A DNA stretch of 64,000 nt, from positions 310,001 through 374,000 of the forward strand of contig CANNBV010000001.1 in assembly GCA_947502975.1 (NCBI GenBank). Reading direction: 5' to 3'. Of the stretch, positions 1 to 64,000 are shown piece after piece. The notes under the pieces are model-generated. The model worked only from the letters and a program-made list of their open reading frames with translations. It searched no databases and was not told where the DNA came from. The stretch's first letter is position 1; each line of letters begins with the position of its first letter. Position numbers and translations under genes: made by a program. Source of the DNA: an uncultured Flavobacteriaceae bacterium (GTDB lineage Bacteria; Bacteroidota; Bacteroidia; Flavobacteriales; Flavobacteriaceae).

Positions 1-28
1 CCTGTAGCTTTTAGAATATAAATTATTT

Positions 29-136
29 GGGCGTTACCCTGCGGGTCGCGCTTTTCATTATATCTTTTAAACACAAAACCTGCTTTTTTAGCAGGTTTTG
101 TGTTTAAAAGGATGCCATTGCAATCGCTAACGCGGG
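29..136 (+). repeat. Dispersed GCGTTA-ended element, copy 1
   Basis: The element begins GGGCGTTACCC and ends CTAACGCGGG. Like copies 3 and 6 it has an inner left arm containing ATATCTTTT and an inner right arm containing AAAGGATGCCATTGCAAT. Between them lies a perfect 20-bp stem (64-83 pairing with 91-110) around a 7-base T-rich loop. No T-run follows the stem, so it is not a textbook terminator. The copy starts about 20 bases after a TAG at 5-7 that may end a gene left of the window. The repeat is seen directly; its function is unknown. Confidence 0.8.
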
Positions 137-173
137 TGTGTTTGCAAGCTTAGAGTCATTTCCAAACCAATAT

Positions 174-596
174 TTAGTTTGTGTAACTGTTTCTTTCCCC
201 TGGCTTATCACTAAGATATTGCACAAATTCAAACTGATTCCCATCCGCATCAGCAAAATAATCCCTAATTCTGTATTTTTCTATTTCTTTAGGAAAATCT
301 CTCTTATATCCATTTTTAAGTAGATTATTAGCAATTTCCTCAACATCATTTACAACAAAACCTAAGTGATTTATGCCTATGGTGTCATAGTTTTTATCAA
401 CTTTTAAATCACTTTGTGTCGCTTGATTAATAGCTACATACGTATTATCGTCACCAAGATGAACCCATTCTCTTAGTTCATTACCTCCACCTCTAATTTT
501 AAAATGAGGAAATGCAATTTGGAAGAATTTAATGGCTTCCTGGACATTATTTACTGTAATATTTGCATGTTCTAAATATATGCTCTGTGCTTTCAT
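174..596 (-). CDS. VOC-family (glyoxalase-like) protein
   Basis: A 140-residue single-domain protein of the vicinal oxygen chelate fold. The N-terminal stretch LEHANITVNNVQEAIKFF and the later half INHLGFVVNDVEEIANNL are the two beta-alpha-beta-beta-beta modules typical of the family, and the C-terminal DADGNQFEFVQY is the usual closing motif. The frame is open 44 codons further upstream, but that extension has no VOC similarity and crosses the spacer after the LuxR gene, so I start at the ATG at 596. It probably follows the GAF-LuxR gene in the same transcript (115-base gap). Substrate is unknown; VOC members include glyoxalases, dioxygenases and resistance proteins. Confidence 0.8.
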   Translation of the reverse strand: MKAQSIYLEHANITVNNVQEAIKFFQIAFPHFKIRGGGNELREWVHLGDDNTYVAINQATQSDLKVDKNYDTIGINHLGFVVNDVEEIANNLLKNGYKRDFPKEIEKYRIRDYFADADGNQFEFVQYLSDKPGERNSYTN

Positions 597-711
597 AATA
601 TATTGTTTTTGATTTAGAACAAATATCAGGCTGTGAGTCGAGTAATAAAACGAACCTAAGTACAGAAAGTTACCTGTACTAAAGTGCAGGTATAACAAGT
701 TAAGAAGTAGA

Positions 712-1650
712 TTAGAGACTAAGAACACCTCTTTTTAAACAAATATCAACTGCTTCGGTACGTGTACTAGCATTAAGTTTAGATAGAATTGCAGTAACAT
801 GAAATTTAACGGTGCGTTCGGTTATAAATAGCGCTTCACCAATCTGATTATTGGTAAGCCCTTTTTTTATAAGATGAAGCACTTCTAACTCACGTTTTGT
901 TAATGGTTGTTCAGGATAAAGAAGCTCTTTTTTATGACTCTCAGCTCTTTCTTGTGCTTTGGTTTCTTTACCTAAAACATTCAGTTGCTTTTGTAATTCT
1001 TTAGCTGTGTTTAAAGCTTCATGTATCTCTCTTTTATCTAAATTGGGAGTATCAAGACACGAAATAATTGTTTTTAAGTGTGGATCAAAAACGTTGTCTA
1101 ATACCCTTTTAATTATTTTATCAGATGTAACACTTTTAGTTTTAAATGACTGCTGTAACCTCGTTCTTTGAATTGCAGTACCAACTAACTCGCTAATGGT
1201 ATTAAGAATCGCCAATTCCTTTTCAGTAAGCTCGCGAGTCTCTTTGCTAAGTAAGTTCATGAGCCCTACTTTCTGACCATTAATTATTATGGGAATGACT
1301 GCATGAAATTTTAAACCCTTAGTCCCAGAACTAATATCATTTAGTCTAGAGCATCTAATCTCGCTAATATTCATTGCCTCGTCTATACCATCATCTAGGT
1401 ATTGTTTTATGCAATAGCACCAACCAGACAAACGTTCAGGATGATTATTTAGCGCAGGTGGTAAATTATATGATGCAGCTAGATAAACCGATTTATGATC
1501 GGGTTCAGTTAACCAAAACCATCCAGTTTCTAGGTCTAATAGTTCTACAGTTTTACTTAAAGATTTAAGAAGTGCAGAATGAAGAGAATATTCTTTATTT
1601 AAATGACTCGCTATTTCATACAAATAAGAAAAATAATCTTTATCGTTCAT
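712..1650 (-). CDS. GAF domain LuxR-type transcriptional regulator
   Basis: A 312-residue soluble regulator. Residues about 20-165 look like a GAF sensor domain (HAVIPIIINGQKVGLMNLL is the typical core strand pattern), followed by a helical linker and a C-terminal LuxR/FixJ-type helix-turn-helix at about 245-305. The motif LTKRELEVLHLIKKGLTNNQ and the recognition helix ITERTVKFHVTAILSKL are clear. There is no receiver domain, so it is a one-component regulator, presumably sensing a small ligand or redox state through GAF. The ligand cannot be read from sequence. It lies directly upstream of the VOC gene, a plausible target. Orientation and length are normal for the class. Confidence 0.85.
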   Translation of the reverse strand: MNDKDYFSYLYEIASHLNKEYSLHSALLKSLSKTVELLDLETGWFWLTEPDHKSVYLAASYNLPPALNNHPERLSGWCYCIKQYLDDGIDEAMNISEIRCSRLNDISSGTKGLKFHAVIPIIINGQKVGLMNLLSKETRELTEKELAILNTISELVGTAIQRTRLQQSFKTKSVTSDKIIKRVLDNVFDPHLKTIISCLDTPNLDKREIHEALNTAKELQKQLNVLGKETKAQERAESHKKELLYPEQPLTKRELEVLHLIKKGLTNNQIGEALFITERTVKFHVTAILSKLNASTRTEAVDICLKRGVLSL

Positions 1651-1834
1651 ACTGTTTGGTCTATTGAAATGAAAGCGAGTATTACTCTATTTATAACACT
1701 TAGTTTTTTTAATGTAAATTATCATAAACGAAGGTAGCAAAATTTTCAAGATCGAATAAAAGTAGAATTCAAACTTCAATTACATCAACTGTTTTTTATT
1801 GACAGGTTTTTCCTTTTTCAGTATTTAAAGTAAA

Positions 1835-2758
1835 TCAAGAAAATTTTGGAATAACCTTTTCTCCAATTTCTTCTATTAATTCTTCTGCTGGTCTTGAGCT
1901 ATATTTTAAATTCAGAATAACGTGGTTTACACCATAAGATTCCAATAAATTCAAATGCGCATTTAAGTATGATGTTCCCGATTTAAATCCAAGATGTATT
2001 GGAGATGGCTTTGCTTTCGAATCTTTAATGATATCAATGTACAAAGATTGCATAAAGGGTTTCCACTTTTCTTTAGTTTTTGTAAGCGCTTCTTGCCACT
2101 GTTTCATTACCAATTGTAATGTTTTGAAATCTCGAGGATAATACAACCAGCCGTCTGAATGTTTTGCAATCCAATCTAATGTTTGTCCAGAATGTCCAGT
2201 TACTAGCATAGGTGTTTTTTTATGGTATTTGGGTAGCAAATCAATACCACCACTGGTACTACCGTAAAACTTAGAAGTGTAAGTGGGAAAATCGTCTTGC
2301 AAAGCTTTAATATAAAAGAAACTATCTCTGAACAGCTCCGACTTATTGTCTAATGCTTGATTAAAAGCAGAATATTCTATCGGCCTGTCTCCAGATGCTA
2401 TACCTAAAATAAGTCTTTCATTAGAAAGTAGCTGAAGACTATTGATAGATTTAGCCGTATGAACAGGATGTCGTAATGGTAAAATAATACTAGCTGAACC
2501 TATAGTAATTTCTTGGGTTTGATTCATTATGTGCGTCATGTAAATCCAAGGGTCATAAAGTTGTCCTGCATCACCAAATAATGGATCATTAAAAGGAACA
2601 TCTCTAAACCAAAGCGCTTTAAAGCCTAATTCCTCAGCTCGCTTAGCTAGAATTTCCTGATTTTTCATAGTAGGGACAGAACCGTTGTAGGCCTCTATCG
2701 GAAAAACCAGCCCTAGTGTTAATTTGCCTTTTGTTGCTATTTTGTTAAATGCACGCAT
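1835..2758 (-). CDS. LLM-class flavin-dependent oxidoreductase (TIGR03571-like)
   Basis: A 307-residue luciferase-like monooxygenase (TIM barrel; FMN or F420 family, FMN being likely here). The N-terminus TLGLVFPIEAYNGSVPTM, the strand FKALWFRDVPFNDPLFGD and the segment ERLILGIASGDRPIEYSAF match the BA3436/TIGR03571 subgroup as I know it. It is the last gene of a four-gene minus-strand operon: its ATG at 2758 abuts the stop of the SDR gene with no spacer. Such enzymes oxidise small organic substrates with reduced flavin. The nitroreductase in the same operon could supply reduced flavin, but that is inference. Confidence 0.82.
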   Translation of the reverse strand: MRAFNKIATKGKLTLGLVFPIEAYNGSVPTMKNQEILAKRAEELGFKALWFRDVPFNDPLFGDAGQLYDPWIYMTHIMNQTQEITIGSASIILPLRHPVHTAKSINSLQLLSNERLILGIASGDRPIEYSAFNQALDNKSELFRDSFFYIKALQDDFPTYTSKFYGSTSGGIDLLPKYHKKTPMLVTGHSGQTLDWIAKHSDGWLYYPRDFKTLQLVMKQWQEALTKTKEKWKPFMQSLYIDIIKDSKAKPSPIHLGFKSGTSYLNAHLNLLESYGVNHVILNLKYSSRPAEELIEEIGEKVIPKFS

Positions 2759-3556
2759 TTATCTATTCACTATTTTTTTTGTTTCAGAAAGTAATCGTAC
2801 TATTTTTTCATGGTCATAAGCATCGTTATGGGCAGTGTTAAAACTCCCTCTATCATTATCAAAATAATTACCATCACTTTTTGAATACTTTTCTGAGGTT
2901 GCTAACTCATATAGAATATTTGCACCTTTATCTGCCGAAGACCAATGTTGGCCATAAGCTTCTTTAACCATTTTAGTATTTAGTAGAGATCCTGGGTTTA
3001 CAGCAATTGTTAGTATTTCTGAATTTGCTTTAGCGAAAGCAAAACTCCACATGGCTAAAGCCAGTTTGCTTTGTGCATATGCCTCTTGGTTAGAGATTTG
3101 CTTGTCTCCAAGTAATGCTTCAATTGAAACTGATGATTGAGCGGCAGAACTTAAATTTATAACTCGTGGTGAATCGCTATTTTTTAATAATTGAATTAAC
3201 CCATTGGTAAGAAGATAAGGAGCAAAATAATTTACGGCGAACCTTAAATCTAAACCATTTTGATTGGATTGTATTTTACTTTTAAACACACCAGCATTGT
3301 TAATTAAAACATCAATTTTGGAGTATTTTGAAGCAATGGATTCTATCATTTTTTCAATACTATCAAAATCTGACAAATCAGAAACAAAGCCACTTACAGA
3401 GGCATTGTTGGATAGTTTTTTAATTTCGACTTTAGTTTGTTCTAATTTTTCACCATTTCTACCGTGCAACAATATTTGATAACCGTATTTCGCTAATTTA
3501 AGTGCGGTTAATTTACCAATACCATCTGTGCTTCCTGTTATTAAAATTGTTTTCAT
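2759..3556 (-). CDS. Short-chain dehydrogenase/reductase
   Basis: A 265-residue classical/extended-style SDR. The N-terminal dinucleotide motif is TGSTDGIGKLTA, followed by NNAGV near residue 90 and the catalytic YAQSK (Tyr-x-x-x-Lys) near residue 160 with an upstream Ser in NLSSAAQSS. The fold and length fit the retinol-dehydrogenase-like SDRs that reduce carbonyls with NAD(P)H. It is the third gene of the nitroreductase-cupin-SDR-LLM operon, separated from its neighbours by 0 to 2 bases, so translational coupling is likely. The substrate is unknown. The operon context suggests reduction of reactive aldehydes, ketones or quinone breakdown products, which is inference only. Confidence 0.85.
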   Translation of the reverse strand: MKTILITGSTDGIGKLTALKLAKYGYQILLHGRNGEKLEQTKVEIKKLSNNASVSGFVSDLSDFDSIEKMIESIASKYSKIDVLINNAGVFKSKIQSNQNGLDLRFAVNYFAPYLLTNGLIQLLKNSDSPRVINLSSAAQSSVSIEALLGDKQISNQEAYAQSKLALAMWSFAFAKANSEILTIAVNPGSLLNTKMVKEAYGQHWSSADKGANILYELATSEKYSKSDGNYFDNDRGSFNTAHNDAYDHEKIVRLLSETKKIVNR

Positions 3557-3558
3557 AG

Positions 3559-4416
3559 TTAGTCAACTTTAATTTTTCCATTAGTTCTTACGTATAGTAA
3601 AACCTCATTTTTAGAAGTGTTTTTTATATTGTGAATAGCTTTACTGGTTGCGCCAAAATAACTTCCAACATCCAGTATTTTCTCTTTTTTGTTTTGTGGC
3701 ATTGTATAAACCAATTCTCCTTGAACAACTACCGAATGTAAAACAGTACCGTCAGTATATATTTTTCCCAGATAGCCTTTAGGAAGTTTGATAAATAAAC
3801 TTTTAAGCGTATTAGCTTCTTTATTATTTAATAGGAAACTTATTTGTGCATTACTTTTTTGATTTACCCAATTGGTTAAATCAGAATCCAACCAAACTAG
3901 ATTAGAAGCATCAATATTTACAGGACGTTCACCATTATCAAACGCTTCTTCTATTGATTTAACTAAATAAGGACCTTTGTTAATTTCTACAAGAGCCATA
4001 TTTTCTGCTCCCTTAGCAGAAGTTACATGTAATGCCTCTTTTGGTTGTGTCCAAAACGAACCTTTAGACATCCACATATTTTCAGCTTTAGGGTCATCAT
4101 TATGTATAGTGCCTTTAATCACTACAGCTCGATACGTTACGTTATGTATATGTGGGGGTGAAGAAAATCCGTCTACAAATTTTGCTAAAAAACCTGTGGC
4201 TACATTTGCATTTCTATTTCCCCAAATAGTTCCTGCTTGTGGACTTTTATCACCTCTTGCTGGATTAAGTTTCTCCCAAACAATTTCAGAACTTAAAACA
4301 ACTTTGTTAGTAGCTTCTTTATTTATTTCTGGATTATGCTTTTTTATCTGTTTATTTTGATTATTACACCCAAAAACAGCAAATATCAAAAGTAACCCTA
4401 AGAATTTGTATATCAT
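3559..4416 (-). CDS. DUF4437-type cupin lipoprotein
   Basis: A 285-residue protein with a lipoprotein signal (hydrophobic run ending FAVFGC, Cys17) and two cupin-like halves. The first half carries the metal-site-like stretch [20 protein letters not shown] (His residues and a downstream Glu/His region in KEALHVTSA); the second half, around [20 protein letters not shown], repeats the barrel with fewer ligands. This matches DUF4437. It sits 4 bases downstream of the nitroreductase stop and 2 bases before the SDR. A periplasmic metal-dependent cupin in an otherwise cytoplasmic oxidoreductase operon is unusual. Activity is unknown; dioxygenase, isomerase or ligand binding are all possible. Confidence 0.78.
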
Positions 4417-4420
4417 GATT

Positions 4421-5098
4421 TTATTTTTTCCAGGTTATGATTTCCTCCTGTTTTCTTCGTGATTTTGCGTGTGCGGGTTCATCTTTTCGATAACCAAAAG
4501 CTACCATATAAGATAAACCATATTTATTTGTATCAACATCAAATTTTTCCTTTAAAAGAGCCTCTGCTTTTTCTTGATGAAAGCCCTCAATAGGGCAACT
4601 GTCTATTCCAACCAAGGCAGCCGAAGTCATCATATTTGCTAATGCAATGTAGGTTTGTTTAGAAGCCCAGTCAAACAATTTTTTATCAGTATCAAGATTA
4701 AAATCTCGTTCTTGAAACTCTCTATAGAATTTAGAATACATCTCAATCACATCTTTTGGAAATTGTTTTATATCCTTCATCATATGCATGATATAATTAG
4801 AATCCCATTTTGTCATAGGCGCTTTCATACTTAGTCCTAAAATAAAATGACTAGCAGTATCCAGTTTTAAAGGCGCGCCCCAAGCTACCGGTTTTAATAA
4901 TTCGCGTAATTCTTTGTTTTGAACTACTACAAAATGCCAAGGTTCAAAACCAAAGGAACTTGGAGATAGATTGGCTGTTCGAAGAATAAAATTAATATCC
5001 TCTTCTGAAACTATTTTGGTTGCATCAAATTCTTTACAAGCATGTCTAAATTGAAAAGCATTTAAAACATCTTCTTTACTAAGTTTTGGTGTATTCAT
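4421..5098 (-). CDS. Nitroreductase-family NAD(P)H oxidoreductase
   Basis: A 225-residue FMN-dependent nitroreductase. Typical features are the N-terminal [14 protein letters not shown] (phosphate-binding Arg/His/Lys region), [17 protein letters not shown] (flavin contact loop) and the C-terminal [11 protein letters not shown]. It is close in layout to NfsB/YdgI-type enzymes that reduce nitroaromatics, quinones and flavins with NAD(P)H. It is the first gene of the four-gene minus-strand operon and is transcribed away from the HxlR regulator at 5184. A minus-strand promoter fits the Bacteroidota consensus exactly (TTG at 5155-5153, TAGTTTTG at 5132-5125). The parallel with Bacillus HypR/hypO and YodB/yodC is strong. 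Confidence 0.88.
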
Positions 5099-5105
5099 TT
5101 TTTAT

Positions 5106-5155
5106 ACTATAATTATTATAGTTGCAAAACTAAGTATAGTTTTATATTTTTGCAA
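5106..5155. promoter_or_regulatory. Overlapping divergent promoters and HxlR operator
   Basis: On the plus strand TTG (5122-5124), 20 bases, then TATTTTTG (5145-5152) matches the Bacteroidota consensus and faces the HxlR gene. On the minus strand TTG (5155-5153), 20 bases, then TAGTTTTG (5132-5125) matches equally well and faces the nitroreductase. The two promoters overlap almost completely. A perfect inverted repeat (ACTATAA, three bases, TTATAGT; 5106-5122) covers the expected start of the nitroreductase transcript and touches the -33 of the regulator promoter. Further TATAGT/AGTATAC half-sites occur at about 5134-5140 and 5170-5179. Operator assignment to HxlR is inference. Confidence 0.65.
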
Positions 5156-5183
5156 TAACGGTCAAAAATGATAGTATACTTTT

Positions 5184-5540
5184 ATGATAGAAAAAACACC
5201 TAAAATGCTTAAATTCAAAGGTAACGAATACCCTTGTTGTGCTAGTTTAACAATGGGAGTTATTGGTGGTAAATGGAAAACAGTAATATTATTTCATTTA
5301 ATGGAAAAAACCTTAAGATATAACCAACTAAGAAAAACAATGCCTACAGTAACAGAAAGAACATTAAGTTTACAGCTAAAAGCATTGGAAGAAGACGGAT
5401 TAATTAAGAGGAAAGTGTACACATCAAAACCACCTTTAAAAGTAGAATATTCGTTAACAGATTTTGGTGAAACACTAATTCCAATAATTCAATCTATAGC
5501 AGATTGGGGTGATTATGTGGCAGAAAAATTTCAAGAATAA
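5184..5540 (+). CDS. HxlR-family winged-helix regulator
   Basis: A 118-residue HxlR/DUF24 regulator: GGKWKTVILFHLMEKTLRYN is the family signature, followed by the recognition helix VTERTLSLQLKALEEDGLI and the wing with PLKVEYSLTDFGETL. Two adjacent cysteines (Cys18-Cys19) stand just before the first helix, the region that holds the redox-sensing Cys of Bacillus YodB and HypR. I therefore infer a thiol-based sensor of quinones, aldehydes or hypochlorite-type stress. It is divergent from the nitroreductase operon across an 85-base spacer that holds both promoters and a palindrome. Whether it represses or activates cannot be read from sequence. Confidence 0.9.
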   Translation: MIEKTPKMLKFKGNEYPCCASLTMGVIGGKWKTVILFHLMEKTLRYNQLRKTMPTVTERTLSLQLKALEEDGLIKRKVYTSKPPLKVEYSLTDFGETLIPIIQSIADWGDYVAEKFQE

Positions 5541-5546
5541 TTTTGT

Positions 5547-6647
5547 TTAAAACTCAAACTGTAACTGTGCACTAACAGATTTTTTTTCTACAGGCTTTTC
5601 TTTTTTTTCTGTATTTAAATTAGATAATGAAATACCTAATAAGCGTACAGAATTATTTAGTTTTTCTTGGTACAATAAATCTTTTGCAGTTTCTAAAATC
5701 ACACTTTTATCGCTAATGTAATAAGGTAGTGTTTTACTTCTGGTTTGCAATGTAAAATCGCTGTATTTTATTTTTAAAGTCACTGTTTTTCCTGCCACTT
5801 TACTTTTAGAAAGTCGTCTAGCTACTTCTTTAGCAATATGTTCTAGCTTTTCAAGCATAAAAATTTCAGAAGATAGGTTTTCACTAAATGTACGTTCTGC
5901 AGCTAAGCTTTTTCTTGTACGATGTGGCTTTACTGCACTGTTATGAATGCCTCTAACTATGTAGTAGTAATATCTACCGGATTTCCCAAAATTATCGTCA
6001 AGATATTCTAAAGACTTCTGCTTTAAATCGGCGCCAGTAAAAATTCCTTTTTGGTACATTTTTTCGGCAGTCACTTTTCCAACACCGTAAAACTTTCTAA
6101 TATCTAACTGTTCTAGAAATTCCAGAACCTCTTCTGGGTTTACAGTTTTTTGGCCGTTAGGTTTATTGTAATCGCTAGCTACTTTTGCTATAAATTTATT
6201 AATGGAAATACCAGCTGAAGCCGTTAAACCTACTTCACTCAAGATACGTTCCCTAATTTCTTTTGCTATTAATGAAGCGCTTGGGTTACCTTTCTTGTTT
6301 TGTGTAACATCGAGATAAGCCTCGTCTAATGAAAGTGGTTCTACTAAATCAGTATAATCATAAAATATTTTACGAATCTGTTTAGAAATTTCAGAATAGC
6401 GCTCAAAATCTGCTCTAACAAATATTAGATGTGGGCATAGTTTAACAGCCAAAGTACCAGCCATAGCACTTTTAACTCCAAACTTCCTGGCTTCATAACT
6501 AGCCGCACTGATTACACCTCGTTTTCCGCCACCACCAACAGCAATAGCCTTTCCTTTTAGTTCGGGATTATCCATTTGAGCTACAGAGGCATAAAATGCA
6601 TCCATATCTACATGAATAATTTTTCGTATTGGTAAATCGGCAGACAT
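5547..6647 (-). CDS. dinB: DNA polymerase IV (Y-family)
   Basis: A 366-residue translesion DNA polymerase. Catalytic motifs are visible: HVDMDAFYASVAQ at the N-terminus (first Asp), SLDEAYLDV near residue 105 (Asp-Glu pair), then the thumb with helix-hairpin-helix-like GVGKVTAEKM and the little-finger domain to about residue 345. The C-terminus ends SAQLQFEF, a plausible beta-clamp binding tail (QLxxF-like). Length is normal for the family. It converges with the HxlR gene with only six bases between stops and is divergent from the CYTH gene. No LexA-type box was recognised in the short upstream spacer. Confidence 0.95.
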   Translation of the reverse strand: MSADLPIRKIIHVDMDAFYASVAQMDNPELKGKAIAVGGGGKRGVISAASYEARKFGVKSAMAGTLAVKLCPHLIFVRADFERYSEISKQIRKIFYDYTDLVEPLSLDEAYLDVTQNKKGNPSASLIAKEIRERILSEVGLTASAGISINKFIAKVASDYNKPNGQKTVNPEEVLEFLEQLDIRKFYGVGKVTAEKMYQKGIFTGADLKQKSLEYLDDNFGKSGRYYYYIVRGIHNSAVKPHRTRKSLAAERTFSENLSSEIFMLEKLEHIAKEVARRLSKSKVAGKTVTLKIKYSDFTLQTRSKTLPYYISDKSVILETAKDLLYQEKLNNSVRLLGISLSNLNTEKKEKPVEKKSVSAQLQFEF

Positions 6648-6701
6648 AATGTAAATTTAGGCATTAAATGCCTTTTATCTAAACGTAATGCATAATTACA
6701 A

Positions 6702-7175
6702 ATGATTGAAATTGAACGTAAATTTTTGGTAACATCGCAAGCTTTTAAAAATGAAGCTTTTAAAAAAACTCGATTAATTCAAGGGTTTTTGAATACTCAT
6801 AAGTTGAGAACCGTGCGCGTACGATTGAAAGACAAGCAAGGCTTTATTACGGTTAAAGGAAAATCCTCAAATGATGGACTAAGTAGATTTGAATGGGAAA
6901 AGGAAATATCTAAAACGGATGCTGAAGCACTATTAAAACTATGTGAACCAACAATTATTGATAAAATACGTTATGAAGTAGAAGTAGGAAGTCATGTTTT
7001 TGAAGTAGATGAGTTTTTTGAAACGAATGAAGGTTTAATTATAGCTGAGGTTGAACTAAATTCGGAAACTGAAACATTTGAAAGACCTTCTTGGCTTGGA
7101 GAAGAAGTAACAGGACAAATAAAATATTACAATTCGCAATTAAGTAAACAACCCTATAAAACTTGGAAACCATGA
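6702..7175 (+). CDS. CYTH-domain protein (triphosphate tunnel enzyme family)
   Basis: A 157-residue CYTH protein. The signature EIERKFLV (ExExK) opens the protein, and alternating basic and acidic strands such as RTVRVRLKDKQGFITVKGKS and the late YEVEVGSHVFEVDEFF line the expected eight-stranded tunnel that binds triphosphate with metal ions. Family members are inorganic triphosphatases, thiamine triphosphatases or adenylate cyclases; small stand-alone bacterial forms are most often (tri)polyphosphatases. Its stop overlaps the start of the next gene in an ATGA junction, so the three genes 6702-8607 are probably one transcript. Exact substrate is not determinable here. Confidence 0.9.
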   Translation: MIEIERKFLVTSQAFKNEAFKKTRLIQGFLNTHKLRTVRVRLKDKQGFITVKGKSSNDGLSRFEWEKEISKTDAEALLKLCEPTIIDKIRYEVEVGSHVFEVDEFFETNEGLIIAEVELNSETETFERPSWLGEEVTGQIKYYNSQLSKQPYKTWKP

Positions 7176-7732
7176 AAAGCACAACCTTAATAATTGCAAT
7201 TCTTACGATGTTTTTATTTAACTGTAAAGAAGAAACGAAACAAGAAATACCAAAAATTCAGGATGAAGTTGAAGTAGAAAAAACATCTGAAAAGGTAGTA
7301 GTTGAAGACATTGATACTACCGAAATAGAGTTAGAAAAACCACAAACAACAAAACAACTAAAAGAAAAACTAACAGCGAAAGGATTTAAAATATTTGACT
7401 ATGTAGACGAAAAAACCAAAGATACTATTTTGATGCAGCAGTATTTTATAGCCTTTTTAAAAAGTGGCCCTATTAGAGGTCAAAATGAAGAAGAAGCAGC
7501 AGATTTACAAGAACAGCACCTAGCACATTTAACAAAAATGTATGAATTAGGATATGCTGATATTTCTGGCCCTTTTGGTGATGATGGAAACATCCGTGGG
7601 ATTACAATTTATAATGTTCCAACGTTAAAAATGGCAGATAGTTTAGCAAATTCTGATCCTATGGTGAAAGCAGGACGGTTAGAAATTGAAATACATCCAT
7701 GGTGGGCTGGTAAAGGTTTTCCGTTGAGGTAA
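7172..7732 (+). CDS. YCII-domain lipoprotein
   Basis: A 186-residue protein starting at the ATG that overlaps the CYTH stop (ATGA); a TTG nine bases earlier is less likely. Residues 1-16 form a lipoprotein signal ending LFNC. A Lys/Glu-rich linker leads to a C-terminal YCII-like domain (about residues 85-180) with QQYFIAFLKSGPIRG, HLAHLTKMYELGYADISGPF and the closing MVKAGRLEIEIHPWWAGKG. YCII domains are small ferredoxin-like folds with a conserved His-Asp pair, found in dechlorinases and unknown proteins. A membrane-anchored version is seen repeatedly in flavobacteria as I recall. Role unknown. Confidence 0.75.
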   Translation: MKSTTLIIAILTMFLFNCKEETKQEIPKIQDEVEVEKTSEKVVVEDIDTTEIELEKPQTTKQLKEKLTAKGFKIFDYVDEKTKDTILMQQYFIAFLKSGPIRGQNEEEAADLQEQHLAHLTKMYELGYADISGPFGDDGNIRGITIYNVPTLKMADSLANSDPMVKAGRLEIEIHPWWAGKGFPLR

Positions 7733-8607
7733 TGCGATACTTTTTCAAGACCTTTTACAGTATAGTTAATGTTATAATTATCATTTTATTATTGATAATA
7801 CATTTTGTAATTAAAGATTGTAATTATGAGATGTCATTATTGTTTTACGCTTTTCCTTTACCTATAATTATCACAATAGTTTTACTGCTTTCTATTTGTC
7901 TTTCAAAAAAAATGAGGAAGATTAATATTGTTGTTGCTCTACTACTATTGATGGTCTGGCTAGGCAGAAGCTTTCAAATTAATTCATCTGAAGATACTAA
8001 AGAAACAGATATTGAGGTTGTACTTTGGAATGCAGGGCATCATTTAACTTTAGAAGATGCTTTTAGTGTAAATAAAAGTATTCCTGATGTTTTAGTTTTA
8101 GTTGAATATGATGGTAAAGAAATTCACGATATAAAGAAAAAATATCCACATTATTCTTTTCATGAATTACAACGAGAGATCGCAATTTTTTCAAAAGAAA
8201 AAATAAATATTATTAATGAATCGGCTCTAAAAGTCAGTTCTACAGTCATTCATTTTGAGACTTATGGGGTCAATTTTTACGCTACTGATCTTCCCGCTAG
8301 TATAGATGTTCCAAGAGATTGGGGTATAGATTTAATCGAATCTTCCATCAAATCTAATAAAAATGCTGTCTTATTAGGAGATTTTAATGTCCCATATGAA
8401 TCTATTTTACTTGATACTATAAAAGAAAGCTTTAATCATGCACTTACAGAAAAAGGAAATGGGTTTAGAGAAACTTGGTTTTGGAATTTACCTATTCTTT
8501 CTTTAGATCATATTTGGGTGTCCAAAGATTTAGAACTTGTGAAAGCAGAAAAAATTAACACTTGGAAATCTGACCATAGTATGGTAAAAGTGTTTATAAG
8601 AAATTGA
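7732..8607 (+). CDS. Membrane-anchored endonuclease/exonuclease/phosphatase family protein
   Basis: A 291-residue protein whose ATG overlaps the preceding stop (TAATG). Three hydrophobic segments in the first about 85 residues anchor it in the inner membrane; the rest is an EEP domain. Visible catalytic motifs are VVLWNAGH at the start of the domain, VLLGDFNVPYES (Asp-x-Asn), SLDHIWVS and the final KSDHSMVKVF (Asp-His). A metal-binding Glu appears in VLVEYDG. The family hydrolyses phosphodiesters of DNA, lipids or sugars, and the substrate here is unknown. The overlap suggests translational coupling to the lipoprotein before it. Confidence 0.82.
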   Translation: MRYFFKTFYSIVNVIIIILLLIIHFVIKDCNYEMSLLFYAFPLPIIITIVLLLSICLSKKMRKINIVVALLLLMVWLGRSFQINSSEDTKETDIEVVLWNAGHHLTLEDAFSVNKSIPDVLVLVEYDGKEIHDIKKKYPHYSFHELQREIAIFSKEKINIINESALKVSSTVIHFETYGVNFYATDLPASIDVPRDWGIDLIESSIKSNKNAVLLGDFNVPYESILLDTIKESFNHALTEKGNGFRETWFWNLPILSLDHIWVSKDLELVKAEKINTWKSDHSMVKVFIRN

Positions 8608-8640
8608 AACTACCTTCTCGATAAATAATTTTAATGCCTT

Positions 8641-9498
8641 TTAGTTTAATAATTCTTCTAGTTCAGTGGTCTTCCACTCTGGGTTCTTATCTATAAAATC
8701 TTTAAACATACCTATATGGCTGGAACCTCCAAGAATCATAATCTTATGATCTTCTTCTTTTAAAGACTTTTGAATTAAAGCGTACATATATAAATTACGT
8801 CTATACCATTCTGATGCTAAATATGCCCCAACAAAATTATTTTTATTACCGCCTTGGTTTGCAACACTCAAATACCAATTTAAATCTTCTTTTCGGCGTT
8901 TATTAGTATTTTGATGAAATAAAATTTCTGAAAGTGTTTTACCTGAAGCAAATAATTTATTTTCAAAAGTTTCAATACGTTCTAGTTCTAAACTGTCCTT
9001 TTTAATAAGGTTAAATTGTTTAGCTTTTTTCATTTGAGTAATAAGACTATCATAAGGAAAATCTGTTCTGTAATCTATAGCATACAGGCGTTTATGTTTC
9101 AAAATTTTACCAACTCTAAAACCCAATTGCACTATTTCATTTCTACTAGCTTCTTTATAATTTGCAGGAATGAAGGTGTCATAAATTGAGTCTAATCGAT
9201 GCTGCTTAGTGTATCGATATTCTACAAAAATTTTATCTGGATTAAAGTCTACTATGGCTTGTGATATATGTTCTAATTCTCTCTGGTTCTCATCAGTAAA
9301 AATATCTGGAATATTAATTTGTAAAATATCACCATTGTTCTTTGGGTTGAAATTAGCAAAGTGAAATGTTCCTATTAGAAGCGCGTTAACTTTTACATTT
9401 CCAGTTTCTAAGGACTTATTTTCCTCTACTATTTTAGAATTGTTATTTTGACAACATAGGCAAATAAAAATAATAAATAGAGTTAGATGTTTTTTCAT
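8641..9498 (-). CDS. DUF5694 lipoprotein
   Basis: A 285-residue protein with a short lipoprotein signal (LFIIFICLCC) followed by a domain that begins VNALLIGTFHFANFNPKNN and contains FNPDKIFVEYR and IMILGGSSHIGMF. This is the pattern of DUF5694, which I believe is related to the TraB/PrgY-type (erythromycin-esterase-like) fold because of the GTxHF and FVE motifs. No enzyme activity has been established to my knowledge. It lies 15 bases downstream of the serine hydrolase at 9514 in the same orientation and may share its transcript. Confidence 0.75.
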   Translation of the reverse strand: MKKHLTLFIIFICLCCQNNNSKIVEENKSLETGNVKVNALLIGTFHFANFNPKNNGDILQINIPDIFTDENQRELEHISQAIVDFNPDKIFVEYRYTKQHRLDSIYDTFIPANYKEASRNEIVQLGFRVGKILKHKRLYAIDYRTDFPYDSLITQMKKAKQFNLIKKDSLELERIETFENKLFASGKTLSEILFHQNTNKRRKEDLNWYLSVANQGGNKNNFVGAYLASEWYRRNLYMYALIQKSLKEEDHKIMILGGSSHIGMFKDFIDKNPEWKTTELEELLN

Positions 9499-9513
9499 TT
9501 GTTAAGCACGATA

Positions 9514-10914
9514 TTAATCTTCTAATTTTTCAATCTTACGTATCATTTCCTTAGCGTTACCATTTGTGCCTCCTAATTCTATAGCTTTAGTATAATTTTT
9601 TAATGCTAAATCGTAATTTTTATTGATTAAATAAGCCTCTCCTAAACTATCATATAAATTTGCATTATCAGGAAACTCTGTAGTAGCCAGTTGAAATATT
9701 TTAATTGCCTCATGGTTTTTTTTGAGTTCTAATAATTTATAACCTAGCCTATTTAATTCCGCTGGATTATCAAACGGATATTTTTTTGCTTCATTACTAT
9801 TTTTTAAATTGTAATAAGCTTTAACACCTAATTCTATATCTTCTACACACTCTTTTTCAATAGCTTGTGCAATTGATTTATAGGGCTTGCCTAACATAAT
9901 GTTGTGTATACTAGCAGAAGTTCTTACAACATTGCTTCCATTATTTGATAGCATTATAATTATAATGTCGTTTTTAAAATCATTTAAAAAAACAGACCTA
10001 TACTTATAACTCGTACCATTATGCCTTTGCAGGTCTAATTTCTTAAAATATTGGCCAAGAGAAGGTATTGCATTTTTTACAAATGGATCATGAAATAGGG
10101 TGTCAAATGATTTTTGAGAAATTAACTTGTTAGTATTCATAGCATCAATCCACTTGTATAAATCATTGATGTCTTGCCATAGCCATCCGCTTATGTACTC
10201 CATCTCAGGACATTCAACACCATCTAACCCATAGCAAGATGTTCTATTTCTGTGGTCAGGAGTAGGGTCAAAAACTGCACTTGTCATACCTAAAGGTTCC
10301 ACTATATTTTGCATAACAAATTCCTTATACGATAGATTTGTTATTTTTTCAATGATACGTTGTTGTATAAATACGCTATAATTATTATACTTAGAGTTTG
10401 TTCCTGGTTCGAAAAGAAGGCTATCAATTTTTTTAAGACTATTAAAAGCGGTTTCATCACTAGAAAAATCAACATCCTTAGGCATAGCAAAACCTCCTGC
10501 ATAGTTTAATAAATGTCTAATCTTTATTTTTTTTGACCATTTTGGTAGCCCTAATTCAAATTTTGAAATATAATCATCTAAGGATAGCTTACCTCGTTCT
10601 ACCAAAAGCATAATAGAAACTGCATTAAATTCCTTTGCTATTGAGCCAATATTAAAAATAGAAGCACTACTTAGTTTTGTGTTTTTTGATGCATTTGTAA
10701 ACCCAAAAGATTCTTGATAGATAATGGTATCTTTTTTAGCAACTAAAATATTTCCATTAAATATACCTTCTTTGTGCGCTTCACGAATAAAAGCGTCTAT
10801 TTCTTTTATATATTCTGGTTTTTGTTTTTCAACATCTTGTTTTTCTTTGCATGAATGAAAAACAAATGTTAGTAGAAGTATTGTTAAAACATTAAATTGG
10901 TTTAATAGTTTCAT
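9514..10914 (-). CDS. Beta-lactamase-fold serine hydrolase lipoprotein with TPR tail
   Basis: A 466-residue lipoprotein (Cys22 after FVFHS). Residues about 35-345 are a class C beta-lactamase/esterase fold with the catalytic Ser91-x-x-Lys94 in FNIGSIAKEF and a Tyr-x-Asn equivalent in SKYNNYSVFI. Residues about 380-466 form tetratricopeptide repeats, ending with LYDSLGEAYLINKNYDLALK. Such proteins act on peptides or esters outside the cytoplasm; most are not beta-lactamases in function. A second, shorter serine hydrolase follows upstream at 10974, probably in the same transcript. The His-Thr/Ser-Gly motif near the end of the catalytic domain is not obvious (QRHNGTSY is the best candidate). Confidence 0.85.
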   Translation of the reverse strand: MKLLNQFNVLTILLLTFVFHSCKEKQDVEKQKPEYIKEIDAFIREAHKEGIFNGNILVAKKDTIIYQESFGFTNASKNTKLSSASIFNIGSIAKEFNAVSIMLLVERGKLSLDDYISKFELGLPKWSKKIKIRHLLNYAGGFAMPKDVDFSSDETAFNSLKKIDSLLFEPGTNSKYNNYSVFIQQRIIEKITNLSYKEFVMQNIVEPLGMTSAVFDPTPDHRNRTSCYGLDGVECPEMEYISGWLWQDINDLYKWIDAMNTNKLISQKSFDTLFHDPFVKNAIPSLGQYFKKLDLQRHNGTSYKYRSVFLNDFKNDIIIIMLSNNGSNVVRTSASIHNIMLGKPYKSIAQAIEKECVEDIELGVKAYYNLKNSNEAKKYPFDNPAELNRLGYKLLELKKNHEAIKIFQLATTEFPDNANLYDSLGEAYLINKNYDLALKNYTKAIELGGTNGNAKEMIRKIEKLED

Positions 10915-10973
10915 AATGTGATATGTTTTTTCTAAAGGACTTTATTTAAAGTAATATGTTGCATTTCTTTAAA

Positions 10974-12188
10974 TCAATACTTTCCAATAACATTCCAAAT
11001 ACCCCAAAATACACTGCCACTGTTTTCTTTTTTAGAATCAGTATTGGCGACAAAAACCCTTCCTTTTTTGGTTTCAGTGTCAAAAAACAACATGGTATTG
11101 GTTCCAGGATCACCACCTGTATGCCCTATAACATTATATGCTAATTCTTTTTCCGTAAAGATCCCAACGTTATAATTTTTCTTCTTCGTAAAAGCGTTTT
11201 CTTCTAATTGAGATTTAAAGATTTCTTGATAACTTATTGCACTTAGAATAGAGCCATTACCAGAAAACCCTCTTATTAAATCAACTAGGAATTTACCTAA
11301 ATCTGTACTTGATGTAATTAATCCGCCATCTGGATATGACAGAATTTTGTAATAAGGTAATTCTAGTTCATCATAATATAATTTTGAATATCTAGTGGTG
11401 TCTACTTCTTCAAAAAACCAACTTGTAGAAGACATTTCTAAAGGTTGAAAAATATGTGTTTTGGTAAACTCATTAAATGATTGTTTTGAGGCATATTCTA
11501 TAATAAGTCCACATAATGCTGCTCCTATATTACTATATTCAAATAGTTCTCCTGGTTTTCTATTTGCAAATGTTTTAGCCTCATAATATTCTCCATCTTT
11601 CTTCAAAATCTTGGACATATAATCTGCTAAAGACATGAAATGATCTGATGGGTTTTGATAATAGGTTGTATACCTTTTGAGTGCTTCTGTAATAGAAATA
11701 TCATCTTTATTTGTATAACAAGTTTCTAAATAAATATCAGTATCTACTATTGAACTTGTATGGGTAGCTAATTGCCTAATGGTAATGACGTTATTCGGGT
11801 AATTAGGATTCACGACTTCAAAAGGTAAATAGTTGTTTACAGGGTCATCTAAATCTAGTAACTTTAATTCTTTTGCCTTTAGGAGCGCAACTCCAATAAA
11901 CATTTTAGAAACTGAAGCTATATTTATAATAGTATTCGTGGTGTATTTTTTCTTTGTGCTTATATCAGCATATCCAAAGCCTTTGTTGTATACTATACCT
12001 GTACTATCAACTATGGTTGCGGTGAAACCATTGAAAACGCCCAAATTATATAAGCTATCTAATTCTTTATCTATAGCTTTAAATTCAGTATCATTTACTT
12101 TTTCTGTATTCGAGTTACTTTTTTTACTTTTTTCTGTTTGACAAGAACAACAGAAAACTACTACCACAATAAAGATTAAGTTTTTCAT
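10974..12188 (-). CDS. Beta-lactamase-fold serine hydrolase lipoprotein
   Basis: A 404-residue protein. The frame stays open 23 codons further upstream, but the ATG at 12188 gives a proper lipoprotein signal with cysteines at 13, 14 and 16. The catalytic Ser92-x-x-Lys95 (IASVSKMF), the Tyr-Ser-Asn in LFEYSNIGAALCG and the His-Thr-Gly in GHTGGDPGT are all present, so the enzyme should be active. It belongs to the broad serine hydrolase/beta-lactamase-related group (EstB-like, D-aminopeptidase-like). It lies 25 bases after the stop of the repeat-containing TIG lipoprotein and 59 bases before the longer serine hydrolase, suggesting one minus-strand transcript of four genes. Confidence 0.87.
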   Translation of the reverse strand: MKNLIFIVVVVFCCSCQTEKSKKSNSNTEKVNDTEFKAIDKELDSLYNLGVFNGFTATIVDSTGIVYNKGFGYADISTKKKYTTNTIINIASVSKMFIGVALLKAKELKLLDLDDPVNNYLPFEVVNPNYPNNVITIRQLATHTSSIVDTDIYLETCYTNKDDISITEALKRYTTYYQNPSDHFMSLADYMSKILKKDGEYYEAKTFANRKPGELFEYSNIGAALCGLIIEYASKQSFNEFTKTHIFQPLEMSSTSWFFEEVDTTRYSKLYYDELELPYYKILSYPDGGLITSSTDLGKFLVDLIRGFSGNGSILSAISYQEIFKSQLEENAFTKKKNYNVGIFTEKELAYNVIGHTGGDPGTNTMLFFDTETKKGRVFVANTDSKKENSGSVFWGIWNVIGKY

Positions 12189-12213
12189 GAATTTGAGCTT
12201 TTTTATGATCACA

Positions 12214-13425
12214 TTAATTAGCAGATATAATAGGCGCACTAAACACATCTGTACCATCGCCAGTTATAAATGAAAACGAAGGGTCTATGGGTTTAAAACT
12301 TAATTCAAGTGATGTTAAATTAAGCTTTATATAATTAGGATCTGTATTATTGAAAAATGCAATATATTCATTAGTTTTAGGACTATAAATAGCACCTAAG
12401 ATATCACCGCCATTAAATCCATCTGAAATAAGATTTAGTTCTCCTGTTTCAATATTTAATTCAACTAGAGAACTAAGACGCTCATAAATAAGATAAACTT
12501 TTCCGTTATTATCAATTACTGGTGCGCTAAATACGTCTGTACCATCACCAATTATAAATGAAAATGATGGATCTATGGGTTCAAAACTTAATTCAAGTGT
12601 CGTTAAATTGAGTTTTATGTAATTAGGGTCTGTATTATTATATAACGCAATGTATTCATTAGTTTGTGAGTTAAAAATAGCACCTAAGATATCACCGCCA
12701 TTAAATCCATCTGAAATAAGATTTAGTTCTCCTGTTTCAATATTTAATTCAACTAAAGAACTAAGGCGTTCATAAATAAGATAAACTTTTCCATTATCAT
12801 CAATTACTGGTGCACTGAATACGTCTGTACCATCACCAACTATCAATGAAAATGATGGGTCTATGGCATGGAAAGTTGGTTCTCCTGTGTTTAAATCTAT
12901 TACTATATAATTAGGATCAGTATTGTTGAAAAACACAATATATTCATTAGTTTGCGAATTGTAAACGGCACCTATTGTGTCTCCACCATTTGCTATTCCA
13001 TCTCTTGTGACCTCTAATTCTCCTGTTTCTATATCTAATTTTACTATAAAACCTTGAGATTCATAATAGAGGTATACATTTTCAGTATTTGAATTATCTT
13101 CAATAACTAAACTTCCAATCACTTGTGTAATATTGTTGAAGCTAAGTGTGATGTCACCTGAGAGTGCATTTTCTGGCACTTCTACTTTTAACGAATTAGC
13201 ACTTATTTCATTAATAATGCCTAAAGCATCACCTGTAAAGGTTACAATATAATTTTCATTTTCAGAAAAGCCAGAACCGTTTATGGTCAATATATCCCCT
13301 ACACTTATGGGTTCTGCTGGAAGAGAAATATCTGTTGGAAATGAAGTTGTTTCTTGTTCTATTGTTTCATTAGTTGAACAAGATAAGATTAAAGTTAGTA
13401 CTACTAAGGTTAAGATTTTTTTCAT
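12214..13425 (-). CDS. IPT/TIG-domain lipoprotein with three tandem 96-residue repeats
   Basis: A 403-residue lipoprotein (Cys16 after LTLILS). Residues about 30-110 form an IPT/TIG immunoglobulin-like domain (SVGDILTINGSGFSENENYI). From residue 117 to the end there are three tandem repeats of 96-97 residues, each with VYLxYE, LxIETGELxxxxDG, NEYIxxxNNTDPNYI and GDGTDVFSAP. Units 2 and 3 are nearly identical and unit 1 is diverged. The repeats look like incomplete beta-propeller or YVTN-like blades. It heads the minus-strand group with the two serine hydrolases. No function can be named. The protein ends within the third unit (94 residues). Confidence 0.8.
   Translation of the reverse strand: MKKILTLVVLTLILSCSTNETIEQETTSFPTDISLPAEPISVGDILTINGSGFSENENYIVTFTGDALGIINEISANSLKVEVPENALSGDITLSFNNITQVIGSLVIEDNSNTENVYLYYESQGFIVKLDIETGELEVTRDGIANGGDTIGAVYNSQTNEYIVFFNNTDPNYIVIDLNTGEPTFHAIDPSFSLIVGDGTDVFSAPVIDDNGKVYLIYERLSSLVELNIETGELNLISDGFNGGDILGAIFNSQTNEYIALYNNTDPNYIKLNLTTLELSFEPIDPSFSFIIGDGTDVFSAPVIDNNGKVYLIYERLSSLVELNIETGELNLISDGFNGGDILGAIYSPKTNEYIAFFNNTDPNYIKLNLTSLELSFKPIDPSFSFITGDGTDVFSAPIISAN
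12217..13077 (-). repeat. Tandem 288-bp coding repeat
   Basis: Three head-to-tail units lie at 12787-13077, 12499-12786 and 12217-12498 inside the TIG lipoprotein gene. The second and third (in reading order) are close to identical in DNA, including long shared stretches around the GDGTDVFSAP and NNTDPNYI codons, which points to recent duplication or gene conversion. Confidence 0.85.
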
Positions 13426-13624
13426 GATTTTTGGGGTTAGTTTGTGAGACCAAGAGAGGTTTGGTGTTATATTAAGATATCGTCAAAGCTATATTAAAAA
13501 GTGAGTTTTTACACTTTTAAACCTTTAGTTGTCTTTGCGTTTTATAAAATGAATGATAAGATTAACCCGTTATTAATAGTGTTTCTGGTAAAAAGGGTAT
13601 CTTTCCAACAAAAAAATAAAGCTT

Positions 13625-15340
13625 TTGTATTTTGTAAAATATAATACTCTGAAAAGACGATTCTTTTTAAAAAACAACGTTTCTCTTATAAACATTTTAA
13701 TAGTTATTCTCTTCCTAATTATAGGTAATCAATCATTTTCACAAACAAATGCTGAAGAGGAAAAAATAGATATAAATCGTTTACAAGGAAAAGACTACCC
13801 AACGCTTGAGAAAGCATTTTGGCAATTACAGAGTCAAAAAAACTTAGAAAGTGCGAAAGAATATGCTAGTGCTTACTTGCATAAAGCAAAAAGCGAAAAG
13901 GACATAGAGGAAATTGCCAATGCATATTATATGCTGATATATTCATCGCATTGGGATGTATCTAAAGTTTATGTAGACTCTATAATTGCAGTTACTAAAG
14001 ACAATATAAATTACAATCAACCAGCAAAAGCCTATATACTTAAAGCTAATGATTACGGTGCTAATGGTCAATACAAAGAAGCATTTATTGCATTAGACAA
14101 AGCATATTTTTGTGCAAAAACTAGTGGTAATATAGAGCAGCTGTACGGCATAAAATATTTTATAACACGATTAAAAACAGATGTAGGAGATTATCAATCT
14201 AACTTAAGTACCTTAAAAGATATTATCTCTTATCACAAAGAAAAGGGTAATACTCGTCAATATATTATAACATCATGGGCCTATGCGAATAATTTTAATT
14301 TGCTAAAAGAACCTGATTCTGCATTAGTAATAAATAAAGAAATAATACCACTGAGTTTAAAAACAAGAGATAGTGTTATCTACAATAAACTTTTATTATC
14401 TACAGCTATTTCATATTATGAAAAAGAAAATTTTAAGCCCAGCTTAGACAGTATATTAAAACTTAGAGAATTAAATAAAAAAAAGGATTTTGGAAGTAGT
14501 ATAAATGTTTTAATGAATCTTTATCAAGGTAAAATATACTTGAAGCAACATGAAGATGAACTTGCTATTAAAAATTTTAAAAAAGTAGACTCAATTTCTA
14601 CTATTAAAAACTATTTCCACTCTTTAATTCGAGAAAATTATACACTAATGTATAATTATTATAAAGAAAAGAAGGATATTAAAAACCAATTAAAATACAT
14701 TAATAAACTTTTGGTTACAGATAGTATTTTAGATAGTGATTATGCCTATTTAGCTAAAAATATAAATAGTAAATACACTACACCAAACCTTGTTTTAGAA
14801 AAACAGAATATTATTAAATCTCTTAAAAAGACAGGTAATACCAGAAAAATAGTTATAAGTGTTTTAGGGTTAATATGTGTGCTTTTGGTAATAGCACTAT
14901 TTAGAAATAATAGAAAAAAGAAGTATTACAAAAAGTTTAGCAAAGAATTAGGTGTTAGAAAAAAAGGCAACAATCATACGATTAATAATGAAACCACAAA
15001 AAAAATACTTACAAGCTTAGCTAATTTAGAGCATTCAAAAGCGTTTTTAAATAAAGATTTTAGCCTTCCCGTTTTAGCCAAATTACTAAACACCAATACG
15101 TCTTATTTATCTAGGATAATTAATGACCACAAAAATCAAACATTTAAACAGTATTTAATTGATTTACGGATAAATGAATTAATTAAGAATTTAGATGAAA
15201 ACCCAGTTATGAGGAAATATTCAATTGAAGCATTAGCAGATTCTATTGGGTATAAAAACCCTTCTTCTTTTACAAGAATTTTTAAAAACTATACAGGAGT
15301 AAGTCCTTCAGAATATTTAAAGAAAAACTACTCTGAATAG
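13625..15340 (+). CDS. TPR - transmembrane - AraC-type regulator
   Basis: A 571-residue membrane-spanning regulator. An N-terminal signal/anchor (about residues 20-38, ending QSFSQ) is followed by about 370 residues of helical TPR-like repeats, then a transmembrane segment (about 416-435, VISVLGLICVLLVIALF) and a C-terminal AraC helix-turn-helix (about 470-565, with NTNTSYLSRIINDHKNQTF and YKNPSSFTRIFKNYTGVSPS). The layout implies that the periplasmic TPR part senses a signal and the cytoplasmic part binds DNA. No ATG exists between the upstream in-frame stop at 13589 and the anchor; TTG at 13625 is the only sensible start. It faces away from the TIG/serine-hydrolase group, a possible target. 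Confidence 0.82.
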   Translation: MYFVKYNTLKRRFFLKNNVSLINILIVILFLIIGNQSFSQTNAEEEKIDINRLQGKDYPTLEKAFWQLQSQKNLESAKEYASAYLHKAKSEKDIEEIANAYYMLIYSSHWDVSKVYVDSIIAVTKDNINYNQPAKAYILKANDYGANGQYKEAFIALDKAYFCAKTSGNIEQLYGIKYFITRLKTDVGDYQSNLSTLKDIISYHKEKGNTRQYIITSWAYANNFNLLKEPDSALVINKEIIPLSLKTRDSVIYNKLLLSTAISYYEKENFKPSLDSILKLRELNKKKDFGSSINVLMNLYQGKIYLKQHEDELAIKNFKKVDSISTIKNYFHSLIRENYTLMYNYYKEKKDIKNQLKYINKLLVTDSILDSDYAYLAKNINSKYTTPNLVLEKQNIIKSLKKTGNTRKIVISVLGLICVLLVIALFRNNRKKKYYKKFSKELGVRKKGNNHTINNETTKKILTSLANLEHSKAFLNKDFSLPVLAKLLNTNTSYLSRIINDHKNQTFKQYLIDLRINELIKNLDENPVMRKYSIEALADSIGYKNPSSFTRIFKNYTGVSPSEYLKKNYSE

Positions 15341-15354
15341 CGTAGTATTACGTG

Positions 15355-17706
15355 TTATTTAGAAATATTTATTGTTCTTTTAGCCTCATTACCAAACTCA
15401 TCAACAACAGTAATTAGATGTTTTCCCTGTTTTGGTTTTACAGCCAATTCATGGATGTCCTTTGTACTCCCAACAAAGGTTTCATCAACATACCAAAATA
15501 CAGTGCTTTCTGGTTTTGAGTGTGCTAGTTTTAAAATGAGATCGTTAGTTTTACCATCAAAGTCTTTAGGCAAAAAAATAGTATTATTAGCTTTAGGATA
15601 GATAAAATCAATAGAAACGGAAGCATCGCCTAAACAGTCATTTCTAAATTTTGGTAGTGGTTTATAAAACGGATTTTTAGTTTTGTAATAATAGGCCATA
15701 AGCGGTGGCAGGACAAACCAAGATTTATGGGTGATGTTTGATACATCTTCACAAGACGAATTCACCTGATAGTTTTCACTTTGATCTACATGTACTAAAA
15801 CATGAAACGGACAAGGTTTTGTTTTCAGGCCACTTAATTGTATGTGTTTTTCTTCAACACGATCACAATTTGATGAAGCTCTATAGCCACTTAATTTGCA
15901 TATAGAAACCTCTTGCATTTCATCGAAAGGTTTTGCAAACCAATCGCTATTTGGAAGCACATCAAACACATCGAAAAGTATAGGAGCAGCGGTTTGCACG
16001 CCAACCAATCCAGGACGTCCTTCACCATCAGCATTTCCAACCCAAACACCAACAACATAATCTTTTGTAGAGCCTATAGCCCAAGCATCTCTGAAGCCAA
16101 AACTGGTGCCTGTTTTCCAAGCAATTTGTTTAGAACTATCGAAAAACTCCCAACTTTCATCGCTTTCAGGCCTGTTTACTTCTTTTAAACTTTCGTAAGT
16201 CAAGTAAATAGAAGCGGCATCAAAAAGTGTTTTATCTGATGTTTTTTGCCCAAAATCAATCACATCTGAAGCTAAAAATGTAGGTTCGCAAAATTCATTT
16301 TTATAATATTCACTTGAGGTTTCAGAAAAATGATTCAATGTTGATGACAGTGATGCATAACTTTTACATAAATCCCAAAGGTTACTTTCTGCACCACCTA
16401 GCACAAGTGACAAGCCATAATGATTTGCTGAGTATTTTAAATCTTTAAGCTGCAATTGTTTTAAATAATGATGAAATCGATCCAACCCAAACTCCTGCAA
16501 CATTCTAACAGCCGGAACATTCAAAGATTTTGATAATGCCTTACTTGCATGTACAGCACCGTCATAGGTTTTGTCGTAATTTTCAGGATTATAATTTCCA
16601 AATTGTGTTGGTACATCGGCTACTAGAGTATGAGGCAATAAATCGCCACTATCCAACATAGCAGCATATAGAAAAGGTTTTAAAATACTACCAGTACTAC
16701 GAGGTTTATCAATAATATCTACATGGTTTTGATGCATCTTATCTGTTGGCGTATTGCCCACATAGGCTAAAACTTGTCGTGTGTGTACATCTAAAACAAG
16801 CACCGCAGCATTGTAAATTTCATTTTGACTTAGTTGCTCATAATGTGTCTTCACAATATAATTTACCTGTTCTTGAAGTGTTTTGTCAATAGTTGTTTTT
16901 ACAAATTCTCCATATTTTTTTTTACTCACCTTTTGTAAAAAATGCGGAGCGGTTTGAGGTAACGGATATGGTTTTTGTGGTAGACCTTCAACAACAGACA
17001 ATTCATAAGTAAGTGTGTCAATAAGCGAGTTTTCAAGTAATTTTTTTAAAAGCTTGTTACGTTTTTTAAGTAATCGCTCTTGATTTTTCCCAGGATAAAT
17101 AAGGCTAGGTGCGTTTGGTAAAACTGCCAAAGTTGCACTTTCTGCCCAGGATAAATCATTAGCATTTCTATTAAAATAACGCCATGAAGCAGCATCCAAA
17201 CCTACAACATTTCCGCCAAAAGGTGCATTACTGCTATAATATGCTAAAATTTTAGCTTTAGATTCACGAAACTCCAGTCGTGTTGCTAGAATCAACTCCT
17301 TTAATTTTTCAAAATAAGTGCGTTGTTGCCCTTTTCTAGACAAGCGAACCACCTGTTGTGTTATTGTACTACCTCCACGTTTTACACTGCCTGATTTTAA
17401 ATTATCTCGTAATGCTTTGAATATTGAAATAGGATTAAACCCCGGATGTTTATAAAAATATTCATCTTCAAACTGAATAATACAGGTCTTAAATTTTTCT
17501 GGAATACTATCGTTATGCGGAAACCGCCATTGGCCGTCTGTAGCTATATGTGCGGCCAATAAGTGATTGTTGGTACTTGTAATTACGGTTGCCGTTGGGT
17601 CTTTAAATAATTGTTTAGGTAAGCAAAAATAATAGGCTACAAAAAGGATAGCTAAAATTATAAATTTAACTTTTCGTTTTTTTATATAGCCTATTATTTT
17701 ATTCAT
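15355..17706 (-). CDS. pbpC: Penicillin-binding protein 1C
   Basis: A 783-residue bifunctional class A penicillin-binding protein of the 1C type. After one N-terminal membrane segment come the glycosyltransferase motifs (EDEYFYKHPGF with Glu80, then RGGSTITQQ near 110), the transpeptidase Ser340-x-x-Lys343 (STGSILKPF) and the KTG triad in WKTGTSFGFRDAW. A C-terminal PBP1C-specific domain closes the protein (SIDFIYPKANNTIFLP onward). In Proteobacteria pbpC pairs with the alpha-2-macroglobulin gene yfhM; the same pairing is seen here with an SH3-like gene between them. The order A2M, SH3, pbpC on one strand suggests joint expression. Confidence 0.95.
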   Translation of the reverse strand: MNKIIGYIKKRKVKFIILAILFVAYYFCLPKQLFKDPTATVITSTNNHLLAAHIATDGQWRFPHNDSIPEKFKTCIIQFEDEYFYKHPGFNPISIFKALRDNLKSGSVKRGGSTITQQVVRLSRKGQQRTYFEKLKELILATRLEFRESKAKILAYYSSNAPFGGNVVGLDAASWRYFNRNANDLSWAESATLAVLPNAPSLIYPGKNQERLLKKRNKLLKKLLENSLIDTLTYELSVVEGLPQKPYPLPQTAPHFLQKVSKKKYGEFVKTTIDKTLQEQVNYIVKTHYEQLSQNEIYNAAVLVLDVHTRQVLAYVGNTPTDKMHQNHVDIIDKPRSTGSILKPFLYAAMLDSGDLLPHTLVADVPTQFGNYNPENYDKTYDGAVHASKALSKSLNVPAVRMLQEFGLDRFHHYLKQLQLKDLKYSANHYGLSLVLGGAESNLWDLCKSYASLSSTLNHFSETSSEYYKNEFCEPTFLASDVIDFGQKTSDKTLFDAASIYLTYESLKEVNRPESDESWEFFDSSKQIAWKTGTSFGFRDAWAIGSTKDYVVGVWVGNADGEGRPGLVGVQTAAPILFDVFDVLPNSDWFAKPFDEMQEVSICKLSGYRASSNCDRVEEKHIQLSGLKTKPCPFHVLVHVDQSENYQVNSSCEDVSNITHKSWFVLPPLMAYYYKTKNPFYKPLPKFRNDCLGDASVSIDFIYPKANNTIFLPKDFDGKTNDLILKLAHSKPESTVFWYVDETFVGSTKDIHELAVKPKQGKHLITVVDEFGNEAKRTINISK

Positions 17707-17719
17707 TTACTCTGTAAAC

Positions 17720-18589
17720 TTAACTAGATACTGGAATATCAAATCCTATAATTTTTTCTACTTTTTTATTCTCAAGTGTAGTGAAAATAATCTTAAAGTA
17801 TATCTTACTTGTTACTATTTTAGAAGATCCTTCATTAATTTTTTTATCATCTTTAACTAAGTTATACCATTCCTCTCCGCACTGATCTTTTACCGTTTGT
17901 TTAAATTCATTCATGTCTACTTCAATAAATGTATTCGAAGCTTTATTTCCGTATGAAATGGTTTTAAATACACTTGCTTTGTGTTTAGGTTGTAAAGATT
18001 CCCAGGCAGAATAAAAGTGTTTCCAATCCTCTATAAGGCATTGAGGGCCATCTGTTGATATGGCAATACTGTTTTGATACCTTTGAAAGACTTTAATACT
18101 TTTATATTTTGAGTGATGCCGTATTCTTAGAGTTTTATTTTTTAAAGTTTCTCCAAACTCAATGAATGCATCAATAGATTCCACATCGTGAATAGAAACC
18201 TGAGGATCTCCAATAATTTCAGCTTCAAGATCATCGAACTCTATTTTAAAATCTTCAAAATCAATACTAAATCGTTTTTCGATTTTTTCATCGGTTAAAA
18301 AACCATTAAACACATAACCTGTTCTGTTGTTGTGTAAATCGTCAGTACAGGTCACTTTTACCCATTCTCCAGAAATCACTTCATTATTATCTTGAACGTC
18401 TAACTTTAAATTGGTGCGTTCCGTAACTTCTAAGGCAGTACCATAAACCAATTTGTCAACACGCTTAGAGCCTTGATTTGGGGTTTCTCTTAAAAACAAG
18501 CCATTATCAGCGTTTACGTATCTTATTTCTTGTGCTTTAGCAAAGTTGAATGCTAATATTACGATTATAATTTGAATATATCTTTTCAT
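17720..18589 (-). CDS. Secreted SH3-like domain protein
   Basis: A 289-residue protein with an N-terminal signal peptide (IIIVILAFNFAKA). Residues about 20-105 resemble a bacterial SH3 domain (VNADNGLFLRETPNQGSKRV and GEWVKVTCTDDLHNNRTGYVFNGFL). The remainder (about 110-289) has no family I recognise. It lies 13 bases upstream of pbpC and downstream of the A2M gene, so a role at the cell wall is plausible. SH3-like domains bind peptidoglycan or peptides in the periplasm. This is inferred from position and domain. Confidence 0.7.
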   Translation of the reverse strand: MKRYIQIIIVILAFNFAKAQEIRYVNADNGLFLRETPNQGSKRVDKLVYGTALEVTERTNLKLDVQDNNEVISGEWVKVTCTDDLHNNRTGYVFNGFLTDEKIEKRFSIDFEDFKIEFDDLEAEIIGDPQVSIHDVESIDAFIEFGETLKNKTLRIRHHSKYKSIKVFQRYQNSIAISTDGPQCLIEDWKHFYSAWESLQPKHKASVFKTISYGNKASNTFIEVDMNEFKQTVKDQCGEEWYNLVKDDKKINEGSSKIVTSKIYFKIIFTTLENKKVEKIIGFDIPVSS

Positions 18590-18637
18590 TTTTTTAAGTG
18601 TTTTTGAGCGTCTTTTTGGACATAAAATTCCTGTGTT

Positions 18638-18714
18638 ATTCCGAATTTATTTCGGAATCTCATACTAATTTTATCAAAAATAATTTTGATGAGAACCTGA
18701 AACAAGTTCAGGTT
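18638..18714. repeat. Triple-hairpin intergenic palindrome
   Basis: Three perfect hairpins follow one another between the A2M stop and the SH3 gene start: an 8-bp stem at 18638-18645/18651-18658, a 7-bp stem at 18673-18679/18684-18690, and an 8-bp stem at 18694-18701/18707-18714. TCTCAT and ATGAGA on either side of the middle hairpin also pair. The third hairpin (AACCTGAA-TTCAGGTT) is of the kind scattered between genes in many Bacteroidota. It resembles a composite REP (BIME-like) element. Confidence 0.7.
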
Positions 18715-18749
18715 GACAAGCTTATTATTTTAAGCTAAAGGACGCATTA

Positions 18750-21700
18750 TTATTTAATTACATTAATCCACTGCCCTTTAGTTCTCACTAAAAAGTCATT
18801 GTCATACATAGCTTCCGCTTGAATTCCAGGTAAATAATAATTGCCTAAATAACTAGCATTTAGCATTACCGAGAATGTTTTGGTGCTATTGGAATTTCCT
18901 TTTTTGCTTAAGTCAAAATAGAAATTCACGCGGTCATCTCTAATATCTGTATAGCGCGCTTTATTAGAGGTTGTGGTTCCAAAGGCTGTAAATCGGGTAT
19001 TTACAATTTCCCATCCCGAAGGGAAAATTTGTGTTAGAGCCACATCATTTATGTTATTATTTTTCAAGTTGCTTACACTAACCGTAGCAACAAAATCTTG
19101 GCCTTGCATCAATTTAGAAATATCAATGCGATTGCCTTGTAAATCTTTGTATTGCACAGAAACACTTAACCCACGTTGTTCCACGAGCTCTTGTCCAAGT
19201 GGTAGCTTTCCAGAGTTTAATACTCTCACATACACCACATTGTTTTGTGTATTGGTTAATGCTAAACTATTAGTGCCATCTACAATATTTAGTTTACGTT
19301 GTGCAATTGCATTTTTACTGTTTATACTTTCGGTTTTTCCGTTAATGGTATAGCTTAGGTTTAAAGCTTTTCCACCATTAGTGTTTACCATTTTTGCCAT
19401 AGCTAGTAGGCTGTAGGCTGTGGTTTGTGTGCTCATCCAACGGTTGCTTGATAAATCTTTAGCAATAGTTTCAGCTAACTCACGCGTTTTGGTGTTTTTT
19501 GTCAATACCATAGTTTCTAAAGCCATTGCGCGGTTTCTATCTACCGAACCATAGGTATAATAATTATAACGTTGCGCTTTAAAATTGATGTTTGCCGATT
19601 GCGAAATTTGATGGCTCGCTTCATTTTGTCCAGCTAAGGCATAAGCCGCAGCTAATCGCCATTTTGCCTCATTCGAGATTTCAGAGAACTCTCTAAGTCT
19701 ATTCATACTTGCCAAATCTGGACTGCCAGCCAAAGCCAAAGTATAAAGTCTATAGGCTTGCGCTAAATCAGAATTATAACGGCGATAGCTTGGGCGCCAA
19801 TTTCTGGCAGTTTGTTTTTGGTATCTCAACCAATTGCTTTTAAATGTGAGCGGTAGCACGTAGCCTTTCTTTTCAGCTTCTATCATAAAATGGCCTGCGT
19901 AACTTGTACCCCAATCATTGGCGCTAGCTTCACCAATCCAGTAACTCAAACCACCATGAGCTCTTTGAAAATGTCCTAAACGTTTAATGCCTTTTTCTAC
20001 ATTATCACGGATTTTTTTCTTCTTATCAAACGTTAAATCAAAAATATCTTCTAAAAATAGTTGCGGAAATACGCTTGATGTGGTTTGCTCTACACAACCA
20101 TGTGGATAACGAATCAAATATTCCAATCGTCTGGTAAAATCCATTGGAGGCAAGGTTGAAAACTCTACTGTAGTAGCATTTGTTCCGGCAACACCAAATG
20201 TTGAAAACTCTAAAGTTTCTGTTCCATTTGCAGTCAACGTTTTATCCAAAGCTTTTGACGTCATCGGATTTGTGTTTACCACATCTAATTCTACTTTATA
20301 GTTTGATGTCTCACCATTTCCACTGGCAATCACTTCAACAGTATTAATCCCTTTTGCTTTGCTCACATCTAATTCAAAATAGGCCATTTTTTCATCAGGT
20401 TTTGCAAAACTCAAGGTTTGTTTTGTATCACCAACAACCGAAATACCATTGCTTAATTTCAAACTTATAGTTACGTTTTTCACCTTAGGTTCCATAGCAA
20501 AAACAGTGACAGGCAATGTTACTTTTTCACCAGGGCTTAACTTTCGTGGAAGTGTAGCTAACACCATCAAAGGTTTTTTTACAGGAACCGTTTTATCTGT
20601 ACTTCCATAAGCTTCATTGTTGTTGTTTCCAGCTACAACCATCGTACGCACCGAACCAATATAATTTGGTAATTTAATTTGATGTGTTTTGGTTTTTCCT
20701 GCATCTAGTTTAAAAGGCCCTAAGTAAGTTACTACAGGTTTAAAACGATTGGCTTTTTTGTTTTTACCACCCGCAGCATTGCCATCACCACCAATTGCAA
20801 ATACTTGATCGATGCTTCCAGAATAAGCGCCAATTACGTCATCAAAAATATCCCAGGTTTTTACACCCAAAGCTTCTCGTTTGTAAAACGCTGCCCAAGC
20901 ATTTGGAGTTTTAAAACGTGTTAAATCTAAAAGACCTTCCTCAACCATAGCAATACTATAAGTCATTGCTTTATTGTTTTTTTCAGATACTTTTACATCA
21001 AAGGTTTGCTCTGGTTTTAGTTTATCTGGCATCTGCAATTCTGGATGTAATTTGGTACTTGGGTTTTCTACCATAATTGGAATTACACCATATAGCCGTA
21101 TAGGTAAATCGTTTGCAGTAATGGCATGTGGTTGTAATAATGAAATATTCACAAATACATTTGGTGCCATCTCTTTGGTAATCGGTAGATCAACAACGGT
21201 TTCTCCTTGTGCTGTTTTTACCCATTTATAATCTAACACTTCGGTACCATTTTCAATACTTACTAAAGCACGACCTTCACTGCCTGATGCAAATGTGACT
21301 TTAGCTGTTTCACCAACATTATACTGTTCTTTATCTGCGGAGAATACCAACATTTTTGCAGCTTCCTTATCGGAAGATGGTGCTTTTTGCCACCAATTTT
21401 TATAGAAATAAGCGGTTCTTCCTGTGGCATGTCCGCTTACAGGATCTGATATTCTAATAAGGTAACGTCCACGGTCATTATCTGGAATTTTAATATTGAA
21501 GTTCGCTTTACCATTAGCATCCGTGTTTATTTTTGATGTTGAATAAGGTCTATGATAGTTACTAGATACATAACTTGCTAAATCATCATACGAAGAGTTC
21601 CACCACCAACGCCACTCAACTTTATAGATTTTAACTTCAAGGTTATTGCGTTTTGCAGGTTTACCATTTTCATCAACTACAACAACATCAAACGTTTGAT

Positions 21701-24326
21701 TTTCATCTGTAAAAAAGGAACCATAAGCATTCCCTTTGGGCGAACGTAAACCAACAAAAGAACTGTAAGGCGCATACTTTTTTGTGAAAGCATCCATAGA
21801 GAAATCGCCACCGTTTTCAAAAGCGCGTACTAAAAATTGAACGTTAAGCATGCCTGGAGCATTCTTACCTACATTCAGTTTTTTATTGATAGAAGCTAAA
21901 CCCTCTTCATTTACTTTCCCTTCAAAAATATTGATTTCTTCTGTTTGGAATTTGCGCGTTGGATCATTAAACGTATAGTTTTTATAGTTTTCAAAAGCAG
22001 TGTATGCTGAACTGAACTTTGCTTTTACTTCAGCTTTTAAATTTTTCCCTGGCGCACCATGCAACCATTTTACATCCAAATCACCTTTTAATGGTTCATT
22101 ATTGGAAAGTATATCGTTATCAAAATCAATTTTAATTTTTAAACGGTTTGGCTTTACGGTTTCAATTTTCAAACCTTTATTAAATGTAGCGCCGCCAACG
22201 GATACTTTTGCATTGTAGTTTCCTGTTTTATCTTCTGAAGATGTTGGCACCGTAAATTTATAGAAATTGTTGAGGTTGTCTGCTGTTACGTTTTTGTAAA
22301 CCAACTTTCCATTAGGATCGGTAATCTCCAATTTTATAGGGTGTCGTTTAGGTAACGGATTTGCATTATCATTCAACATAAACGTTAAATGTAAAGTGTC
22401 TCCTGGTCGCCAAACACCACGCTCTCCATATAAATACCCTTTTAATCCGCGTTGTAAGCGATGTCCTGATACATCAAACTTGCTTAATGATAACGAATTC
22501 CCATCTTGAAGTTTCACATAGGTTGTATTGTTGCCTTTTGAAACAATAGCGAAGTTTGCATGCTTATCCGCATCTATTGTAGTTAAGCCTTCGGCATCAG
22601 TAGTTCTACTAGCTAATTCTTGTTGCTGGAAATTATAAAGAGCTACTTTTGCATTAGCTTCTGGTTCTGTATTTAAAATATTAGTTACAGCAAAATAATA
22701 AGAGTCGTTTGACCCTCGTTTTGCAATAACGCCAAGGTTTGAGGCTAGTAAATTTTGAGATACTATTTTGCGCTCGTTGTAATAGGCATCGTGACATGGG
22801 TTTTGTTCTTCACGCCAGTTATAAGTATAGTTTCTATAACGATACAATAGATTGTCCCAATATTGTTCCTCGCGTAAATCTTCATCTTCTACGGCGCTAG
22901 TTGTGTAATCCTCTTCATAGTAGTCTTCTTCGTAATAATAGTCATCATAATCATCATTTTCTGAAGTGTTTGAACTTACATTTGCTTCACAATCATATAA
23001 AGAATAGCGTCTATCAAAACTTAATTCAATACGATAAATAGCACCAGCATCGGCTTTAAAAAACTTAGATAAATCGATGCTGTAAGCTTTCCATTTTCCA
23101 GTGTTTTCTGCAGCATTTTGTAACTGAATGGTTTGTTTTGCAATACGTCGCCCTACTTTTTTAATATCGTAGCGGTTACTACTATTCAAATTATTGTCTT
23201 GTAAAAACTGAAGCACATTATCTTCAAATATTTTAATGACACGAACATCCACAGCACTTAAGTTTACAGCTTCAAAATTGAATTTTAATTCTTGAGAGTT
23301 CGGTAAAATTGTGCCATTGCTAATCAATCTTACTTGTGGTTTTAATTCCTCAAAAGCTATAGTTTCAGAGAATGGTTTCTTTAGTTTATAGCCTTCATTA
23401 TTTTTTATACCTTGAAAGACATCAACTTGAATATTGCCAACGAGTTTGCTGTCTGGATAGATTTTCAAAACATTACCATCAACTATAAATCTTGGGTTTT
23501 TTACCTTTTGAATAGATACCAAGCCTTCAAAATTTTGTTGTTTTTTAAGCGGATCAGAGAAGTTAATAGATAAGAACTGTTCAGGTGCTTGAATAACTTC
23601 TGTATCAACAATAGTGAAGTGATTTTTTCCCGGAATGGTAATTGTGTTTTCCCCCTTGTTATCAGCTTTAATAGCTTTTCCGTTCCATTTTACCAGTATT
23701 TTACTGTCGTCTACTAATCGATTGATACTATCAATTTTAAATTCGAAATGTTTTGAACTTTCATTTAATTCATTAAAAACAAGTGCTAATTTTTTGCCGT
23801 TTTGTGAAGCTTCAACTAAAGTTTTGGCATCTTCAATAGAAATAACATCCGCAGATTTTATAACACCTTCTAAATACTGCCATGCTTTAGAGTAAGATTG
23901 TAAACTATTGGTAATAACATTAAAGCTTGGGGTAATAGTTTTAAATTGAAACGTGTAATTACCAAAACCAACGGGCATGTTTTTGTAGATATCATTTAGC
24001 TTTACAGAAACTGTATATTCTGTATCTGGCTCTAGATGCTCATCTGGCGTAAAAATGATTGTATGTTTGTTTGCGACTGTTAGTTTTCCTTCTGCATGAG
24101 GTTTAATAGTCACTATATTGTCTGTGATTTCATCTCCAATTTCCCAACCTTCAACTTCATTTGCTAAATTAATTTGAATTGGATTAGCTACTGAAGTTAT
24201 TCCAGATGTGGTATAACTAATGTAATCTCGAAATTTGAAAAGGTTATCGGTTTCTACGGCTTTCTTTTTACAAGACACTATTAATGCAATTGTGCATATG
24301 ATAGTAAAGAGTTTTTTTAATGGCAT
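18750..24326 (-). CDS. Alpha-2-macroglobulin family lipoprotein
   Basis: An 1858-residue periplasmic protein with a lipoprotein signal (ALIVSCKKK, Cys19). It has the A2M architecture: many beta-sandwich MG domains, an MG2-like segment (RGVWRPGDTLHLTFMLND, about residue 640), the A2M core and a helical thioester domain. The thioester motif is intact as CVEQ with Cys1411 in YPHGCVEQTT, so it should covalently trap proteases. Bacterial A2Ms are thought to guard the periplasm against proteases that enter through a damaged envelope, working beside PBP1C wall repair. An Asp/Glu/Tyr-rich insert lies near residues 450-480. It heads the A2M-SH3-pbpC group. Confidence 0.93.
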   Translation of the reverse strand: MPLKKLFTIICTIALIVSCKKKAVETDNLFKFRDYISYTTSGITSVANPIQINLANEVEGWEIGDEITDNIVTIKPHAEGKLTVANKHTIIFTPDEHLEPDTEYTVSVKLNDIYKNMPVGFGNYTFQFKTITPSFNVITNSLQSYSKAWQYLEGVIKSADVISIEDAKTLVEASQNGKKLALVFNELNESSKHFEFKIDSINRLVDDSKILVKWNGKAIKADNKGENTITIPGKNHFTIVDTEVIQAPEQFLSINFSDPLKKQQNFEGLVSIQKVKNPRFIVDGNVLKIYPDSKLVGNIQVDVFQGIKNNEGYKLKKPFSETIAFEELKPQVRLISNGTILPNSQELKFNFEAVNLSAVDVRVIKIFEDNVLQFLQDNNLNSSNRYDIKKVGRRIAKQTIQLQNAAENTGKWKAYSIDLSKFFKADAGAIYRIELSFDRRYSLYDCEANVSSNTSENDDYDDYYYEEDYYEEDYTTSAVEDEDLREEQYWDNLLYRYRNYTYNWREEQNPCHDAYYNERKIVSQNLLASNLGVIAKRGSNDSYYFAVTNILNTEPEANAKVALYNFQQQELASRTTDAEGLTTIDADKHANFAIVSKGNNTTYVKLQDGNSLSLSKFDVSGHRLQRGLKGYLYGERGVWRPGDTLHLTFMLNDNANPLPKRHPIKLEITDPNGKLVYKNVTADNLNNFYKFTVPTSSEDKTGNYNAKVSVGGATFNKGLKIETVKPNRLKIKIDFDNDILSNNEPLKGDLDVKWLHGAPGKNLKAEVKAKFSSAYTAFENYKNYTFNDPTRKFQTEEINIFEGKVNEEGLASINKKLNVGKNAPGMLNVQFLVRAFENGGDFSMDAFTKKYAPYSSFVGLRSPKGNAYGSFFTDENQTFDVVVVDENGKPAKRNNLEVKIYKVEWRWWWNSSYDDLASYVSSNYHRPYSTSKINTDANGKANFNIKIPDNDRGRYLIRISDPVSGHATGRTAYFYKNWWQKAPSSDKEAAKMLVFSADKEQYNVGETAKVTFASGSEGRALVSIENGTEVLDYKWVKTAQGETVVDLPITKEMAPNVFVNISLLQPHAITANDLPIRLYGVIPIMVENPSTKLHPELQMPDKLKPEQTFDVKVSEKNNKAMTYSIAMVEEGLLDLTRFKTPNAWAAFYKREALGVKTWDIFDDVIGAYSGSIDQVFAIGGDGNAAGGKNKKANRFKPVVTYLGPFKLDAGKTKTHQIKLPNYIGSVRTMVVAGNNNNEAYGSTDKTVPVKKPLMVLATLPRKLSPGEKVTLPVTVFAMEPKVKNVTISLKLSNGISVVGDTKQTLSFAKPDEKMAYFELDVSKAKGINTVEVIASGNGETSNYKVELDVVNTNPMTSKALDKTLTANGTETLEFSTFGVAGTNATTVEFSTLPPMDFTRRLEYLIRYPHGCVEQTTSSVFPQLFLEDIFDLTFDKKKKIRDNVEKGIKRLGHFQRAHGGLSYWIGEASANDWGTSYAGHFMIEAEKKGYVLPLTFKSNWLRYQKQTARNWRPSYRRYNSDLAQAYRLYTLALAGSPDLASMNRLREFSEISNEAKWRLAAAYALAGQNEASHQISQSANINFKAQRYNYYTYGSVDRNRAMALETMVLTKNTKTRELAETIAKDLSSNRWMSTQTTAYSLLAMAKMVNTNGGKALNLSYTINGKTESINSKNAIAQRKLNIVDGTNSLALTNTQNNVVYVRVLNSGKLPLGQELVEQRGLSVSVQYKDLQGNRIDISKLMQGQDFVATVSVSNLKNNNINDVALTQIFPSGWEIVNTRFTAFGTTTSNKARYTDIRDDRVNFYFDLSKKGNSNSTKTFSVMLNASYLGNYYLPGIQAEAMYDNDFLVRTKGQWINVIK

Positions 24327-24576
24327 CGCTGTGAATGTTTAGAGTTAACAAATTAATGAAAAAACGAAAGCGTAGGTAGTTTCTCGTTAATTAAGTTACG
24401 GCAAGGAAACAGTATTTAGTTTTTCAGTAGATGTTAAATAAGTCTTAAGGTTTTGGTTGAAGATCAAAAGCACCGATGAAAGGCATATTTTTCTGTTAAA
24501 TGATCGATTTTCAAAGATTTAATCATCTTTAAACTACTGATACTCGTATATTTCAATACCCAAATCTATTTATATT

Positions 24577-25086
24577 ATGAAAACACTTCATTTAAAAACC
24601 TGCATAGTATGTCTTTGTTTAGTTGCATTTTTTTGTGCTGTATCTTGTTCTAAAGATGAAATGTCTGAAAACGATATTGAAAAACTGGAAGCTATTTCGG
24701 TGGCTGAAGAAATTTTACAGATAGTGAATGCACACAGGGCTAGCATTGGAAAAGAACGGTTGTCTTTCAATACATTAGCAAATGATTTGGCTTATGAGCA
24801 TACACTTTATATGATTAATCAGAGAGATATTAGTCACGATGATTTTGATCAAAGATCTGACCGTTTATTTACTGAAGAGAATGCTTCAAGAACTGGTGAA
24901 AATGTAGCTTATGGACAGCGATCTGCAAAAGACGTCATGAATGCTTGGTTGAATAGCTCAGGACACCGAAAAAATATTGAAGGCGATTTTACACATATTG
25001 GTATTGCTGTGGTAAAAAATGCTTCTGGCGTTTATTATTTCACTCAGATCTTCTTTAAGAAAAGAGGTGGGAGTAATAATGTTTAA
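24577..25086 (+). CDS. CAP-domain (SCP/PR-1-like) lipoprotein
   Basis: A 169-residue protein with an N-terminal lipoprotein signal (CAVSC). The CAP domain shows the usual order: NAHRASIGKERLSFNTLAND, AYEHTLYMINQRDISHDDFD (first His), TGENVAYG (Glu), and WLNSSGHRKNIEGDFTHIGI (second His). Bacterial CAP proteins are small secreted proteins of unclear activity, suggested to bind lipids or cleave peptides. It stands alone, divergent from the A2M gene over a 250-base spacer in which no clear promoter was recognised. Confidence 0.88.
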   Translation: MKTLHLKTCIVCLCLVAFFCAVSCSKDEMSENDIEKLEAISVAEEILQIVNAHRASIGKERLSFNTLANDLAYEHTLYMINQRDISHDDFDQRSDRLFTEENASRTGENVAYGQRSAKDVMNAWLNSSGHRKNIEGDFTHIGIAVVKNASGVYYFTQIFFKKRGGSNNV

Positions 25087-25111
25087 TATCTTTATTTTTT
25101 GAGTGAGAGTA

Positions 25112-25140
25112 TTCCTCTCCTCGGAGGGGCTAGGGGTGGG
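25112..25140 (+). repeat. Left inverted palindrome flanking DUF559 gene
   Basis: A GC-rich unit that contains a hairpin (CCTCTCC-TC-GGAGGGG, one mismatch) followed by AGGGGTGGG. The same unit appears inverted at 25512-25541. The stop codon and last codons (Thr-His-Pro-stop) of the DUF559 gene are encoded by this repeat. Confidence 0.85.
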
Positions 25141-25504
25141 TATTTAATTCTTCAATGATCAGCTTAATTTCATTAATCACCCAACTCAAATTATGTTTCA
25201 CATCCAAATCACTAAACCTGATAACTCTAACACCAAGTGATTCTAATCGCTTTTGCCTTATAGTATCTTTTTCTTGTTGGCCTTCTTCAAAGTGAATAGC
25301 CCCATCTACTTCTATAGCCAATTGTAAATCTTTACAATAAAAATCTACAATATAATTATCAATTGGGATTTGTCTACTGAATTTTACTCCAATTTTTTTG
25401 CCCTTTATTTCGCGCCATAGTCCTATTTCTCCTAATGTCATATTGTTGCGAAGGTTTTTCGCAAGTGGAACTAAATCTGGATTGTATGGTATAATTTTTC
25501 TCAT
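25130..25504 (-). CDS. DUF559 (Vsr-like fold) endonuclease-domain protein
   Basis: A 124-residue protein of the DUF559 family, related to very-short-patch repair and restriction-endonuclease-like folds. Visible core: RNNMTLGEIGLWREIKGKKI, then the active-site-like FSRQIPIDNYIVDFYCKDLQ (Asp) and LAIEVDGAIHF (Glu), then the family feature RQKRLESLGVRVIRFSDLDV. I start at ATG 25504; a GTG at 25516 lies in the right-hand palindrome. It overlaps or abuts inverted GC-rich palindromes at both ends, so it looks like a self-contained insertion between the CAP and asparaginase genes. Cellular role is unknown; a part in repeat movement is speculative. Confidence 0.85.
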   Translation of the reverse strand: MRKIIPYNPDLVPLAKNLRNNMTLGEIGLWREIKGKKIGVKFSRQIPIDNYIVDFYCKDLQLAIEVDGAIHFEEGQQEKDTIRQKRLESLGVRVIRFSDLDVKHNLSWVINEIKLIIEELNTHP

Positions 25505-25511
25505 TTTTGAA

Positions 25512-25541
25512 CCCACCCCTTAATCCCCTCCAAGGAGGGGA
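25512..25541 (-). repeat. Right inverted palindrome flanking DUF559 gene
   Basis: Read on the minus strand this is the same unit as at 25112-25140: a perfect CCCCTCC-AA-GGAGGGG hairpin (7-bp stem) followed by AAGGGGTGGG, with the GTG alternative start of the nuclease gene inside. Together the two units form inverted ends around one gene. Confidence 0.85.
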
Positions 25542-25568
25542 ATGGGTTACGGATAAGAATTTCGAAAG

Positions 25569-26639
25569 TTAGTCTTTAAACATTCCTACATACAACTCAC
25601 CTTTATCATTCATTGTAGCACGATACATTCCAGGAGTGTTAAATTCCATAACCATATTACCATTTTTATCAATAGCAATAATACCACCTGTACCACCAAG
25701 TTTTGTCAATTTATTTTGAATGACTTCTTTTGAAGCTTCCGCTAAAGACAATTCTTTATATTCCATTAAAGCAGAAATATCATAAGCAACCATACCACGT
25801 ATAAAATATTCTCCCCATCCTGTACTTGATACAGCACATGTATTGTTGTTAGCATAAGTGCCAGCTCCAATTATTGGAGAATCACCTATACGTCCCCACC
25901 GTTTATTAGTCATCCCTCCAGTGGAAGTGCCAGCAGCTAAATTGCCATTTTTATCCAATGCGGCACAGCCTACAGTTCCCATTTTATAATCTTTAATGTC
26001 GTCGTCGTAATAACTTGCTATTTTTTTGGGAGTGTCCCCATCGTGGTCTTGTTCTATGATGTCTTTTTCTTTGGCACGTTCTAGAGATTTAAAACGTCTT
26101 TCAGTGTAAAAATAACTTGGATCTACAATTTCTAAATCTTGTTCTGTTGCAAAAATTTCTGCGCCTTTTCCAGAAAGCATTACATGTGGAGAATCTTCCA
26201 TAATTGCACGTGCGAGATTAATAGGGTGTTTTACAGTTTTTGTCCCAGCCGAAGCCCCAGCATTTAGAGTTTTGCCATCCATTATTGAAGCATCATGTTC
26301 ATTAAAGCCTTCATGTGTAAATACTGCCCCTTTTCCTGCGTTAAATAAAGGGGAATCTTCTAAAACATTTATTGTTTTTTCAACTGCATCTAAACTAGTA
26401 CCACCATTTTTCAAAATATCATAGCCAACGCGAATAGCTTCTTCAAGTTTTTGTTGATAAGCAGCTTCTTTTTCTGGAGTCATATTTTCTTTTTTAATAG
26501 TTCCCGCACCACCATGAATAACAATAGAGAATTGTGGGTTTTCAGTTTCCACAGGTTCTGAAATAGCTTCCGCTTTAGATTCATTTTTACACGAAAAGGA
26601 GAGTGCTATGACTCCAAAAATTAAGATGATCTTTTTCAT
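25569..26639 (-). CDS. Isoaspartyl peptidase / L-asparaginase (type 2), lipoprotein
   Basis: A 356-residue Ntn-hydrolase precursor with a lipoprotein signal (IALSFSC, Cys17). The nucleophile Thr222 in KMGTVGCAALDK is where the precursor should cleave itself into alpha and beta chains. VIHGGAGTI near the start and STGGMTNKRWGRIGDSPIIG after the nucleophile are family hallmarks. Plant-type asparaginases remove isoaspartyl residues from damaged peptides or hydrolyse asparagine; here in the periplasm, perhaps feeding amino-acid uptake. It is a single gene next to the DUF559 unit, divergent from the aldehyde dehydrogenase. Confidence 0.92.
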   Translation of the reverse strand: MKKIILIFGVIALSFSCKNESKAEAISEPVETENPQFSIVIHGGAGTIKKENMTPEKEAAYQQKLEEAIRVGYDILKNGGTSLDAVEKTINVLEDSPLFNAGKGAVFTHEGFNEHDASIMDGKTLNAGASAGTKTVKHPINLARAIMEDSPHVMLSGKGAEIFATEQDLEIVDPSYFYTERRFKSLERAKEKDIIEQDHDGDTPKKIASYYDDDIKDYKMGTVGCAALDKNGNLAAGTSTGGMTNKRWGRIGDSPIIGAGTYANNNTCAVSSTGWGEYFIRGMVAYDISALMEYKELSLAEASKEVIQNKLTKLGGTGGIIAIDKNGNMVMEFNTPGMYRATMNDKGELYVGMFKD

Positions 26640-26761
26640 GAAGAATAATGTTGTTTAAGACTCTAAAGTTACTGATTTTATCATTAGTAAAATTTAATAA
26701 AATCAAGTTTTTATTAGTATATTCGCAAATAATTTCAAATTAATTAACAAATCAATAATTA

Positions 26762-28315
26762 ATGAGTAGTATAGCAACTGATTTTGGTATAGAAAAGGCA
26801 CTTAAAGTTTTAGGTGTTAAAGCAGTAAATGAAGGCACTTCAACAGGATCGTTTCATTTTTCAAATGGAGAAATTATTGAAAGTTATTCTCCTGTAGATG
26901 GGCAGTTAATTGGAAAAGTAAAATCTACTACAAAAGAAGATTACGAAACGTTAATGAAAGTAGCAACTGCAGCTTTTAAAACATGGCGATTGATGCCTGC
27001 TCCCCAAAGAGGTGAAATTGTACGTCAGTTTGGCGATAAGTTACGTGAAAAGAAAGAGGCTTTAGGAAAGTTGGTCTCATATGAAATGGGTAAAAGCTAC
27101 CAAGAAGGTTTGGGTGAAGTTCAAGAAATGATAGATATATGTGATTTTGCTGTAGGTTTATCGCGGCAGCTTCATGGGCTAACGATGCATTCAGAACGTC
27201 CTGGTCATCGTATGTATGAGCAATACCATCCACTTGGTGTTGTTGGAATTATTTCTGCATTCAATTTCCCTGTAGCAGTTTGGTCATGGAATACCGCTTT
27301 AGCTTGGATTTGTGGAGATGTTTGTGTTTGGAAGCCTTCTGAAAAAACACCACTTTGTGGTATTGCATGTCAAAATATAGCTGCTGAGGTTTTTGCCGAA
27401 AATAATTTACCAGAAGGTATTTCGTGTTTAATTAATGGAGACTATAAGGTTGGAGAATTCATGACTAAGGATACTAGAATTCCTTTGATTTCTGCTACAG
27501 GTTCGACTAGAATGGGTAAAATTGTAGCCCAAGAAGTTGCTGGTCGTTTAGGAAAATCTTTGTTAGAATTAGGAGGGAATAATGCCATAATAGTAACACC
27601 TGATGCCGATATTAAAATGACGGTTATTGGTGCTGTTTTTGGGGCAGTGGGAACTGCAGGACAACGCTGTACATCAACACGTCGTTTAATTATCCATGAG
27701 TCTATTTACGATAAAGTAAAACATGCTGTAGCGGATGCATACAAGCAATTACGTATTGGAAATCCTTTGGATGAAAATAATCATGTAGGACCATTAATTG
27801 ATACTGATGCGGTAAATATGTATAACCAAGCCTTGGAAAAAGTAGTTGAAGAGGGAGGAAATATCGTAATTGAAGGCGCCGTGCTTTCAGGCGAAGGTTA
27901 CGAAAGTGGGTGTTATGTAAAACCAGCAATAGCAGAAGCAAAACCAGGATTTGAAATCGTTCAACATGAAACATTTGCACCAGTATTATACCTATTAAAA
28001 TATTCTGGAAGTGTTGAAAATGCCATAGTGATTCAAAATGATGTCGCTCAAGGCTTATCCTCTGCAATTATGACAAACAATTTACGTGAAGCAGAACGTT
28101 TCTTATCGCAAGCTGGATCAGATTGTGGTATTGCCAATGTAAATATTGGAACGTCTGGTGCTGAAATAGGTGGTGCCTTTGGAGGAGAAAAGGATACTGG
28201 CGGCGGACGAGAATCAGGCTCTGACGCATGGAAAATCTACATGCGTCGTCAAACAAATACCATAAATTATACAACGGAATTACCATTAGCTCAGGGTATC
28301 AAATTTGATTTATGA
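26762..28315 (+). CDS. Aldehyde dehydrogenase, ALDH7 (antiquitin) type
   Basis: A 517-residue NAD(P)-dependent aldehyde dehydrogenase. The catalytic Cys303 is in GTAGQRCTSTRRL and the general-base Glu in LLELGGNN. The N-terminal YSPVDGQLIGKVKSTTKEDY and the C-terminal GGEKDTGGGRESGSDAWK are characteristic of ALDH7, which oxidises L-2-aminoadipate 6-semialdehyde (piperideine-6-carboxylate) in lysine catabolism. I infer that role, but no lysine 6-dehydrogenase or aminotransferase gene is close by. It is a monocistronic plus-strand gene with 121 bases before the DUF1800 gene. Confidence 0.9.
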   Translation: MSSIATDFGIEKALKVLGVKAVNEGTSTGSFHFSNGEIIESYSPVDGQLIGKVKSTTKEDYETLMKVATAAFKTWRLMPAPQRGEIVRQFGDKLREKKEALGKLVSYEMGKSYQEGLGEVQEMIDICDFAVGLSRQLHGLTMHSERPGHRMYEQYHPLGVVGIISAFNFPVAVWSWNTALAWICGDVCVWKPSEKTPLCGIACQNIAAEVFAENNLPEGISCLINGDYKVGEFMTKDTRIPLISATGSTRMGKIVAQEVAGRLGKSLLELGGNNAIIVTPDADIKMTVIGAVFGAVGTAGQRCTSTRRLIIHESIYDKVKHAVADAYKQLRIGNPLDENNHVGPLIDTDAVNMYNQALEKVVEEGGNIVIEGAVLSGEGYESGCYVKPAIAEAKPGFEIVQHETFAPVLYLLKYSGSVENAIVIQNDVAQGLSSAIMTNNLREAERFLSQAGSDCGIANVNIGTSGAEIGGAFGGEKDTGGGRESGSDAWKIYMRRQTNTINYTTELPLAQGIKFDL

Positions 28316-28436
28316 TACTAATAAGACGCTATATAAAGTAAAAAGTCCTTTTTATATTTCAAATTAAACCTTTTTAAGTCTTTCTAGTCTAATCACTTAT
28401 AGAATTCGTTTTATTGAATTTTACTAACTTTAGCAT

Positions 28437-29822
28437 ATGAAGGACAAGCACATACAGCATTTATACAGACGTATAGGTTTTGGAATTTTACCCACCGATT
28501 TAGAGTATTTGTCAGGTAAAAGTAGAAAAGAAATAGTAGAAGATGTATTCGAAGCTTCCAATACCATTAGTACTCTCGAGGTGGATACTTCAGAAATAAA
28601 GGATATTTTCTCTGGTATGATGAGTGAAAAACTCGACCCTCAAACTCGCATGAAAATTCAAAAAATAAGTAGGCAGAAACAAATAGAGCTTAATGCTGCT
28701 TGGATTGAGCGATTATCCTCTTCAAAAGAAATTCTTCGAGAAAAAATGACATTGTTTTGGGCAAATCATTTTGTGTGTGAAGATAATTTTGTCAATTATA
28801 TTCAGCAATTTAACAATACACTTCGAAAGTATGCACTTGGCGATTTTAAGACATTCGTGAATGCAATTTCTAAAGAGGCTGCAATGACGAAGTATTTAAA
28901 TACCAAGCAGAATAGAAAGAAAACCCCTAACGAAAATTTTGCACGGGAGTTAATGGAGTTATTTACTCTTGGTGAAGGACATTATACGGAATCAGATATT
29001 AAAGAAAGTGCAAAGGCATTTACAGGATATTCGCATAACGTCAGAGGCGAATTTGTGTTTAGAAAATGGGCGCATGATTATGGTGATAAAACTTTCTTTG
29101 GAAAGACGGGTAACTTTAATGGAGAAGACATCATCGATATTATTTTAGAAGAGCAACAATGTGCTATATATATCTGTAGTAAATTGTATAGATATTTTGT
29201 GAACGATAGTATTAACGAAAAGCATATTAATGAATTAGCTGAGGTGTTTTATAAAGACTATAATATCGAAAACGTAATGCGCCATATGTTATTGGCAGAT
29301 TGGTTTTATGATGATGAAAATATCGGGAATAAAATAAAATCTCCAATAGAATTTCTGGTTGGTATAAAAACGATGGTGCCTACAGATTTTAAAAAGAAAA
29401 AACAACTAATACATATCCAACGTCTTTTAGGGCAAACCTTATTAGACCCTCCAAATGTTGCTGGTTGGAAAGGGGGACGCAATTGGATAGATAGTAACAC
29501 TATTGTATTGCGTTTAAAATTACCATCATTATTACTTAACGGGGCATATATTTCAAAAATAAAAGAAGGTCAAGAGGATAAGCAAATTACTATGAAAAAA
29601 GAAACCTTTAAGAAGAAATATGGAAAACATTTCAGTACAGAACCAAATTGGACGTATTTCTCTAAGCAATTCAAAAATATAGATGTAGCTGCTATGGAGC
29701 AGTATATTTTAGCTTGCCCAATCAGTAAAGATGCAAAAACATATATCAATAGTTTGGAGAAAGTATCAAAGCAAGAATATTGTGTACAACTTATGTCGTT
29801 ACCAGAATATCAAATGTGTTAA
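28437..29822 (+). CDS. DUF1800 domain protein
   Basis: A 461-residue protein of the DUF1800 family. Recognisable parts are HLYRRIGFGILPTDLEYL at the N-terminus, LFWANHFVCEDNF, the block NENFARELMELFTLGEGHYT (family hallmark) and DPPNVAGWKGGRNWIDSNT. DUF1800 genes almost always stand before a DUF1501 gene, as here (106-base gap). No signal peptide is visible. The pair is widespread in Bacteroidota and Planctomycetes without an established biochemical role. Confidence 0.92.
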   Translation: MKDKHIQHLYRRIGFGILPTDLEYLSGKSRKEIVEDVFEASNTISTLEVDTSEIKDIFSGMMSEKLDPQTRMKIQKISRQKQIELNAAWIERLSSSKEILREKMTLFWANHFVCEDNFVNYIQQFNNTLRKYALGDFKTFVNAISKEAAMTKYLNTKQNRKKTPNENFARELMELFTLGEGHYTESDIKESAKAFTGYSHNVRGEFVFRKWAHDYGDKTFFGKTGNFNGEDIIDIILEEQQCAIYICSKLYRYFVNDSINEKHINELAEVFYKDYNIENVMRHMLLADWFYDDENIGNKIKSPIEFLVGIKTMVPTDFKKKKQLIHIQRLLGQTLLDPPNVAGWKGGRNWIDSNTIVLRLKLPSLLLNGAYISKIKEGQEDKQITMKKETFKKKYGKHFSTEPNWTYFSKQFKNIDVAAMEQYILACPISKDAKTYINSLEKVSKQEYCVQLMSLPEYQMC

Positions 29823-29870
29823 TAAAAGGGAATTCACCGATGCGTAGCTTCGGGGTATCCGTTGAAATTG

Positions 29871-29894
29871 TCATTCTCGCGAATGCGGGAATCT
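29871..29894. repeat. REP-like palindrome
   Basis: A hairpin ATTCTCGC-GAAT-GCGGGAAT with one mismatch, preceded by TC and followed by CT. It lies in the spacer between the DUF1800 and DUF1501 genes. Close relatives occur at 34918-34940 and 41241-41266. Confidence 0.75.
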
Positions 29895-29928
29895 AAATAC
29901 AGAATTTTTTCTTAAAAAATTATTATTT

Positions 29929-31119
29929 ATGGACAGAAGAAAATTTTTAAAACAATCATCATTAGCAAGTAGCTTGTTTTTTGTACCTAGTTTTGTGAAA
30001 GCTTTTGAGGACGTAGCACGTAATACATTAGGTTATAAACGTTTGGTGATCATTCAACTTTCAGGAGGAAATGACGGATTAAATACCATTGTACCATTTA
30101 GAAATGATATATATTACAAAGAACGTCCAACGCTAAATATTGCAAAAAAAGATGTTATAAAATTAAACGACGAATTTGGTTTAAACCCAAGTTTAACGCC
30201 ACTAAAACGATTATACGATCAAGGCTATTTATCCATTATAAACAATGTGGGCTATCCAAACCCAATAAGATCACATTTCAGATCTATGGATATTTGGCAA
30301 ACCGCATCAGATGCCGATACGTTTTCTCAAAGTGGTTGGATAGGGCGTTATTTAGATACCTATGGCAAACATCCTTATACGGCTATTGAAGTAGATGAAA
30401 GCTTATCACTTGCCATGAAAGGCGAAAATGTTAACGCCATTGCAACTAAAGACCCTAGAGCATTTCATAATTTATCAAAAGACCCATACTTTAAGAGTAT
30501 CCATAAACATCAAAACGATCCACATTTAAGCGAGCATAATTTAGGATATTTGTATAAATCTATGATTGCTGCACAATCCTCTGCAAAGTATATCTACGAA
30601 ACCAGTAGTACAGTTTCAACAGTGCAGGAATATCCACAAAACAAATTCGGAAAGCAGTTAAAAACCACAGCCCAATTTATCAATTCAGGACTAGATACTA
30701 AGGTGTTTTATACAGCGTTAAATGGTTTCGACACACACGCAAATCAATTAAACAAGCAAAATCGTCTTCTAAAACAATATGCTGATGGTGTAGAAGCTTT
30801 TGTAAAAGACCTAAAGGATAATGGCACATTTAAAGACACCTTAATTTTAACCTTCTCAGAATTTGGGCGTCGCGTAAAACAAAACGCTAGTGCAGGTACA
30901 GATCATGGAACGGCCAATAATGTGTTTGTTATTGGAGAACATCTCAAGAAGCAAGGCTTTTACAACAACGCACCAAACTTGAACAATCTTGATGATAATG
31001 GCGATTTAAAATTCGAAATAGATTTTAGAACCATCTACGCTACCGTATTAGATAAATGGCTTGAGGTAGACGACAAAAAAGTGCTCAACAAATCCTTCAG
31101 TCAGTTAGATTTTATTTAA
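29929..31119 (+). CDS. DUF1501 domain protein (Tat-type signal)
   Basis: A 396-residue protein of the DUF1501 family (alkaline-phosphatase-like fold, sulfatase clan). The N-terminus MDRRKFLKQSSLASSLFFVP is a twin-arginine-type signal, so the protein is probably exported folded. Motifs include VIIQLSGGNDGLNTIVP, PIRSHFRSMDIWQTAS, FDTHANQ and TFSEFGRRVKQNASAGTDHG (metal-site-like Asp/His). It is paired with the DUF1800 gene. A copy of the dispersed GCGTTA element starts nine bases after its stop codon. Confidence 0.92.
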   Translation: MDRRKFLKQSSLASSLFFVPSFVKAFEDVARNTLGYKRLVIIQLSGGNDGLNTIVPFRNDIYYKERPTLNIAKKDVIKLNDEFGLNPSLTPLKRLYDQGYLSIINNVGYPNPIRSHFRSMDIWQTASDADTFSQSGWIGRYLDTYGKHPYTAIEVDESLSLAMKGENVNAIATKDPRAFHNLSKDPYFKSIHKHQNDPHLSEHNLGYLYKSMIAAQSSAKYIYETSSTVSTVQEYPQNKFGKQLKTTAQFINSGLDTKVFYTALNGFDTHANQLNKQNRLLKQYADGVEAFVKDLKDNGTFKDTLILTFSEFGRRVKQNASAGTDHGTANNVFVIGEHLKKQGFYNNAPNLNNLDDNGDLKFEIDFRTIYATVLDKWLEVDDKKVLNKSFSQLDFI

Positions 31120-31127
31120 TATAATTT

Positions 31128-31237
31128 GGGCGTTACCCCGTTCGGTCGCTGAGGCTCTCGAAGCGGGGTCGGGCTTTCGGCAGTCGCTCTCTCCTGCGTC
31201 GAGGAGCTTCAACAAATGCCTCAATCCCTAACGCGGG
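31128..31237 (+). repeat. Dispersed GCGTTA-ended element, copy 2
   Basis: Begins GGGCGTTACCCC nine bases after the DUF1501 stop and ends AATCCCTAACGCGGG. The inner sequence (CTCTCTCCTGCGTCGAGGAG, then CTTCAACAAATGCC) is shared with copy 5 and partly with copy 4, defining a second subtype. It forms the left border of the accessory island. Confidence 0.85.
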
Positions 31238-31449
31238 TTGGTTTGCTAGTTAGGTTTTTGAATATGAATCATGTTTTATTTTGTGGAGGTTTGTTTAACT
31301 GTTTAGGCTATGAGTAGTTGCTAGGATTTTCAGAAGTAGCCTAGAAGATGCAATTAACTATGCACTTTGTTGGGTGTAGTTTTTTATGTTTTTTTTATAT
31401 ATTTATAGGTATTAAAATATTAGATTTGAAGAAAATATAATTTCTTATA
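31238..31449. other. Gene-free left flank of the accessory island
   Basis: With copy 2 this completes a 330-base gene-free stretch. It holds an inverted pair TAGGCTA (31304-31310) and TAGCCTA (31337-31343), a GTTTAAC at 31293-31299 and a GTTGGGT at 31369-31375 in the context ATGCACTTTGTTGGGTGTAG, then very AT-rich sequence up to the first island gene. The arrangement is faintly like an integron-type recombination site but its geometry is not regular. No promoter of the TTG-N20-TANNTTTG type was seen. Confidence 0.4.
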
Positions 31450-32244
31450 ATGTTACAAGGTTTAAAACCATGTTCTGGTAATCATTCAATAAAAAATGCT
31501 GAAGCTCAAATATTTGTACCTCAGTCATTTGTAGCTATTGAGGAAGACTTTAGGAAATTTCAAACGATTGATATCTTTAATAGTTTTCAAAAAAAAGGTT
31601 TAATTAAACCTACAACTATTAGTATTAACAATAAGGGTTTGGGTGTTGAGCAATCTCCAGTTTCAGGCTATATTTTTGAAAAATTTGAGTCAAATGGTAG
31701 TTTAAAAGATGTTTTTCGAGTAGAAAATATTAATAATAGCAATAGAAGTGTATTGTCATTATCTACACGGAAATATAGTAGATGGGGTAACTTCAAAGAA
31801 GAACAATTAAGATTAGTTTATCAAGCTTTAAGTGAATTAAAACCTTATATTAACGCAGTCAGCTTTACTTACCTAGATGAATTTGACTGGCATGGCGAAT
31901 CTAAGATACCTGTGTATGAAATTTTTAATTCTAAATCTGAATTGCTTAATATAAAATTTTTAGACTCACGAAATGGCACTTTAGTTTTAATATCTCAGGG
32001 TTTAACTGAAGAAGAAAATTTAATAACCGAAGAGAAAGTAGAATTAAGCTTTAATAATGATTTAAGAAAAGTACAAATTTCTCATCAGTTTTTAGTTAAA
32101 TTTAAATCTCCTTTTAGGATATTAAAAATTGACGAAGCACAAAATTTAGATAAGTATTTTGATATAGTACATAAAGAGCACAAAAGCTTTTTAAATCATT
32201 TGTTGACAGATGATTGTAAAGAATTAATTAAATTTAAATTATAG
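31450..32244 (+). CDS. Uncharacterised protein, resembles TIGR04255 family
   Basis: A 264-residue soluble protein with no signal or membrane segment. The N-terminus HSIKNAEAQIFVPQSFVAIE, the middle WGNFKEEQLRLVYQALSEL followed by INAVSFTYLDEFDW, and the late strand VQISHQFLVKF recall the sporadic TIGR04255 family (an acidic or hydrophobic start, an Arg/Trp-containing middle helix, a LxYxxxF strand). I hold this at about even odds. It is the first of three compact genes (gaps 6 and 16 bases) set between a repeat element and an empty spacer, the usual look of an accessory cassette. Codon use is very AT-rich. Function unknown. Confidence 0.75.
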   Translation: MLQGLKPCSGNHSIKNAEAQIFVPQSFVAIEEDFRKFQTIDIFNSFQKKGLIKPTTISINNKGLGVEQSPVSGYIFEKFESNGSLKDVFRVENINNSNRSVLSLSTRKYSRWGNFKEEQLRLVYQALSELKPYINAVSFTYLDEFDWHGESKIPVYEIFNSKSELLNIKFLDSRNGTLVLISQGLTEEENLITEEKVELSFNNDLRKVQISHQFLVKFKSPFRILKIDEAQNLDKYFDIVHKEHKSFLNHLLTDDCKELIKFKL

Positions 32245-32250
32245 AAAAAT

Positions 32251-32772
32251 ATGTTATTAACTAATTTGCTTTTAAGTGGTTTAGATTATAATGCGGTTGA
32301 AAGAGGTAGAATAATTAATTCTAATTTTTTAATGCCAAATTTGGTTGAAGAAGTAGTGAGCTATGAAGATAGTGATAGTTTTTTAGAAACTAATAACACT
32401 TATCTTTTTCATTTTGATAGCATTAGTAGCGTTTATCAAACTATTTCATCAAAGTTAAAAGAAGAATTTGAAAAGAGCAACATTAGTTCTGATGTCTACA
32501 AGACTTCATTCGACTTAATTAGTTTATTACCAGAGTCAATACTCTTTAAATTAGCAGAAGACAATGTTTATCCTACTAATTACGGAACGATTGTTCTAGA
32601 TTGGGAAGACAATGAATCTAACGATGAATTTTCATTAGAAATTGGTAAAGATTGTTTTGGTTATTTTTCTGAATTTGATGGTAAAGACACAATTAATGTT
32701 GAAGAGGTTGCTTTTAGTTCAAAAGAAGTTAGTGAACTGCATAAAAAGATTGAAGAATTTTATCAAAGATAA
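32251..32772 (+). CDS. Uncharacterised protein with YGTIxLDW motif
   Basis: A 173-residue acidic soluble protein, second in the three-gene cassette. A helical N-terminal part (SSVYQTISSKLKEEFEKSN) leads to the distinctive C-terminal block NYGTIVLDWEDNESNDEFSL followed by EIGKDCFGYFSEFDG. I recall similar 'YGTI..DW...(L/S)xEIGxxxxGYF' blocks in small proteins of accessory regions, sometimes beside TIGR04255 genes, but no function is known to me. It begins six bases after the first gene's stop. No catalytic signature is apparent. Confidence 0.72.
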   Translation: MLLTNLLLSGLDYNAVERGRIINSNFLMPNLVEEVVSYEDSDSFLETNNTYLFHFDSISSVYQTISSKLKEEFEKSNISSDVYKTSFDLISLLPESILFKLAEDNVYPTNYGTIVLDWEDNESNDEFSLEIGKDCFGYFSEFDGKDTINVEEVAFSSKEVSELHKKIEEFYQR

Positions 32773-32788
32773 AATCTTCAATAATGCT

Positions 32789-33367
32789 ATGGGCATAGAG
32801 GAAGAAATTGCTCCTAATGAAATCTTAGTAAGGTATGTTTTTTCAGATGACTTCAAAGGACAGAACATAATAGCAGAGAAAATTATAACAAAAAATTTAT
32901 TGGGACCTCTGAGAGGAGGAACTTCATTGCAAAGAGAAAAATATTGTGATGAAAGTAAATGTAACGAATTAGGAAATAAAATTCCTAATAAACACTTAGT
33001 TGGGTTTTTAATATTTATTAAAGATGACTTTGATAAAGTTAAGTCAGCTTTTATAGAATCTAATGATAATGCTGGAACAGGAATCGTTTTAGATGCTTTT
33101 ATCAAAGCGACGCCTTTAGATGAAAGCTTCAATATTTTAGATTTCAAAAAGGTTAAAATCACTATGGATACAAAAGGGAACCCTGCACACGCAGATATTG
33201 TTTATTTAAAGCCAAAACTAATTCCAGATGATGTTCCTTTTTATGAGAAACCTAACACAACAATTAGGTCTTTTTCAAAGAAAATGTTTTTCTCTTCAAA
33301 TTTAGTACTGAATAAAAGTAAAGACAAATCAGTTTTTATAGGTTCTAAATTTAAAGAGTATTATTAG
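32789..33367 (+). CDS. Uncharacterised protein with NPAHAxI motif
   Basis: A 192-residue soluble protein, third in the cassette. The open frame extends 49 codons further upstream inside the previous gene, but that stretch is just the previous gene read out of frame; ATG 32789 lies 16 bases after its stop. The core LVRYVFSDDFKG, RGGTSLQREKYC and GNPAHADIVY recalls a widespread small family of unknown function with 'Arg-x-x-Ser-x-x-x...' near the start and 'NPAHAxI' near the end. The Cys pair in KYCDESKCNE is notable. The basic C-terminus (TTIRSFSKKMFFSS) might bind nucleic acid; this is speculation. Confidence 0.72.
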   Translation: MGIEEEIAPNEILVRYVFSDDFKGQNIIAEKIITKNLLGPLRGGTSLQREKYCDESKCNELGNKIPNKHLVGFLIFIKDDFDKVKSAFIESNDNAGTGIVLDAFIKATPLDESFNILDFKKVKITMDTKGNPAHADIVYLKPKLIPDDVPFYEKPNTTIRSFSKKMFFSSNLVLNKSKDKSVFIGSKFKEYY

Positions 33368-33778
33368 GTAAATTTCGACTAATGTCGAATTTATTAATAT
33401 TCGACAACATTCAGATTAATTTTTGTAATTCGTTAGCTCTATGAATTGATCGGATTCTGATGTGAGGAATATACCCTATGTGTAGATATGTTTCAATTTT
33501 AATGAACTATATCATACGTTAATGAGTTTATTCATTTGTGATAAAATCAAAGTAAAACGACTGGAGATATATAGAGTTATTTAAACTATTGGACTTAGAA
33601 TCCGTATCAACAAATCAAGTTCACTTTAATTAAAAACAGGGCAAAAAAAAAACCTTGACTCTGTTTCGATTTGGAGCACAAGGTTTGATTAAATGATTAA
33701 TAGCGGTGCAAACATACGGCTTTCCCGTAAATTTCAAAAACTCTAACGTTAAATTATGGTTAAATATATTAACAAATG
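33368..33778. other. Gene-free right flank of the accessory island
   Basis: A 411-base gap. Just after the last island gene there is an inverted repeat GTCGAAT...ATTCGAC (33384-33405), possibly a weak terminator. Near 33648-33687 AAACCTTG and CAAGGTTT pair over a 20-odd base loop. The rest is AT-rich with no open frame, promoter or repeat I can defend. Confidence 0.45.
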
Positions 33779-34912
33779 TTAATTGTATTTCACCTTCCTT
33801 AAAATCCGCATAACTTCTTTATACATAAGGTAAACACCATTGCCTTGGCCTTTCAGATACGGCTTAGCATCTTGTAATTTATCTATGGCATCTTCAAAAT
33901 CGTTGAGGTAGCAAATTAAATAATTTGATGGCAGTTGGCTTAAATCTAATACTTCATGTTCCGCTAAAGTCAATCCCTTTTTTAATTTCTCTAAAAGTGC
34001 ATTGTTGGTGTTGTAAATATGATGTAGTGTTTTTTTATTGAATTGTGGCGGCTCAAATAGTAGCTTAGTTTCAATAGTGTAACTGGCATTATCCTGAAAA
34101 TTAATGACGGTTTCTTCCAACGGATAATATTTAAAACGCTTTTGATAACCAAGATTTACATACTCAGTAATTTCAAAGGTATTTTCTGTAATTTTTATAG
34201 AGACTTCATCCAAAGCTGAAAAAAACAAACGCACTTGCTCATTGACCAACTCAATATCTACTCTAGAAAAAAACACCTCTTTTTTTACGATTTTCTTTTG
34301 CCCAGCCCAGCATACCACAAAGTATTCCTTAAACACTTTGTATTGCGCGTTAAAGTCTTTTCTGGTATTCATGAAATGCATCACACCATCAAGTGTATGC
34401 TCAATATTGTTTTGCGCATTCTTTTCGATGGCTTCCACAATTTTGGAATTCACATCTTTAATATCACTTTCAAAAACTTTGGGCATGCTTATACTGCCGT
34501 CTCTAAAAAACACAGAACCACCATAGTATTTCCAGATGTTTTTTCTTAGTGCAGTAAGTTTACCGATAGGCCTAATAGTTACTAACCCGACTACCTTGTC
34601 ATCAGGTAAATGCGGAAAAGGAATATTCTCATATTGCACAATTGGCGGATTTGTCAAATAGGCATTAATCAAATTTTGAATTTTACTATCATCAAAAAAA
34701 TCAACACCCACAATGGTGTTATCGGCATCTTCAACACCAATTACGATATACGAATTGTTCTTAGGGTTACTATTAGAAAGTGCACAGATGTGCTTTAAAA
34801 ACTTAGCCTTACCTTCCTTTTGACCAATATCAATTTTGCGCTTTTTATCATAAAAACTATTCTCATCATTATGAGCTAAAAGGTGTTTTATAAGTAAGCG
34901 TTTGTTAATCAT
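33779..34912 (-). CDS. AlbA_2 (Schlafen-like) putative DNA-binding protein
   Basis: A 377-residue protein. The frame is open ten codons upstream, but those codons (reading IPAFAGI) come from a REP-like palindrome, so I start at ATG 34912. Residues about 20-130 form an AlbA_2 domain with KKRKIDIGQKEGKAKFLKHI, NNSYIVIGVEDADNTIVGVD and VVGLVTIRPIGK. The rest is a helical region without a recognised family. AlbA_2 proteins are called putative ATP-binding or transcriptional regulators and occur near toxin or stress genes; in this form no HTH is obvious. It lies downstream of the HD and SDR genes in the same orientation. Confidence 0.8.
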   Translation of the reverse strand: MINKRLLIKHLLAHNDENSFYDKKRKIDIGQKEGKAKFLKHICALSNSNPKNNSYIVIGVEDADNTIVGVDFFDDSKIQNLINAYLTNPPIVQYENIPFPHLPDDKVVGLVTIRPIGKLTALRKNIWKYYGGSVFFRDGSISMPKVFESDIKDVNSKIVEAIEKNAQNNIEHTLDGVMHFMNTRKDFNAQYKVFKEYFVVCWAGQKKIVKKEVFFSRVDIELVNEQVRLFFSALDEVSIKITENTFEITEYVNLGYQKRFKYYPLEETVINFQDNASYTIETKLLFEPPQFNKKTLHHIYNTNNALLEKLKKGLTLAEHEVLDLSQLPSNYLICYLNDFEDAIDKLQDAKPYLKGQGNGVYLMYKEVMRILRKVKYN

Positions 34913-34917
34913 ATCTG

Positions 34918-34940
34918 TAATTCCTGCGAAAGCTGGAATC
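34918..34940. repeat. REP-like palindrome
   Basis: Hairpin ATTCCTGC-GAAA-GCTGGAAT with one non-Watson-Crick pair, between the HD gene stop and the AlbA_2 gene start. Translated on the minus strand it gives the artefactual N-terminal extension IPAFAGI. Confidence 0.75.
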
Positions 34941-34943
34941 AAT

Positions 34944-35573
34944 TTAAAGTAATTCGATTTCTTTAATTAAATTTTTCCGAGCTTGTTTTTCATATTTATT
35001 TTGAAATATCTCAGTAAAGTATAATGTTTCTCGTTCTAGGAAATGTTGCAATACTTTTTTTCTTCCTTTACGATACATGAAGTTGGGATAAATAGCATAT
35101 TCCTTTCTTATGTTCTTAATGTACTTTTCATAAGTATTCCAATTGCTTCCTAAAATAGACAAATCAATATCTAAAAGAAAAGCATTATCGTTATTTTCAG
35201 CTAAATCGACTTCATGGGTTTTAGTTGAAATGATGAGTTTTTGAATGATTTTTAAGGTTTTTTCATCAATATTCAACTGTTTTAGTCTCATTTTTGCTAA
35301 AACAGCACTTTTTGCCTCATTGTCTTTTCGAGTTGGTTTATAAACAATATCATGATACCAAATAGAGAAAACAAAAGCTTCCCAATTTTTAATTTCATTT
35401 TGAATCGAATCAGCTTGTAAAAGCATATTTTCAATGTGTTTTAGATTGTGATAATGTCTGATTTTTAAACTGTACTGTTTTTCTATTTCAAGCCCAAGAC
35501 TATCAATTAATTCTAAATCAGTTGAAATAGTTAAGCATAACTTCTTCCATGCATTTTTCAGATATTCAGTCAT
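34944..35573 (-). CDS. HD-superfamily phosphohydrolase-like protein
   Basis: A 209-residue protein of the predicted metal-dependent HD phosphohydrolase group often mislabelled as an NMDA-receptor subunit. The ligands are RHYHNLKHIENML (His-x-x-His), SIWYHDIVYKPTRKDNEAKS (His-Asp with the downstream Glu) and NAFLLDIDLSILG (Asp). These should bind a metal pair and cleave a phosphoester, perhaps of a nucleotide. Its ATG overlaps the stop of the SDR gene (ATGA), so both are co-translated. Substrate unknown. Confidence 0.85.
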   Translation of the reverse strand: MTEYLKNAWKKLCLTISTDLELIDSLGLEIEKQYSLKIRHYHNLKHIENMLLQADSIQNEIKNWEAFVFSIWYHDIVYKPTRKDNEAKSAVLAKMRLKQLNIDEKTLKIIQKLIISTKTHEVDLAENNDNAFLLDIDLSILGSNWNTYEKYIKNIRKEYAIYPNFMYRKGRKKVLQHFLERETLYFTEIFQNKYEKQARKNLIKEIELL

Positions 35574-36322
35574 AGTTGCTTCTTAACCGTCACACTATTC
35601 GCCTGCGCCGTACAAAACATCAAAACATCAGCAATATTAACATGAGCAGGTCTAGACACTGCAAAATAAATCACTTCAGCGACATCTTTTGCTTGTAAGG
35701 CTTTAAAACCTGTGTATACAGAGTCAGCTTCTTTTCCTCCTTTAAAGCGTACTTTTGAAAACTCGGTTTCTACCAAACCGGGATTCACCGCACCTACTTT
35801 AATACCAAACGGATTTAAATCTACACGCATCCCTTCCGTTATTGCTAAAACCGCATGTTTACTGCCACAATACACATTGCCTTTAGGATAGACTTCCTTG
35901 CCAGCCGAAGAACCAATATTGATAATATGCCCAGATTTTCGCGCTGTCATTTGTGGAATAATAGCTTTGCTCACATATAATAAGCCTTTTACATTAATAT
36001 CCATCATAGCATCCCAATCGTCTAAATCACCTTCTTGAATAGGATCCAAACCATGAGCATTACCAGCATTATTTATTAAAATATCGATCTGCTTAAAATC
36101 TTTAGGTAAAGATAAAATGGCGTTTAATGTGTCTTGTTTATTGCGTAAATCAAAATTTAAAATGTGTACATCTGTTAACCTACTTAAGGCCTCTTGAATG
36201 GTTTTTAAACGATTCAATCGTCTGCCACAGAGCACAAGGTTAATGTTTTGTTTTGCAAACTCATAGGCAGTAGCTTCACCTATGCCACTAGTCGCACCTG
36301 TAATTAATGCTGTTTTCTTCAT
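35570..36322 (-). CDS. Short-chain dehydrogenase (YdfG-like)
   Basis: A 250-residue classical SDR with TGATSGIGEATA at the N-terminus, NNAGNAHGLDP, the catalytic IGSSAGKEVYPKGNVYCGSK (Ser, Tyr-x-x-x-Lys) and VNPGLVETEFSKVRF. It matches the YdfG group, NADP-dependent 3-hydroxy acid dehydrogenases that oxidise serine, allo-threonine or 3-hydroxypropionate. It is the first gene of a minus-strand group with the HD and AlbA_2 genes and is divergent from the Bat operon across 254 bases. Confidence 0.9.
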   Translation of the reverse strand: MKKTALITGATSGIGEATAYEFAKQNINLVLCGRRLNRLKTIQEALSRLTDVHILNFDLRNKQDTLNAILSLPKDFKQIDILINNAGNAHGLDPIQEGDLDDWDAMMDINVKGLLYVSKAIIPQMTARKSGHIINIGSSAGKEVYPKGNVYCGSKHAVLAITEGMRVDLNPFGIKVGAVNPGLVETEFSKVRFKGGKEADSVYTGFKALQAKDVAEVIYFAVSRPAHVNIADVLMFCTAQANSVTVKKQL

Positions 36323-36525
36323 TATTCTAATTTAATTGCCATTAAAAATACCTAAAAACGGATGTAATTCTCTTTTAAGAAGGAAAGATTTAATCAATAT
36401 TTATTCACCATATATTTTCTATTTAAGAGAATCTTATCATAATTAATGGTTAAAGTCAGGTTTTATCATGTTTCACCATTTTTTTTAACCAATTTTTAAC
36501 AGATTTCAAATAAAAATTTTAACAA

Positions 36526-36558
36526 TTTGCAATGCTCAAAATATGGGCTGCATATTTG
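36526..36558 (+). promoter_or_regulatory. Probable promoter of the Bat operon
   Basis: TTTG at 36526-36529, then 21 bases, then CATATTTG at 36551-36558, which matches the Bacteroidota TTTG-N19-21-TANNTTTG pattern with one mismatch. The predicted start lies about 12 bases before the MoxR ATG. The spacing fits; no experimental basis. Confidence 0.4.
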
Positions 36559-36576
36559 CTCTCTAAAACTTAAAAA

Positions 36577-37581
36577 ATGATGCAAGAAACAAGTACAATT
36601 GATATTAAGTCTATTAACGAGAAAATTGAAAAGGAAAGTGCCTTTGTTGACTTACTAACTTTAGAAATGAATAAAGTTATTGTGGGCCAAAAACACATGG
36701 TAGAACGATTGCTAATTGGTTTATTAGGCCGTGGTCATATTTTATTAGAAGGTGTTCCTGGACTGGCAAAAACTTTAGCCATTAATACCTTGGCACAAGC
36801 GGTAGACGGCAGTTTTAGTAGAATACAGTTTACTCCAGATTTATTACCTGCAGATGTTACGGGTACACTTATCTACAACATGAAAGAGAATGATTTCTCT
36901 ATAAAAAAGGGACCAATTTTCGCAAATTTTGTTTTGGCAGATGAGATCAATAGAGCGCCAGCTAAAGTGCAATCTGCGTTATTAGAAGCCATGCAGGAAA
37001 AGCAAGTAACCATTGGTGATGAAACCTTTGTACTTGACAAACCTTTTTTAGTAATGGCAACGCAAAATCCTGTAGAGCAAGAAGGAACCTATCCATTGCC
37101 AGAAGCACAGGTAGACCGTTTTATGTTGAAAACAGTAATTGATTATCCGAAATTAGATGAGGAGCAGTTAATTATGAGAGCCAACATGAAAGGTGCTTGG
37201 GACAAAGTAAATGCAGTAGTTTCTGTAAAACAAATTTTAGCAGCACAGGAAGCTGTTAAAGATGTTTACATGGACGAAAAAATTGAGAAATACATATTAG
37301 ATATCATTTTTGCAACCAGATATCCTGAAAAATACAGACTTACCGATTTAAAACCATTAATTTCTTTTGGGGCATCACCTCGTGGAAGTATCAACCTAGC
37401 TACTGCTGCTAAATGTTATGCATTTATCAAGCGTCGTGGGTATGTAATTCCAGAAGATGTTCGAGCAGTGGTTCATGATGTGTTACGTCACAGAATAGGA
37501 ATTACCTATGAAGCAGAAGCAGAAAATGTGACTTCAGAAGACATCATTAACAAAATTGTTAACGAAATAGAAGTACCATAG
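36577..37581 (+). CDS. MoxR-family AAA+ ATPase
   Basis: A 334-residue AAA+ ATPase. Walker A is EGVPGLAKTLA near residue 70; Walker B and the sensor region are VLADEINRAPAKVQSALLEA; MATQNPVEQEGTYPLPEAQVDRF is the MoxR signature. It probably acts as a chaperone that loads or activates the VWA proteins encoded downstream. It opens the Bat operon, whose first eight core genes run in one direction to 46454. An 88-base spacer with AACGATT-type repeats separates it from the DUF58 gene. Confidence 0.93.
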   Translation: MMQETSTIDIKSINEKIEKESAFVDLLTLEMNKVIVGQKHMVERLLIGLLGRGHILLEGVPGLAKTLAINTLAQAVDGSFSRIQFTPDLLPADVTGTLIYNMKENDFSIKKGPIFANFVLADEINRAPAKVQSALLEAMQEKQVTIGDETFVLDKPFLVMATQNPVEQEGTYPLPEAQVDRFMLKTVIDYPKLDEEQLIMRANMKGAWDKVNAVVSVKQILAAQEAVKDVYMDEKIEKYILDIIFATRYPEKYRLTDLKPLISFGASPRGSINLATAAKCYAFIKRRGYVIPEDVRAVVHDVLRHRIGITYEAEAENVTSEDIINKIVNEIEVP

Positions 37582-37669
37582 GATTTCAGATTTCAGAATA
37601 ACGAATTACGATTTGTGAACGAACTACTTGAAAATCGTAAATCAAAAATCTACAATCGAAAATTGAAAA

Positions 37670-38536
37670 ATGGATACTAAAGAATTACTAAAAAAAGTAC
37701 GCAAAATTGAGATCAAGACACGGCGGTTGTCTGATCATATATTTGGAGGAGAATACCATTCTACCTTCAAAGGGCGCGGTATGACGTTTAGTGAAGTACG
37801 CCAGTACCAATTTGGAGATGATGTAAGAAGCATTGATTGGAATGTTACAGCGCGTTATAATGAGCCTTATGTAAAAGTATTTGAAGAAGAGCGCGAATTG
37901 ACGATGATGTTGATGGTGGATATTTCAGGCTCAGAGTTATTTGGTACAGAACAACAATTTAAAAATGAAGTTGTTACTGAAATTGCTGCAACCTTAGCAT
38001 TTTCGGCAACTCAAAATAATGATAAGATTGGTTTGATTTTATTTTCAGACCAAATAGAATTATTTATTCCGCCTAAAAAAGGACGTTCGCATGTACTTCG
38101 TATCATCCGTGAATTGATAGAGTTTGAACCAGAAAGTAAGCAAACCAATATTGCCGAAGCATTAAAGTTTTTAACCAACGTAATGAAGAAAAAAGCCATC
38201 GTGTTTGTGCTTTCTGATTTTATTGCTGATGATTATGAACGCACTATGAAGATTGTTTCTGGTAAGCATGATGTTACAGGCATTAGAGTTTATGATAAAC
38301 GTGAAGAAGAAATTCCAAATTTAGGAGTTGTACAGATGCAAGATGAAGAAACGGGGGAGTTACAATTGGTAAATACTACATCAAAAAAAGTACGACAAAA
38401 CTATGCAAAGTTTTACCGAGATAAAGTAAATTATTATAAAGAAACATTTTCACGTTCTGGAGCAGGTGTAATTGATTGCAGAGTTGATGAGAGCTATGTG
38501 AAAAAGTTGCTAGGATATTTTAAACGAAGAGGATAA
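37670..38536 (+). CDS. DUF58 / VWA-like protein of the Bat operon
   Basis: A 288-residue DUF58 protein. The N-terminal GEYHSTFKGRGMTFSEVRQY and DDVRSIDWNVTARYNEPYVK are the family signature. A degenerate VWA fold follows with DISGSELFG as the MIDAS-like Asp-x-Ser-x-Ser and a distal ASxD-like VFVLSDFIADDY. It sits second after MoxR, as in most Bacteroidota, and likely works with the ATPase as a scaffold for the membrane VWA proteins. Confidence 0.92.
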   Translation: MDTKELLKKVRKIEIKTRRLSDHIFGGEYHSTFKGRGMTFSEVRQYQFGDDVRSIDWNVTARYNEPYVKVFEEERELTMMLMVDISGSELFGTEQQFKNEVVTEIAATLAFSATQNNDKIGLILFSDQIELFIPPKKGRSHVLRIIRELIEFEPESKQTNIAEALKFLTNVMKKKAIVFVLSDFIADDYERTMKIVSGKHDVTGIRVYDKREEEIPNLGVVQMQDEETGELQLVNTTSKKVRQNYAKFYRDKVNYYKETFSRSGAGVIDCRVDESYVKKLLGYFKRRG

Positions 38537-38540
38537 AAGG

Positions 38541-38577
38541 ATTAACGATTTAAGAATGACGATTAACGATTTAAGAT
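38541..38577 (+). repeat. AACGATTTAAGA direct repeat
   Basis: Two copies of GATTAACGATTTAAGA, separated by a few bases, fill the spacer before the next gene. The in-frame ATG inside them would add the residues MTINDLRFIKN to the next protein, which looks artefactual. Related sequence borders the S23 gene at 43479-43510 and 43881-43903. Confidence 0.7.
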
Positions 38578-38588
38578 TTATAAAAAAC

Positions 38589-40223
38589 ATGTTGAGAATT
38601 AAGAGTAGCTTTAAAAGAGGGCTATTGCTGTGTTCTGTGTTCTGTCTTTTGTCATTTTTCTCTTTTGCTCAAGTTTCATCATCAATAGATTCTACCTCTA
38701 TAAAAATCGGAGAGCAGATCACCTATGAAATTCAGGTGGAAACAGATACTACAAACTTAGTCGTGTTTCCAGAAGGGCAAACTTTTACGCCTTTAGAAAT
38801 GATAGCATCTTATGCTATCGATACAGTAAAAAATAAGGACAAATTCAGCTTAATAAAAAAATACGGATTAACACAATTTGATTCTGGCGCTTACACCATA
38901 CCACGTCAAAAAATAATTGTAGGAGACAAAACCTTCTTTACAGATTCACTTAAAGTTGAGGTGAATAATATCATTGTTGATACTACAAAACAGGGGCTTT
39001 ACGATATCAAGCCAATGATTGATGTGAAAAAACGAGGCAGCGATTGGTGGAAATATCTATTAATCACATTACTTGTTTTAGGAATTATCGCAGCGGCTTT
39101 ATGGTGGTTTATTTGGAGACAAAAACCTCTAACAGAAGACGAGAAAATAGCATTACTACCACCTTACGATAGAGCAAAGTTAGCCTTACAGAAGTTGGAT
39201 GAAAGCCATTATTTAGAACACGAACAGTTAAAAGATTATTATTCTGAATTGACCTTAATTATCAGAAAGTATCTAGATGAGAAGGTGTATGACCATTCTT
39301 TAGAAAGTACTACAGATGAATTGATAAGTAAGTTGCGCTTGTTAAAAGATGGTAATCAAATTGATTTGAGTGCAGAAACTATTAAAAATATTGAGAGTAT
39401 TTTAAGACGTGCCGATTTGGTAAAATTTGCAAAATCTGCACCAGACGTAGCTTTAGCAGAATTAGACAGAAAGACAATTGATTCAGAAATCGATCATGTA
39501 AAAGAGGTATTACCAGAACCTACAGAAGAAGAGAAGCTTTTAGACGAACAGTACAGAGAAGAGCAGGAGCGTAAAAAGAAACGTAAAAAAGTATGGATTA
39601 CTGTTGGTGTAATTGTTTTTCTATTAGCAGCATTAATTACTGGTTTTTCCATAACAAAGGGTTTTAGTTATGTAAAAGATACCATTATTGGTCATGAAAG
39701 CAAGGAGCTCCTTGAAGGTGAATGGGTTACTAGTCAGTATGGCGTCCCACCAGTTACTATTACTACGCCGCGTGTATTAAAAAGAATGCAACCACCAATT
39801 CCTGAAGAGGCAAAACAACAGGTAGACATGACTATGTTTGGCTATGGAAGCTTACTAGAAGGGTTTCATGTATATGTGATTACAACCAAAATAAAAAACT
39901 TAGGTGACAATAAAATTGAATTAGAAAAGATTGCTGAGCAAAGCATAAAAATGATAGAACAACAAGGTGTAGAGAATATGTTGGTTAAAAACGACAAATT
40001 TGCAACACCTAATGGTGCAGAAGGATTGAAAGTTCATGGCAGTGGTGATTTCCCAACGTTAGTAGAAGGAAAAAAACAAAGAGGCGAATACACTATTTTA
40101 TTATTTAATGCTGAAAATGTATTTCAACAGATTGCAATTACTTCTGAAGAAGATGATACTTATGCAGATAAAATTGTTGAACGTATTATAAATTCAATAG
40201 AACTTAAAACTGAAGAAGAGTGA
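38589..40223 (+). CDS. BatD-like membrane protein of the Bat operon
   Basis: A 544-residue protein. I choose ATG 38589 because it yields a clear signal peptide (RGLLLCSVFCLLSFFSFAQ), while the earlier ATG at 38556 lies in a repeat. An N-terminal periplasmic BatD-like beta domain (IGEQITYEIQVETDTTNLVV) is followed by one membrane helix (about residues 160-180), a cytoplasmic helical domain with YLDEKVYDHSLESTTDELIS (DUF4381-like), a second membrane helix (about 337-360) and a C-terminal domain. It occupies the usual position between DUF58 and BatA. Its stop overlaps the BatA start (TGATG). Confidence 0.82.
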   Translation: MLRIKSSFKRGLLLCSVFCLLSFFSFAQVSSSIDSTSIKIGEQITYEIQVETDTTNLVVFPEGQTFTPLEMIASYAIDTVKNKDKFSLIKKYGLTQFDSGAYTIPRQKIIVGDKTFFTDSLKVEVNNIIVDTTKQGLYDIKPMIDVKKRGSDWWKYLLITLLVLGIIAAALWWFIWRQKPLTEDEKIALLPPYDRAKLALQKLDESHYLEHEQLKDYYSELTLIIRKYLDEKVYDHSLESTTDELISKLRLLKDGNQIDLSAETIKNIESILRRADLVKFAKSAPDVALAELDRKTIDSEIDHVKEVLPEPTEEEKLLDEQYREEQERKKKRKKVWITVGVIVFLLAALITGFSITKGFSYVKDTIIGHESKELLEGEWVTSQYGVPPVTITTPRVLKRMQPPIPEEAKQQVDMTMFGYGSLLEGFHVYVITTKIKNLGDNKIELEKIAEQSIKMIEQQGVENMLVKNDKFATPNGAEGLKVHGSGDFPTLVEGKKQRGEYTILLFNAENVFQQIAITSEEDDTYADKIVERIINSIELKTEEE

Positions 40224-41230
40224 TGTTAGAAGGAATTGAGTTTTTAAATAAAAAATTGTTTTGGCTAATGCTATTACTCCCTATAGCATTAGCATGGTAT
40301 ATTTTCAAAAATAAAAAGCAAACCGCTGAGCTCAAAATATCAAGTTTAAAGGGCTTTAAAGTTACAAACTCGTGGTTGCCAAAATTAAAACATGTTCTAT
40401 TTGTATTCAGACTTTTGGCTTTGGCATTATTGATTACTGCATTAGCAAGACCGCAATCAGTTGATGTGTCTACCAAGACTAAGACTACGCGTGGTATTGA
40501 TATTGTAATGGCAATTGATGTTTCTGCGAGTATGCTTGCAAAGGATTTAAAACCTAACAGACTTGAAGCATTAAAGGATGTTGCATCAGAATTTATAAAA
40601 GGGCGTCCAAACGATCGTATTGGTTTGGTAGAATATGCTGGAGAAAGTTATACCAAAACGCCAATAACAAGTGATAAAGCTATTGTATTACGCTCCTTAA
40701 AAAGTATAAAGTACAATACAATTATTGAGGGTGGTACCGCCATTGGGATGGGTTTAGCGACTTCTGTAAACCGACTAAAAGACAGTAAAGCGCAAAGTAA
40801 AGTGATTATACTATTAACAGACGGTGTAAATAATACAGGATTCATTGACCCAAGAACGGCGAGTGAATTGGCTGTAGAGTATGGAATTAAAACATACACT
40901 ATAGGTTTAGGTACTAATGGTATGGCCTTATCACCTATTGCTTTAGACCCAAGAACAGGTAGATTTCAATACGGGCGAACCCAAGTAGAAATAGATGAAG
41001 ATTTATTAAAAGAAATTGCTGATGCTACTGGAGGTAAATATTTTAGAGCCACCAATAATGAGAAGTTAGAAGCCATTTATGAAGAAATAAATAAGTTAGA
41101 AAAAACAGAAATAGAGGAGTTTAAGTTTTACAATTATGAGGAAAAATACCGTCCGCTTGTTTTATTAGCAGGATTGTTATTACTTCTAGAGTTGTTATTA
41201 CGTTTTACTGTTTTTAGAAGTTTTGTATAA
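40223..41230 (+). CDS. batA: BatA: membrane VWA protein
   Basis: A 335-residue inner-membrane protein with membrane helices at both ends (about 15-30 and 50-75; C-terminal about 310-330) and a VWA domain between. The metal-ion-dependent adhesion site is intact as AIDVSASM (Asp-x-Ser-x-Ser), with TPITSDKA and LLTDGVNNTGF completing it. Start is ATG 40223, overlapping the preceding stop. BatA/BatB are thought to form a membrane complex that helps withstand oxidative or envelope stress in Bacteroides. A REP-like palindrome lies directly after its stop. Confidence 0.92.
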   Translation: MLEGIEFLNKKLFWLMLLLPIALAWYIFKNKKQTAELKISSLKGFKVTNSWLPKLKHVLFVFRLLALALLITALARPQSVDVSTKTKTTRGIDIVMAIDVSASMLAKDLKPNRLEALKDVASEFIKGRPNDRIGLVEYAGESYTKTPITSDKAIVLRSLKSIKYNTIIEGGTAIGMGLATSVNRLKDSKAQSKVIILLTDGVNNTGFIDPRTASELAVEYGIKTYTIGLGTNGMALSPIALDPRTGRFQYGRTQVEIDEDLLKEIADATGGKYFRATNNEKLEAIYEEINKLEKTEIEEFKFYNYEEKYRPLVLLAGLLLLLELLLRFTVFRSFV

Positions 41231-41240
41231 AAAGTGTTTT

Positions 41241-41266
41241 TGTCATTTCCGCGAAGGCGGAAATCT
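41241..41266. repeat. REP-like palindrome
   Basis: A perfect 8-bp hairpin ATTTCCGC-GAAG-GCGGAAAT inside the TGTCATT...AATCT frame common to many bacterial REP elements. It lies ten bases after the BatA stop and is related to 29871-29894 and 34918-34940. Confidence 0.8.
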
Positions 41267-41371
41267 TAAAAGAGTTTAAGACCCTACAAGGTTTGAAAAA
41301 CCGAGTAGCTATAAAATTTAAAAAATTGTGGCTAACTGTTAACTGCCACAGCAAACTGAATACTGGGAAGA

Positions 41372-42409
41372 ATGTATCAATTAGATGAAAAAATATGGTT
41401 TTGGACGTTGGGAGTTATCCCGATAGTACTTCTATTCTTTTTGGTGCTGCAACTATGGAAGTACAAAACCCAAAAGAAATTTGCGGATAAAGATTTATTA
41501 AAACGATTAAGTCCAGATACATCTTTCTTTAAATCAGCATTAAAAATTGTACTATTGAGTTTGGCATTTTTGTGCTTTTCAATTGCATTGGTAAACCCAA
41601 AAATTGGTACAAAATTAGAAACTGTAAAGCGCGAAGGTGTTGACATCGTTTTTGCCGTTGATGTTTCAAAAAGTATGTTGGCAGAAGATATTGCACCAAA
41701 TCGATTAGAAAAAGCGCAACAATTGGTAACGCAAATCATTAATAATTTGGCTAGTGACCGCGTTGGTATTATTGCTTATGCAGGAAAAGCATTTCCGCAA
41801 TTACCGATAACCACTGATTATGCTTCGGCAAAAATGTTTTTGAATAACATGAATACCGATATGTTATCTTCACAGGGTACGGCAATAAATGAAGCTATAA
41901 AATTAGCTACAACATATTTTGATGACGAAGAGCAAACAAATAGGGTACTTATTATCATTTCGGATGGAGAAGACCATAGTGAAGCAGCTATAGATGTGGC
42001 AGAACAAGCTAGTGAAGAGGGTATTCGCATTTTTACCATTGGTGTGGGTGATGTAAAAGGTGGTCCTATTCCATTAAAACGAAATGGTGTTGTGGTGAGC
42101 TATAAGAAAGATAATCAAGGTGAAACGGTAATTACGAAGTTGAATGAAGATACCTTAAAAGGTATTGCAGAAGAAGCAAATGGCGCATATATCAATGGAA
42201 AAATAACAAATGATGTTGTAGAAAGTATTCGGGAAATTTTGAATAAAATGGATAAAACCGAATTTGAAGCAAAACAATTTGCAGATTTTAAAGACCAATT
42301 TCAGTGGTTTTTAGGGTTTGGAATTTTCTTTTTGTTTTTAGACATATTGTTATTAGAGCGTAAAACAGCATGGTTGAAAAAGTTGAATTTGTTTAATGAG
42401 AATTTGTAA
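41372..42409 (+). CDS. batB: BatB: membrane VWA protein
   Basis: A 345-residue inner-membrane VWA protein with N-terminal helices (about 8-27 and 55-75) and a C-terminal helix (about 312-332). The MIDAS motif is AVDVSKSM, followed by LPITTDYASAKMFL and IIISDGEDHSEAA. It is paralogous to BatA. It is separated from BatA by 141 bases holding a REP-like palindrome and from BatC by 235 bases holding dispersed element copy 3, so the operon may use internal promoters or be differentially expressed here. Confidence 0.92.
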   Translation: MYQLDEKIWFWTLGVIPIVLLFFLVLQLWKYKTQKKFADKDLLKRLSPDTSFFKSALKIVLLSLAFLCFSIALVNPKIGTKLETVKREGVDIVFAVDVSKSMLAEDIAPNRLEKAQQLVTQIINNLASDRVGIIAYAGKAFPQLPITTDYASAKMFLNNMNTDMLSSQGTAINEAIKLATTYFDDEEQTNRVLIIISDGEDHSEAAIDVAEQASEEGIRIFTIGVGDVKGGPIPLKRNGVVVSYKKDNQGETVITKLNEDTLKGIAEEANGAYINGKITNDVVESIREILNKMDKTEFEAKQFADFKDQFQWFLGFGIFFLFLDILLLERKTAWLKKLNLFNENL

Positions 42410-42451
42410 ATAGGTTTGATGTTAGTTGAAGCTATGACTTTGGCTGATATG

Positions 42452-42579
42452 CCCGCGTTAGGGATTGCAACGGCATCCTTTTTTATGTCTGTTCGAGTGT
42501 TTTGTGAAGTATGAACAAAATGTATCGAGAACACTTAAAAAAGATATAGTGGAAAGCCCGACCCGATAGGGTAACGCCC
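42452..42579 (-). repeat. Dispersed GCGTTA-ended element, copy 3 (composite)
   Basis: Read on the minus strand it begins GGGCGTTACCC and ends CCCTAACGCGGGC, with ATATCTTTT and AAAGGATGCC inner arms as in copies 1 and 6. Its centre carries a second repeat type (TTCTCGATACA...CACTCGAA), also present at 58074-58114. It is the only copy not oriented behind a gene read in the same direction; it lies in the BatB-BatC spacer. Confidence 0.85.
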
Positions 42580-42644
42580 AAATTTATAGTTTTTTTAACG
42601 CAATAAAAATGACAGTTTTATAACTTAGAAATACCATTTTTGAA

Positions 42645-43478
42645 ATGAAAAAGTTAGTTGTATTAATCATATCGTGTATCTCCTTTCTTGGGTTCTCTCA
42701 AGACAACAAGGAGCGTATGTTGGCAGAAAAAAAAGCTAATAACTATGTTTATGAAGCTAATGAGCTGGTTAGTGAAGATTTTGTTGCTGCCGAAATGGAA
42801 TATAGAAAAGCATTGTCAAAGCAGTCGGATAATATTGCTGGGATGTACAATCTTGGAAATTCTTACTATGAAAAAGGTAATTTTGAAGAGGCATTATATC
42901 GCCATCAACAAACAGCAAAATTAGCAACTTCTAAAGCTGCAAAACACAAGGCATTCCATAATATGGGAAATGTACTTATGAAAAATAAAAAGTGCAAAGA
43001 AGCCGTTGAAGCTTATAAAAGTGCACTACGCAATGATCCTTCTGATGATGAAACCCGCTACAATTTAGGTTTGGCAAAAGAGTGTGCAAAACAACAGGAG
43101 GACGAAAACAAAGACGACGAGAATAAGGAGGATAAGGATAATAGCGACGATAAAAAAGACGAAGAAAAAGAAAATAAAGACGACAAAAATAAAGAGAATC
43201 AGGATAAAAAAGACGGCGAGGATAAAGAAGATGAAAAGAAGGACGGAGAAGATAAGGAGGATGAAAATAAAAACCCTGAAGATAAAAAAGACGACAAAAA
43301 TAAAGGCGATAAAGAAAAGGAAGAACAGAAAAAACCACAGCCTAAACCTGGACAATTGTCACCACAGCAAATTAAAAGTTTGTTAGAAGCGATGAACAAT
43401 CAAGAGAAAAAGGTTCAGGAAAAAATGAATGCTGAAAAGAAAAAAGGCGTGAAAGTAAAGACCGAAAAAGATTGGTAG
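42645..43478 (+). CDS. batC: BatC: TPR protein with charged tail
   Basis: A 277-residue secreted or anchored protein: signal peptide (VLIISCISFLGFSQ), TPR repeats at about 30-140 (AGMYNLGNSYYEKGNFEEAL, HNMGNVLMKNKKCKEAVEAY), then a long low-complexity Asp/Glu/Lys tract (about 145-235) and a C-terminal segment SPQQIKSLLEAMNNQEKKVQ. The charged tract leaves all other frames open as well, which is compositional. BatC is the periplasmic TPR partner of the BatA/BatB VWA proteins. Confidence 0.88.
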   Translation: MKKLVVLIISCISFLGFSQDNKERMLAEKKANNYVYEANELVSEDFVAAEMEYRKALSKQSDNIAGMYNLGNSYYEKGNFEEALYRHQQTAKLATSKAAKHKAFHNMGNVLMKNKKCKEAVEAYKSALRNDPSDDETRYNLGLAKECAKQQEDENKDDENKEDKDNSDDKKDEEKENKDDKNKENQDKKDGEDKEDEKKDGEDKEDENKNPEDKKDDKNKGDKEKEEQKKPQPKPGQLSPQQIKSLLEAMNNQEKKVQEKMNAEKKKGVKVKTEKDW

Positions 43479-43510
43479 ACGATTTTAGATTAACGACTAA
43501 CGATTTTTGA
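43479..43510 (+). repeat. Left AACGATT repeat beside S23 gene
   Basis: Contains GATTAACGACTAACGATTT immediately after the BatC stop. The inverted counterpart, AATCGTTAATCGTTAATC, lies at 43884-43901 at the end of the S23 gene, so the S23 gene is bracketed by inverted short repeats. Confidence 0.7.
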
Positions 43511-43521
43511 AATAAGAATAG

Positions 43522-43899
43522 ATGAGAACGAATGATTTAGAAGAAAGAGTGATAGATTTTGCAGTTTTCATCATTGATATTATCGAAGACGTTAAGAAAA
43601 CTTATTCAGGCACTTATTATGGAAATCAATTAATTCGTTCTTCAGGATCACCAGCTCTTAACTATGGGGAAGCTAGAAGTGCTGAATCGCATAAAGACTT
43701 TGTTCATAAAATGGGAATTTGTTTGAAAGAGCTAAGAGAAAGTTACAATTGTTTAAGAATTATTTATAAGGCTAATTTATATAACGGTAAAAAGGAAAAA
43801 ATCGTGAAGGCTATGGATGAAAACAATCAACTTATTTCAATTTTCGTTGCAAGTATAAAAACATCCAAAACTAATAATTCAAGAATCGTTAATCGTTAA
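43522..43899 (+). CDS. S23 / four-helix-bundle protein
   Basis: A 125-residue all-helical protein of the S23 (23S rRNA intervening-sequence protein, TIGR02436) family. The signature is KKTYSGTYYGNQLIRSSGSP followed by ALNYGEARSAESHKDFVHKM and LKELRESYNCLRII. These proteins form a five-fold four-helix bundle with a basic funnel and are of uncertain function. It breaks an otherwise conserved BatC-BatD junction and the last residues (Arg-Ile-Val-Asn-Arg) are encoded by the inverted repeat at its 3' end. It looks like a small mobile unit inserted in the operon. Confidence 0.9.
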   Translation: MRTNDLEERVIDFAVFIIDIIEDVKKTYSGTYYGNQLIRSSGSPALNYGEARSAESHKDFVHKMGICLKELRESYNCLRIIYKANLYNGKKEKIVKAMDENNQLISIFVASIKTSKTNNSRIVNR

Positions 43900-43903
43900 T
43901 CAT
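43881..43903 (-). repeat. Right inverted AACGATT repeat at S23 gene end
   Basis: AATCGTTAATCGTTAATC overlaps the last codons and stop of the S23 gene and is the inverted form of the sequence at 43483-43503. A similar sequence without an S23 gene is at 38541-38577. Confidence 0.7.
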
Positions 43904-43918
43904 TGTTCGCTAATCTTT

Positions 43919-45691
43919 ATGAGATTTATCAAGCACATATCAATTTTCTTATTCATACTTACTACAAGTATTGCTTCTGCTCAAGTAAAGTTTGAAGCTA
44001 AAGTGAGCAAGAAAAAACTAGGTGTAAACGAACGTTTGCGTGTAGATTTTCAGATGAATAAGGATGGGGATAATTTTAATCCTCCTAGCTTTAATGGTTT
44101 TACAGTTATTGGAGGGCCAAACCAATCTGTAAGCAATTCATGGATTAACGGTGTTCGCACCTATAAAAAAACCTACAGTTATTTTTTAGCACCGAAGGGT
44201 AGAGGTGCTTTTACTATCGGACAAGCTACGATTGAAATAGAAGGTGAAATTTATAAAACCACACCTATTAAAGTAGATATTACGGCTGCGATAGATAAAC
44301 CCAAAGACCCTAATGACCCAAGTTATGTAGCGTCGAACAATATTCATTTGGTTGCAGAAGTTTCTAATTCAAATCCATATTTAAATGAAGCGATTACAGT
44401 AGTTTACAAATTATACGTGGCGCCCACTACAGGAGTAGATAACTGGCGTGAAATAGATATTCCTAGATATGATGATTTTTGGAGTCAGACTATAGATACC
44501 AAAGGACAGCGTGTTCAAAATGGTACCTATAAAGGTGAAGATTATCGGTATTTAGTGCTACGTAAAACGGTTTTATATCCTCAAAGAACAGGTAAGCTAA
44601 ACATAGAGCCACTATCGTTGAACGTTTCGGTACAAGTACCTACAAACAGACGTGATATTTTTGGCAGCCGATTAATGACAAGAGTAAACAGAACAGTTTC
44701 TGCGGGCAACAGAACGATAAATGTAAAACCGTTACCAGAAATTGGAAAGCCTGTCGATTTTAGTGGTGCTGTTGGAGATTTTAGTTTTAAGGTTACTGCA
44801 TCAAAAACAGAATTAGATGCTACTGAATCTTTGCAAGCTAAAGTTGAGGTTCGGGGGAAAGGGAATTTAAAGTTGTTTAATCTACCAAAAATCACTTTAC
44901 CTAGCTCGTTAGAAGTTTACGAACCTGAACATAAAGAGAATGTAAGTACAACAACTCGCGGAATGCAAGGTAGTATTTCAGATAGTTATACCATAGTACC
45001 ACAATACAAAGGTAAATATCCTTTACCAAGTGTGTCCTTCTCTTATTTTGATTTAAAAACTGAAAGCTATAAGCGATTATCTTCAGATGAAATAATAATC
45101 AATGTATTAGATGGCCCAGTTAATACAGCTTCTGAAACACCAAACACTTCGAATAATACGATAAAACAAACTGTAGTTGATAATGGCAATCAATTTGCTT
45201 TTATTAAAACAAAAACTAATTTCATTTCAAAAGGAAACACCTATTTTTTCAAATCTAAATTATTTTGGAGTTTATTATTAGGACCATTTTTAGCTATTCC
45301 TCTCGTTGTTTTAGTAAGAAGGAAAAAGGCTATTCGAGATGCCGATGTTGCAGGAAATAAAATTAGAAGAGCCGATAAATTGGCGAGAAAATATCTAAAA
45401 GGAGCCAAAAAGCATTTAGGTAAAAAAGAAGCATTTTATGAAGCTTTAGAAAAGGCATTGCATAATTATCTAAAAGCAAAATTACGTATTGAAACTAGTG
45501 ACTTAAGTAAAGATAGAATACAAAGTTTACTGATGGAACGCAATGTTGAAGACGACGTTATTAAAGACTTCCTATCCATTTTTGAAAATTGCGAACTGGC
45601 ACGTTATACGCCAATTACAAACGTAACTATGCAGGAAGATTATGAAAAAGCAGCAAAGACTATTTCTTTAATTGATAAACAGGCACGATAA
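43919..45691 (+). CDS. batD: BatD: oxygen-tolerance family membrane protein
   Basis: A 590-residue protein with a signal peptide (FLFILTTSIASAQ), a large periplasmic region of BatD-type beta domains (SKKKLGVNERLRVDFQMN; TVIGGPNQSVSNSWINGVRT; YFLAPKGRGAFTIGQATIEI) and a membrane helix at about residues 442-462 before a basic cytoplasmic tail with a helical domain (YLKAKLRIETSDLSKDRIQS). BatD is the large periplasmic subunit of the presumed Bat complex. Start 43919 is 19 bases after the S23 stop. Confidence 0.92.
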   Translation: MRFIKHISIFLFILTTSIASAQVKFEAKVSKKKLGVNERLRVDFQMNKDGDNFNPPSFNGFTVIGGPNQSVSNSWINGVRTYKKTYSYFLAPKGRGAFTIGQATIEIEGEIYKTTPIKVDITAAIDKPKDPNDPSYVASNNIHLVAEVSNSNPYLNEAITVVYKLYVAPTTGVDNWREIDIPRYDDFWSQTIDTKGQRVQNGTYKGEDYRYLVLRKTVLYPQRTGKLNIEPLSLNVSVQVPTNRRDIFGSRLMTRVNRTVSAGNRTINVKPLPEIGKPVDFSGAVGDFSFKVTASKTELDATESLQAKVEVRGKGNLKLFNLPKITLPSSLEVYEPEHKENVSTTTRGMQGSISDSYTIVPQYKGKYPLPSVSFSYFDLKTESYKRLSSDEIIINVLDGPVNTASETPNTSNNTIKQTVVDNGNQFAFIKTKTNFISKGNTYFFKSKLFWSLLLGPFLAIPLVVLVRRKKAIRDADVAGNKIRRADKLARKYLKGAKKHLGKKEAFYEALEKALHNYLKAKLRIETSDLSKDRIQSLLMERNVEDDVIKDFLSIFENCELARYTPITNVTMQEDYEKAAKTISLIDKQAR

Positions 45692-45692
45692 G

Positions 45693-46454
45693 ATGAAATA
45701 TTTCTTTTACATACTAATTGCACTGTTAGGTTTTATAAAAACTGAAGCTCAAAATAATCAACATTTTGAAGAAGCTAATGCATTATATAATGAAGGGAAA
45801 TATGCTGAAGCTATTGATAAATATATGTCGATTTTACAATCTGATACTCATTCTGCTGAATTGTATTATAATTTAGGAAATGCGCATTATAGATTGAATA
45901 ATGTTGCGCCAAGTATCTATTATTTTGAAAAAGCAAAGCTGCTAAACCCGAATGATAAGGATATTGAAAACAATTTGGTTTATGCAAATAACATGACCAT
46001 TGATGCTATTGACAATGTCCCAGAAGTAGGGTTTTCAAAATTAATAAAGAATATTACAAATACGTTTAGTTTCGATATATGGGCAAAAACTGCAGTTTGT
46101 TTGGCTTTTGTTTATGTACTTTTAGTGCTACTATACTATTTCTCTTATTCATCAGGAAAAAAACGTATAACATTCGTAATGAGTATAATTTGTTTGTTAT
46201 CCTTATGTGTAGCTTTGGCGTTTGCATTCAATAAATTTGAATTGGATAAAAAGAATAATCCTGCAATAATATTTGCACAAGAATCTCAAATAAAAGCAGA
46301 GCCTAATTTGAGAAGTGAAGAAGCTTTTAGATTACACGAGGGTACTAAAGTTCAAGTAATTGACACTGTAAATAATTGGAAAAAAATTAAACTTACGGAT
46401 GGAAAAATTGGTTGGATTTTAAGTGAAGACATTAAAATATTGAAGGATTTTTAA
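45693..46454 (+). CDS. batE: BatE: TPR and SH3-like membrane protein
   Basis: A 253-residue protein starting at ATG 45693, one base after the BatD stop; the earlier in-frame ATG lies inside BatD and would precede the signal peptide (YFFYILIALLGFIKTEA). TPR repeats follow (ANALYNEGKYAEAIDKYMSI, ELYYNLGNAHYRLNNVAPSI), then two membrane helices (about 130-150 and 160-180) and a C-terminal SH3-like domain (IKAEPNLRSEEAFRLHEGTK). This is the usual last gene of the Bat operon. Confidence 0.9.
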   Translation: MKYFFYILIALLGFIKTEAQNNQHFEEANALYNEGKYAEAIDKYMSILQSDTHSAELYYNLGNAHYRLNNVAPSIYYFEKAKLLNPNDKDIENNLVYANNMTIDAIDNVPEVGFSKLIKNITNTFSFDIWAKTAVCLAFVYVLLVLLYYFSYSSGKKRITFVMSIICLLSLCVALAFAFNKFELDKKNNPAIIFAQESQIKAEPNLRSEEAFRLHEGTKVQVIDTVNNWKKIKLTDGKIGWILSEDIKILKDF

Positions 46455-46505
46455 AAGCTTAAAAAAATATGTTTATATTTAATTCTGATTAATACGGAAC
46501 GCGAA

Positions 46506-46814
46506 ATGTTTAAAAATGGATTAGCTATAATTTTAGCATCAATATTTATATTGATTGTAGTAATGCCTACGATTATTATTGTTATAGATGATTCAACGGA
46601 TGTTTCAATATTCTACAGTACTTCAGAAGAAGAAAAAGACAAAAGTCAAGAGAAAAATATAGATAAGGAATTCTTATCTTTTTTAGTAAAAACCTCTGTG
46701 AAGATTAATGTTAAAGGTTTTGAGAAATTTAGCTTGCAATATTATTTTAAGCTATATGAAATACCTCATATTGAGCTTTCTTTTCCGCCTCCTAAGTTAG
46801 CTGTTTTAATTTAA
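46506..46814 (+). CDS. Small single-pass membrane protein, unknown
   Basis: A 102-residue protein with one N-terminal membrane helix (LAIILASIFILIVVMPTIII), a charged Glu/Lys/Asp stretch and a C-terminal part rich in aromatic residues ending PPPKLAVLI. I recognise no family. It lies 51 bases after BatE and 73 bases before the SulP gene, in the same direction as both. The absence of any overlap and the plausible start favour a real gene, but no homology supports it. Confidence 0.5.
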   Translation: MFKNGLAIILASIFILIVVMPTIIIVIDDSTDVSIFYSTSEEEKDKSQEKNIDKEFLSFLVKTSVKINVKGFEKFSLQYYFKLYEIPHIELSFPPPKLAVLI

Positions 46815-46887
46815 TACAATCTTATTTTTATTTTTTACAAATTAAATCATTAGCTATCCTTTAGTTAGTGGTTTCAAACGCATTATT

Positions 46888-48477
46888 ATGTTTAAATATT
46901 TAAAAAACGATCTTCCTGCTAGTATAGTAGTGTTTTTTGTTGCCTTACCACTTTGTTTAGGAATTGCTTTAGCCAGTGGAGCTCCATTATTTTCAGGACT
47001 AATAGCTGGAATTATTGGAGGAATTGTAGTTGGTAGTTTAAGTGGATCAAATATTGGAGTAAGTGGCCCTGCAGCGGGTTTAGCTGCAATTGTACTTACT
47101 GCTATTGGTGCTTTAGGTGGCTATGAAAACTTCTTAGTTGCTGTCGTTATTGGAGGTGCTATTCAGTTATTATTAGGATTTTTAAGAGCAGGTATTATTG
47201 GATATTACTTTCCATCTTCAGTAATAAAAGGGATGCTTACTGGTATCGGTATAATAATTATTTTGAAACAAATTCCACACTTTTTCGGTATGGATGAAGA
47301 CCCTCAAGGAGATTTCGCTTTTCTACAAATAGATGGTGAAAATACACTAACAGAATTATTAAAAGCCATAAATGCATTAATAAGTGGTAATATTAGTATT
47401 GGCGCTACAACAATTGCTATAATGGCGATGTTTATTTTGTTGTTATGGTCAAATGTTTTGGTGAAAAAAGGAAAGATTTTTCAACTTGTACAAGGACCTC
47501 TAGTTGCGGTAGTTGTGGGCATTATATTCTATATTTTAACTAAAGAAGGATCACTCAGTATTGCAGAAAGTCACTTAGTTTCTGTACCTGTTCCAGAAGA
47601 TTTTAATACTTTTTTAGGTCAATTTAGTTTTCCGAATTTTTCAGCAATAACTAGAATGGATGTCTGGATAACTGGGTTTACAATTGCCATAGTAGCTTCA
47701 CTTGAAACTTTGTTATGTGTAGAAGCTACAGATAAATTAGATCCGCACAAAAATGTAACTCCAACTAACAGAGAGTTGTTAGCACAAGGTACTGGTAATA
47801 TAATTTCTGGTTTTATCGGAGGTTTACCAATTACACAAGTAATAGTTAGAAGTTCTGCAAATATTCAGTCAGGAGGGCGAACAAAAATGTCTGCAATAAT
47901 TCATGGGTTTTTCTTGTTAATTTCAGTAATACTAATACCTAAACTTTTAAATATGATTCCGCTATCTGTATTAGCAGCGGTATTATTTATTGTAGGTTTT
48001 AAATTAGCAAAACCATCAACGTTTAAAACAATGTTTAGTTTAGGTTGGAAACAATGGGTTCCGTTTATTGTAACAGTTTTAGGAATTGTGTTTATCGATT
48101 TACTTTGGGGTATTGGTTTAGGTCTAGCAGTTGGTATTACTGTAATATTGATTAAAAGCTTCCAGAATTCTCACTTTTTACATAAAGAAGGTGAAGATGT
48201 TGATGATGGTAAAATAAAAATGACACTGGCAGAAGAGGTAACCTTTTTTAATAAAGGGGCTATTCTCAAAGAGTTGGATAACCTTCCACCAGATTCTTTT
48301 TTAGAATTGGACGTGAGTAAAACCAGATATTTAGATAATGACATTATTGAAATACTAGAAGATTTTGCTTTTAAGGCTAAAGAACGAAATATAGATATTA
48401 AACTAGTGTCAGAACGCGGTATTGTAGAAAACCCTGATAGTTATATTGAGTTTTTTAAACTTAATAAACTTAAATAA
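46888..48477 (+). CDS. SulP-family anion transporter (bicarbonate-type)
   Basis: A 529-residue membrane protein with about 12-14 helices and a C-terminal STAS domain (about residues 440-525, LELDVSKTRYLDNDIIEILE). The N-terminus DLPASIVVFFVALPLCLGIA, SGPAAGLAAIVLTAIGALGG and NRELLAQGTGNIISGFIGGL are SulP signatures. In marine Bacteroidota SulP proteins next to carbonic anhydrase are regarded as BicA-like sodium-bicarbonate transporters; sulfate transport is the alternative. The carbonic anhydrase gene follows after 81 bases, and SbtA and a LysR regulator lie just beyond, so bicarbonate is the favoured substrate. Confidence 0.92.
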   Translation: MFKYLKNDLPASIVVFFVALPLCLGIALASGAPLFSGLIAGIIGGIVVGSLSGSNIGVSGPAAGLAAIVLTAIGALGGYENFLVAVVIGGAIQLLLGFLRAGIIGYYFPSSVIKGMLTGIGIIIILKQIPHFFGMDEDPQGDFAFLQIDGENTLTELLKAINALISGNISIGATTIAIMAMFILLLWSNVLVKKGKIFQLVQGPLVAVVVGIIFYILTKEGSLSIAESHLVSVPVPEDFNTFLGQFSFPNFSAITRMDVWITGFTIAIVASLETLLCVEATDKLDPHKNVTPTNRELLAQGTGNIISGFIGGLPITQVIVRSSANIQSGGRTKMSAIIHGFFLLISVILIPKLLNMIPLSVLAAVLFIVGFKLAKPSTFKTMFSLGWKQWVPFIVTVLGIVFIDLLWGIGLGLAVGITVILIKSFQNSHFLHKEGEDVDDGKIKMTLAEEVTFFNKGAILKELDNLPPDSFLELDVSKTRYLDNDIIEILEDFAFKAKERNIDIKLVSERGIVENPDSYIEFFKLNKLK

Positions 48478-48510
48478 TAAGCTTGTCTTTTGAAACAAAA
48501 TTTTGATAAC

Positions 48511-48537
48511 TTTAATGCATGTTATACATGCATTAAA
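48511..48537. promoter_or_regulatory. Perfect 12-bp palindrome between SulP and carbonic anhydrase genes
   Basis: TTTAATGCATGT, three bases (TAT), ACATGCATTAAA: a perfect inverted repeat. It contains a symmetric T-N11-A core (48516-48528), the minimal LysR-type box, and it overlaps a weak TAACTTTA -7-like element (48508-48515; TTG at 48484-48486). No T-run follows, so an operator is more likely than a terminator. Binding by the LysR regulator at 50482 is a guess. Confidence 0.55.
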
Positions 48538-48558
48538 AAACCATAAAAACTATAAATT

Positions 48559-49200
48559 ATGAAAAACACATACTACAATCAATTGTTAGTCAACAATAAG
48601 GAATGGGTCAAAGAAATGACCAAAAAAGATAAAAATTATTTTAAAGAATTATCTAAAGGGCAAAAACCTCCAGTACTTTGGATTGGTTGTGCAGATAGTA
48701 GAGTGCCTGCTAACGAAATAACAGGAACACACCCAGGAGAACTTTTTGTACATAGAAATATTGCTAATATGGTAGTGCATACAGATATGAATATGCTAAG
48801 TGTATTAGATTATGCTGTAAACCATTTAGGAGTAGAACACATTATTGTTTGTGGGCACTATGGATGTGGTGGTGTAGCTGCTGCGATGCAAAACAAATCA
48901 TTAGGCTTAATTAACAAATGGGTTAGAAACATTAAAGAAGTTTATAAAGACAATAAAACAGAACTTAGAAAGATTGATGATGACAAAGAGCGTTTTAATA
49001 AACTAGTAGAGCTAAATGTAAAGGCTCAGGTTTATGATTTAGCGAAAACATCTATTGTACAACAAGCATGGAAAGATGGGAGACCGTTAGAAGTTCATGG
49101 TTGGGTGTATGATTTAAAAGATGGAATTATTCATGATCTAAAAGCATCAATGGATAGTGCGCAACATTTAGATGATATTTTCACATTAGATTTAGATTAG
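48559..49200 (+). CDS. Beta-class carbonic anhydrase
   Basis: A 213-residue zinc enzyme interconverting CO2 and bicarbonate. Zinc ligands are Cys44 in WIGCADSRVP (with the Asp46-Arg48 dyad), His100 and Cys103 in CGHYGCGGV. Length and lack of signal peptide fit a cytoplasmic beta-carbonic anhydrase. It follows the SulP transporter and precedes a strong terminator at 49230-49266. Together with SulP and SbtA it should maintain cytoplasmic bicarbonate for carboxylases. Confidence 0.95.
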   Translation: MKNTYYNQLLVNNKEWVKEMTKKDKNYFKELSKGQKPPVLWIGCADSRVPANEITGTHPGELFVHRNIANMVVHTDMNMLSVLDYAVNHLGVEHIIVCGHYGCGGVAAAMQNKSLGLINKWVRNIKEVYKDNKTELRKIDDDKERFNKLVELNVKAQVYDLAKTSIVQQAWKDGRPLEVHGWVYDLKDGIIHDLKASMDSAQHLDDIFTLDLD

Positions 49201-49229
49201 GTCATACTTATTTGTCTTTTGAATAAAAG

Positions 49230-49266
49230 AATAATGCCCTTAAAATTTAGTTTTAAGGGCATTATT
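49230..49266 (+). terminator. Terminator after carbonic anhydrase
   Basis: A perfect 16-bp stem AATAATGCCCTTAAAA / TTTTAAGGGCATTATT with loop TTTAG, followed by TGTTT. It ends the SulP-carbonic anhydrase transcript. Confidence 0.85.
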
Positions 49267-49331
49267 TGTTTAAAACATGTTTGTGATGATAAGCACAAAT
49301 TTATTTTGAAACTTATGTAAGCAGGTAGGTC

Positions 49332-49422
49332 TGCGTTAGGGATTGAACGGCATGTTTGAAATCCCCGACGCAGGAGGGATTGAGTAGTGAAAGCCCGACC
49401 ACGCCCTAGCGTGGTAACGCCC
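49332..49422 (-). repeat. Dispersed GCGTTA-ended element, copy 4
   Basis: Read on the minus strand it begins GGGCGTTACCACG eight bases after the SbtA stop and ends CAATCCCTAACGCAG, with CTCCTGCGTCGGGGA inside. It belongs to the subtype of copies 2 and 5 and is the shortest copy. A 75-codon open frame over it on the minus strand has no protein-like features. Confidence 0.85.
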
Positions 49423-49430
49423 AAAAAGAG

Positions 49431-50393
49431 CTAAACCATTTGAATAAATGCATAATAAATAGGCATTCCCAGAGTAATATTGAAAGGGAAGGTAATTCCT
49501 AACGCCATTGGAATATATATACCAGCATCAGCTCTGGGTTCTGCAAGTTTCATAGTTGCTGGTACTGCAATGTATGATGCTCCAGCACCTAAAATGGCAA
49601 ATAATAACCTATTACCGGGGCTTTCAGTTATAAAACCACTTAAATAAGCTACGATCAATCCGTTAATTAATGGTACAATAATTCCGAAGGCAAATAAAAA
49701 CACTCCATACTTTTTAAAGCCTTTAATGCGCTTTGCAGTTACCATACCCATTTCTAGAAGGAAAAGCGAAAGGAAACCTTTAAAGATATCTGTGGTAAAA
49801 GGTTCGATACCTCTGGCTTGATTTGCATCAGCGATGAGCCCAATCGCTAAACTTCCAATAAGCATTAGAACACTTCCTCCAGTTAGTGAATGTTTGATCA
49901 ATGCCCCAATAGATTTATCAGTTTGCTTGTTAGCATCATAAAGCATAATTAAAATCACTCCAACAACAATTGCAGGTGACTCCATTATAGCCATAATTGC
50001 TACCATATGTCCTCCAAAAGGAACCCCTTGATTTTCCAAAAAAGATACTGCAGTTACAAAAGTCACAGCACTTACAGATCCATAAGCTGCTGCGATAGCA
50101 CCAGCATTTGGTACCCCTACTTTTTTCTTTAAAGCAAAAAAAGTGTAGAAAGGAACAAGACTGGATAGTATTACAGCAAAAATTATCGAATTTAAAATTT
50201 CAGAATTAAAATCACTATGGGATAATTCCTGTCCACCTTTAAAGCCAATTGCAAAAAGCAGGTACAGCGAAATAAATTTTGAAGAGTTTTCAGGGATTTT
50301 TAAGTCACTTTTTAAGCAGGTGGCTAAAATTCCCAAAAGGAAAAATAATAATACTGGATTTGTGAGGTTACTAATAAGTACATCAATATTCAT
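49431..50393 (-). CDS. sbtA: SbtA-type sodium-dependent bicarbonate permease
   Basis: A 320-residue membrane protein with about ten helices. The family hallmark is AIAAAYGSVSAVTFVTAVSF followed by ENQGVPFGGHMVAIMAIMES and PAIVVGVILIML. I start at ATG 50393; twelve further codons are open upstream but lack support. SbtA is the high-affinity sodium/bicarbonate symporter of cyanobacteria, and homologues are common in heterotrophs. It is divergent from a LysR gene across 88 bases, the usual arrangement of a LysR target. No sbtB-like PII gene follows. Confidence 0.92.
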   Translation of the reverse strand: MNIDVLISNLTNPVLLFFLLGILATCLKSDLKIPENSSKFISLYLLFAIGFKGGQELSHSDFNSEILNSIIFAVILSSLVPFYTFFALKKKVGVPNAGAIAAAYGSVSAVTFVTAVSFLENQGVPFGGHMVAIMAIMESPAIVVGVILIMLYDANKQTDKSIGALIKHSLTGGSVLMLIGSLAIGLIADANQARGIEPFTTDIFKGFLSLFLLEMGMVTAKRIKGFKKYGVFLFAFGIIVPLINGLIVAYLSGFITESPGNRLLFAILGAGASYIAVPATMKLAEPRADAGIYIPMALGITFPFNITLGMPIYYAFIQMV

Positions 50394-50481
50394 AAGGTTA
50401 GTTTTAATTCGGAGGCAAAAATATTTCAACTAATTCATATATTTTTATTTAAATTTGTTATCAGAAGCATAAATAGTTTTT

Positions 50482-51408
50482 ATGAATTTTACATTACATC
50501 AATTAAAAGTGTTTAGCGTTATTGTTCAAAACAAAAGCATCACTAAAGCAGCGGAAGAATTGAATATGACCCAACCAGCTGCGTCTATTCAACTTAAAAA
50601 TTTTCAAGATCAATTTGATATTCCCTTAACAGAGGTCATTGGCAGACAATTGTACGTTACAAATTTTGGAAATGAAATTTATAGTATCGCAGAATCTATA
50701 TTAAACCAAGTAGAAACTATAGATTATAAAACCCAAGCATTTAAGGGTTTGTTGTCTGGTAAACTTAGGATATCGGTAGTGTCTACAGGAAATTATGTAA
50801 TGCCTTATTTCTTAAATGGGTTTTTAAAACAGCACCCGCATATAGATTTAATGATGGATGTATCGAACAAGACTAATGTTATTAAGGATTTAGAGCAAAA
50901 TGAAGTAGATTTTTCATTGGTAACCGTAAGTCCAGGGCATTTAGATTTATACGAAGAACCAATTATGATAAATAAGTTGCATTTGGTAGCTTCAGCCGAT
51001 AATAGCTTAAACATTAAGCGTATTGAAGATAAATCCATTTTCAACAGAATACCTTTAATTTACAGAGAAGAAGGTTCTGGAACCCGATTTACAATGCAGC
51101 AATTTTTTACTGAAGAAAAAATTCAACCTAAAGTAAAATTAGAACTTACTACAAACGAAGCCATAATACAAGCCGTAGTTGCAGATATTGGCATGTCTAT
51201 TGTATCGCTGTTGGGTATTAAAAACGAATTGTTGCAAAACGAACTTAAGATTATTCCGGTGAAGGGTTTACCTTTAGAATCGCAATGGAAACTCATTTGG
51301 CTGAAGAAAAAGAATTTATCTCCAGTAGCATTGGCATTTTTAGACTATGTAAGACAAGAAAAAGATAAGGTATATAATCAATATTTTAAGTGGATGGAGC
51401 AGTATTAA
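50482..51408 (+). CDS. LysR-family regulator of the bicarbonate genes
   Basis: A 308-residue LysR-type regulator: N-terminal helix-turn-helix (FTLHQLKVFSVIVQNKSITK, MTQPAASIQLKNFQDQF) and a substrate-binding domain with LRISVVSTGNYVMPYFLNGF and the typical REEGSGTRFTMQQFF. It resembles the CbbR/CmpR branch that responds to carbon-fixation metabolites (RIPLIYREEGSGTR is the diagnostic motif). It is divergent from sbtA and most likely controls it and perhaps the SulP-carbonic anhydrase pair. Confidence 0.9.
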   Translation: MNFTLHQLKVFSVIVQNKSITKAAEELNMTQPAASIQLKNFQDQFDIPLTEVIGRQLYVTNFGNEIYSIAESILNQVETIDYKTQAFKGLLSGKLRISVVSTGNYVMPYFLNGFLKQHPHIDLMMDVSNKTNVIKDLEQNEVDFSLVTVSPGHLDLYEEPIMINKLHLVASADNSLNIKRIEDKSIFNRIPLIYREEGSGTRFTMQQFFTEEKIQPKVKLELTTNEAIIQAVVADIGMSIVSLLGIKNELLQNELKIIPVKGLPLESQWKLIWLKKKNLSPVALAFLDYVRQEKDKVYNQYFKWMEQY

Positions 51409-51923
51409 ACGTTTTGAGTTGATTGTTCATCAGAACCATCATCTTTTTTCAAGAGATTAGGAAAAATCATTGGCGCTAAAGATTTTACGGGTTCGTAAAG
51501 TATAGAATCCTCTAAATCCTCTTCACTTGCAAAAGGAATCGTATTATTCAAACTATTAAAAACCATAAGAATTACACTTAAAATCACCCCTATTTTTAGT
51601 CCCCCAAAAACACCACCAAGTATTTTATTCAAGATCCCTAATGCAGCAAAATTGGCCAACTTTGTAAGCGCTTTTCCAGCTAGAGCAATAGCTAAAACAA
51701 TAACCACGAAAGTAATGGCAAATGCTACAATGTTAATGTATTTCTCATCCCAAGATACTTTTTCCATTAAAAATTCAGCAGCAAAATTGCTGAAATGAAT
51801 AGCGCCATAAACCCCAGCTACTAAAGCTACGAGAGAGGCTACTTCAACAAAAAGCCCTTTCATAAAGCCACGAATACCCCCAAATAAAATCAGGGCACCT
51901 AGAATGATATCAATAATTGCCAT
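51405..51923 (-). CDS. CvpA-family membrane protein
   Basis: A 172-residue protein with four membrane helices. The start MAIIDIILGALILFGGIRGF MKGLF and the later LGILNKILGGVFGGLKIGVI are the CvpA signature. The C-terminus is acidic and cytoplasmic. CvpA is needed for colicin V production in E. coli and linked to envelope homeostasis in others. Its stop overlaps the LysR stop region by four bases (convergent). Confidence 0.9.
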   Translation of the reverse strand: MAIIDIILGALILFGGIRGFMKGLFVEVASLVALVAGVYGAIHFSNFAAEFLMEKVSWDEKYINIVAFAITFVVIVLAIALAGKALTKLANFAALGILNKILGGVFGGLKIGVILSVILMVFNSLNNTIPFASEEDLEDSILYEPVKSLAPMIFPNLLKKDDGSDEQSTQNV

Positions 51924-52037
51924 GGTTGTTTAGTTTTTGTAAATATAGATAAATTCTAACCTTGTTTACTAAAACGCAAAAAAGTCGATAAACGTTTATT
52001 AACTTTGAATTTTTAAATAAAACCATATAAAATAAGA

Positions 52038-52394
52038 GTGTCTAGAGACGAAAAATTAAAAGAACGATGGGAATTGGTAGTACAAAAACTCTCCAACCAA
52101 TTTGCCGATGGTGATGTTTTAGACCTAGATGCCATTATCTACCTTATAGGCGTACAAGAACTCGGTCAGCTTAAAAGAACGTTTAAAAAGGACCAGAAGC
52201 TAGACCTCATGCATATCGCCATTTGCAAGCTGTTGAGCCCTTATGGTTACTACGAACTCGATTTTGTGGACGACGAGGGTTGGCCACATTACAAAGCTCT
52301 TGAAGCACTGCCATTCTTAAAAGCAGGAGAGCAATCCGTTTTAATGAAGGAAGCCATCGTCAACTATTTTATAGAAACCGAATATATTAATTAG
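52038..52394 (+). CDS. Conserved hypothetical protein
   Basis: A 118-residue soluble protein starting at GTG 52038; no in-frame ATG is available upstream near it. A helical N-terminus (DEKLKERWELVVQKLSNQF) is followed by LDLDAIIYLIGVQELGQLKR and LLSPYGYYELDFVDDEGWPH. I recall similar small proteins in many Flavobacteriaceae beside pheS, without a function. The last base of its TAG stop is the first base of dispersed element copy 5. Confidence 0.78.
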   Translation: MSRDEKLKERWELVVQKLSNQFADGDVLDLDAIIYLIGVQELGQLKRTFKKDQKLDLMHIAICKLLSPYGYYELDFVDDEGWPHYKALEALPFLKAGEQSVLMKEAIVNYFIETEYIN

Positions 52395-52537
52395 GGCGTT
52401 CCCCTCGATTTTAATTTTGATAATTTAAAGGTAGTAGCGTGCTCGGGTCGCGCTTTCGGCAAAAGTTTATCCTGAGCGTAGTCGAAGGGCTCTCTCCAAC
52501 GTCGAGGAGCTTCAACAAATGCCTCAATCCCTAACGC
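52394..52537 (+). repeat. Dispersed GCGTTA-ended element, copy 5
   Basis: Begins GGGCGTTCCCC at the final base of the preceding stop codon and ends CAATCCCTAACGC. The inner sequence has GGTCGCGCTTTCGGC, a stretch CCTGAGCGTAGTCGAAGG and the CGTCGAGGAGCTTCAACAAA block of copy 2. It lies between the hypothetical gene and pheS. Confidence 0.85.
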
Positions 52538-52605
52538 AAATCCCGATAAATTGATTAAATTTGCCATCATTTTAGCTACTGAAATAAATTCAGCATTAAA
52601 ATATT

Positions 52606-53625
52606 ATGATAGATAAAATACAAGAACTAATTGCCGAAGCCGAAGCTTTTAAAGCACAGACCAAAGAAGAGGTAGAAGCATTCAGAATAAAATATTTAGG
52701 CTCTAAAGGATTATTAAAAGAGTTTTACGGCGAGTTGAAAAATGTAGCGAACGATCAAAAGAAAGAGTTCGGACAAATTATCAATAAGCTTAGAAATACT
52801 GCAGAAGAAAAAGTAAATGCCTTAAAAGCAGAACTTGAAGATAAAGAAGAAGTAAAAGGTATTTATGGCGATTTATCTCGCCCAGGACAACCTATCGAAA
52901 TAGGGGCGAGACACCCAATTTCCATCGTAAAAAATCAAATTATTGAGATTTTCTCGCGTATTGGTTTTAACGTTAGTGAAGGTCCAGAAATTGAGGACGA
53001 TTGGCACAACTTTACAGCATTGAATTTACCGGAGCATCATCCAGCTCGTGATATGCAGGATACGTTTTTTATCCAAACCAATCCTGATGTCTTATTACGT
53101 ACACATACCAGTTCTGTACAAGTACGTTATATGGAAAATAACAAACCGCCTATCAGAACCATTTCTCCAGGAAGAGTTTATAGAAATGAAGCTATTTCGG
53201 CACGTTCGCACTGTTTTTTCCACCAAGTAGAAGGCTTGTATATTGATAAAGATGTGAGTTTTGCAGATTTAAAGCAAACACTACAACACTTCACTACCGA
53301 GATGTTTGGAAAAAGTAAAATACGGTTACGCCCAAGTTACTTCCCATTTACCGAACCAAGTGCAGAGGTTGATGTGTATTGGGGCTTAGAAACCGAAACC
53401 GATTATAAAATGACCAAAGGTACGGGTTGGTTAGAAATTATGGGTTGCGGTATGGTAGACCCAAATGTTCTAGAAAACTGTGGTATCGATTCTAAAGAAT
53501 ACTCTGGTTTTGCATTTGGTATGGGTATCGATCGTATTGCTTTGTTATTACATCAAATCAGTGATATTCGTTTATTAAGTGAAAACGATGTGAGGTTTTT
53601 GGAGCAGTTTAAGTCAGCACTTTAA
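52606..53625 (+). CDS. pheS: Phenylalanine-tRNA ligase alpha subunit
   Basis: A 339-residue class II aminoacyl-tRNA synthetase subunit. An N-terminal coiled coil (about 1-90) is followed by the catalytic core with GPEIEDDWHNFTALNLPEHH PARD (motif 1 region), RTHTSSVQVRYM (motif 2), PGRVYRNEAISARSHCFFHQ and the motif 3 GFAFGMGIDRIALL. It charges tRNA-Phe together with PheT, which is not adjacent here. Full length. Confidence 0.97.
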   Translation: MIDKIQELIAEAEAFKAQTKEEVEAFRIKYLGSKGLLKEFYGELKNVANDQKKEFGQIINKLRNTAEEKVNALKAELEDKEEVKGIYGDLSRPGQPIEIGARHPISIVKNQIIEIFSRIGFNVSEGPEIEDDWHNFTALNLPEHHPARDMQDTFFIQTNPDVLLRTHTSSVQVRYMENNKPPIRTISPGRVYRNEAISARSHCFFHQVEGLYIDKDVSFADLKQTLQHFTTEMFGKSKIRLRPSYFPFTEPSAEVDVYWGLETETDYKMTKGTGWLEIMGCGMVDPNVLENCGIDSKEYSGFAFGMGIDRIALLLHQISDIRLLSENDVRFLEQFKSAL

Positions 53626-53640
53626 TTGAGTAATTTAGAA

Positions 53641-55629
53641 TTATTTTTTATTCAATGATTGTTTATAGAGGAAATCAGCAACTTTGTAGATAGCGTAATT
53701 TTTTTCTTTTAAAACATCAAAATATAAATCGCCCTTGGTTAGTTCATTAATTAACTGACCTAATTTTAACGAGTTACTTTTGATAATTAGTCCGTTAAAA
53801 TTTATAATCCAAGGTGTATATAAATAATTTGGCTTATCATCTGAATTTTCAATAGTCAAAACTTCTCCATTTTTAAATTCAATTGTTATTCTTCTCCAAA
53901 CAGTTGTAGTACTCCAATTTCCATACCCTGTATTAAATACTTCGTTAATTACAGTATCTGGAATCGAATCAAATTTGTCAGCTATATTTTTGTAAAAACT
54001 GAAATCTATGTTTTCACCTGGGAATACGTAGTAATTGCTGTAGTCGGGGTGGCGGTAACCTTCTTTCTTTATTTTCTCTTTCTCATTATCTATGAAGTCT
54101 TTAAAGTACTCCAAGTCTTTTTTTGAAACTTCTAAATCATTTACTGTTAGTTCGTTGAAACGAGAATTATCAATTTCGTTAACTATTTCATTTAATAACA
54201 GAGGATTTATTTCTTTATCCATTTTGGATAAAAATTGCTTTCCTTTTTTGTAAAGTTTAAATGAATTATTTTTTAATTTATACTCTTTGAATTGTCTGTC
54301 GCTATGAAAACAACCTTGACTACCGATCTCGATAGAAAATTTATCAATATTATTTTTCGAAAGATTAAACAGTAATTTTGGAAGTTCGTATTCAGTGGTT
54401 TTTTGTTTATCTATATCTACAACTAACCTTTTGTCTAAATAATTATTAGCAATTACAATTTGGTTTTTGAAAATAACTGCATTTGAAACATTGATAGGTA
54501 ATTCCATAAATCGATACCATTCCGTTCTTTTTTTATCAAATCTTAAAACAGTATTTCCATCAAAGCCTATTTGTTCACCTTTATAATTTACCTTTAAATA
54601 AGGCTCTCTAATTGGTACTTCATCTGTCATAAGCTTTGAAATTATAAAATCATTTTTATTGATTTTATAAATTTCACCGAAAGTAAAAGCAAAAAGACTA
54701 TTGTTTTTTGTATTAATAGCTATCGGTAGACTTCTCAATTGTTTATTGGATTGCCAGATAGAAACGAAATTTGAATCTCTTAAATCAATTTTTAAATCTT
54801 TGTCAATTAAGTAAATAAACTCATCAAATGTAGTTTCAAAATCATATATATTTGGTAATTCTATCCAGTCTATATTATCTCTTTTAGTATAAAAAATATT
54901 TCCTTGTTGGTTGATAATGTAATATTCTCCAAAAATCCTTATTTTCCTTATGTCTGGTCTATGTTTTTTAGAAAGCCTCTTATATTTTTTTTGGTCTAAA
55001 GGTGTTGGAATTCTTTCCCAAGTCAAACAATTATCGGTTGTTTTATATATTATGTTCCAAAAAGAGCCAAACAAACCTGTTTTTTCATCTTTAGAAAAAT
55101 GAATTGTCGCAAATCTTAAAGCATTTTCTTTTCCTGCTTTATCAAAGCTTTTCCAAGTTTCCCCATTATTTTGACTATAGTAAATAAGTTGAGAACTTCC
55201 ACTCATCCAAGCTTTTCCATTATTGTTAATGTAAGCAGCATCAATCCAACTACTTTTACCAAATTTTACTTTATTCCAAGTCATTCCTTTATCAGTTGAA
55301 CGCAAAACAAAATCTTGATTAGAGCTTTCTCCGTGAATAAAACCAGAAATCATCAGAATATCTTCCGAAAAAAAACTTACTCTTTCAAAAATTCCGCTAC
55401 TTATACTAGATAAAGGGTCTTTTGTTCCTAAAGGGCCAAAATGCCATAAGTCACCAATTTTATTAGTATAGTAAGTATTACCAGCTTTTGTGGCAATCCA
55501 AATCTTTTCGGAAGGCGAAATACCTAATTCTGAAATACCTCCACTGATTGGTAAGTCCGCTAAATAAGTATCTTGGGAAAAGGACGAAAGCGATAAAAAG
55601 AGTATTAGTATTAAAAATAATTTCTTCAT
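53641..55629 (-). CDS. Secreted BNR/YCF48-like repeat protein
   Basis: A 662-residue protein with a signal peptide (LFLILILFLSLSSFSQ). Residues about 20-400 form repeated beta-propeller-type blades of the BNR/sortilin kind (TDKGMTWNKVKFG, SQNNGETWKSFD, TDNCLTWERIPTP each carry the Ser/Thr-x-Asp/Asn-x-Gly-x-Thr-Trp Asp-box). The C-terminal 250 residues have no recognised family. It probably acts at the cell surface or in the periplasm; the ligand is unknown. It converges with pheS. Confidence 0.78.
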   Translation of the reverse strand: MKKLFLILILFLSLSSFSQDTYLADLPISGGISELGISPSEKIWIATKAGNTYYTNKIGDLWHFGPLGTKDPLSSISSGIFERVSFFSEDILMISGFIHGESSNQDFVLRSTDKGMTWNKVKFGKSSWIDAAYINNNGKAWMSGSSQLIYYSQNNGETWKSFDKAGKENALRFATIHFSKDEKTGLFGSFWNIIYKTTDNCLTWERIPTPLDQKKYKRLSKKHRPDIRKIRIFGEYYIINQQGNIFYTKRDNIDWIELPNIYDFETTFDEFIYLIDKDLKIDLRDSNFVSIWQSNKQLRSLPIAINTKNNSLFAFTFGEIYKINKNDFIISKLMTDEVPIREPYLKVNYKGEQIGFDGNTVLRFDKKRTEWYRFMELPINVSNAVIFKNQIVIANNYLDKRLVVDIDKQKTTEYELPKLLFNLSKNNIDKFSIEIGSQGCFHSDRQFKEYKLKNNSFKLYKKGKQFLSKMDKEINPLLLNEIVNEIDNSRFNELTVNDLEVSKKDLEYFKDFIDNEKEKIKKEGYRHPDYSNYYVFPGENIDFSFYKNIADKFDSIPDTVINEVFNTGYGNWSTTTVWRRITIEFKNGEVLTIENSDDKPNYLYTPWIINFNGLIIKSNSLKLGQLINELTKGDLYFDVLKEKNYAIYKVADFLYKQSLNKK

Positions 55630-55743
55630 TAGTTAATTTGTTTCCTTAAAACTAATTCTATTTATTGAGCTTGAAAATTTAGGTTGAGTAAACACTACAT
55701 TTCAATTAGTTATCTAATATATTTATTGTTTTAGGTATAATAT

Positions 55744-56190
55744 TTAACTAAACCCATAACTCCTTTTAGCACTCTTAATCTGATCTTCTTCAGTAGTTTC
55801 AGGATACAAAATATATTTAGGTGCAATGATTGGTTTTACCCTTTCAATAGAAATCTTGAAGATAGAAGAAAACGGAAACTTACCTTCTGTGATTTTTAAT
55901 AAAGGCTGTTCTAATACTTCAAATTCCGAATCGCTTTTTGAGATAACTTCGGCTTTTCCCTTTAATTGATAGCCTTTTTGAACCAAAATATCAATAAAGC
56001 TTAAACACACATTTGGATTGTCTTTGATGTTTTTCGCAGATTGCGGTGAAGCAATATTGGCTATGATAATAGTATCTCCTAAAAACGTAAACACTTCTTT
56101 AGGAGATACATTTGGTATATTGTCTTTAGACGATGTTGCTAGCCAACACAAAACACTTTGATGAATGTATGTTTTAATATCATCATTCAT
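55744..56190 (-). CDS. Pyridoxamine 5'-phosphate oxidase-fold flavoprotein
   Basis: A 148-residue split-barrel flavin-binding protein. QSVLCWLATSSKDNIPNVSP opens the barrel; IIANIASPQSAKNIKDNPNV and GYQLKGKAEVIS are the typical flavin-side strands. The true PNPOx residues for pyridoxal synthesis are not apparent, so it is one of the many related proteins of unknown activity. It overlaps the preceding gene's stop by eight bases and is therefore co-translated with it. Confidence 0.85.
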   Translation of the reverse strand: MNDDIKTYIHQSVLCWLATSSKDNIPNVSPKEVFTFLGDTIIIANIASPQSAKNIKDNPNVCLSFIDILVQKGYQLKGKAEVISKSDSEFEVLEQPLLKITEGKFPFSSIFKISIERVKPIIAPKYILYPETTEEDQIKSAKRSYGFS

Positions 56191-56896
56191 AGCGCAATTC
56201 AGTAAATAACTTTGGGTTAAATTCTTGAGATACCTCTAGATTTTTAGGTCCAAATTTACTTCTGTTAAATGATAATAAAATATCTCCTACTTTTTGATAG
56301 TTATCCCAAGGCATTGTAAAGCGAGGTGCTTCATCATCAAACTTTGTAAAAAATGCCCATTGTTTGATGAGGTTATCCGTTTGATCTATATATACATAAT
56401 ATTTATTATCTGGGGTAACGCCAACACTTTCAAAAGTTAATTGTAATACATCTGCGTTGTTTCCGTTAGGTAATTTTTCAGTATTTACATAAGCTAAAGT
56501 AACTCCTGGGTCTTGAAGTTTCCATGGCATTACTACCCAATACGAATCATTAATCCACCAGTTTTTACCTTTTACTAGAAGGTCACTTAGCTCTTTTTCA
56601 TCCGAAATGGCTTGCTCTCCTTTAAAAGCCTTTCCTTTTAGAGTGTTAATATTTACCAATATAGTTAGAGAATCTTTTGGACTTTCAATTCTCACATCGC
56701 CTGTCCATTTATTCCAAAACAAAACACGTTGCGCAAAATCCCATTTTATAAATTTAGTATTGTTATAGTTTGTGACACCACCCATGGCTTCTACTACTTT
56801 TGTAGCTATAGCTGATGATTTATCATCTGAGGATTGTGCTGATAGTGTTAATATACTTAGGCTTAAGACTAAAAAAAGTGTTAAATGAGATTTCAT
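56183..56896 (-). CDS. Secreted LolA/DUF6503-like protein
   Basis: A 237-residue protein with a signal peptide (LTLFLVLSLSILTLSAQ); the ATG at 56896 is chosen because earlier codons lie outside the signal. The rest, with ATKVVEAMGGVTNYNNTKFI, NINTLKGKAFKGEQAI and TENPGVTLAYVNTE-like strands (VLQLTFESVGVTPDNKYYVY, KQWAFFTKFDDEAPRFTMPW), resembles the outer-membrane lipoprotein-sorting (LolA-like) and DUF6503 proteins of Bacteroidota. I am only moderately sure of the family. It is co-transcribed with the downstream flavoprotein. Confidence 0.72.
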   Translation of the reverse strand: MKSHLTLFLVLSLSILTLSAQSSDDKSSAIATKVVEAMGGVTNYNNTKFIKWDFAQRVLFWNKWTGDVRIESPKDSLTILVNINTLKGKAFKGEQAISDEKELSDLLVKGKNWWINDSYWVVMPWKLQDPGVTLAYVNTEKLPNGNNADVLQLTFESVGVTPDNKYYVYIDQTDNLIKQWAFFTKFDDEAPRFTMPWDNYQKVGDILLSFNRSKFGPKNLEVSQEFNPKLFTELRYE

Positions 56897-56954
56897 AATT
56901 TGGATAAATTTTTTAGGAAAATTACGCAAAACTTTATATAGTTGCGGCTAGTTT

Positions 56955-57368
56955 TTATAATGATTGTAATTCTTTCTGCTCAGGTATTGTAAAACTAGAT
57001 ACAGATTTTCTAAATTCAGTTGGTTTTTTGTCGTTAAGTAATTTTAGAGAACCACTCTCTTTAATAAGTTCTTGGAAACGCGTTTCTCTATTTTTAAATT
57101 GCATTTTGTTGTCATAAACAGTAATAAGTTTGATATGAAATGGTTCTGCTTCTGAAAACTCAGTTTCTACTAAACTAAACGAAGCAATGTAATTTTTAGC
57201 CTTGGCTTTTTCTCTTAGAGTTTTCCAATTATTATTGAAATAGAAAAGAGCTTCAGCTTTGTTATTATTAAGAATTTTTACTGTCTCTACAGTAGTTATC
57301 GACTCTGTTTTTTTATTACAACTTAAAATACAAAGCGCGAATAATGAAATGAAAAAGAACTGTTTCAT
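56955..57368 (-). CDS. Small putative lipoprotein, unknown
   Basis: A 137-residue protein with a lipoprotein signal (LFALCILSCNKK, Cys17) and a soluble remainder beginning with VKILNNNKAEALFYFNNNWK. No family recognised. The surrounding small genes are each short, single-domain proteins on the minus strand. The start is supported by the signal sequence. Function unknown. Confidence 0.65.
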   Translation of the reverse strand: MKQFFFISLFALCILSCNKKTESITTVETVKILNNNKAEALFYFNNNWKTLREKAKAKNYIASFSLVETEFSEAEPFHIKLITVYDNKMQFKNRETRFQELIKESGSLKLLNDKKPTEFRKSVSSFTIPEQKELQSL

Positions 57369-57498
57369 AGGTGTTTTGATGAATTGAAATTCTAAATTAA
57401 GAATTATACCGTTGTATCACCTTTATTTAAAGTATAATTAACATGAGATTTTAGTTTCAGTTTTATAGTTTTGTCGTCTTAATTATAGTATTTATATC

Positions 57499-57894
57499 AT
57501 GAAGAAAGACATTCTTATACCTAAGGTTAGTGGTGTTTATATAGCTGTAGTAAATGAGTATAACGCTATTTATAAAACACAAGATTGGAATGCCTACATT
57601 ATAAATGAAAAGGATGTTGCTTTGGATATGGTAATTATTGTTTCTGAAGGATATTCTACCACAAAGAAAACAGCAACATTTAGAAAACGTATTGATAAAC
57701 TTCCTGCAAAGAGTTATGCTAAAATTGAATTAATGCAAGAGGCATTATTTACTTTGAATAACAGTTTTAAAGTCTCTTTTTTTGAGGGAAACACCATGTT
57801 TGACAAAACATATGTGTTTAAAAAAAACACGATTAATTTAAAAGCTTTACAACCCTTACCTTTAATGAAGGAGAAAGGTGTTTTGGTGAAGTAA
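57499..57894 (+). CDS. Conserved flavobacterial orphan protein
   Basis: A 131-residue soluble protein: KDILIPKVSGVYIAVVNEYN, DWNAYIINEKDVALDMVIIV and FKVSFFEGNTMFDKTYVFKK are blocks I recall from many Flavobacteriaceae, where the protein has been wrongly labelled as the alpha subunit of phenylalanyl-tRNA synthetase. It has none of the synthetase motifs; the real pheS is at 52606. A TAGTTTTG element lies near 57467-57474, a possible -7 without a clear -33. Function unknown. Confidence 0.75.
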   Translation: MKKDILIPKVSGVYIAVVNEYNAIYKTQDWNAYIINEKDVALDMVIIVSEGYSTTKKTATFRKRIDKLPAKSYAKIELMQEALFTLNNSFKVSFFEGNTMFDKTYVFKKNTINLKALQPLPLMKEKGVLVK

Positions 57895-57911
57895 GCTGTT
57901 TGCGGATAAGT

Positions 57912-58071
57912 TGCGTTAGGGATTGCAGTGGTATCCTTTTGGCGAAGCCTTGAATATCAAAATTTATATTTTAATAAAACATTAGTAGTTAAACAGCAAG
58001 ATCCCGAAGCAAGTTCGGGACTGCTTCGCAGAAAGATATAACGGAAAGCCCGACCCGAAAGGGTAACGCCC
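57912..58071 (-). repeat. Dispersed GCGTTA-ended element, copy 6
   Basis: Read on the minus strand it begins GGGCGTTACCC TTTCGGGTCGGGC and ends CCCTAACGC, with ATATCTTTC and AAAGGATACC inner arms. The variable centre carries GATCCCGAAGC / GCTTCGGGATC-like palindromic sequence. It lies about 50 bases behind the gpsA stop, in the direction of gpsA. Confidence 0.85.
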
Positions 58072-58073
58072 AA

Positions 58074-58121
58074 CTTCTCGATACAATTTTGATGAAAAGA
58101 TCAAAATCACTCGAAGTGACA
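58074..58121 (-). repeat. CTCGATACA-type hairpin repeat behind gpsA
   Basis: Contains a perfect hairpin ATTTTGAT-GAAAAG-ATCAAAAT (58089-58110) flanked by CTTCTCGATACA and CACTCGAAGTGACAG. The same flanks occur in the centre of copy 3 at about 42495-42535. It may serve as the gpsA terminator region, though the T-run is poor. Confidence 0.65.
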
Positions 58122-58123
58122 GT

Positions 58124-59125
58124 TTAATCCAATAAATCAGTTAGTTTTTTAAATACCTTTTTAGGATTTTTATTATCGTAGAGTATGGCATAAACGGCAT
58201 CAATTATTGGAGTGCTGGCCTGCTTGTCATTATTTTTGTTGATATGGTATGCACTTTTTGTGGCGTAATAGCCTTCTGCAACCATACTCATTTCCATTTG
58301 AGCGGATTTTACGGTGTAGCCTTTGCCTATCATGTTACCAAACATGCGGTTTCGAGAAAAGGTGGAGTAGCCAGTAACCAATAAATCACCTAAATATGCA
58401 GAGTTATTGATGTTGCGTTTCATTTTATGAACACGCTTTATATAGCGCTTCATTTCTCTAATGGCGTTGCTCATTAAAATACTCTGAAAATTATCGCCAT
58501 AACCCAGACCGTGTGCAATTCCAGCTGCTATGGCATAAATGTTTTTGAGCATCACACCATATTCTACACCAATAACATCGTCACTAATTTTTGTCTTAAT
58601 ATAATCGCTAGATAGGCTGTTGGCGATATGTTGTGCCTTTTTTGAATCCCAACATGAAATAGTAAGGTAAGATAGTCGTTCTAGAGCGACTTCTTCAGCA
58701 TGACACGGCCCAGCAATTACCGCAATATTTTCGAAAGGAACCTTATATTTTTCATTAATATGCTCTCCTAGTAATAATTCAGATTCTGGTACAATACCTT
58801 TTACTGCAGAAACTATGGTTTTATTTGAGATGTCTATCGTTAATTTTTCTAGTTCACTATGAATGAAAGCAGAAGGAATCACAAAGATTAAAACATCTGC
58901 CCATGCTGCCATTTCGTTAATATCATTACTGAGTTTTAATTGCTCTAAATGAAACTCTACCGAACTTAAATAGTTTGGGTTGTGTTGTTCTCTTAATAAA
59001 TGCTCTTTTGTATAAATACTGCGCATATACCAACCAATTTCATCTAAGTTTTCGCAAAGCATTTTTACAATAGCTGTTGCCCAACTTCCTGCTCCAAAGA
59101 CCGCATATTTTAAAGGTTCATTCAT
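58124..59125 (-). CDS. gpsA: Glycerol-3-phosphate dehydrogenase [NAD(P)+]
   Basis: A 333-residue enzyme making sn-glycerol 3-phosphate for membrane lipids. N-terminal VFGAGSWATAIVKML (NAD-binding), IAVIAGPCHAEEVAL, GVMLKNIYAIAAGIAHGLGY (catalytic Lys) and LGDLLVTGYSTFSRNRMFG are the family motifs. Length is normal. It is a single minus-strand gene divergent from the lipoprotein at 59256. Confidence 0.95.
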   Translation of the reverse strand: MNEPLKYAVFGAGSWATAIVKMLCENLDEIGWYMRSIYTKEHLLREQHNPNYLSSVEFHLEQLKLSNDINEMAAWADVLIFVIPSAFIHSELEKLTIDISNKTIVSAVKGIVPESELLLGEHINEKYKVPFENIAVIAGPCHAEEVALERLSYLTISCWDSKKAQHIANSLSSDYIKTKISDDVIGVEYGVMLKNIYAIAAGIAHGLGYGDNFQSILMSNAIREMKRYIKRVHKMKRNINNSAYLGDLLVTGYSTFSRNRMFGNMIGKGYTVKSAQMEMSMVAEGYYATKSAYHINKNNDKQASTPIIDAVYAILYDNKNPKKVFKKLTDLLD

Positions 59126-59206
59126 ATAGGACTAAACATTTTTTCTATTTCAAAAGTACATAAAATATCGAAGATTTTAAGATATAGGATGTTTTCAAAA
59201 ATTTTT

Positions 59207-59222
59207 TGGCACGCTGTTTGGA
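59207..59222 (+). promoter_or_regulatory. Sigma-54-type (-24/-12) promoter
   Basis: TGGCACG at 59207-59213, four bases, then TTGGA at 59218-59222. This matches the consensus TGGCACG-N4-TTGCA with one mismatch (GG in place of GC at -12), at exactly the required spacing. The predicted start is about 59233, some 20 bases before the ATG. It implies control by sigma-54 and an enhancer-binding activator, none of which is in the window. Confidence 0.65.
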
Positions 59223-59255
59223 TATATATAAACAGAAACCCTAAAACGGATGATT

Positions 59256-60197
59256 ATGAAGACTGCAAAATTACTTTTAAGCTTTGTGTTGGTGTCAACA
59301 CTATTTACCTCTTGTTATACCGAAGTTATTGTTGATGACTTTGTAGACGAGCCAGTAATTAATGTTAATCAAGTATTAAATTCTCATGAACTTTGGTACG
59401 TAGATATAAATCAAACTATTGGATTTGGCGAAATTCCTTTTTTACAAAAAGCATTTACTATTTCTTTTATTAATGGCACTTTATTTGCCAATAATAATTT
59501 AGTAGGTATTGGTAGCAGTGGCAATGGCTATGGAATAGATGTTGCAAACTATGATGCGTATAATATGATTCTAGATGTGAATCACGATATTGATGGGTTT
59601 GTAACTTTTGATGTATTTCTTGTTGATAATAATACTATCGAATTATACAACCCTGATACAGATACATCATACTTTTTGGAAGGTTACCAACGCAGTAATT
59701 TTGATTATGACTTTGTGTTTTATGACAATATTCATTATTTCTTACAAGAATATGAGGCTTGGGAAAAGATATATACTAGCGAAGTAGGCGCCTTAAATGA
59801 GTTTGATAATGAGAACTATTTACAGTTTTTAGCTGGAGGGAATGATTCAGAATTTAGAAGTTCTCAAGATCAAATTGGTTTGAACCCCAACAATTTAATT
59901 TGGGACTATACAGGAGTTTATGGTGTTGGAAATGTTGGAAATAATTTGAACTTAAAAACTTTAACATTAGATTATGATTCCTTCGGCAATGAATTATTCG
60001 AATTGACCGTTATAGATGATGAAACAATAGAGTTATTTCACCTCGATTCAGAAACAATATATGAATTTAAAGGAAGAGGGTACATACAATATTTAAAGTC
60101 TGGTAGTACAAAAGATAAGAGTACTGCTAATAAAGATAAGAGACGTAAGTTTAAAAGCGAAAGAAAAGAAAACCCTAGAGAGAATACTAGGAAGTAA
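59256..60197 (+). CDS. Flavobacterial orphan lipoprotein, sigma-54 promoter
   Basis: A 313-residue protein with lipoprotein signal (LVSTLFTSCYTE, Cys20 or so; the ATG at 59250 is an equal alternative). A beta-rich middle (SHELWYVDINQTIGFGEIPF, FTISFINGTLFANNNLVGIG, DNNTIELYNPDTDTSYFLEG) occurs twice in weak form, and the C-terminus is a Lys/Arg-rich tail. I recall close relatives across Flavobacteriaceae mislabelled as a nicotinic-acid mononucleotide adenylyltransferase; no such motif is present and real nadD is at 61929. Its expression from a sigma-54-like promoter is the notable feature. Confidence 0.75.
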   Translation: MKTAKLLLSFVLVSTLFTSCYTEVIVDDFVDEPVINVNQVLNSHELWYVDINQTIGFGEIPFLQKAFTISFINGTLFANNNLVGIGSSGNGYGIDVANYDAYNMILDVNHDIDGFVTFDVFLVDNNTIELYNPDTDTSYFLEGYQRSNFDYDFVFYDNIHYFLQEYEAWEKIYTSEVGALNEFDNENYLQFLAGGNDSEFRSSQDQIGLNPNNLIWDYTGVYGVGNVGNNLNLKTLTLDYDSFGNELFELTVIDDETIELFHLDSETIYEFKGRGYIQYLKSGSTKDKSTANKDKRRKFKSERKENPRENTRK

Positions 60198-60226
60198 TAT
60201 AAAATTTTTGGTTGGTTATTTAGTTT

Positions 60227-60269
60227 AGAAACCGTTTAAAGCGACTTGCTTTAGGCGGTTTCTGTTTTT
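60227..60269 (+). terminator. Terminator after orphan lipoprotein gene
   Basis: AGAAACCG... CGGTTTCT outer stem with an inner TAAAGC / GCTTTA stem and two G-T pairs between, loop GACTT, followed by TGTTTTTA. A good intrinsic terminator. Confidence 0.8.
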
Positions 60270-60368
60270 ATGTTAAATTATGTGACCCTTCAGTTCTTTC
60301 AGTGTCTAAAAATTGTGTAGCTTTAAACACTACATAAAACAAATCATTAACCCTTAAAATAGATTAAC

Positions 60369-60854
60369 ATGGGATTATTTTCATTTATTAAGAATGCAGG
60401 AGCGAAAGTATTTGGTATAGGCAAGACAGATGCTGAGGAAGCTGCCGAAGCTGCTGCAAAAGAGCTTAAATTAGAGCAATTAGCTGGCCAAAAACTTGAA
60501 GAAACAATTAACGATTTACAGTTACAGGTTGAAAACTTAAACGTACATATAGATGATGAGACTGCTACAGTTAGCGGAGCTGCTTTTGATCAAGCTACAA
60601 AAGAAAAGGTGGTTTTAGTAGTTGGCAATTCTAACGGAATTGCTTTTGTTGACGACCAAATGACAGTTGAAAATGTTGAGCCAGAAGCACAATTTCATAC
60701 TGTTGTAAGTGGAGATACCTTAGGAAAAATAGCAAAAACATATTATGGCAATGCCATGAAATATCCAGTAATATTTGAAGCGAATAAGCCAATGCTTACA
60801 GATCCTGACAAAATTTATCCAGGACAAGTATTGCGCATCCCTGCCTTAGACTAA
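60369..60854 (+). CDS. BON - LysM protein (Kbp/YgaU-like)
   Basis: A 161-residue cytoplasmic-type protein: a short N-terminal helix (GLFSFIKNAGAKVFGIGK), an Ala/Glu-rich linker, a BON domain (about 40-105, QLQVENLNVHIDDETATVSG) and a C-terminal LysM domain (about 111-160, FHTVVSGDTLGKIAKTYYGN). This matches E. coli Kbp (YgaU), a potassium-binding protein induced by osmotic stress. No signal peptide, as in Kbp. It ends eight bases before the convergent exosortase stop. Confidence 0.9.
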   Translation: MGLFSFIKNAGAKVFGIGKTDAEEAAEAAAKELKLEQLAGQKLEETINDLQLQVENLNVHIDDETATVSGAAFDQATKEKVVLVVGNSNGIAFVDDQMTVENVEPEAQFHTVVSGDTLGKIAKTYYGNAMKYPVIFEANKPMLTDPDKIYPGQVLRIPALD

Positions 60855-60861
60855 AAGAAAC

Positions 60862-61470
60862 CTACATATTTATGTTGTGGAAAAACCAACTCCTCTGGAG
60901 TTGGTTTTTTTGTATCTTCTTCTTTCGAAATGAAATTTTTTTAAGAAACGAAATCCATAATAAAAAAATAGTTCCATAGATGACCAATTTCAATATATAA
61001 TCATGTGATATGTCAAAATACGATTGATGGTATAAATTTATATATGCTAATGCTGCGCATCTGAAAATATTTAATATGTGAATTATTATAAGCCCTAAAA
61101 TAATATAAAGGAGTTTGCGCCAAAGCCTTGAAGGAAAGCAAAAAATTAAACCTAGATAACGCATAAATGCAATAAAACCATTACAAGATTCTGCAATGAA
61201 AACTACTTTGGTATCTTTAAAGTAAATTTGAGATGATAAAGTTTTTAGCCCATTAATATATTCTCTTTTTATATGAAAATGAGAGGATTCAGTGAACGTA
61301 TTTAGAAGTTTAAGAGTATATTCTCCTACATGAGAGGTTAGAGGGGCATGCAAGAATTTTAACTCTAAAGAAAAAATAAATTTATATATAATAAAAAACA
61401 GTAAGGCTTTAACTAATATAAGCCTTACTGTTAATGGGAAGTAGTTATTTAAAGATGAATTAAACACCAC
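60862..61470 (-). CDS. Exosortase-family membrane protease
   Basis: A 202-residue integral membrane protein with about five helices. The exosortase triad is visible: Cys96 in FIAESCNGFIAF, Arg137 in HILNIFRCAALA and His156 in FDISHDYILK. Exosortases cut C-terminal sorting tails of PEP-CTERM-like proteins at the membrane. The start is GTG 61470 (or GTG 61467), overlapping the TAG of the upstream small gene by one base. The upstream gene encodes a matching substrate. The subtype (XrtF, XrtN, XrtY or another) is not decided. Its last residues are read from the LysM terminator. Confidence 0.88.
   Translation of the reverse strand: MVFNSSLNNYFPLTVRLILVKALLFFIIYKFIFSLELKFLHAPLTSHVGEYTLKLLNTFTESSHFHIKREYINGLKTLSSQIYFKDTKVVFIAESCNGFIAFMRYLGLIFCFPSRLWRKLLYIILGLIIIHILNIFRCAALAYINLYHQSYFDISHDYILKLVIYGTIFLLWISFLKKISFRKKKIQKNQLQRSWFFHNINM
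60881..60909 (+). terminator. Terminator of LysM gene, inside exosortase coding end
   Basis: A perfect 13-bp stem AAAAACCAACTCC / GGAGTTGGTTTTT with loop TCT and a T-run. It lies 27 bases after the LysM stop yet within the last codons of the convergent exosortase gene, so one DNA hairpin serves both. Confidence 0.85.
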
Positions 61471-61697
61471 TATTTGCTATTGTCTTCTCTTAATTTTTTA
61501 ATTCCATAGGCAGCAGCACCTAAAATAAAAATTGCAATACCACCATCTAATGGTACCCCGGAGTTATTGTCATTGTCGTCTTCTGGTTGAGGAAGCCCTG
61601 GTGGTGGTGGTGGACCTGGTCGATTATTTTGAGCCATTATATTAGTAGCACAAAATAATGCTAAAATTAAAAAAACAGATTGAGTAAACTTCTTCAT
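61470..61697 (-). CDS. Small exosortase substrate with PID-CTERM-like tail
   Basis: A 75-residue secreted protein from ATG 61697. It has a signal peptide (SVFLILALFCATNIMAQ), a short Pro-rich linker (RPGPPPPPGLPQPEDD), then a C-terminal sorting signal: motif VPLDGGIA, hydrophobic helix IFILGAAAYG and basic end IKKLREDNSK. This tripartite tail fits PID-CTERM-type sorting signals. Once cleaved almost nothing but the Pro/Asp/Asn-rich linker remains, so the product may be a small surface peptide or an anchor for modification. It is co-transcribed and translationally coupled with the exosortase. Confidence 0.8.
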   Translation of the reverse strand: MKKFTQSVFLILALFCATNIMAQNNRPGPPPPPGLPQPEDDNDNNSGVPLDGGIAIFILGAAAYGIKKLREDNSK

Positions 61698-61928
61698 TTT
61701 ATATATGTATAAAAGTTGATAATTATTTATAATCAGGTAAAAAATCACTGGTCTTTAAAACTATATTTAAACTTATATTTGTTAGAAAAGACTCTTATTA
61801 TAATTTTTGAAATTAGCTAATCTACTGGTAATAGTAGTTTTAATTAACAGCTACAAGAAATTTTATCGATGAAGAGAAAAAAAATCTTTATGAGAGAAGA
61901 AAAATGAGAAAACCCAAATAAATTATTA

Positions 61929-62507
61929 TCACTTATAAAAATTCATCTCATCCAAATATTGCCAAACATAATGAGGCAGCATAGGCTGTACATTTTTACC
62001 TTCTTTGATTGACCTTCTAATAAATGTGGAAGATAATTGCATGATAGGCGCGTCTACAAAATGGATTTTTTTATGATTATGGAATTGTGTTTGAATGGTG
62101 TTTTCTGAAATTCTAGGATAAACATAAATATCATGACCTTCTAGAATAAGCTCATAATTCTTCCATTTATGGAAACTTTTCAAATTATCCTCACCCATAA
62201 TTAGTGCGAATTCATGGTCGGGATATTTTTCTTGCAAATAGGCTAATGTGTTTATCGTGTAATTAGGCTGAGGTAGACCAAACTCAATATCACTAGGCTT
62301 TAATTTGGTGAAATCCTTAGTAGCCTGATATACCATTTCTAAACGTTGATAATTATCTAACAGAGAATCTTTCTTTTTGAAAGGATTATGAGGTGTGACC
62401 ACAAACCATATTTGGTCTAAGTCGCTATGTTCAGCCATGTGATTCCCAATCACTAAATGTCCAATATGAATGGGGTTAAAAGAACCAAAAAATAATCCAA
62501 CCTTCAT
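61929..62507 (-). CDS. nadD: Nicotinate-nucleotide adenylyltransferase
   Basis: A 192-residue NAD-biosynthesis enzyme that adenylates nicotinate mononucleotide. The nucleotidyltransferase motif GSFNPIHIGHLVI is at the N-terminus; ALIMGEDNLKSFHKWKNYEL and the late LSSTFIRRSIKEGKNV (ISSTxIR) confirm it. It ends the yicC-gmk-nadD cluster, nine bases after the gmk stop. Confidence 0.95.
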   Translation of the reverse strand: MKVGLFFGSFNPIHIGHLVIGNHMAEHSDLDQIWFVVTPHNPFKKKDSLLDNYQRLEMVYQATKDFTKLKPSDIEFGLPQPNYTINTLAYLQEKYPDHEFALIMGEDNLKSFHKWKNYELILEGHDIYVYPRISENTIQTQFHNHKKIHFVDAPIMQLSSTFIRRSIKEGKNVQPMLPHYVWQYLDEMNFYK

Positions 62508-62516
62508 TAACAGAAA

Positions 62517-63101
62517 TTAAGAGTTTATAAATTGCGCTACCTGTTTTTCGGCTTCTAGAAGTGCATTTTCTAGATTATCATTTACAATAATGGTATCAAA
62601 TAGGGGAGCAGTAGCTAATTCTGCAGAAGCCTTAGCAACGCGCATATTTATTTTATCGTCGCTTTCAGTTTTGCGTTTTTTTAGCCTTATTTTGAGTTCG
62701 TCAATACTAGGAGGTTTAACAAAAACAGCTAAAGTTTCATTAGGAAATTTACGTTTTATACGAAGACCTCCAGATACGTCAATATCAAAAATCACATTTT
62801 TCCCTAGTGCCCAAATACGTTCTACTTCAGTTTTAAGAGTTCCGTAAAAATTATCACGATATACTTCTTCCCATTCTAGAAATTCCTCATTTTTAATTTT
62901 TGATTTAAACGCCTTTGCTGATAAAAAATAGTAGTCTTTACCATCAATTTCCTGACCGCGTTTGTCTCTAGAGGTAGCAGATATTGAAAATTCTAAATTT
63001 AAATGGTCAATACCTAATAAATGCCTAACAATGGTAGTTTTCCCAGAACCTGATGGTGCTGAAAATACGATGAGTTTGCCTTGTTTTTTTTCTTTAGTCA
63101 T
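62517..63101 (-). CDS. gmk: Guanylate kinase
   Basis: A 194-residue kinase phosphorylating GMP to GDP. Walker A is FSAPSGSGKTTIVRHLLG, the GMP-binding SATSRDKRGQEIDGKDYYFL follows, then FLEWEEVYRDNFYGTLKTEV and FDIDVSGGLRIKRKF. Normal length. It lies between yicC and nadD in a common Bacteroidota gene order. Confidence 0.96.
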   Translation of the reverse strand: MTKEKKQGKLIVFSAPSGSGKTTIVRHLLGIDHLNLEFSISATSRDKRGQEIDGKDYYFLSAKAFKSKIKNEEFLEWEEVYRDNFYGTLKTEVERIWALGKNVIFDIDVSGGLRIKRKFPNETLAVFVKPPSIDELKIRLKKRKTESDDKINMRVAKASAELATAPLFDTIIVNDNLENALLEAEKQVAQFINS

Positions 63102-63111
63102 GTTTAATTTT

Positions 63112-63152
63112 ACTGAATACTGAAACTGAAACTGAGACTGAGACTGGAAACT
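63112..63152. repeat. GAAACT/GAGACT short tandem repeat
   Basis: ACTGAAACTGAAACTGAGAC followed by TGAGACTGGAAACT: an imperfect six-base tandem repeat filling the 54-base spacer between yicC and gmk. Of unknown role. Confidence 0.75.
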
Positions 63153-63155
63153 ATA

Positions 63156-64000
63156 TTAAAGGACATTCAATAATTGTTCCTTAATTTTTTCTAGCTCATC
63201 TTTCATCTGAACTACCAATTGTTGCATTGGGGCGTAATTACTTTTAGATCCAATAGTGTTTATTTCTCTTCCCATTTCTTGACTAATAAACCCAAGTTTT
63301 TTTCCGTTTGAATCTTTGGAGTTAATGGATTCTGTAAAGTAATTTAAGTGGTTTTTTAAGCGTACTTTTTCTTCGGTAATATCAAATTTTTCAATGTAAT
63401 ATACAAGCTCTTGTTCAAAGCGGTTTTCGTCATATTTTTCTCGTAGTTCTGCAACACCTTTTTTAAGTCGTTCCCTTACACCTTCTACGCGTTCAGGATC
63501 CATTTCAATAACTTTATCAAGAATATTTCCTATACTAACAACGCGATTATTAAAATCTTTTTCTAAAACCGTTCCTTCATTCAATCTGTGTTTTATCAAA
63601 TCTTCAGTAGCTAAATCTATGCTGTTAGAAATTGCAGTCCACTCACTTTCATCAATTTCTTCTCTTACGGTATTTAATGCATCTGGAAATCTAACGGCCA
63701 TTTCTAAAAGTTTTGCAGCATCAGCATCCACAATGTCTTTTAGTTGAGACATATATTGTTTTACGACAGGTGTGTTTATTTGGGTTGAAGTATCTTCAGC
63801 AGTGGCTTCAACAAAAATAGAAAAATCGATTTTACCACGAACTAACTTATCGGCCAATAACTTTCTAATGGTTAATTCCTTCTCTCTATAGATTGAAGGC
63901 ATACGTGCATTTAAGTCTAAATTTTTACTGTTAAGAGATTTTAGCTCAATAGTAATTTTTTTTGTTGGTAGTTGTAAAACAGATTTTCCATAACCTGTCA
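63156..64000 (-). CDS. yicC: YicC/YloC-family endoribonuclease-like protein (5' end cut by window)
   Basis: The gene runs off the right edge. An ATG at 63902 is internal: reading on from it to 64000 gives TGYGKSVLQLPTKKITIELK followed by SLNSKNLDLNAR, the conserved YicC N-terminus, so about four or five codons are missing. The C-terminal NYFTESINSKDSNGKKLGFI, then SQEMGREINTIGSKSN, is the DUF1732 signature. YicC proteins are RNases acting on small RNAs in E. coli. It is the first gene of the yicC-gmk-nadD cluster. Confidence 0.92.
   Translation of the reverse strand, partial: TGYGKSVLQLPTKKITIELKSLNSKNLDLNARMPSIYREKELTIRKLLADKLVRGKIDFSIFVEATAEDTSTQINTPVVKQYMSQLKDIVDADAAKLLEMAVRFPDALNTVREEIDESEWTAISNSIDLATEDLIKHRLNEGTVLEKDFNNRVVSIGNILDKVIEMDPERVEGVRERLKKGVAELREKYDENRFEQELVYYIEKFDITEEKVRLKNHLNYFTESINSKDSNGKKLGFISQEMGREINTIGSKSNYAPMQQLVVQMKDELEKIKEQLLNVL

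Follow-up and report, generated by a model that had tools for sequence, protein, structure and literature searches.

A three-gene insertion in a Flavobacteriaceae genome encodes a TIGR04255-like protein and putative distant relatives of the phage defense candidate PDC-M32

Three short, AT-rich genes that adjoin one another between conserved neighbors in the genome of an uncultured Flavobacteriaceae bacterium raise the question of whether they form a functional unit and, if so, of which kind. The genes lie on the forward strand of a 64,000-nucleotide stretch, termed the window, and comprise gene A (31450..32244), which encodes a TIGR04255-like protein of 264 aa, gene B (32251..32772; 173 aa), whose product carries a YGTIxLDW...EIGxxxxGYF block, and gene C (32789..33367; 192 aa), which specifies a protein with an Arg...Ser...NPAHADI pattern. 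All three frames are intact, with gaps of 6 bases between A and B and 16 bases between B and C, and the start of C is the ATG at 32789 which is nested in a longer frame that begins with TTG. Genes for DUF1800 and DUF1501 proteins flank the trio upstream, where a copy of a dispersed repeat (31128..31237, forward strand) also is located; a 110-base query with this repeat produced 41 matches in the genome. Downstream, a 411-base spacer in which no gene was recognized (33368..33778) separates the trio from a reverse-strand gene (33779-34942) whose product was assigned AlbA_2 and DUF5929 domains by domain search. The ORF positions, gaps, and spacer are as described in the initial annotation, which also was correct in reporting a dispersed repeat and an AT-rich composition: the GC content is 0.268 in A, 0.276 in B, and 0.292 in C, and 0.276 in the trio as a whole, compared to 0.325 in the whole window; the flanking genes reach 0.348 (DUF1501) and 0.336 (DUF5929). 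When trio-sized segments were sampled in 200-base steps, six of 311, counting those that overlap the trio, were equally AT-rich.

The site of the trio was compared within the genus. Among 12 genomes searched with A, the gene was present solely in its own genome and in none of the 11 other species; a second weak match contained two internal stops and was taken as chance. The locus behind the DUF1501 gene was extracted from 10 relatives, in which tblastn with A, B, and C gave no match. The DUF5929 gene was within reach in three of these, including one in which it is separated from the DUF1501 gene by ~160 bases (L091) and another in which the gap contains one gene of 174 aa (L085). In the other seven relatives the DUF5929 gene was outside the stretch that was taken, and the six of these that are listed show other neighbors. 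As the contents differ between relatives, the site is variable and the trio arrived as a unit. The initial annotation placed the genes in an accessory island, which is overstated: the trio stands alone, with neighbors on both sides that the genus conserves, and constitutes a single small insertion rather than an island. At the corresponding site in a sister species (L083) an HNH-type endonuclease gene (2595-3962, by visual inspection) and another gene were observed.

The TIGR04255-like character that the initial annotation gave to gene A was retained with a qualification. The protein matched the NCBIfam TIGR04255 model over residues 54-260 with an E-value of 1.3e-6 and a score of 28.4 bits, which is just below the curated cut-off of 30 bits, and its relative P0004, which precedes B and C in a second locus (L005), passes that cut-off with 40.4 bits. 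Small models built from TIGR04255-type proteins failed to score window A above shuffled sequences (0.6 versus 9.8 bits, and 3.3 versus 10.3 bits) and therefore the match to the NCBIfam model, together with the relatives, forms the basis of the assignment; window A and the A protein of L005 were counted as TIGR04255 by the NCBIfam result. We know of no function for the TIGR04255 family, and no paper that names it was found in the open-access literature. Searches of Pfam and NCBIfam at E 1 gave no match for window B or C, a direct PADLOC search matched none of the three window proteins, and a scan against phrogs returned chance-level matches only. Sequence searches of the PDB with P0001, P0003, the C profile A7, and the B profile A6 also produced nothing useful.

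Does the trio recur as a unit? A search with B of 246 genomes of the order gave matches in eight, two of which (L005 and L006) were confirmed in addition to the window. These loci belong to two other families of the order, and in both A, B, and C are immediate neighbors (P0004-P0009). Among the weak B matches L007-L011, the one that was inspected (L008) shows unrelated genes. In the reciprocal direction, TIGR04255 proteins were detected in four of 148 genomes of the order, and relatives of B and C follow directly behind in three of the four (the window, L005, and L006). In the fourth, the TIGR04255 gene is followed by two different small genes (L013:644-2217), and thus TIGR04255 exists without B and C as well. 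The window and L005 proteins are 36, 34, and 41% identical for A, B, and C, respectively, and both retain Arg, Ser, and His as well as the EIG/GYF and NPAHADI blocks. Further in the phylum, A, B, and C are co-located in L062, in L064, and in the near-identical loci L067 and L068. Relatives of B and C also stand behind an unassigned first gene in a member of the Rhodobacteraceae (L036). Side-by-side occurrence elsewhere, which the initial annotation had predicted, was found in each of these A-B-C loci and in one viral contig (L139), and neither absence of co-location nor degenerate remains, the two outcomes named there as contrary, was observed.

Searches with C were less productive. Window C had no accepted match beyond the window in 299 genomes of the family, nor did a three-row C profile when 296 genomes of the phylum were searched, and thus this subtype is rare. 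Matches in four genomes (G095, G298, G119, and G633) contained internal stop codons and one in G157 was situated inside a 1031-residue frame; all were set aside as chance. A first pattern scan of genome contigs found nothing, the patterns probably having been drawn from the variable N-terminus. A second contig scan, which used a DNA pattern, yielded 20 stretches; the motif lay within an ORF in 15 of them, and visual inspection showed a C relative in L036 only.

The association between B and C was assessed more broadly with a 12-row B profile (A6), which was run against 296 genomes of the phylum and detected 22 places in 20 of them. One place (L065) was false: the product is lipoprotein-like by visual inspection and fails the refined model. 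In 20 of the remaining 21 places C is located directly downstream at E 0.01 or better, a figure that was easier to reach by construction as the models had been enlarged with many of these same rows; the last place (L063) is at a contig end. An earlier 11-row C profile (A7) that predates these places identified C directly downstream at E < 1e-3 in 12 of 17 unused places; nine of these 12 are in one genus (g338) and include several near-identical copies, with L059, L062, and L064 representing three other genera. The five misses comprise L061, where the next gene is C-like by visual inspection, L067 and L068, where the match is weak, the contig end at L063, and the false place L065.

Whether window B and C belong to this wider group was evaluated with independent models constructed from 16 other B and 16 other C proteins, from which the window and L005 rows were left out. 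Window B scored 33.2 bits compared to 6.6 bits for the best of 300 shuffles, and window C scored 13.5 bits compared to a best shuffle of 4.3 bits (204 of 300 shuffles scored). The C protein of L005 attained 25.4 bits versus 5.7 bits for its shuffles; L005 B was under the shuffle level (6.2 versus 10.8 bits). As the scores exceed those of shuffles with models that lack both the window and L005, window B and C are evidently distant but real relatives of the wider B and C group.

These relatives connect the trio with PDC-M32. PDC denotes a phage defense candidate (PMC11514479), and a Sinorhizobium prophage has been described that carries PDC-M32, named there as a hypothetical candidate (PMC12429752). 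The B protein of L006 (P0008) matched the C-terminal part of PDC-M32A in PADLOC with an E-value of 4.4e-6, and P0012, P0015, and P0018 likewise match that part alone, at about positions 236-368 of 375. P0010 is PDC-M32A itself (E 2.6e-155) and P0011, which is located behind full-length PDC-M32A in L019, is PDC-M32B (E 6e-54). PDC-M32B was matched more weakly by the relative P0016 (E 7e-4) and was not matched by P0013 and P0019. A PDC-M32A search detected six of 198 genomes of the phylum, with a small C-like gene directly behind in all five loci listed. Relatives of PDC-M32A were also present in six plasmid records and are followed by a C-like gene in Limnohabitans, Rhizobium, and Rhodococcus (L025-L027); none was seen behind the relative on a Streptomyces plasmid (L028). 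Full-length PDC-M32A was not found as the first gene of the window unit, where B has only 173 aa and no PADLOC match, and C, in the position of PDC-M32B, is tentatively linked to it by the independent-model score without a direct PADLOC match. Thus, a putative distant relationship connects window B with the C-terminal domain of PDC-M32A and window C with PDC-M32B. The initial annotation stated that none of the genes had an assigned function and considered them the best candidate for a new system; B and C indeed have no Pfam or NCBIfam match and the three-gene form is new, but both proteins appear distantly related to components of a candidate already listed by PADLOC. Judged from sequence, the trio is a putative new architecture of PDC-M32, its novelty lying in the three-gene form and in the connection to TIGR04255. 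To our knowledge, as far as a partial literature search extends, the three-gene form has not been described.

The identity of the first gene varies among the loci. It is TIGR04255 by the NCBIfam model in L005 and L006. With a model of four TIGR04255-type proteins, the first gene of L067 exceeded its shuffles (24.2 versus 13.4 bits), and the first genes of L061, L024, L059, and L036, as well as the A protein of L005, fell below theirs. The former four match a model that contains them but were not counted as TIGR04255; by visual inspection each is an unassigned protein of similar size. The first genes of L062 and L064 are 42% identical to one another, that of L062 is 33% identical to the TIGR04255 protein of L013, and that of L139 was picked up with a TIGR04255-type alignment. 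Yet another first protein precedes B and C in L023 (by visual inspection), and the fused N-terminal part of PDC-M32A represents a further alternative. B and C are the constant core of the group, to which an exchangeable first part is joined. A small protein with an NYNPVYxNG...GG pattern was observed by eye in the place of TIGR04255, ahead of B and C, in L022 and L060.

Structure prediction provided a hint about C. The Arg, Ser, and His residues are invariant in eight of eight aligned C proteins. A model of the C protein from L135, a viral-contig relative that is 14% identical to window C, had a mean pLDDT of 93.8 and a pTM of 0.86, and locates Arg 9 in the strand 6-11, Ser 37 in the strand 35-40, and His 89 at the strand 89-93. 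In Foldseek the highest probabilities among the best 50 of 457 matches were for 7kw8, a tRNA 2'-phosphotransferase (0.41), and 1s21, AvrPphF ORF2 (0.38), with E-values of about 0.6 and TM scores of 0.41-0.44; no match of this relative of window C, including those to ADP-ribosyltransferase folds, reached E 0.001. Both proteins possess ADP-ribosyltransferase-like folds. Since two different proteins of this type lead in probability and Arg and Ser are conserved, the model weakly suggests that C may adopt an ADP-ribosyltransferase-like, NAD+-using fold with an Arg-Ser-His site.

The contexts in which the genes are carried bear on their role. In viral contigs, the C profile identified five loci and the A profile two (L134-L140). 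A complete A-B-C unit is located beside a probable holin gene in L139, A is followed by a 217-aa gene and a weak C (E 0.002) between apparent large terminase and portal genes in L140, and PDC-M32A- and PDC-M32B-type genes adjoin a repressor-like gene in L135 and L136, the phage genes having been named by visual inspection. Such spots are usual places for phage accessory genes. The 217-aa gene of L140 (1721-2374) has no match to the B model and may represent either a B protein that has diverged or a different component. Other searches of this kind were negative: P0010 had no match in 50,697 phage records, P0003 had none in the phage-record search, viral scans with P0003, P0002, A3, a DNA pattern, and P0010 found nothing, and plasmid searches with P0001-P0003, P0007, and P0008 were empty. 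Genes that resemble restriction or other defense genes are visible by eye near L027. PDC-M32 or trio loci beside restriction-, GmrSD-, and OLD-like genes were also noted by eye in L096 and L112.

We tentatively favor, at somewhat short of even probability, the reading that the trio is a mobile and probably phage-derived accessory operon for exclusion of, or defense against, competing phages. The relationship to PDC-M32 and the presence of related cassettes in viral contigs lend this indirect support. Against it weigh the lack of P0010 matches in the phage records, the position of several loci among ordinary genes, and the lack of a clear enrichment of PADLOC matches around the loci relative to control stretches. 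In the operon envisaged, A would serve as the sensor and free C upon encountering a phage signal or a nucleic-acid signal, B would tether C to the first protein in an inactive state, and C would be a small catalytic or nucleotide-binding effector which, once active, would modify a target in the cell or the phage, or deplete NAD+, and in this way halt phage growth.

It is improbable, albeit to be taken seriously, that B and C are instead mainly a toxin-antitoxin pair which stabilizes mobile elements, with C as the toxin, B as the antitoxin, A as a regulator, and defense at most a by-product. The two genes are small, in most of the listed loci they either overlap or have only a few bases between them, they are carried on plasmids and in viral contigs, and other toxin-antitoxin genes surround L025. 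However, B often is fused to a large N-terminal domain as in P0010, which is unusual for an antitoxin, and the three-gene form with TIGR04255 recurs.

Unlikely, too, is a metabolic or regulatory complex for nucleic-acid or ligand binding that has spread horizontally and is unrelated to phages. Several of the B loci listed stand among ordinary chromosomal genes by visual inspection. Moreover, the surroundings of B were compared with control stretches. The 22 loci contributed 123 ORFs that lie within 5 kb of B, omitting the first gene, B, and C, and 15 of the 17 controls, taken from the same genomes, contributed 121 (ORFs of 120 aa or more and <1100 aa). At E 1e-10, 247 PADLOC families were matched near B loci and 151 in the controls, with at most two members per listed family on both sides, which is no clear enrichment in defense genes. 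A poor model of the A protein of L139 (pLDDT 58.6) matched TATA-binding-protein-like structures with E-values from 7e-4, TM scores of about 0.3, and an rmsd near 10, which at most may reflect a shared repeated layout of sheet and helix. Against a binding complex of this kind stand the patchy presence of the genes, their carriage in viral contigs, and their kinship with a PADLOC candidate. Very unlikely is a decaying cassette remnant without function, for although window B and C are divergent, the GC content is low, and P0001-P0003 and P0003 lack plasmid and phage matches, respectively, the frames are intact and the residues and blocks common to L005 are kept.

A wider claim than a phage-derived defense operon is rather doubtful, namely that the trio founds an undescribed class of phage-borne immune systems with an exchangeable sensor, an adaptor B, and a minimal ADP-ribosyltransferase-like Arg-Ser-His effector C, of which PDC-M32 would be the fused branch. 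Whichever function applies, the analysis ties three unnamed families together, provides a first genomic context for TIGR04255 proteins, and places the PDC-M32 candidate as the putative fused branch within a broader modular group that occurs in several phyla as well as in viral contigs. The three-gene unit is <2 kb and its role is directly testable.

Two known systems invite comparison. With an ADP-ribosyltransferase-like fold, C shares the weak similarity of its model and the invariant Arg and Ser, but it has no significant match, is smaller, and has His where ADP-ribosyltransferases usually have an acidic residue. As for PDC-M32, window B appears, via intermediates, to be kin to the last ~100 residues of PDC-M32A, window C appears to be kin to PDC-M32B, and gene order and adjacency are the same. 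The two differ in that the window proteins have no direct PADLOC match and in that a separate TIGR04255-like gene stands in the window where PDC-M32A has a fused N-terminal part.
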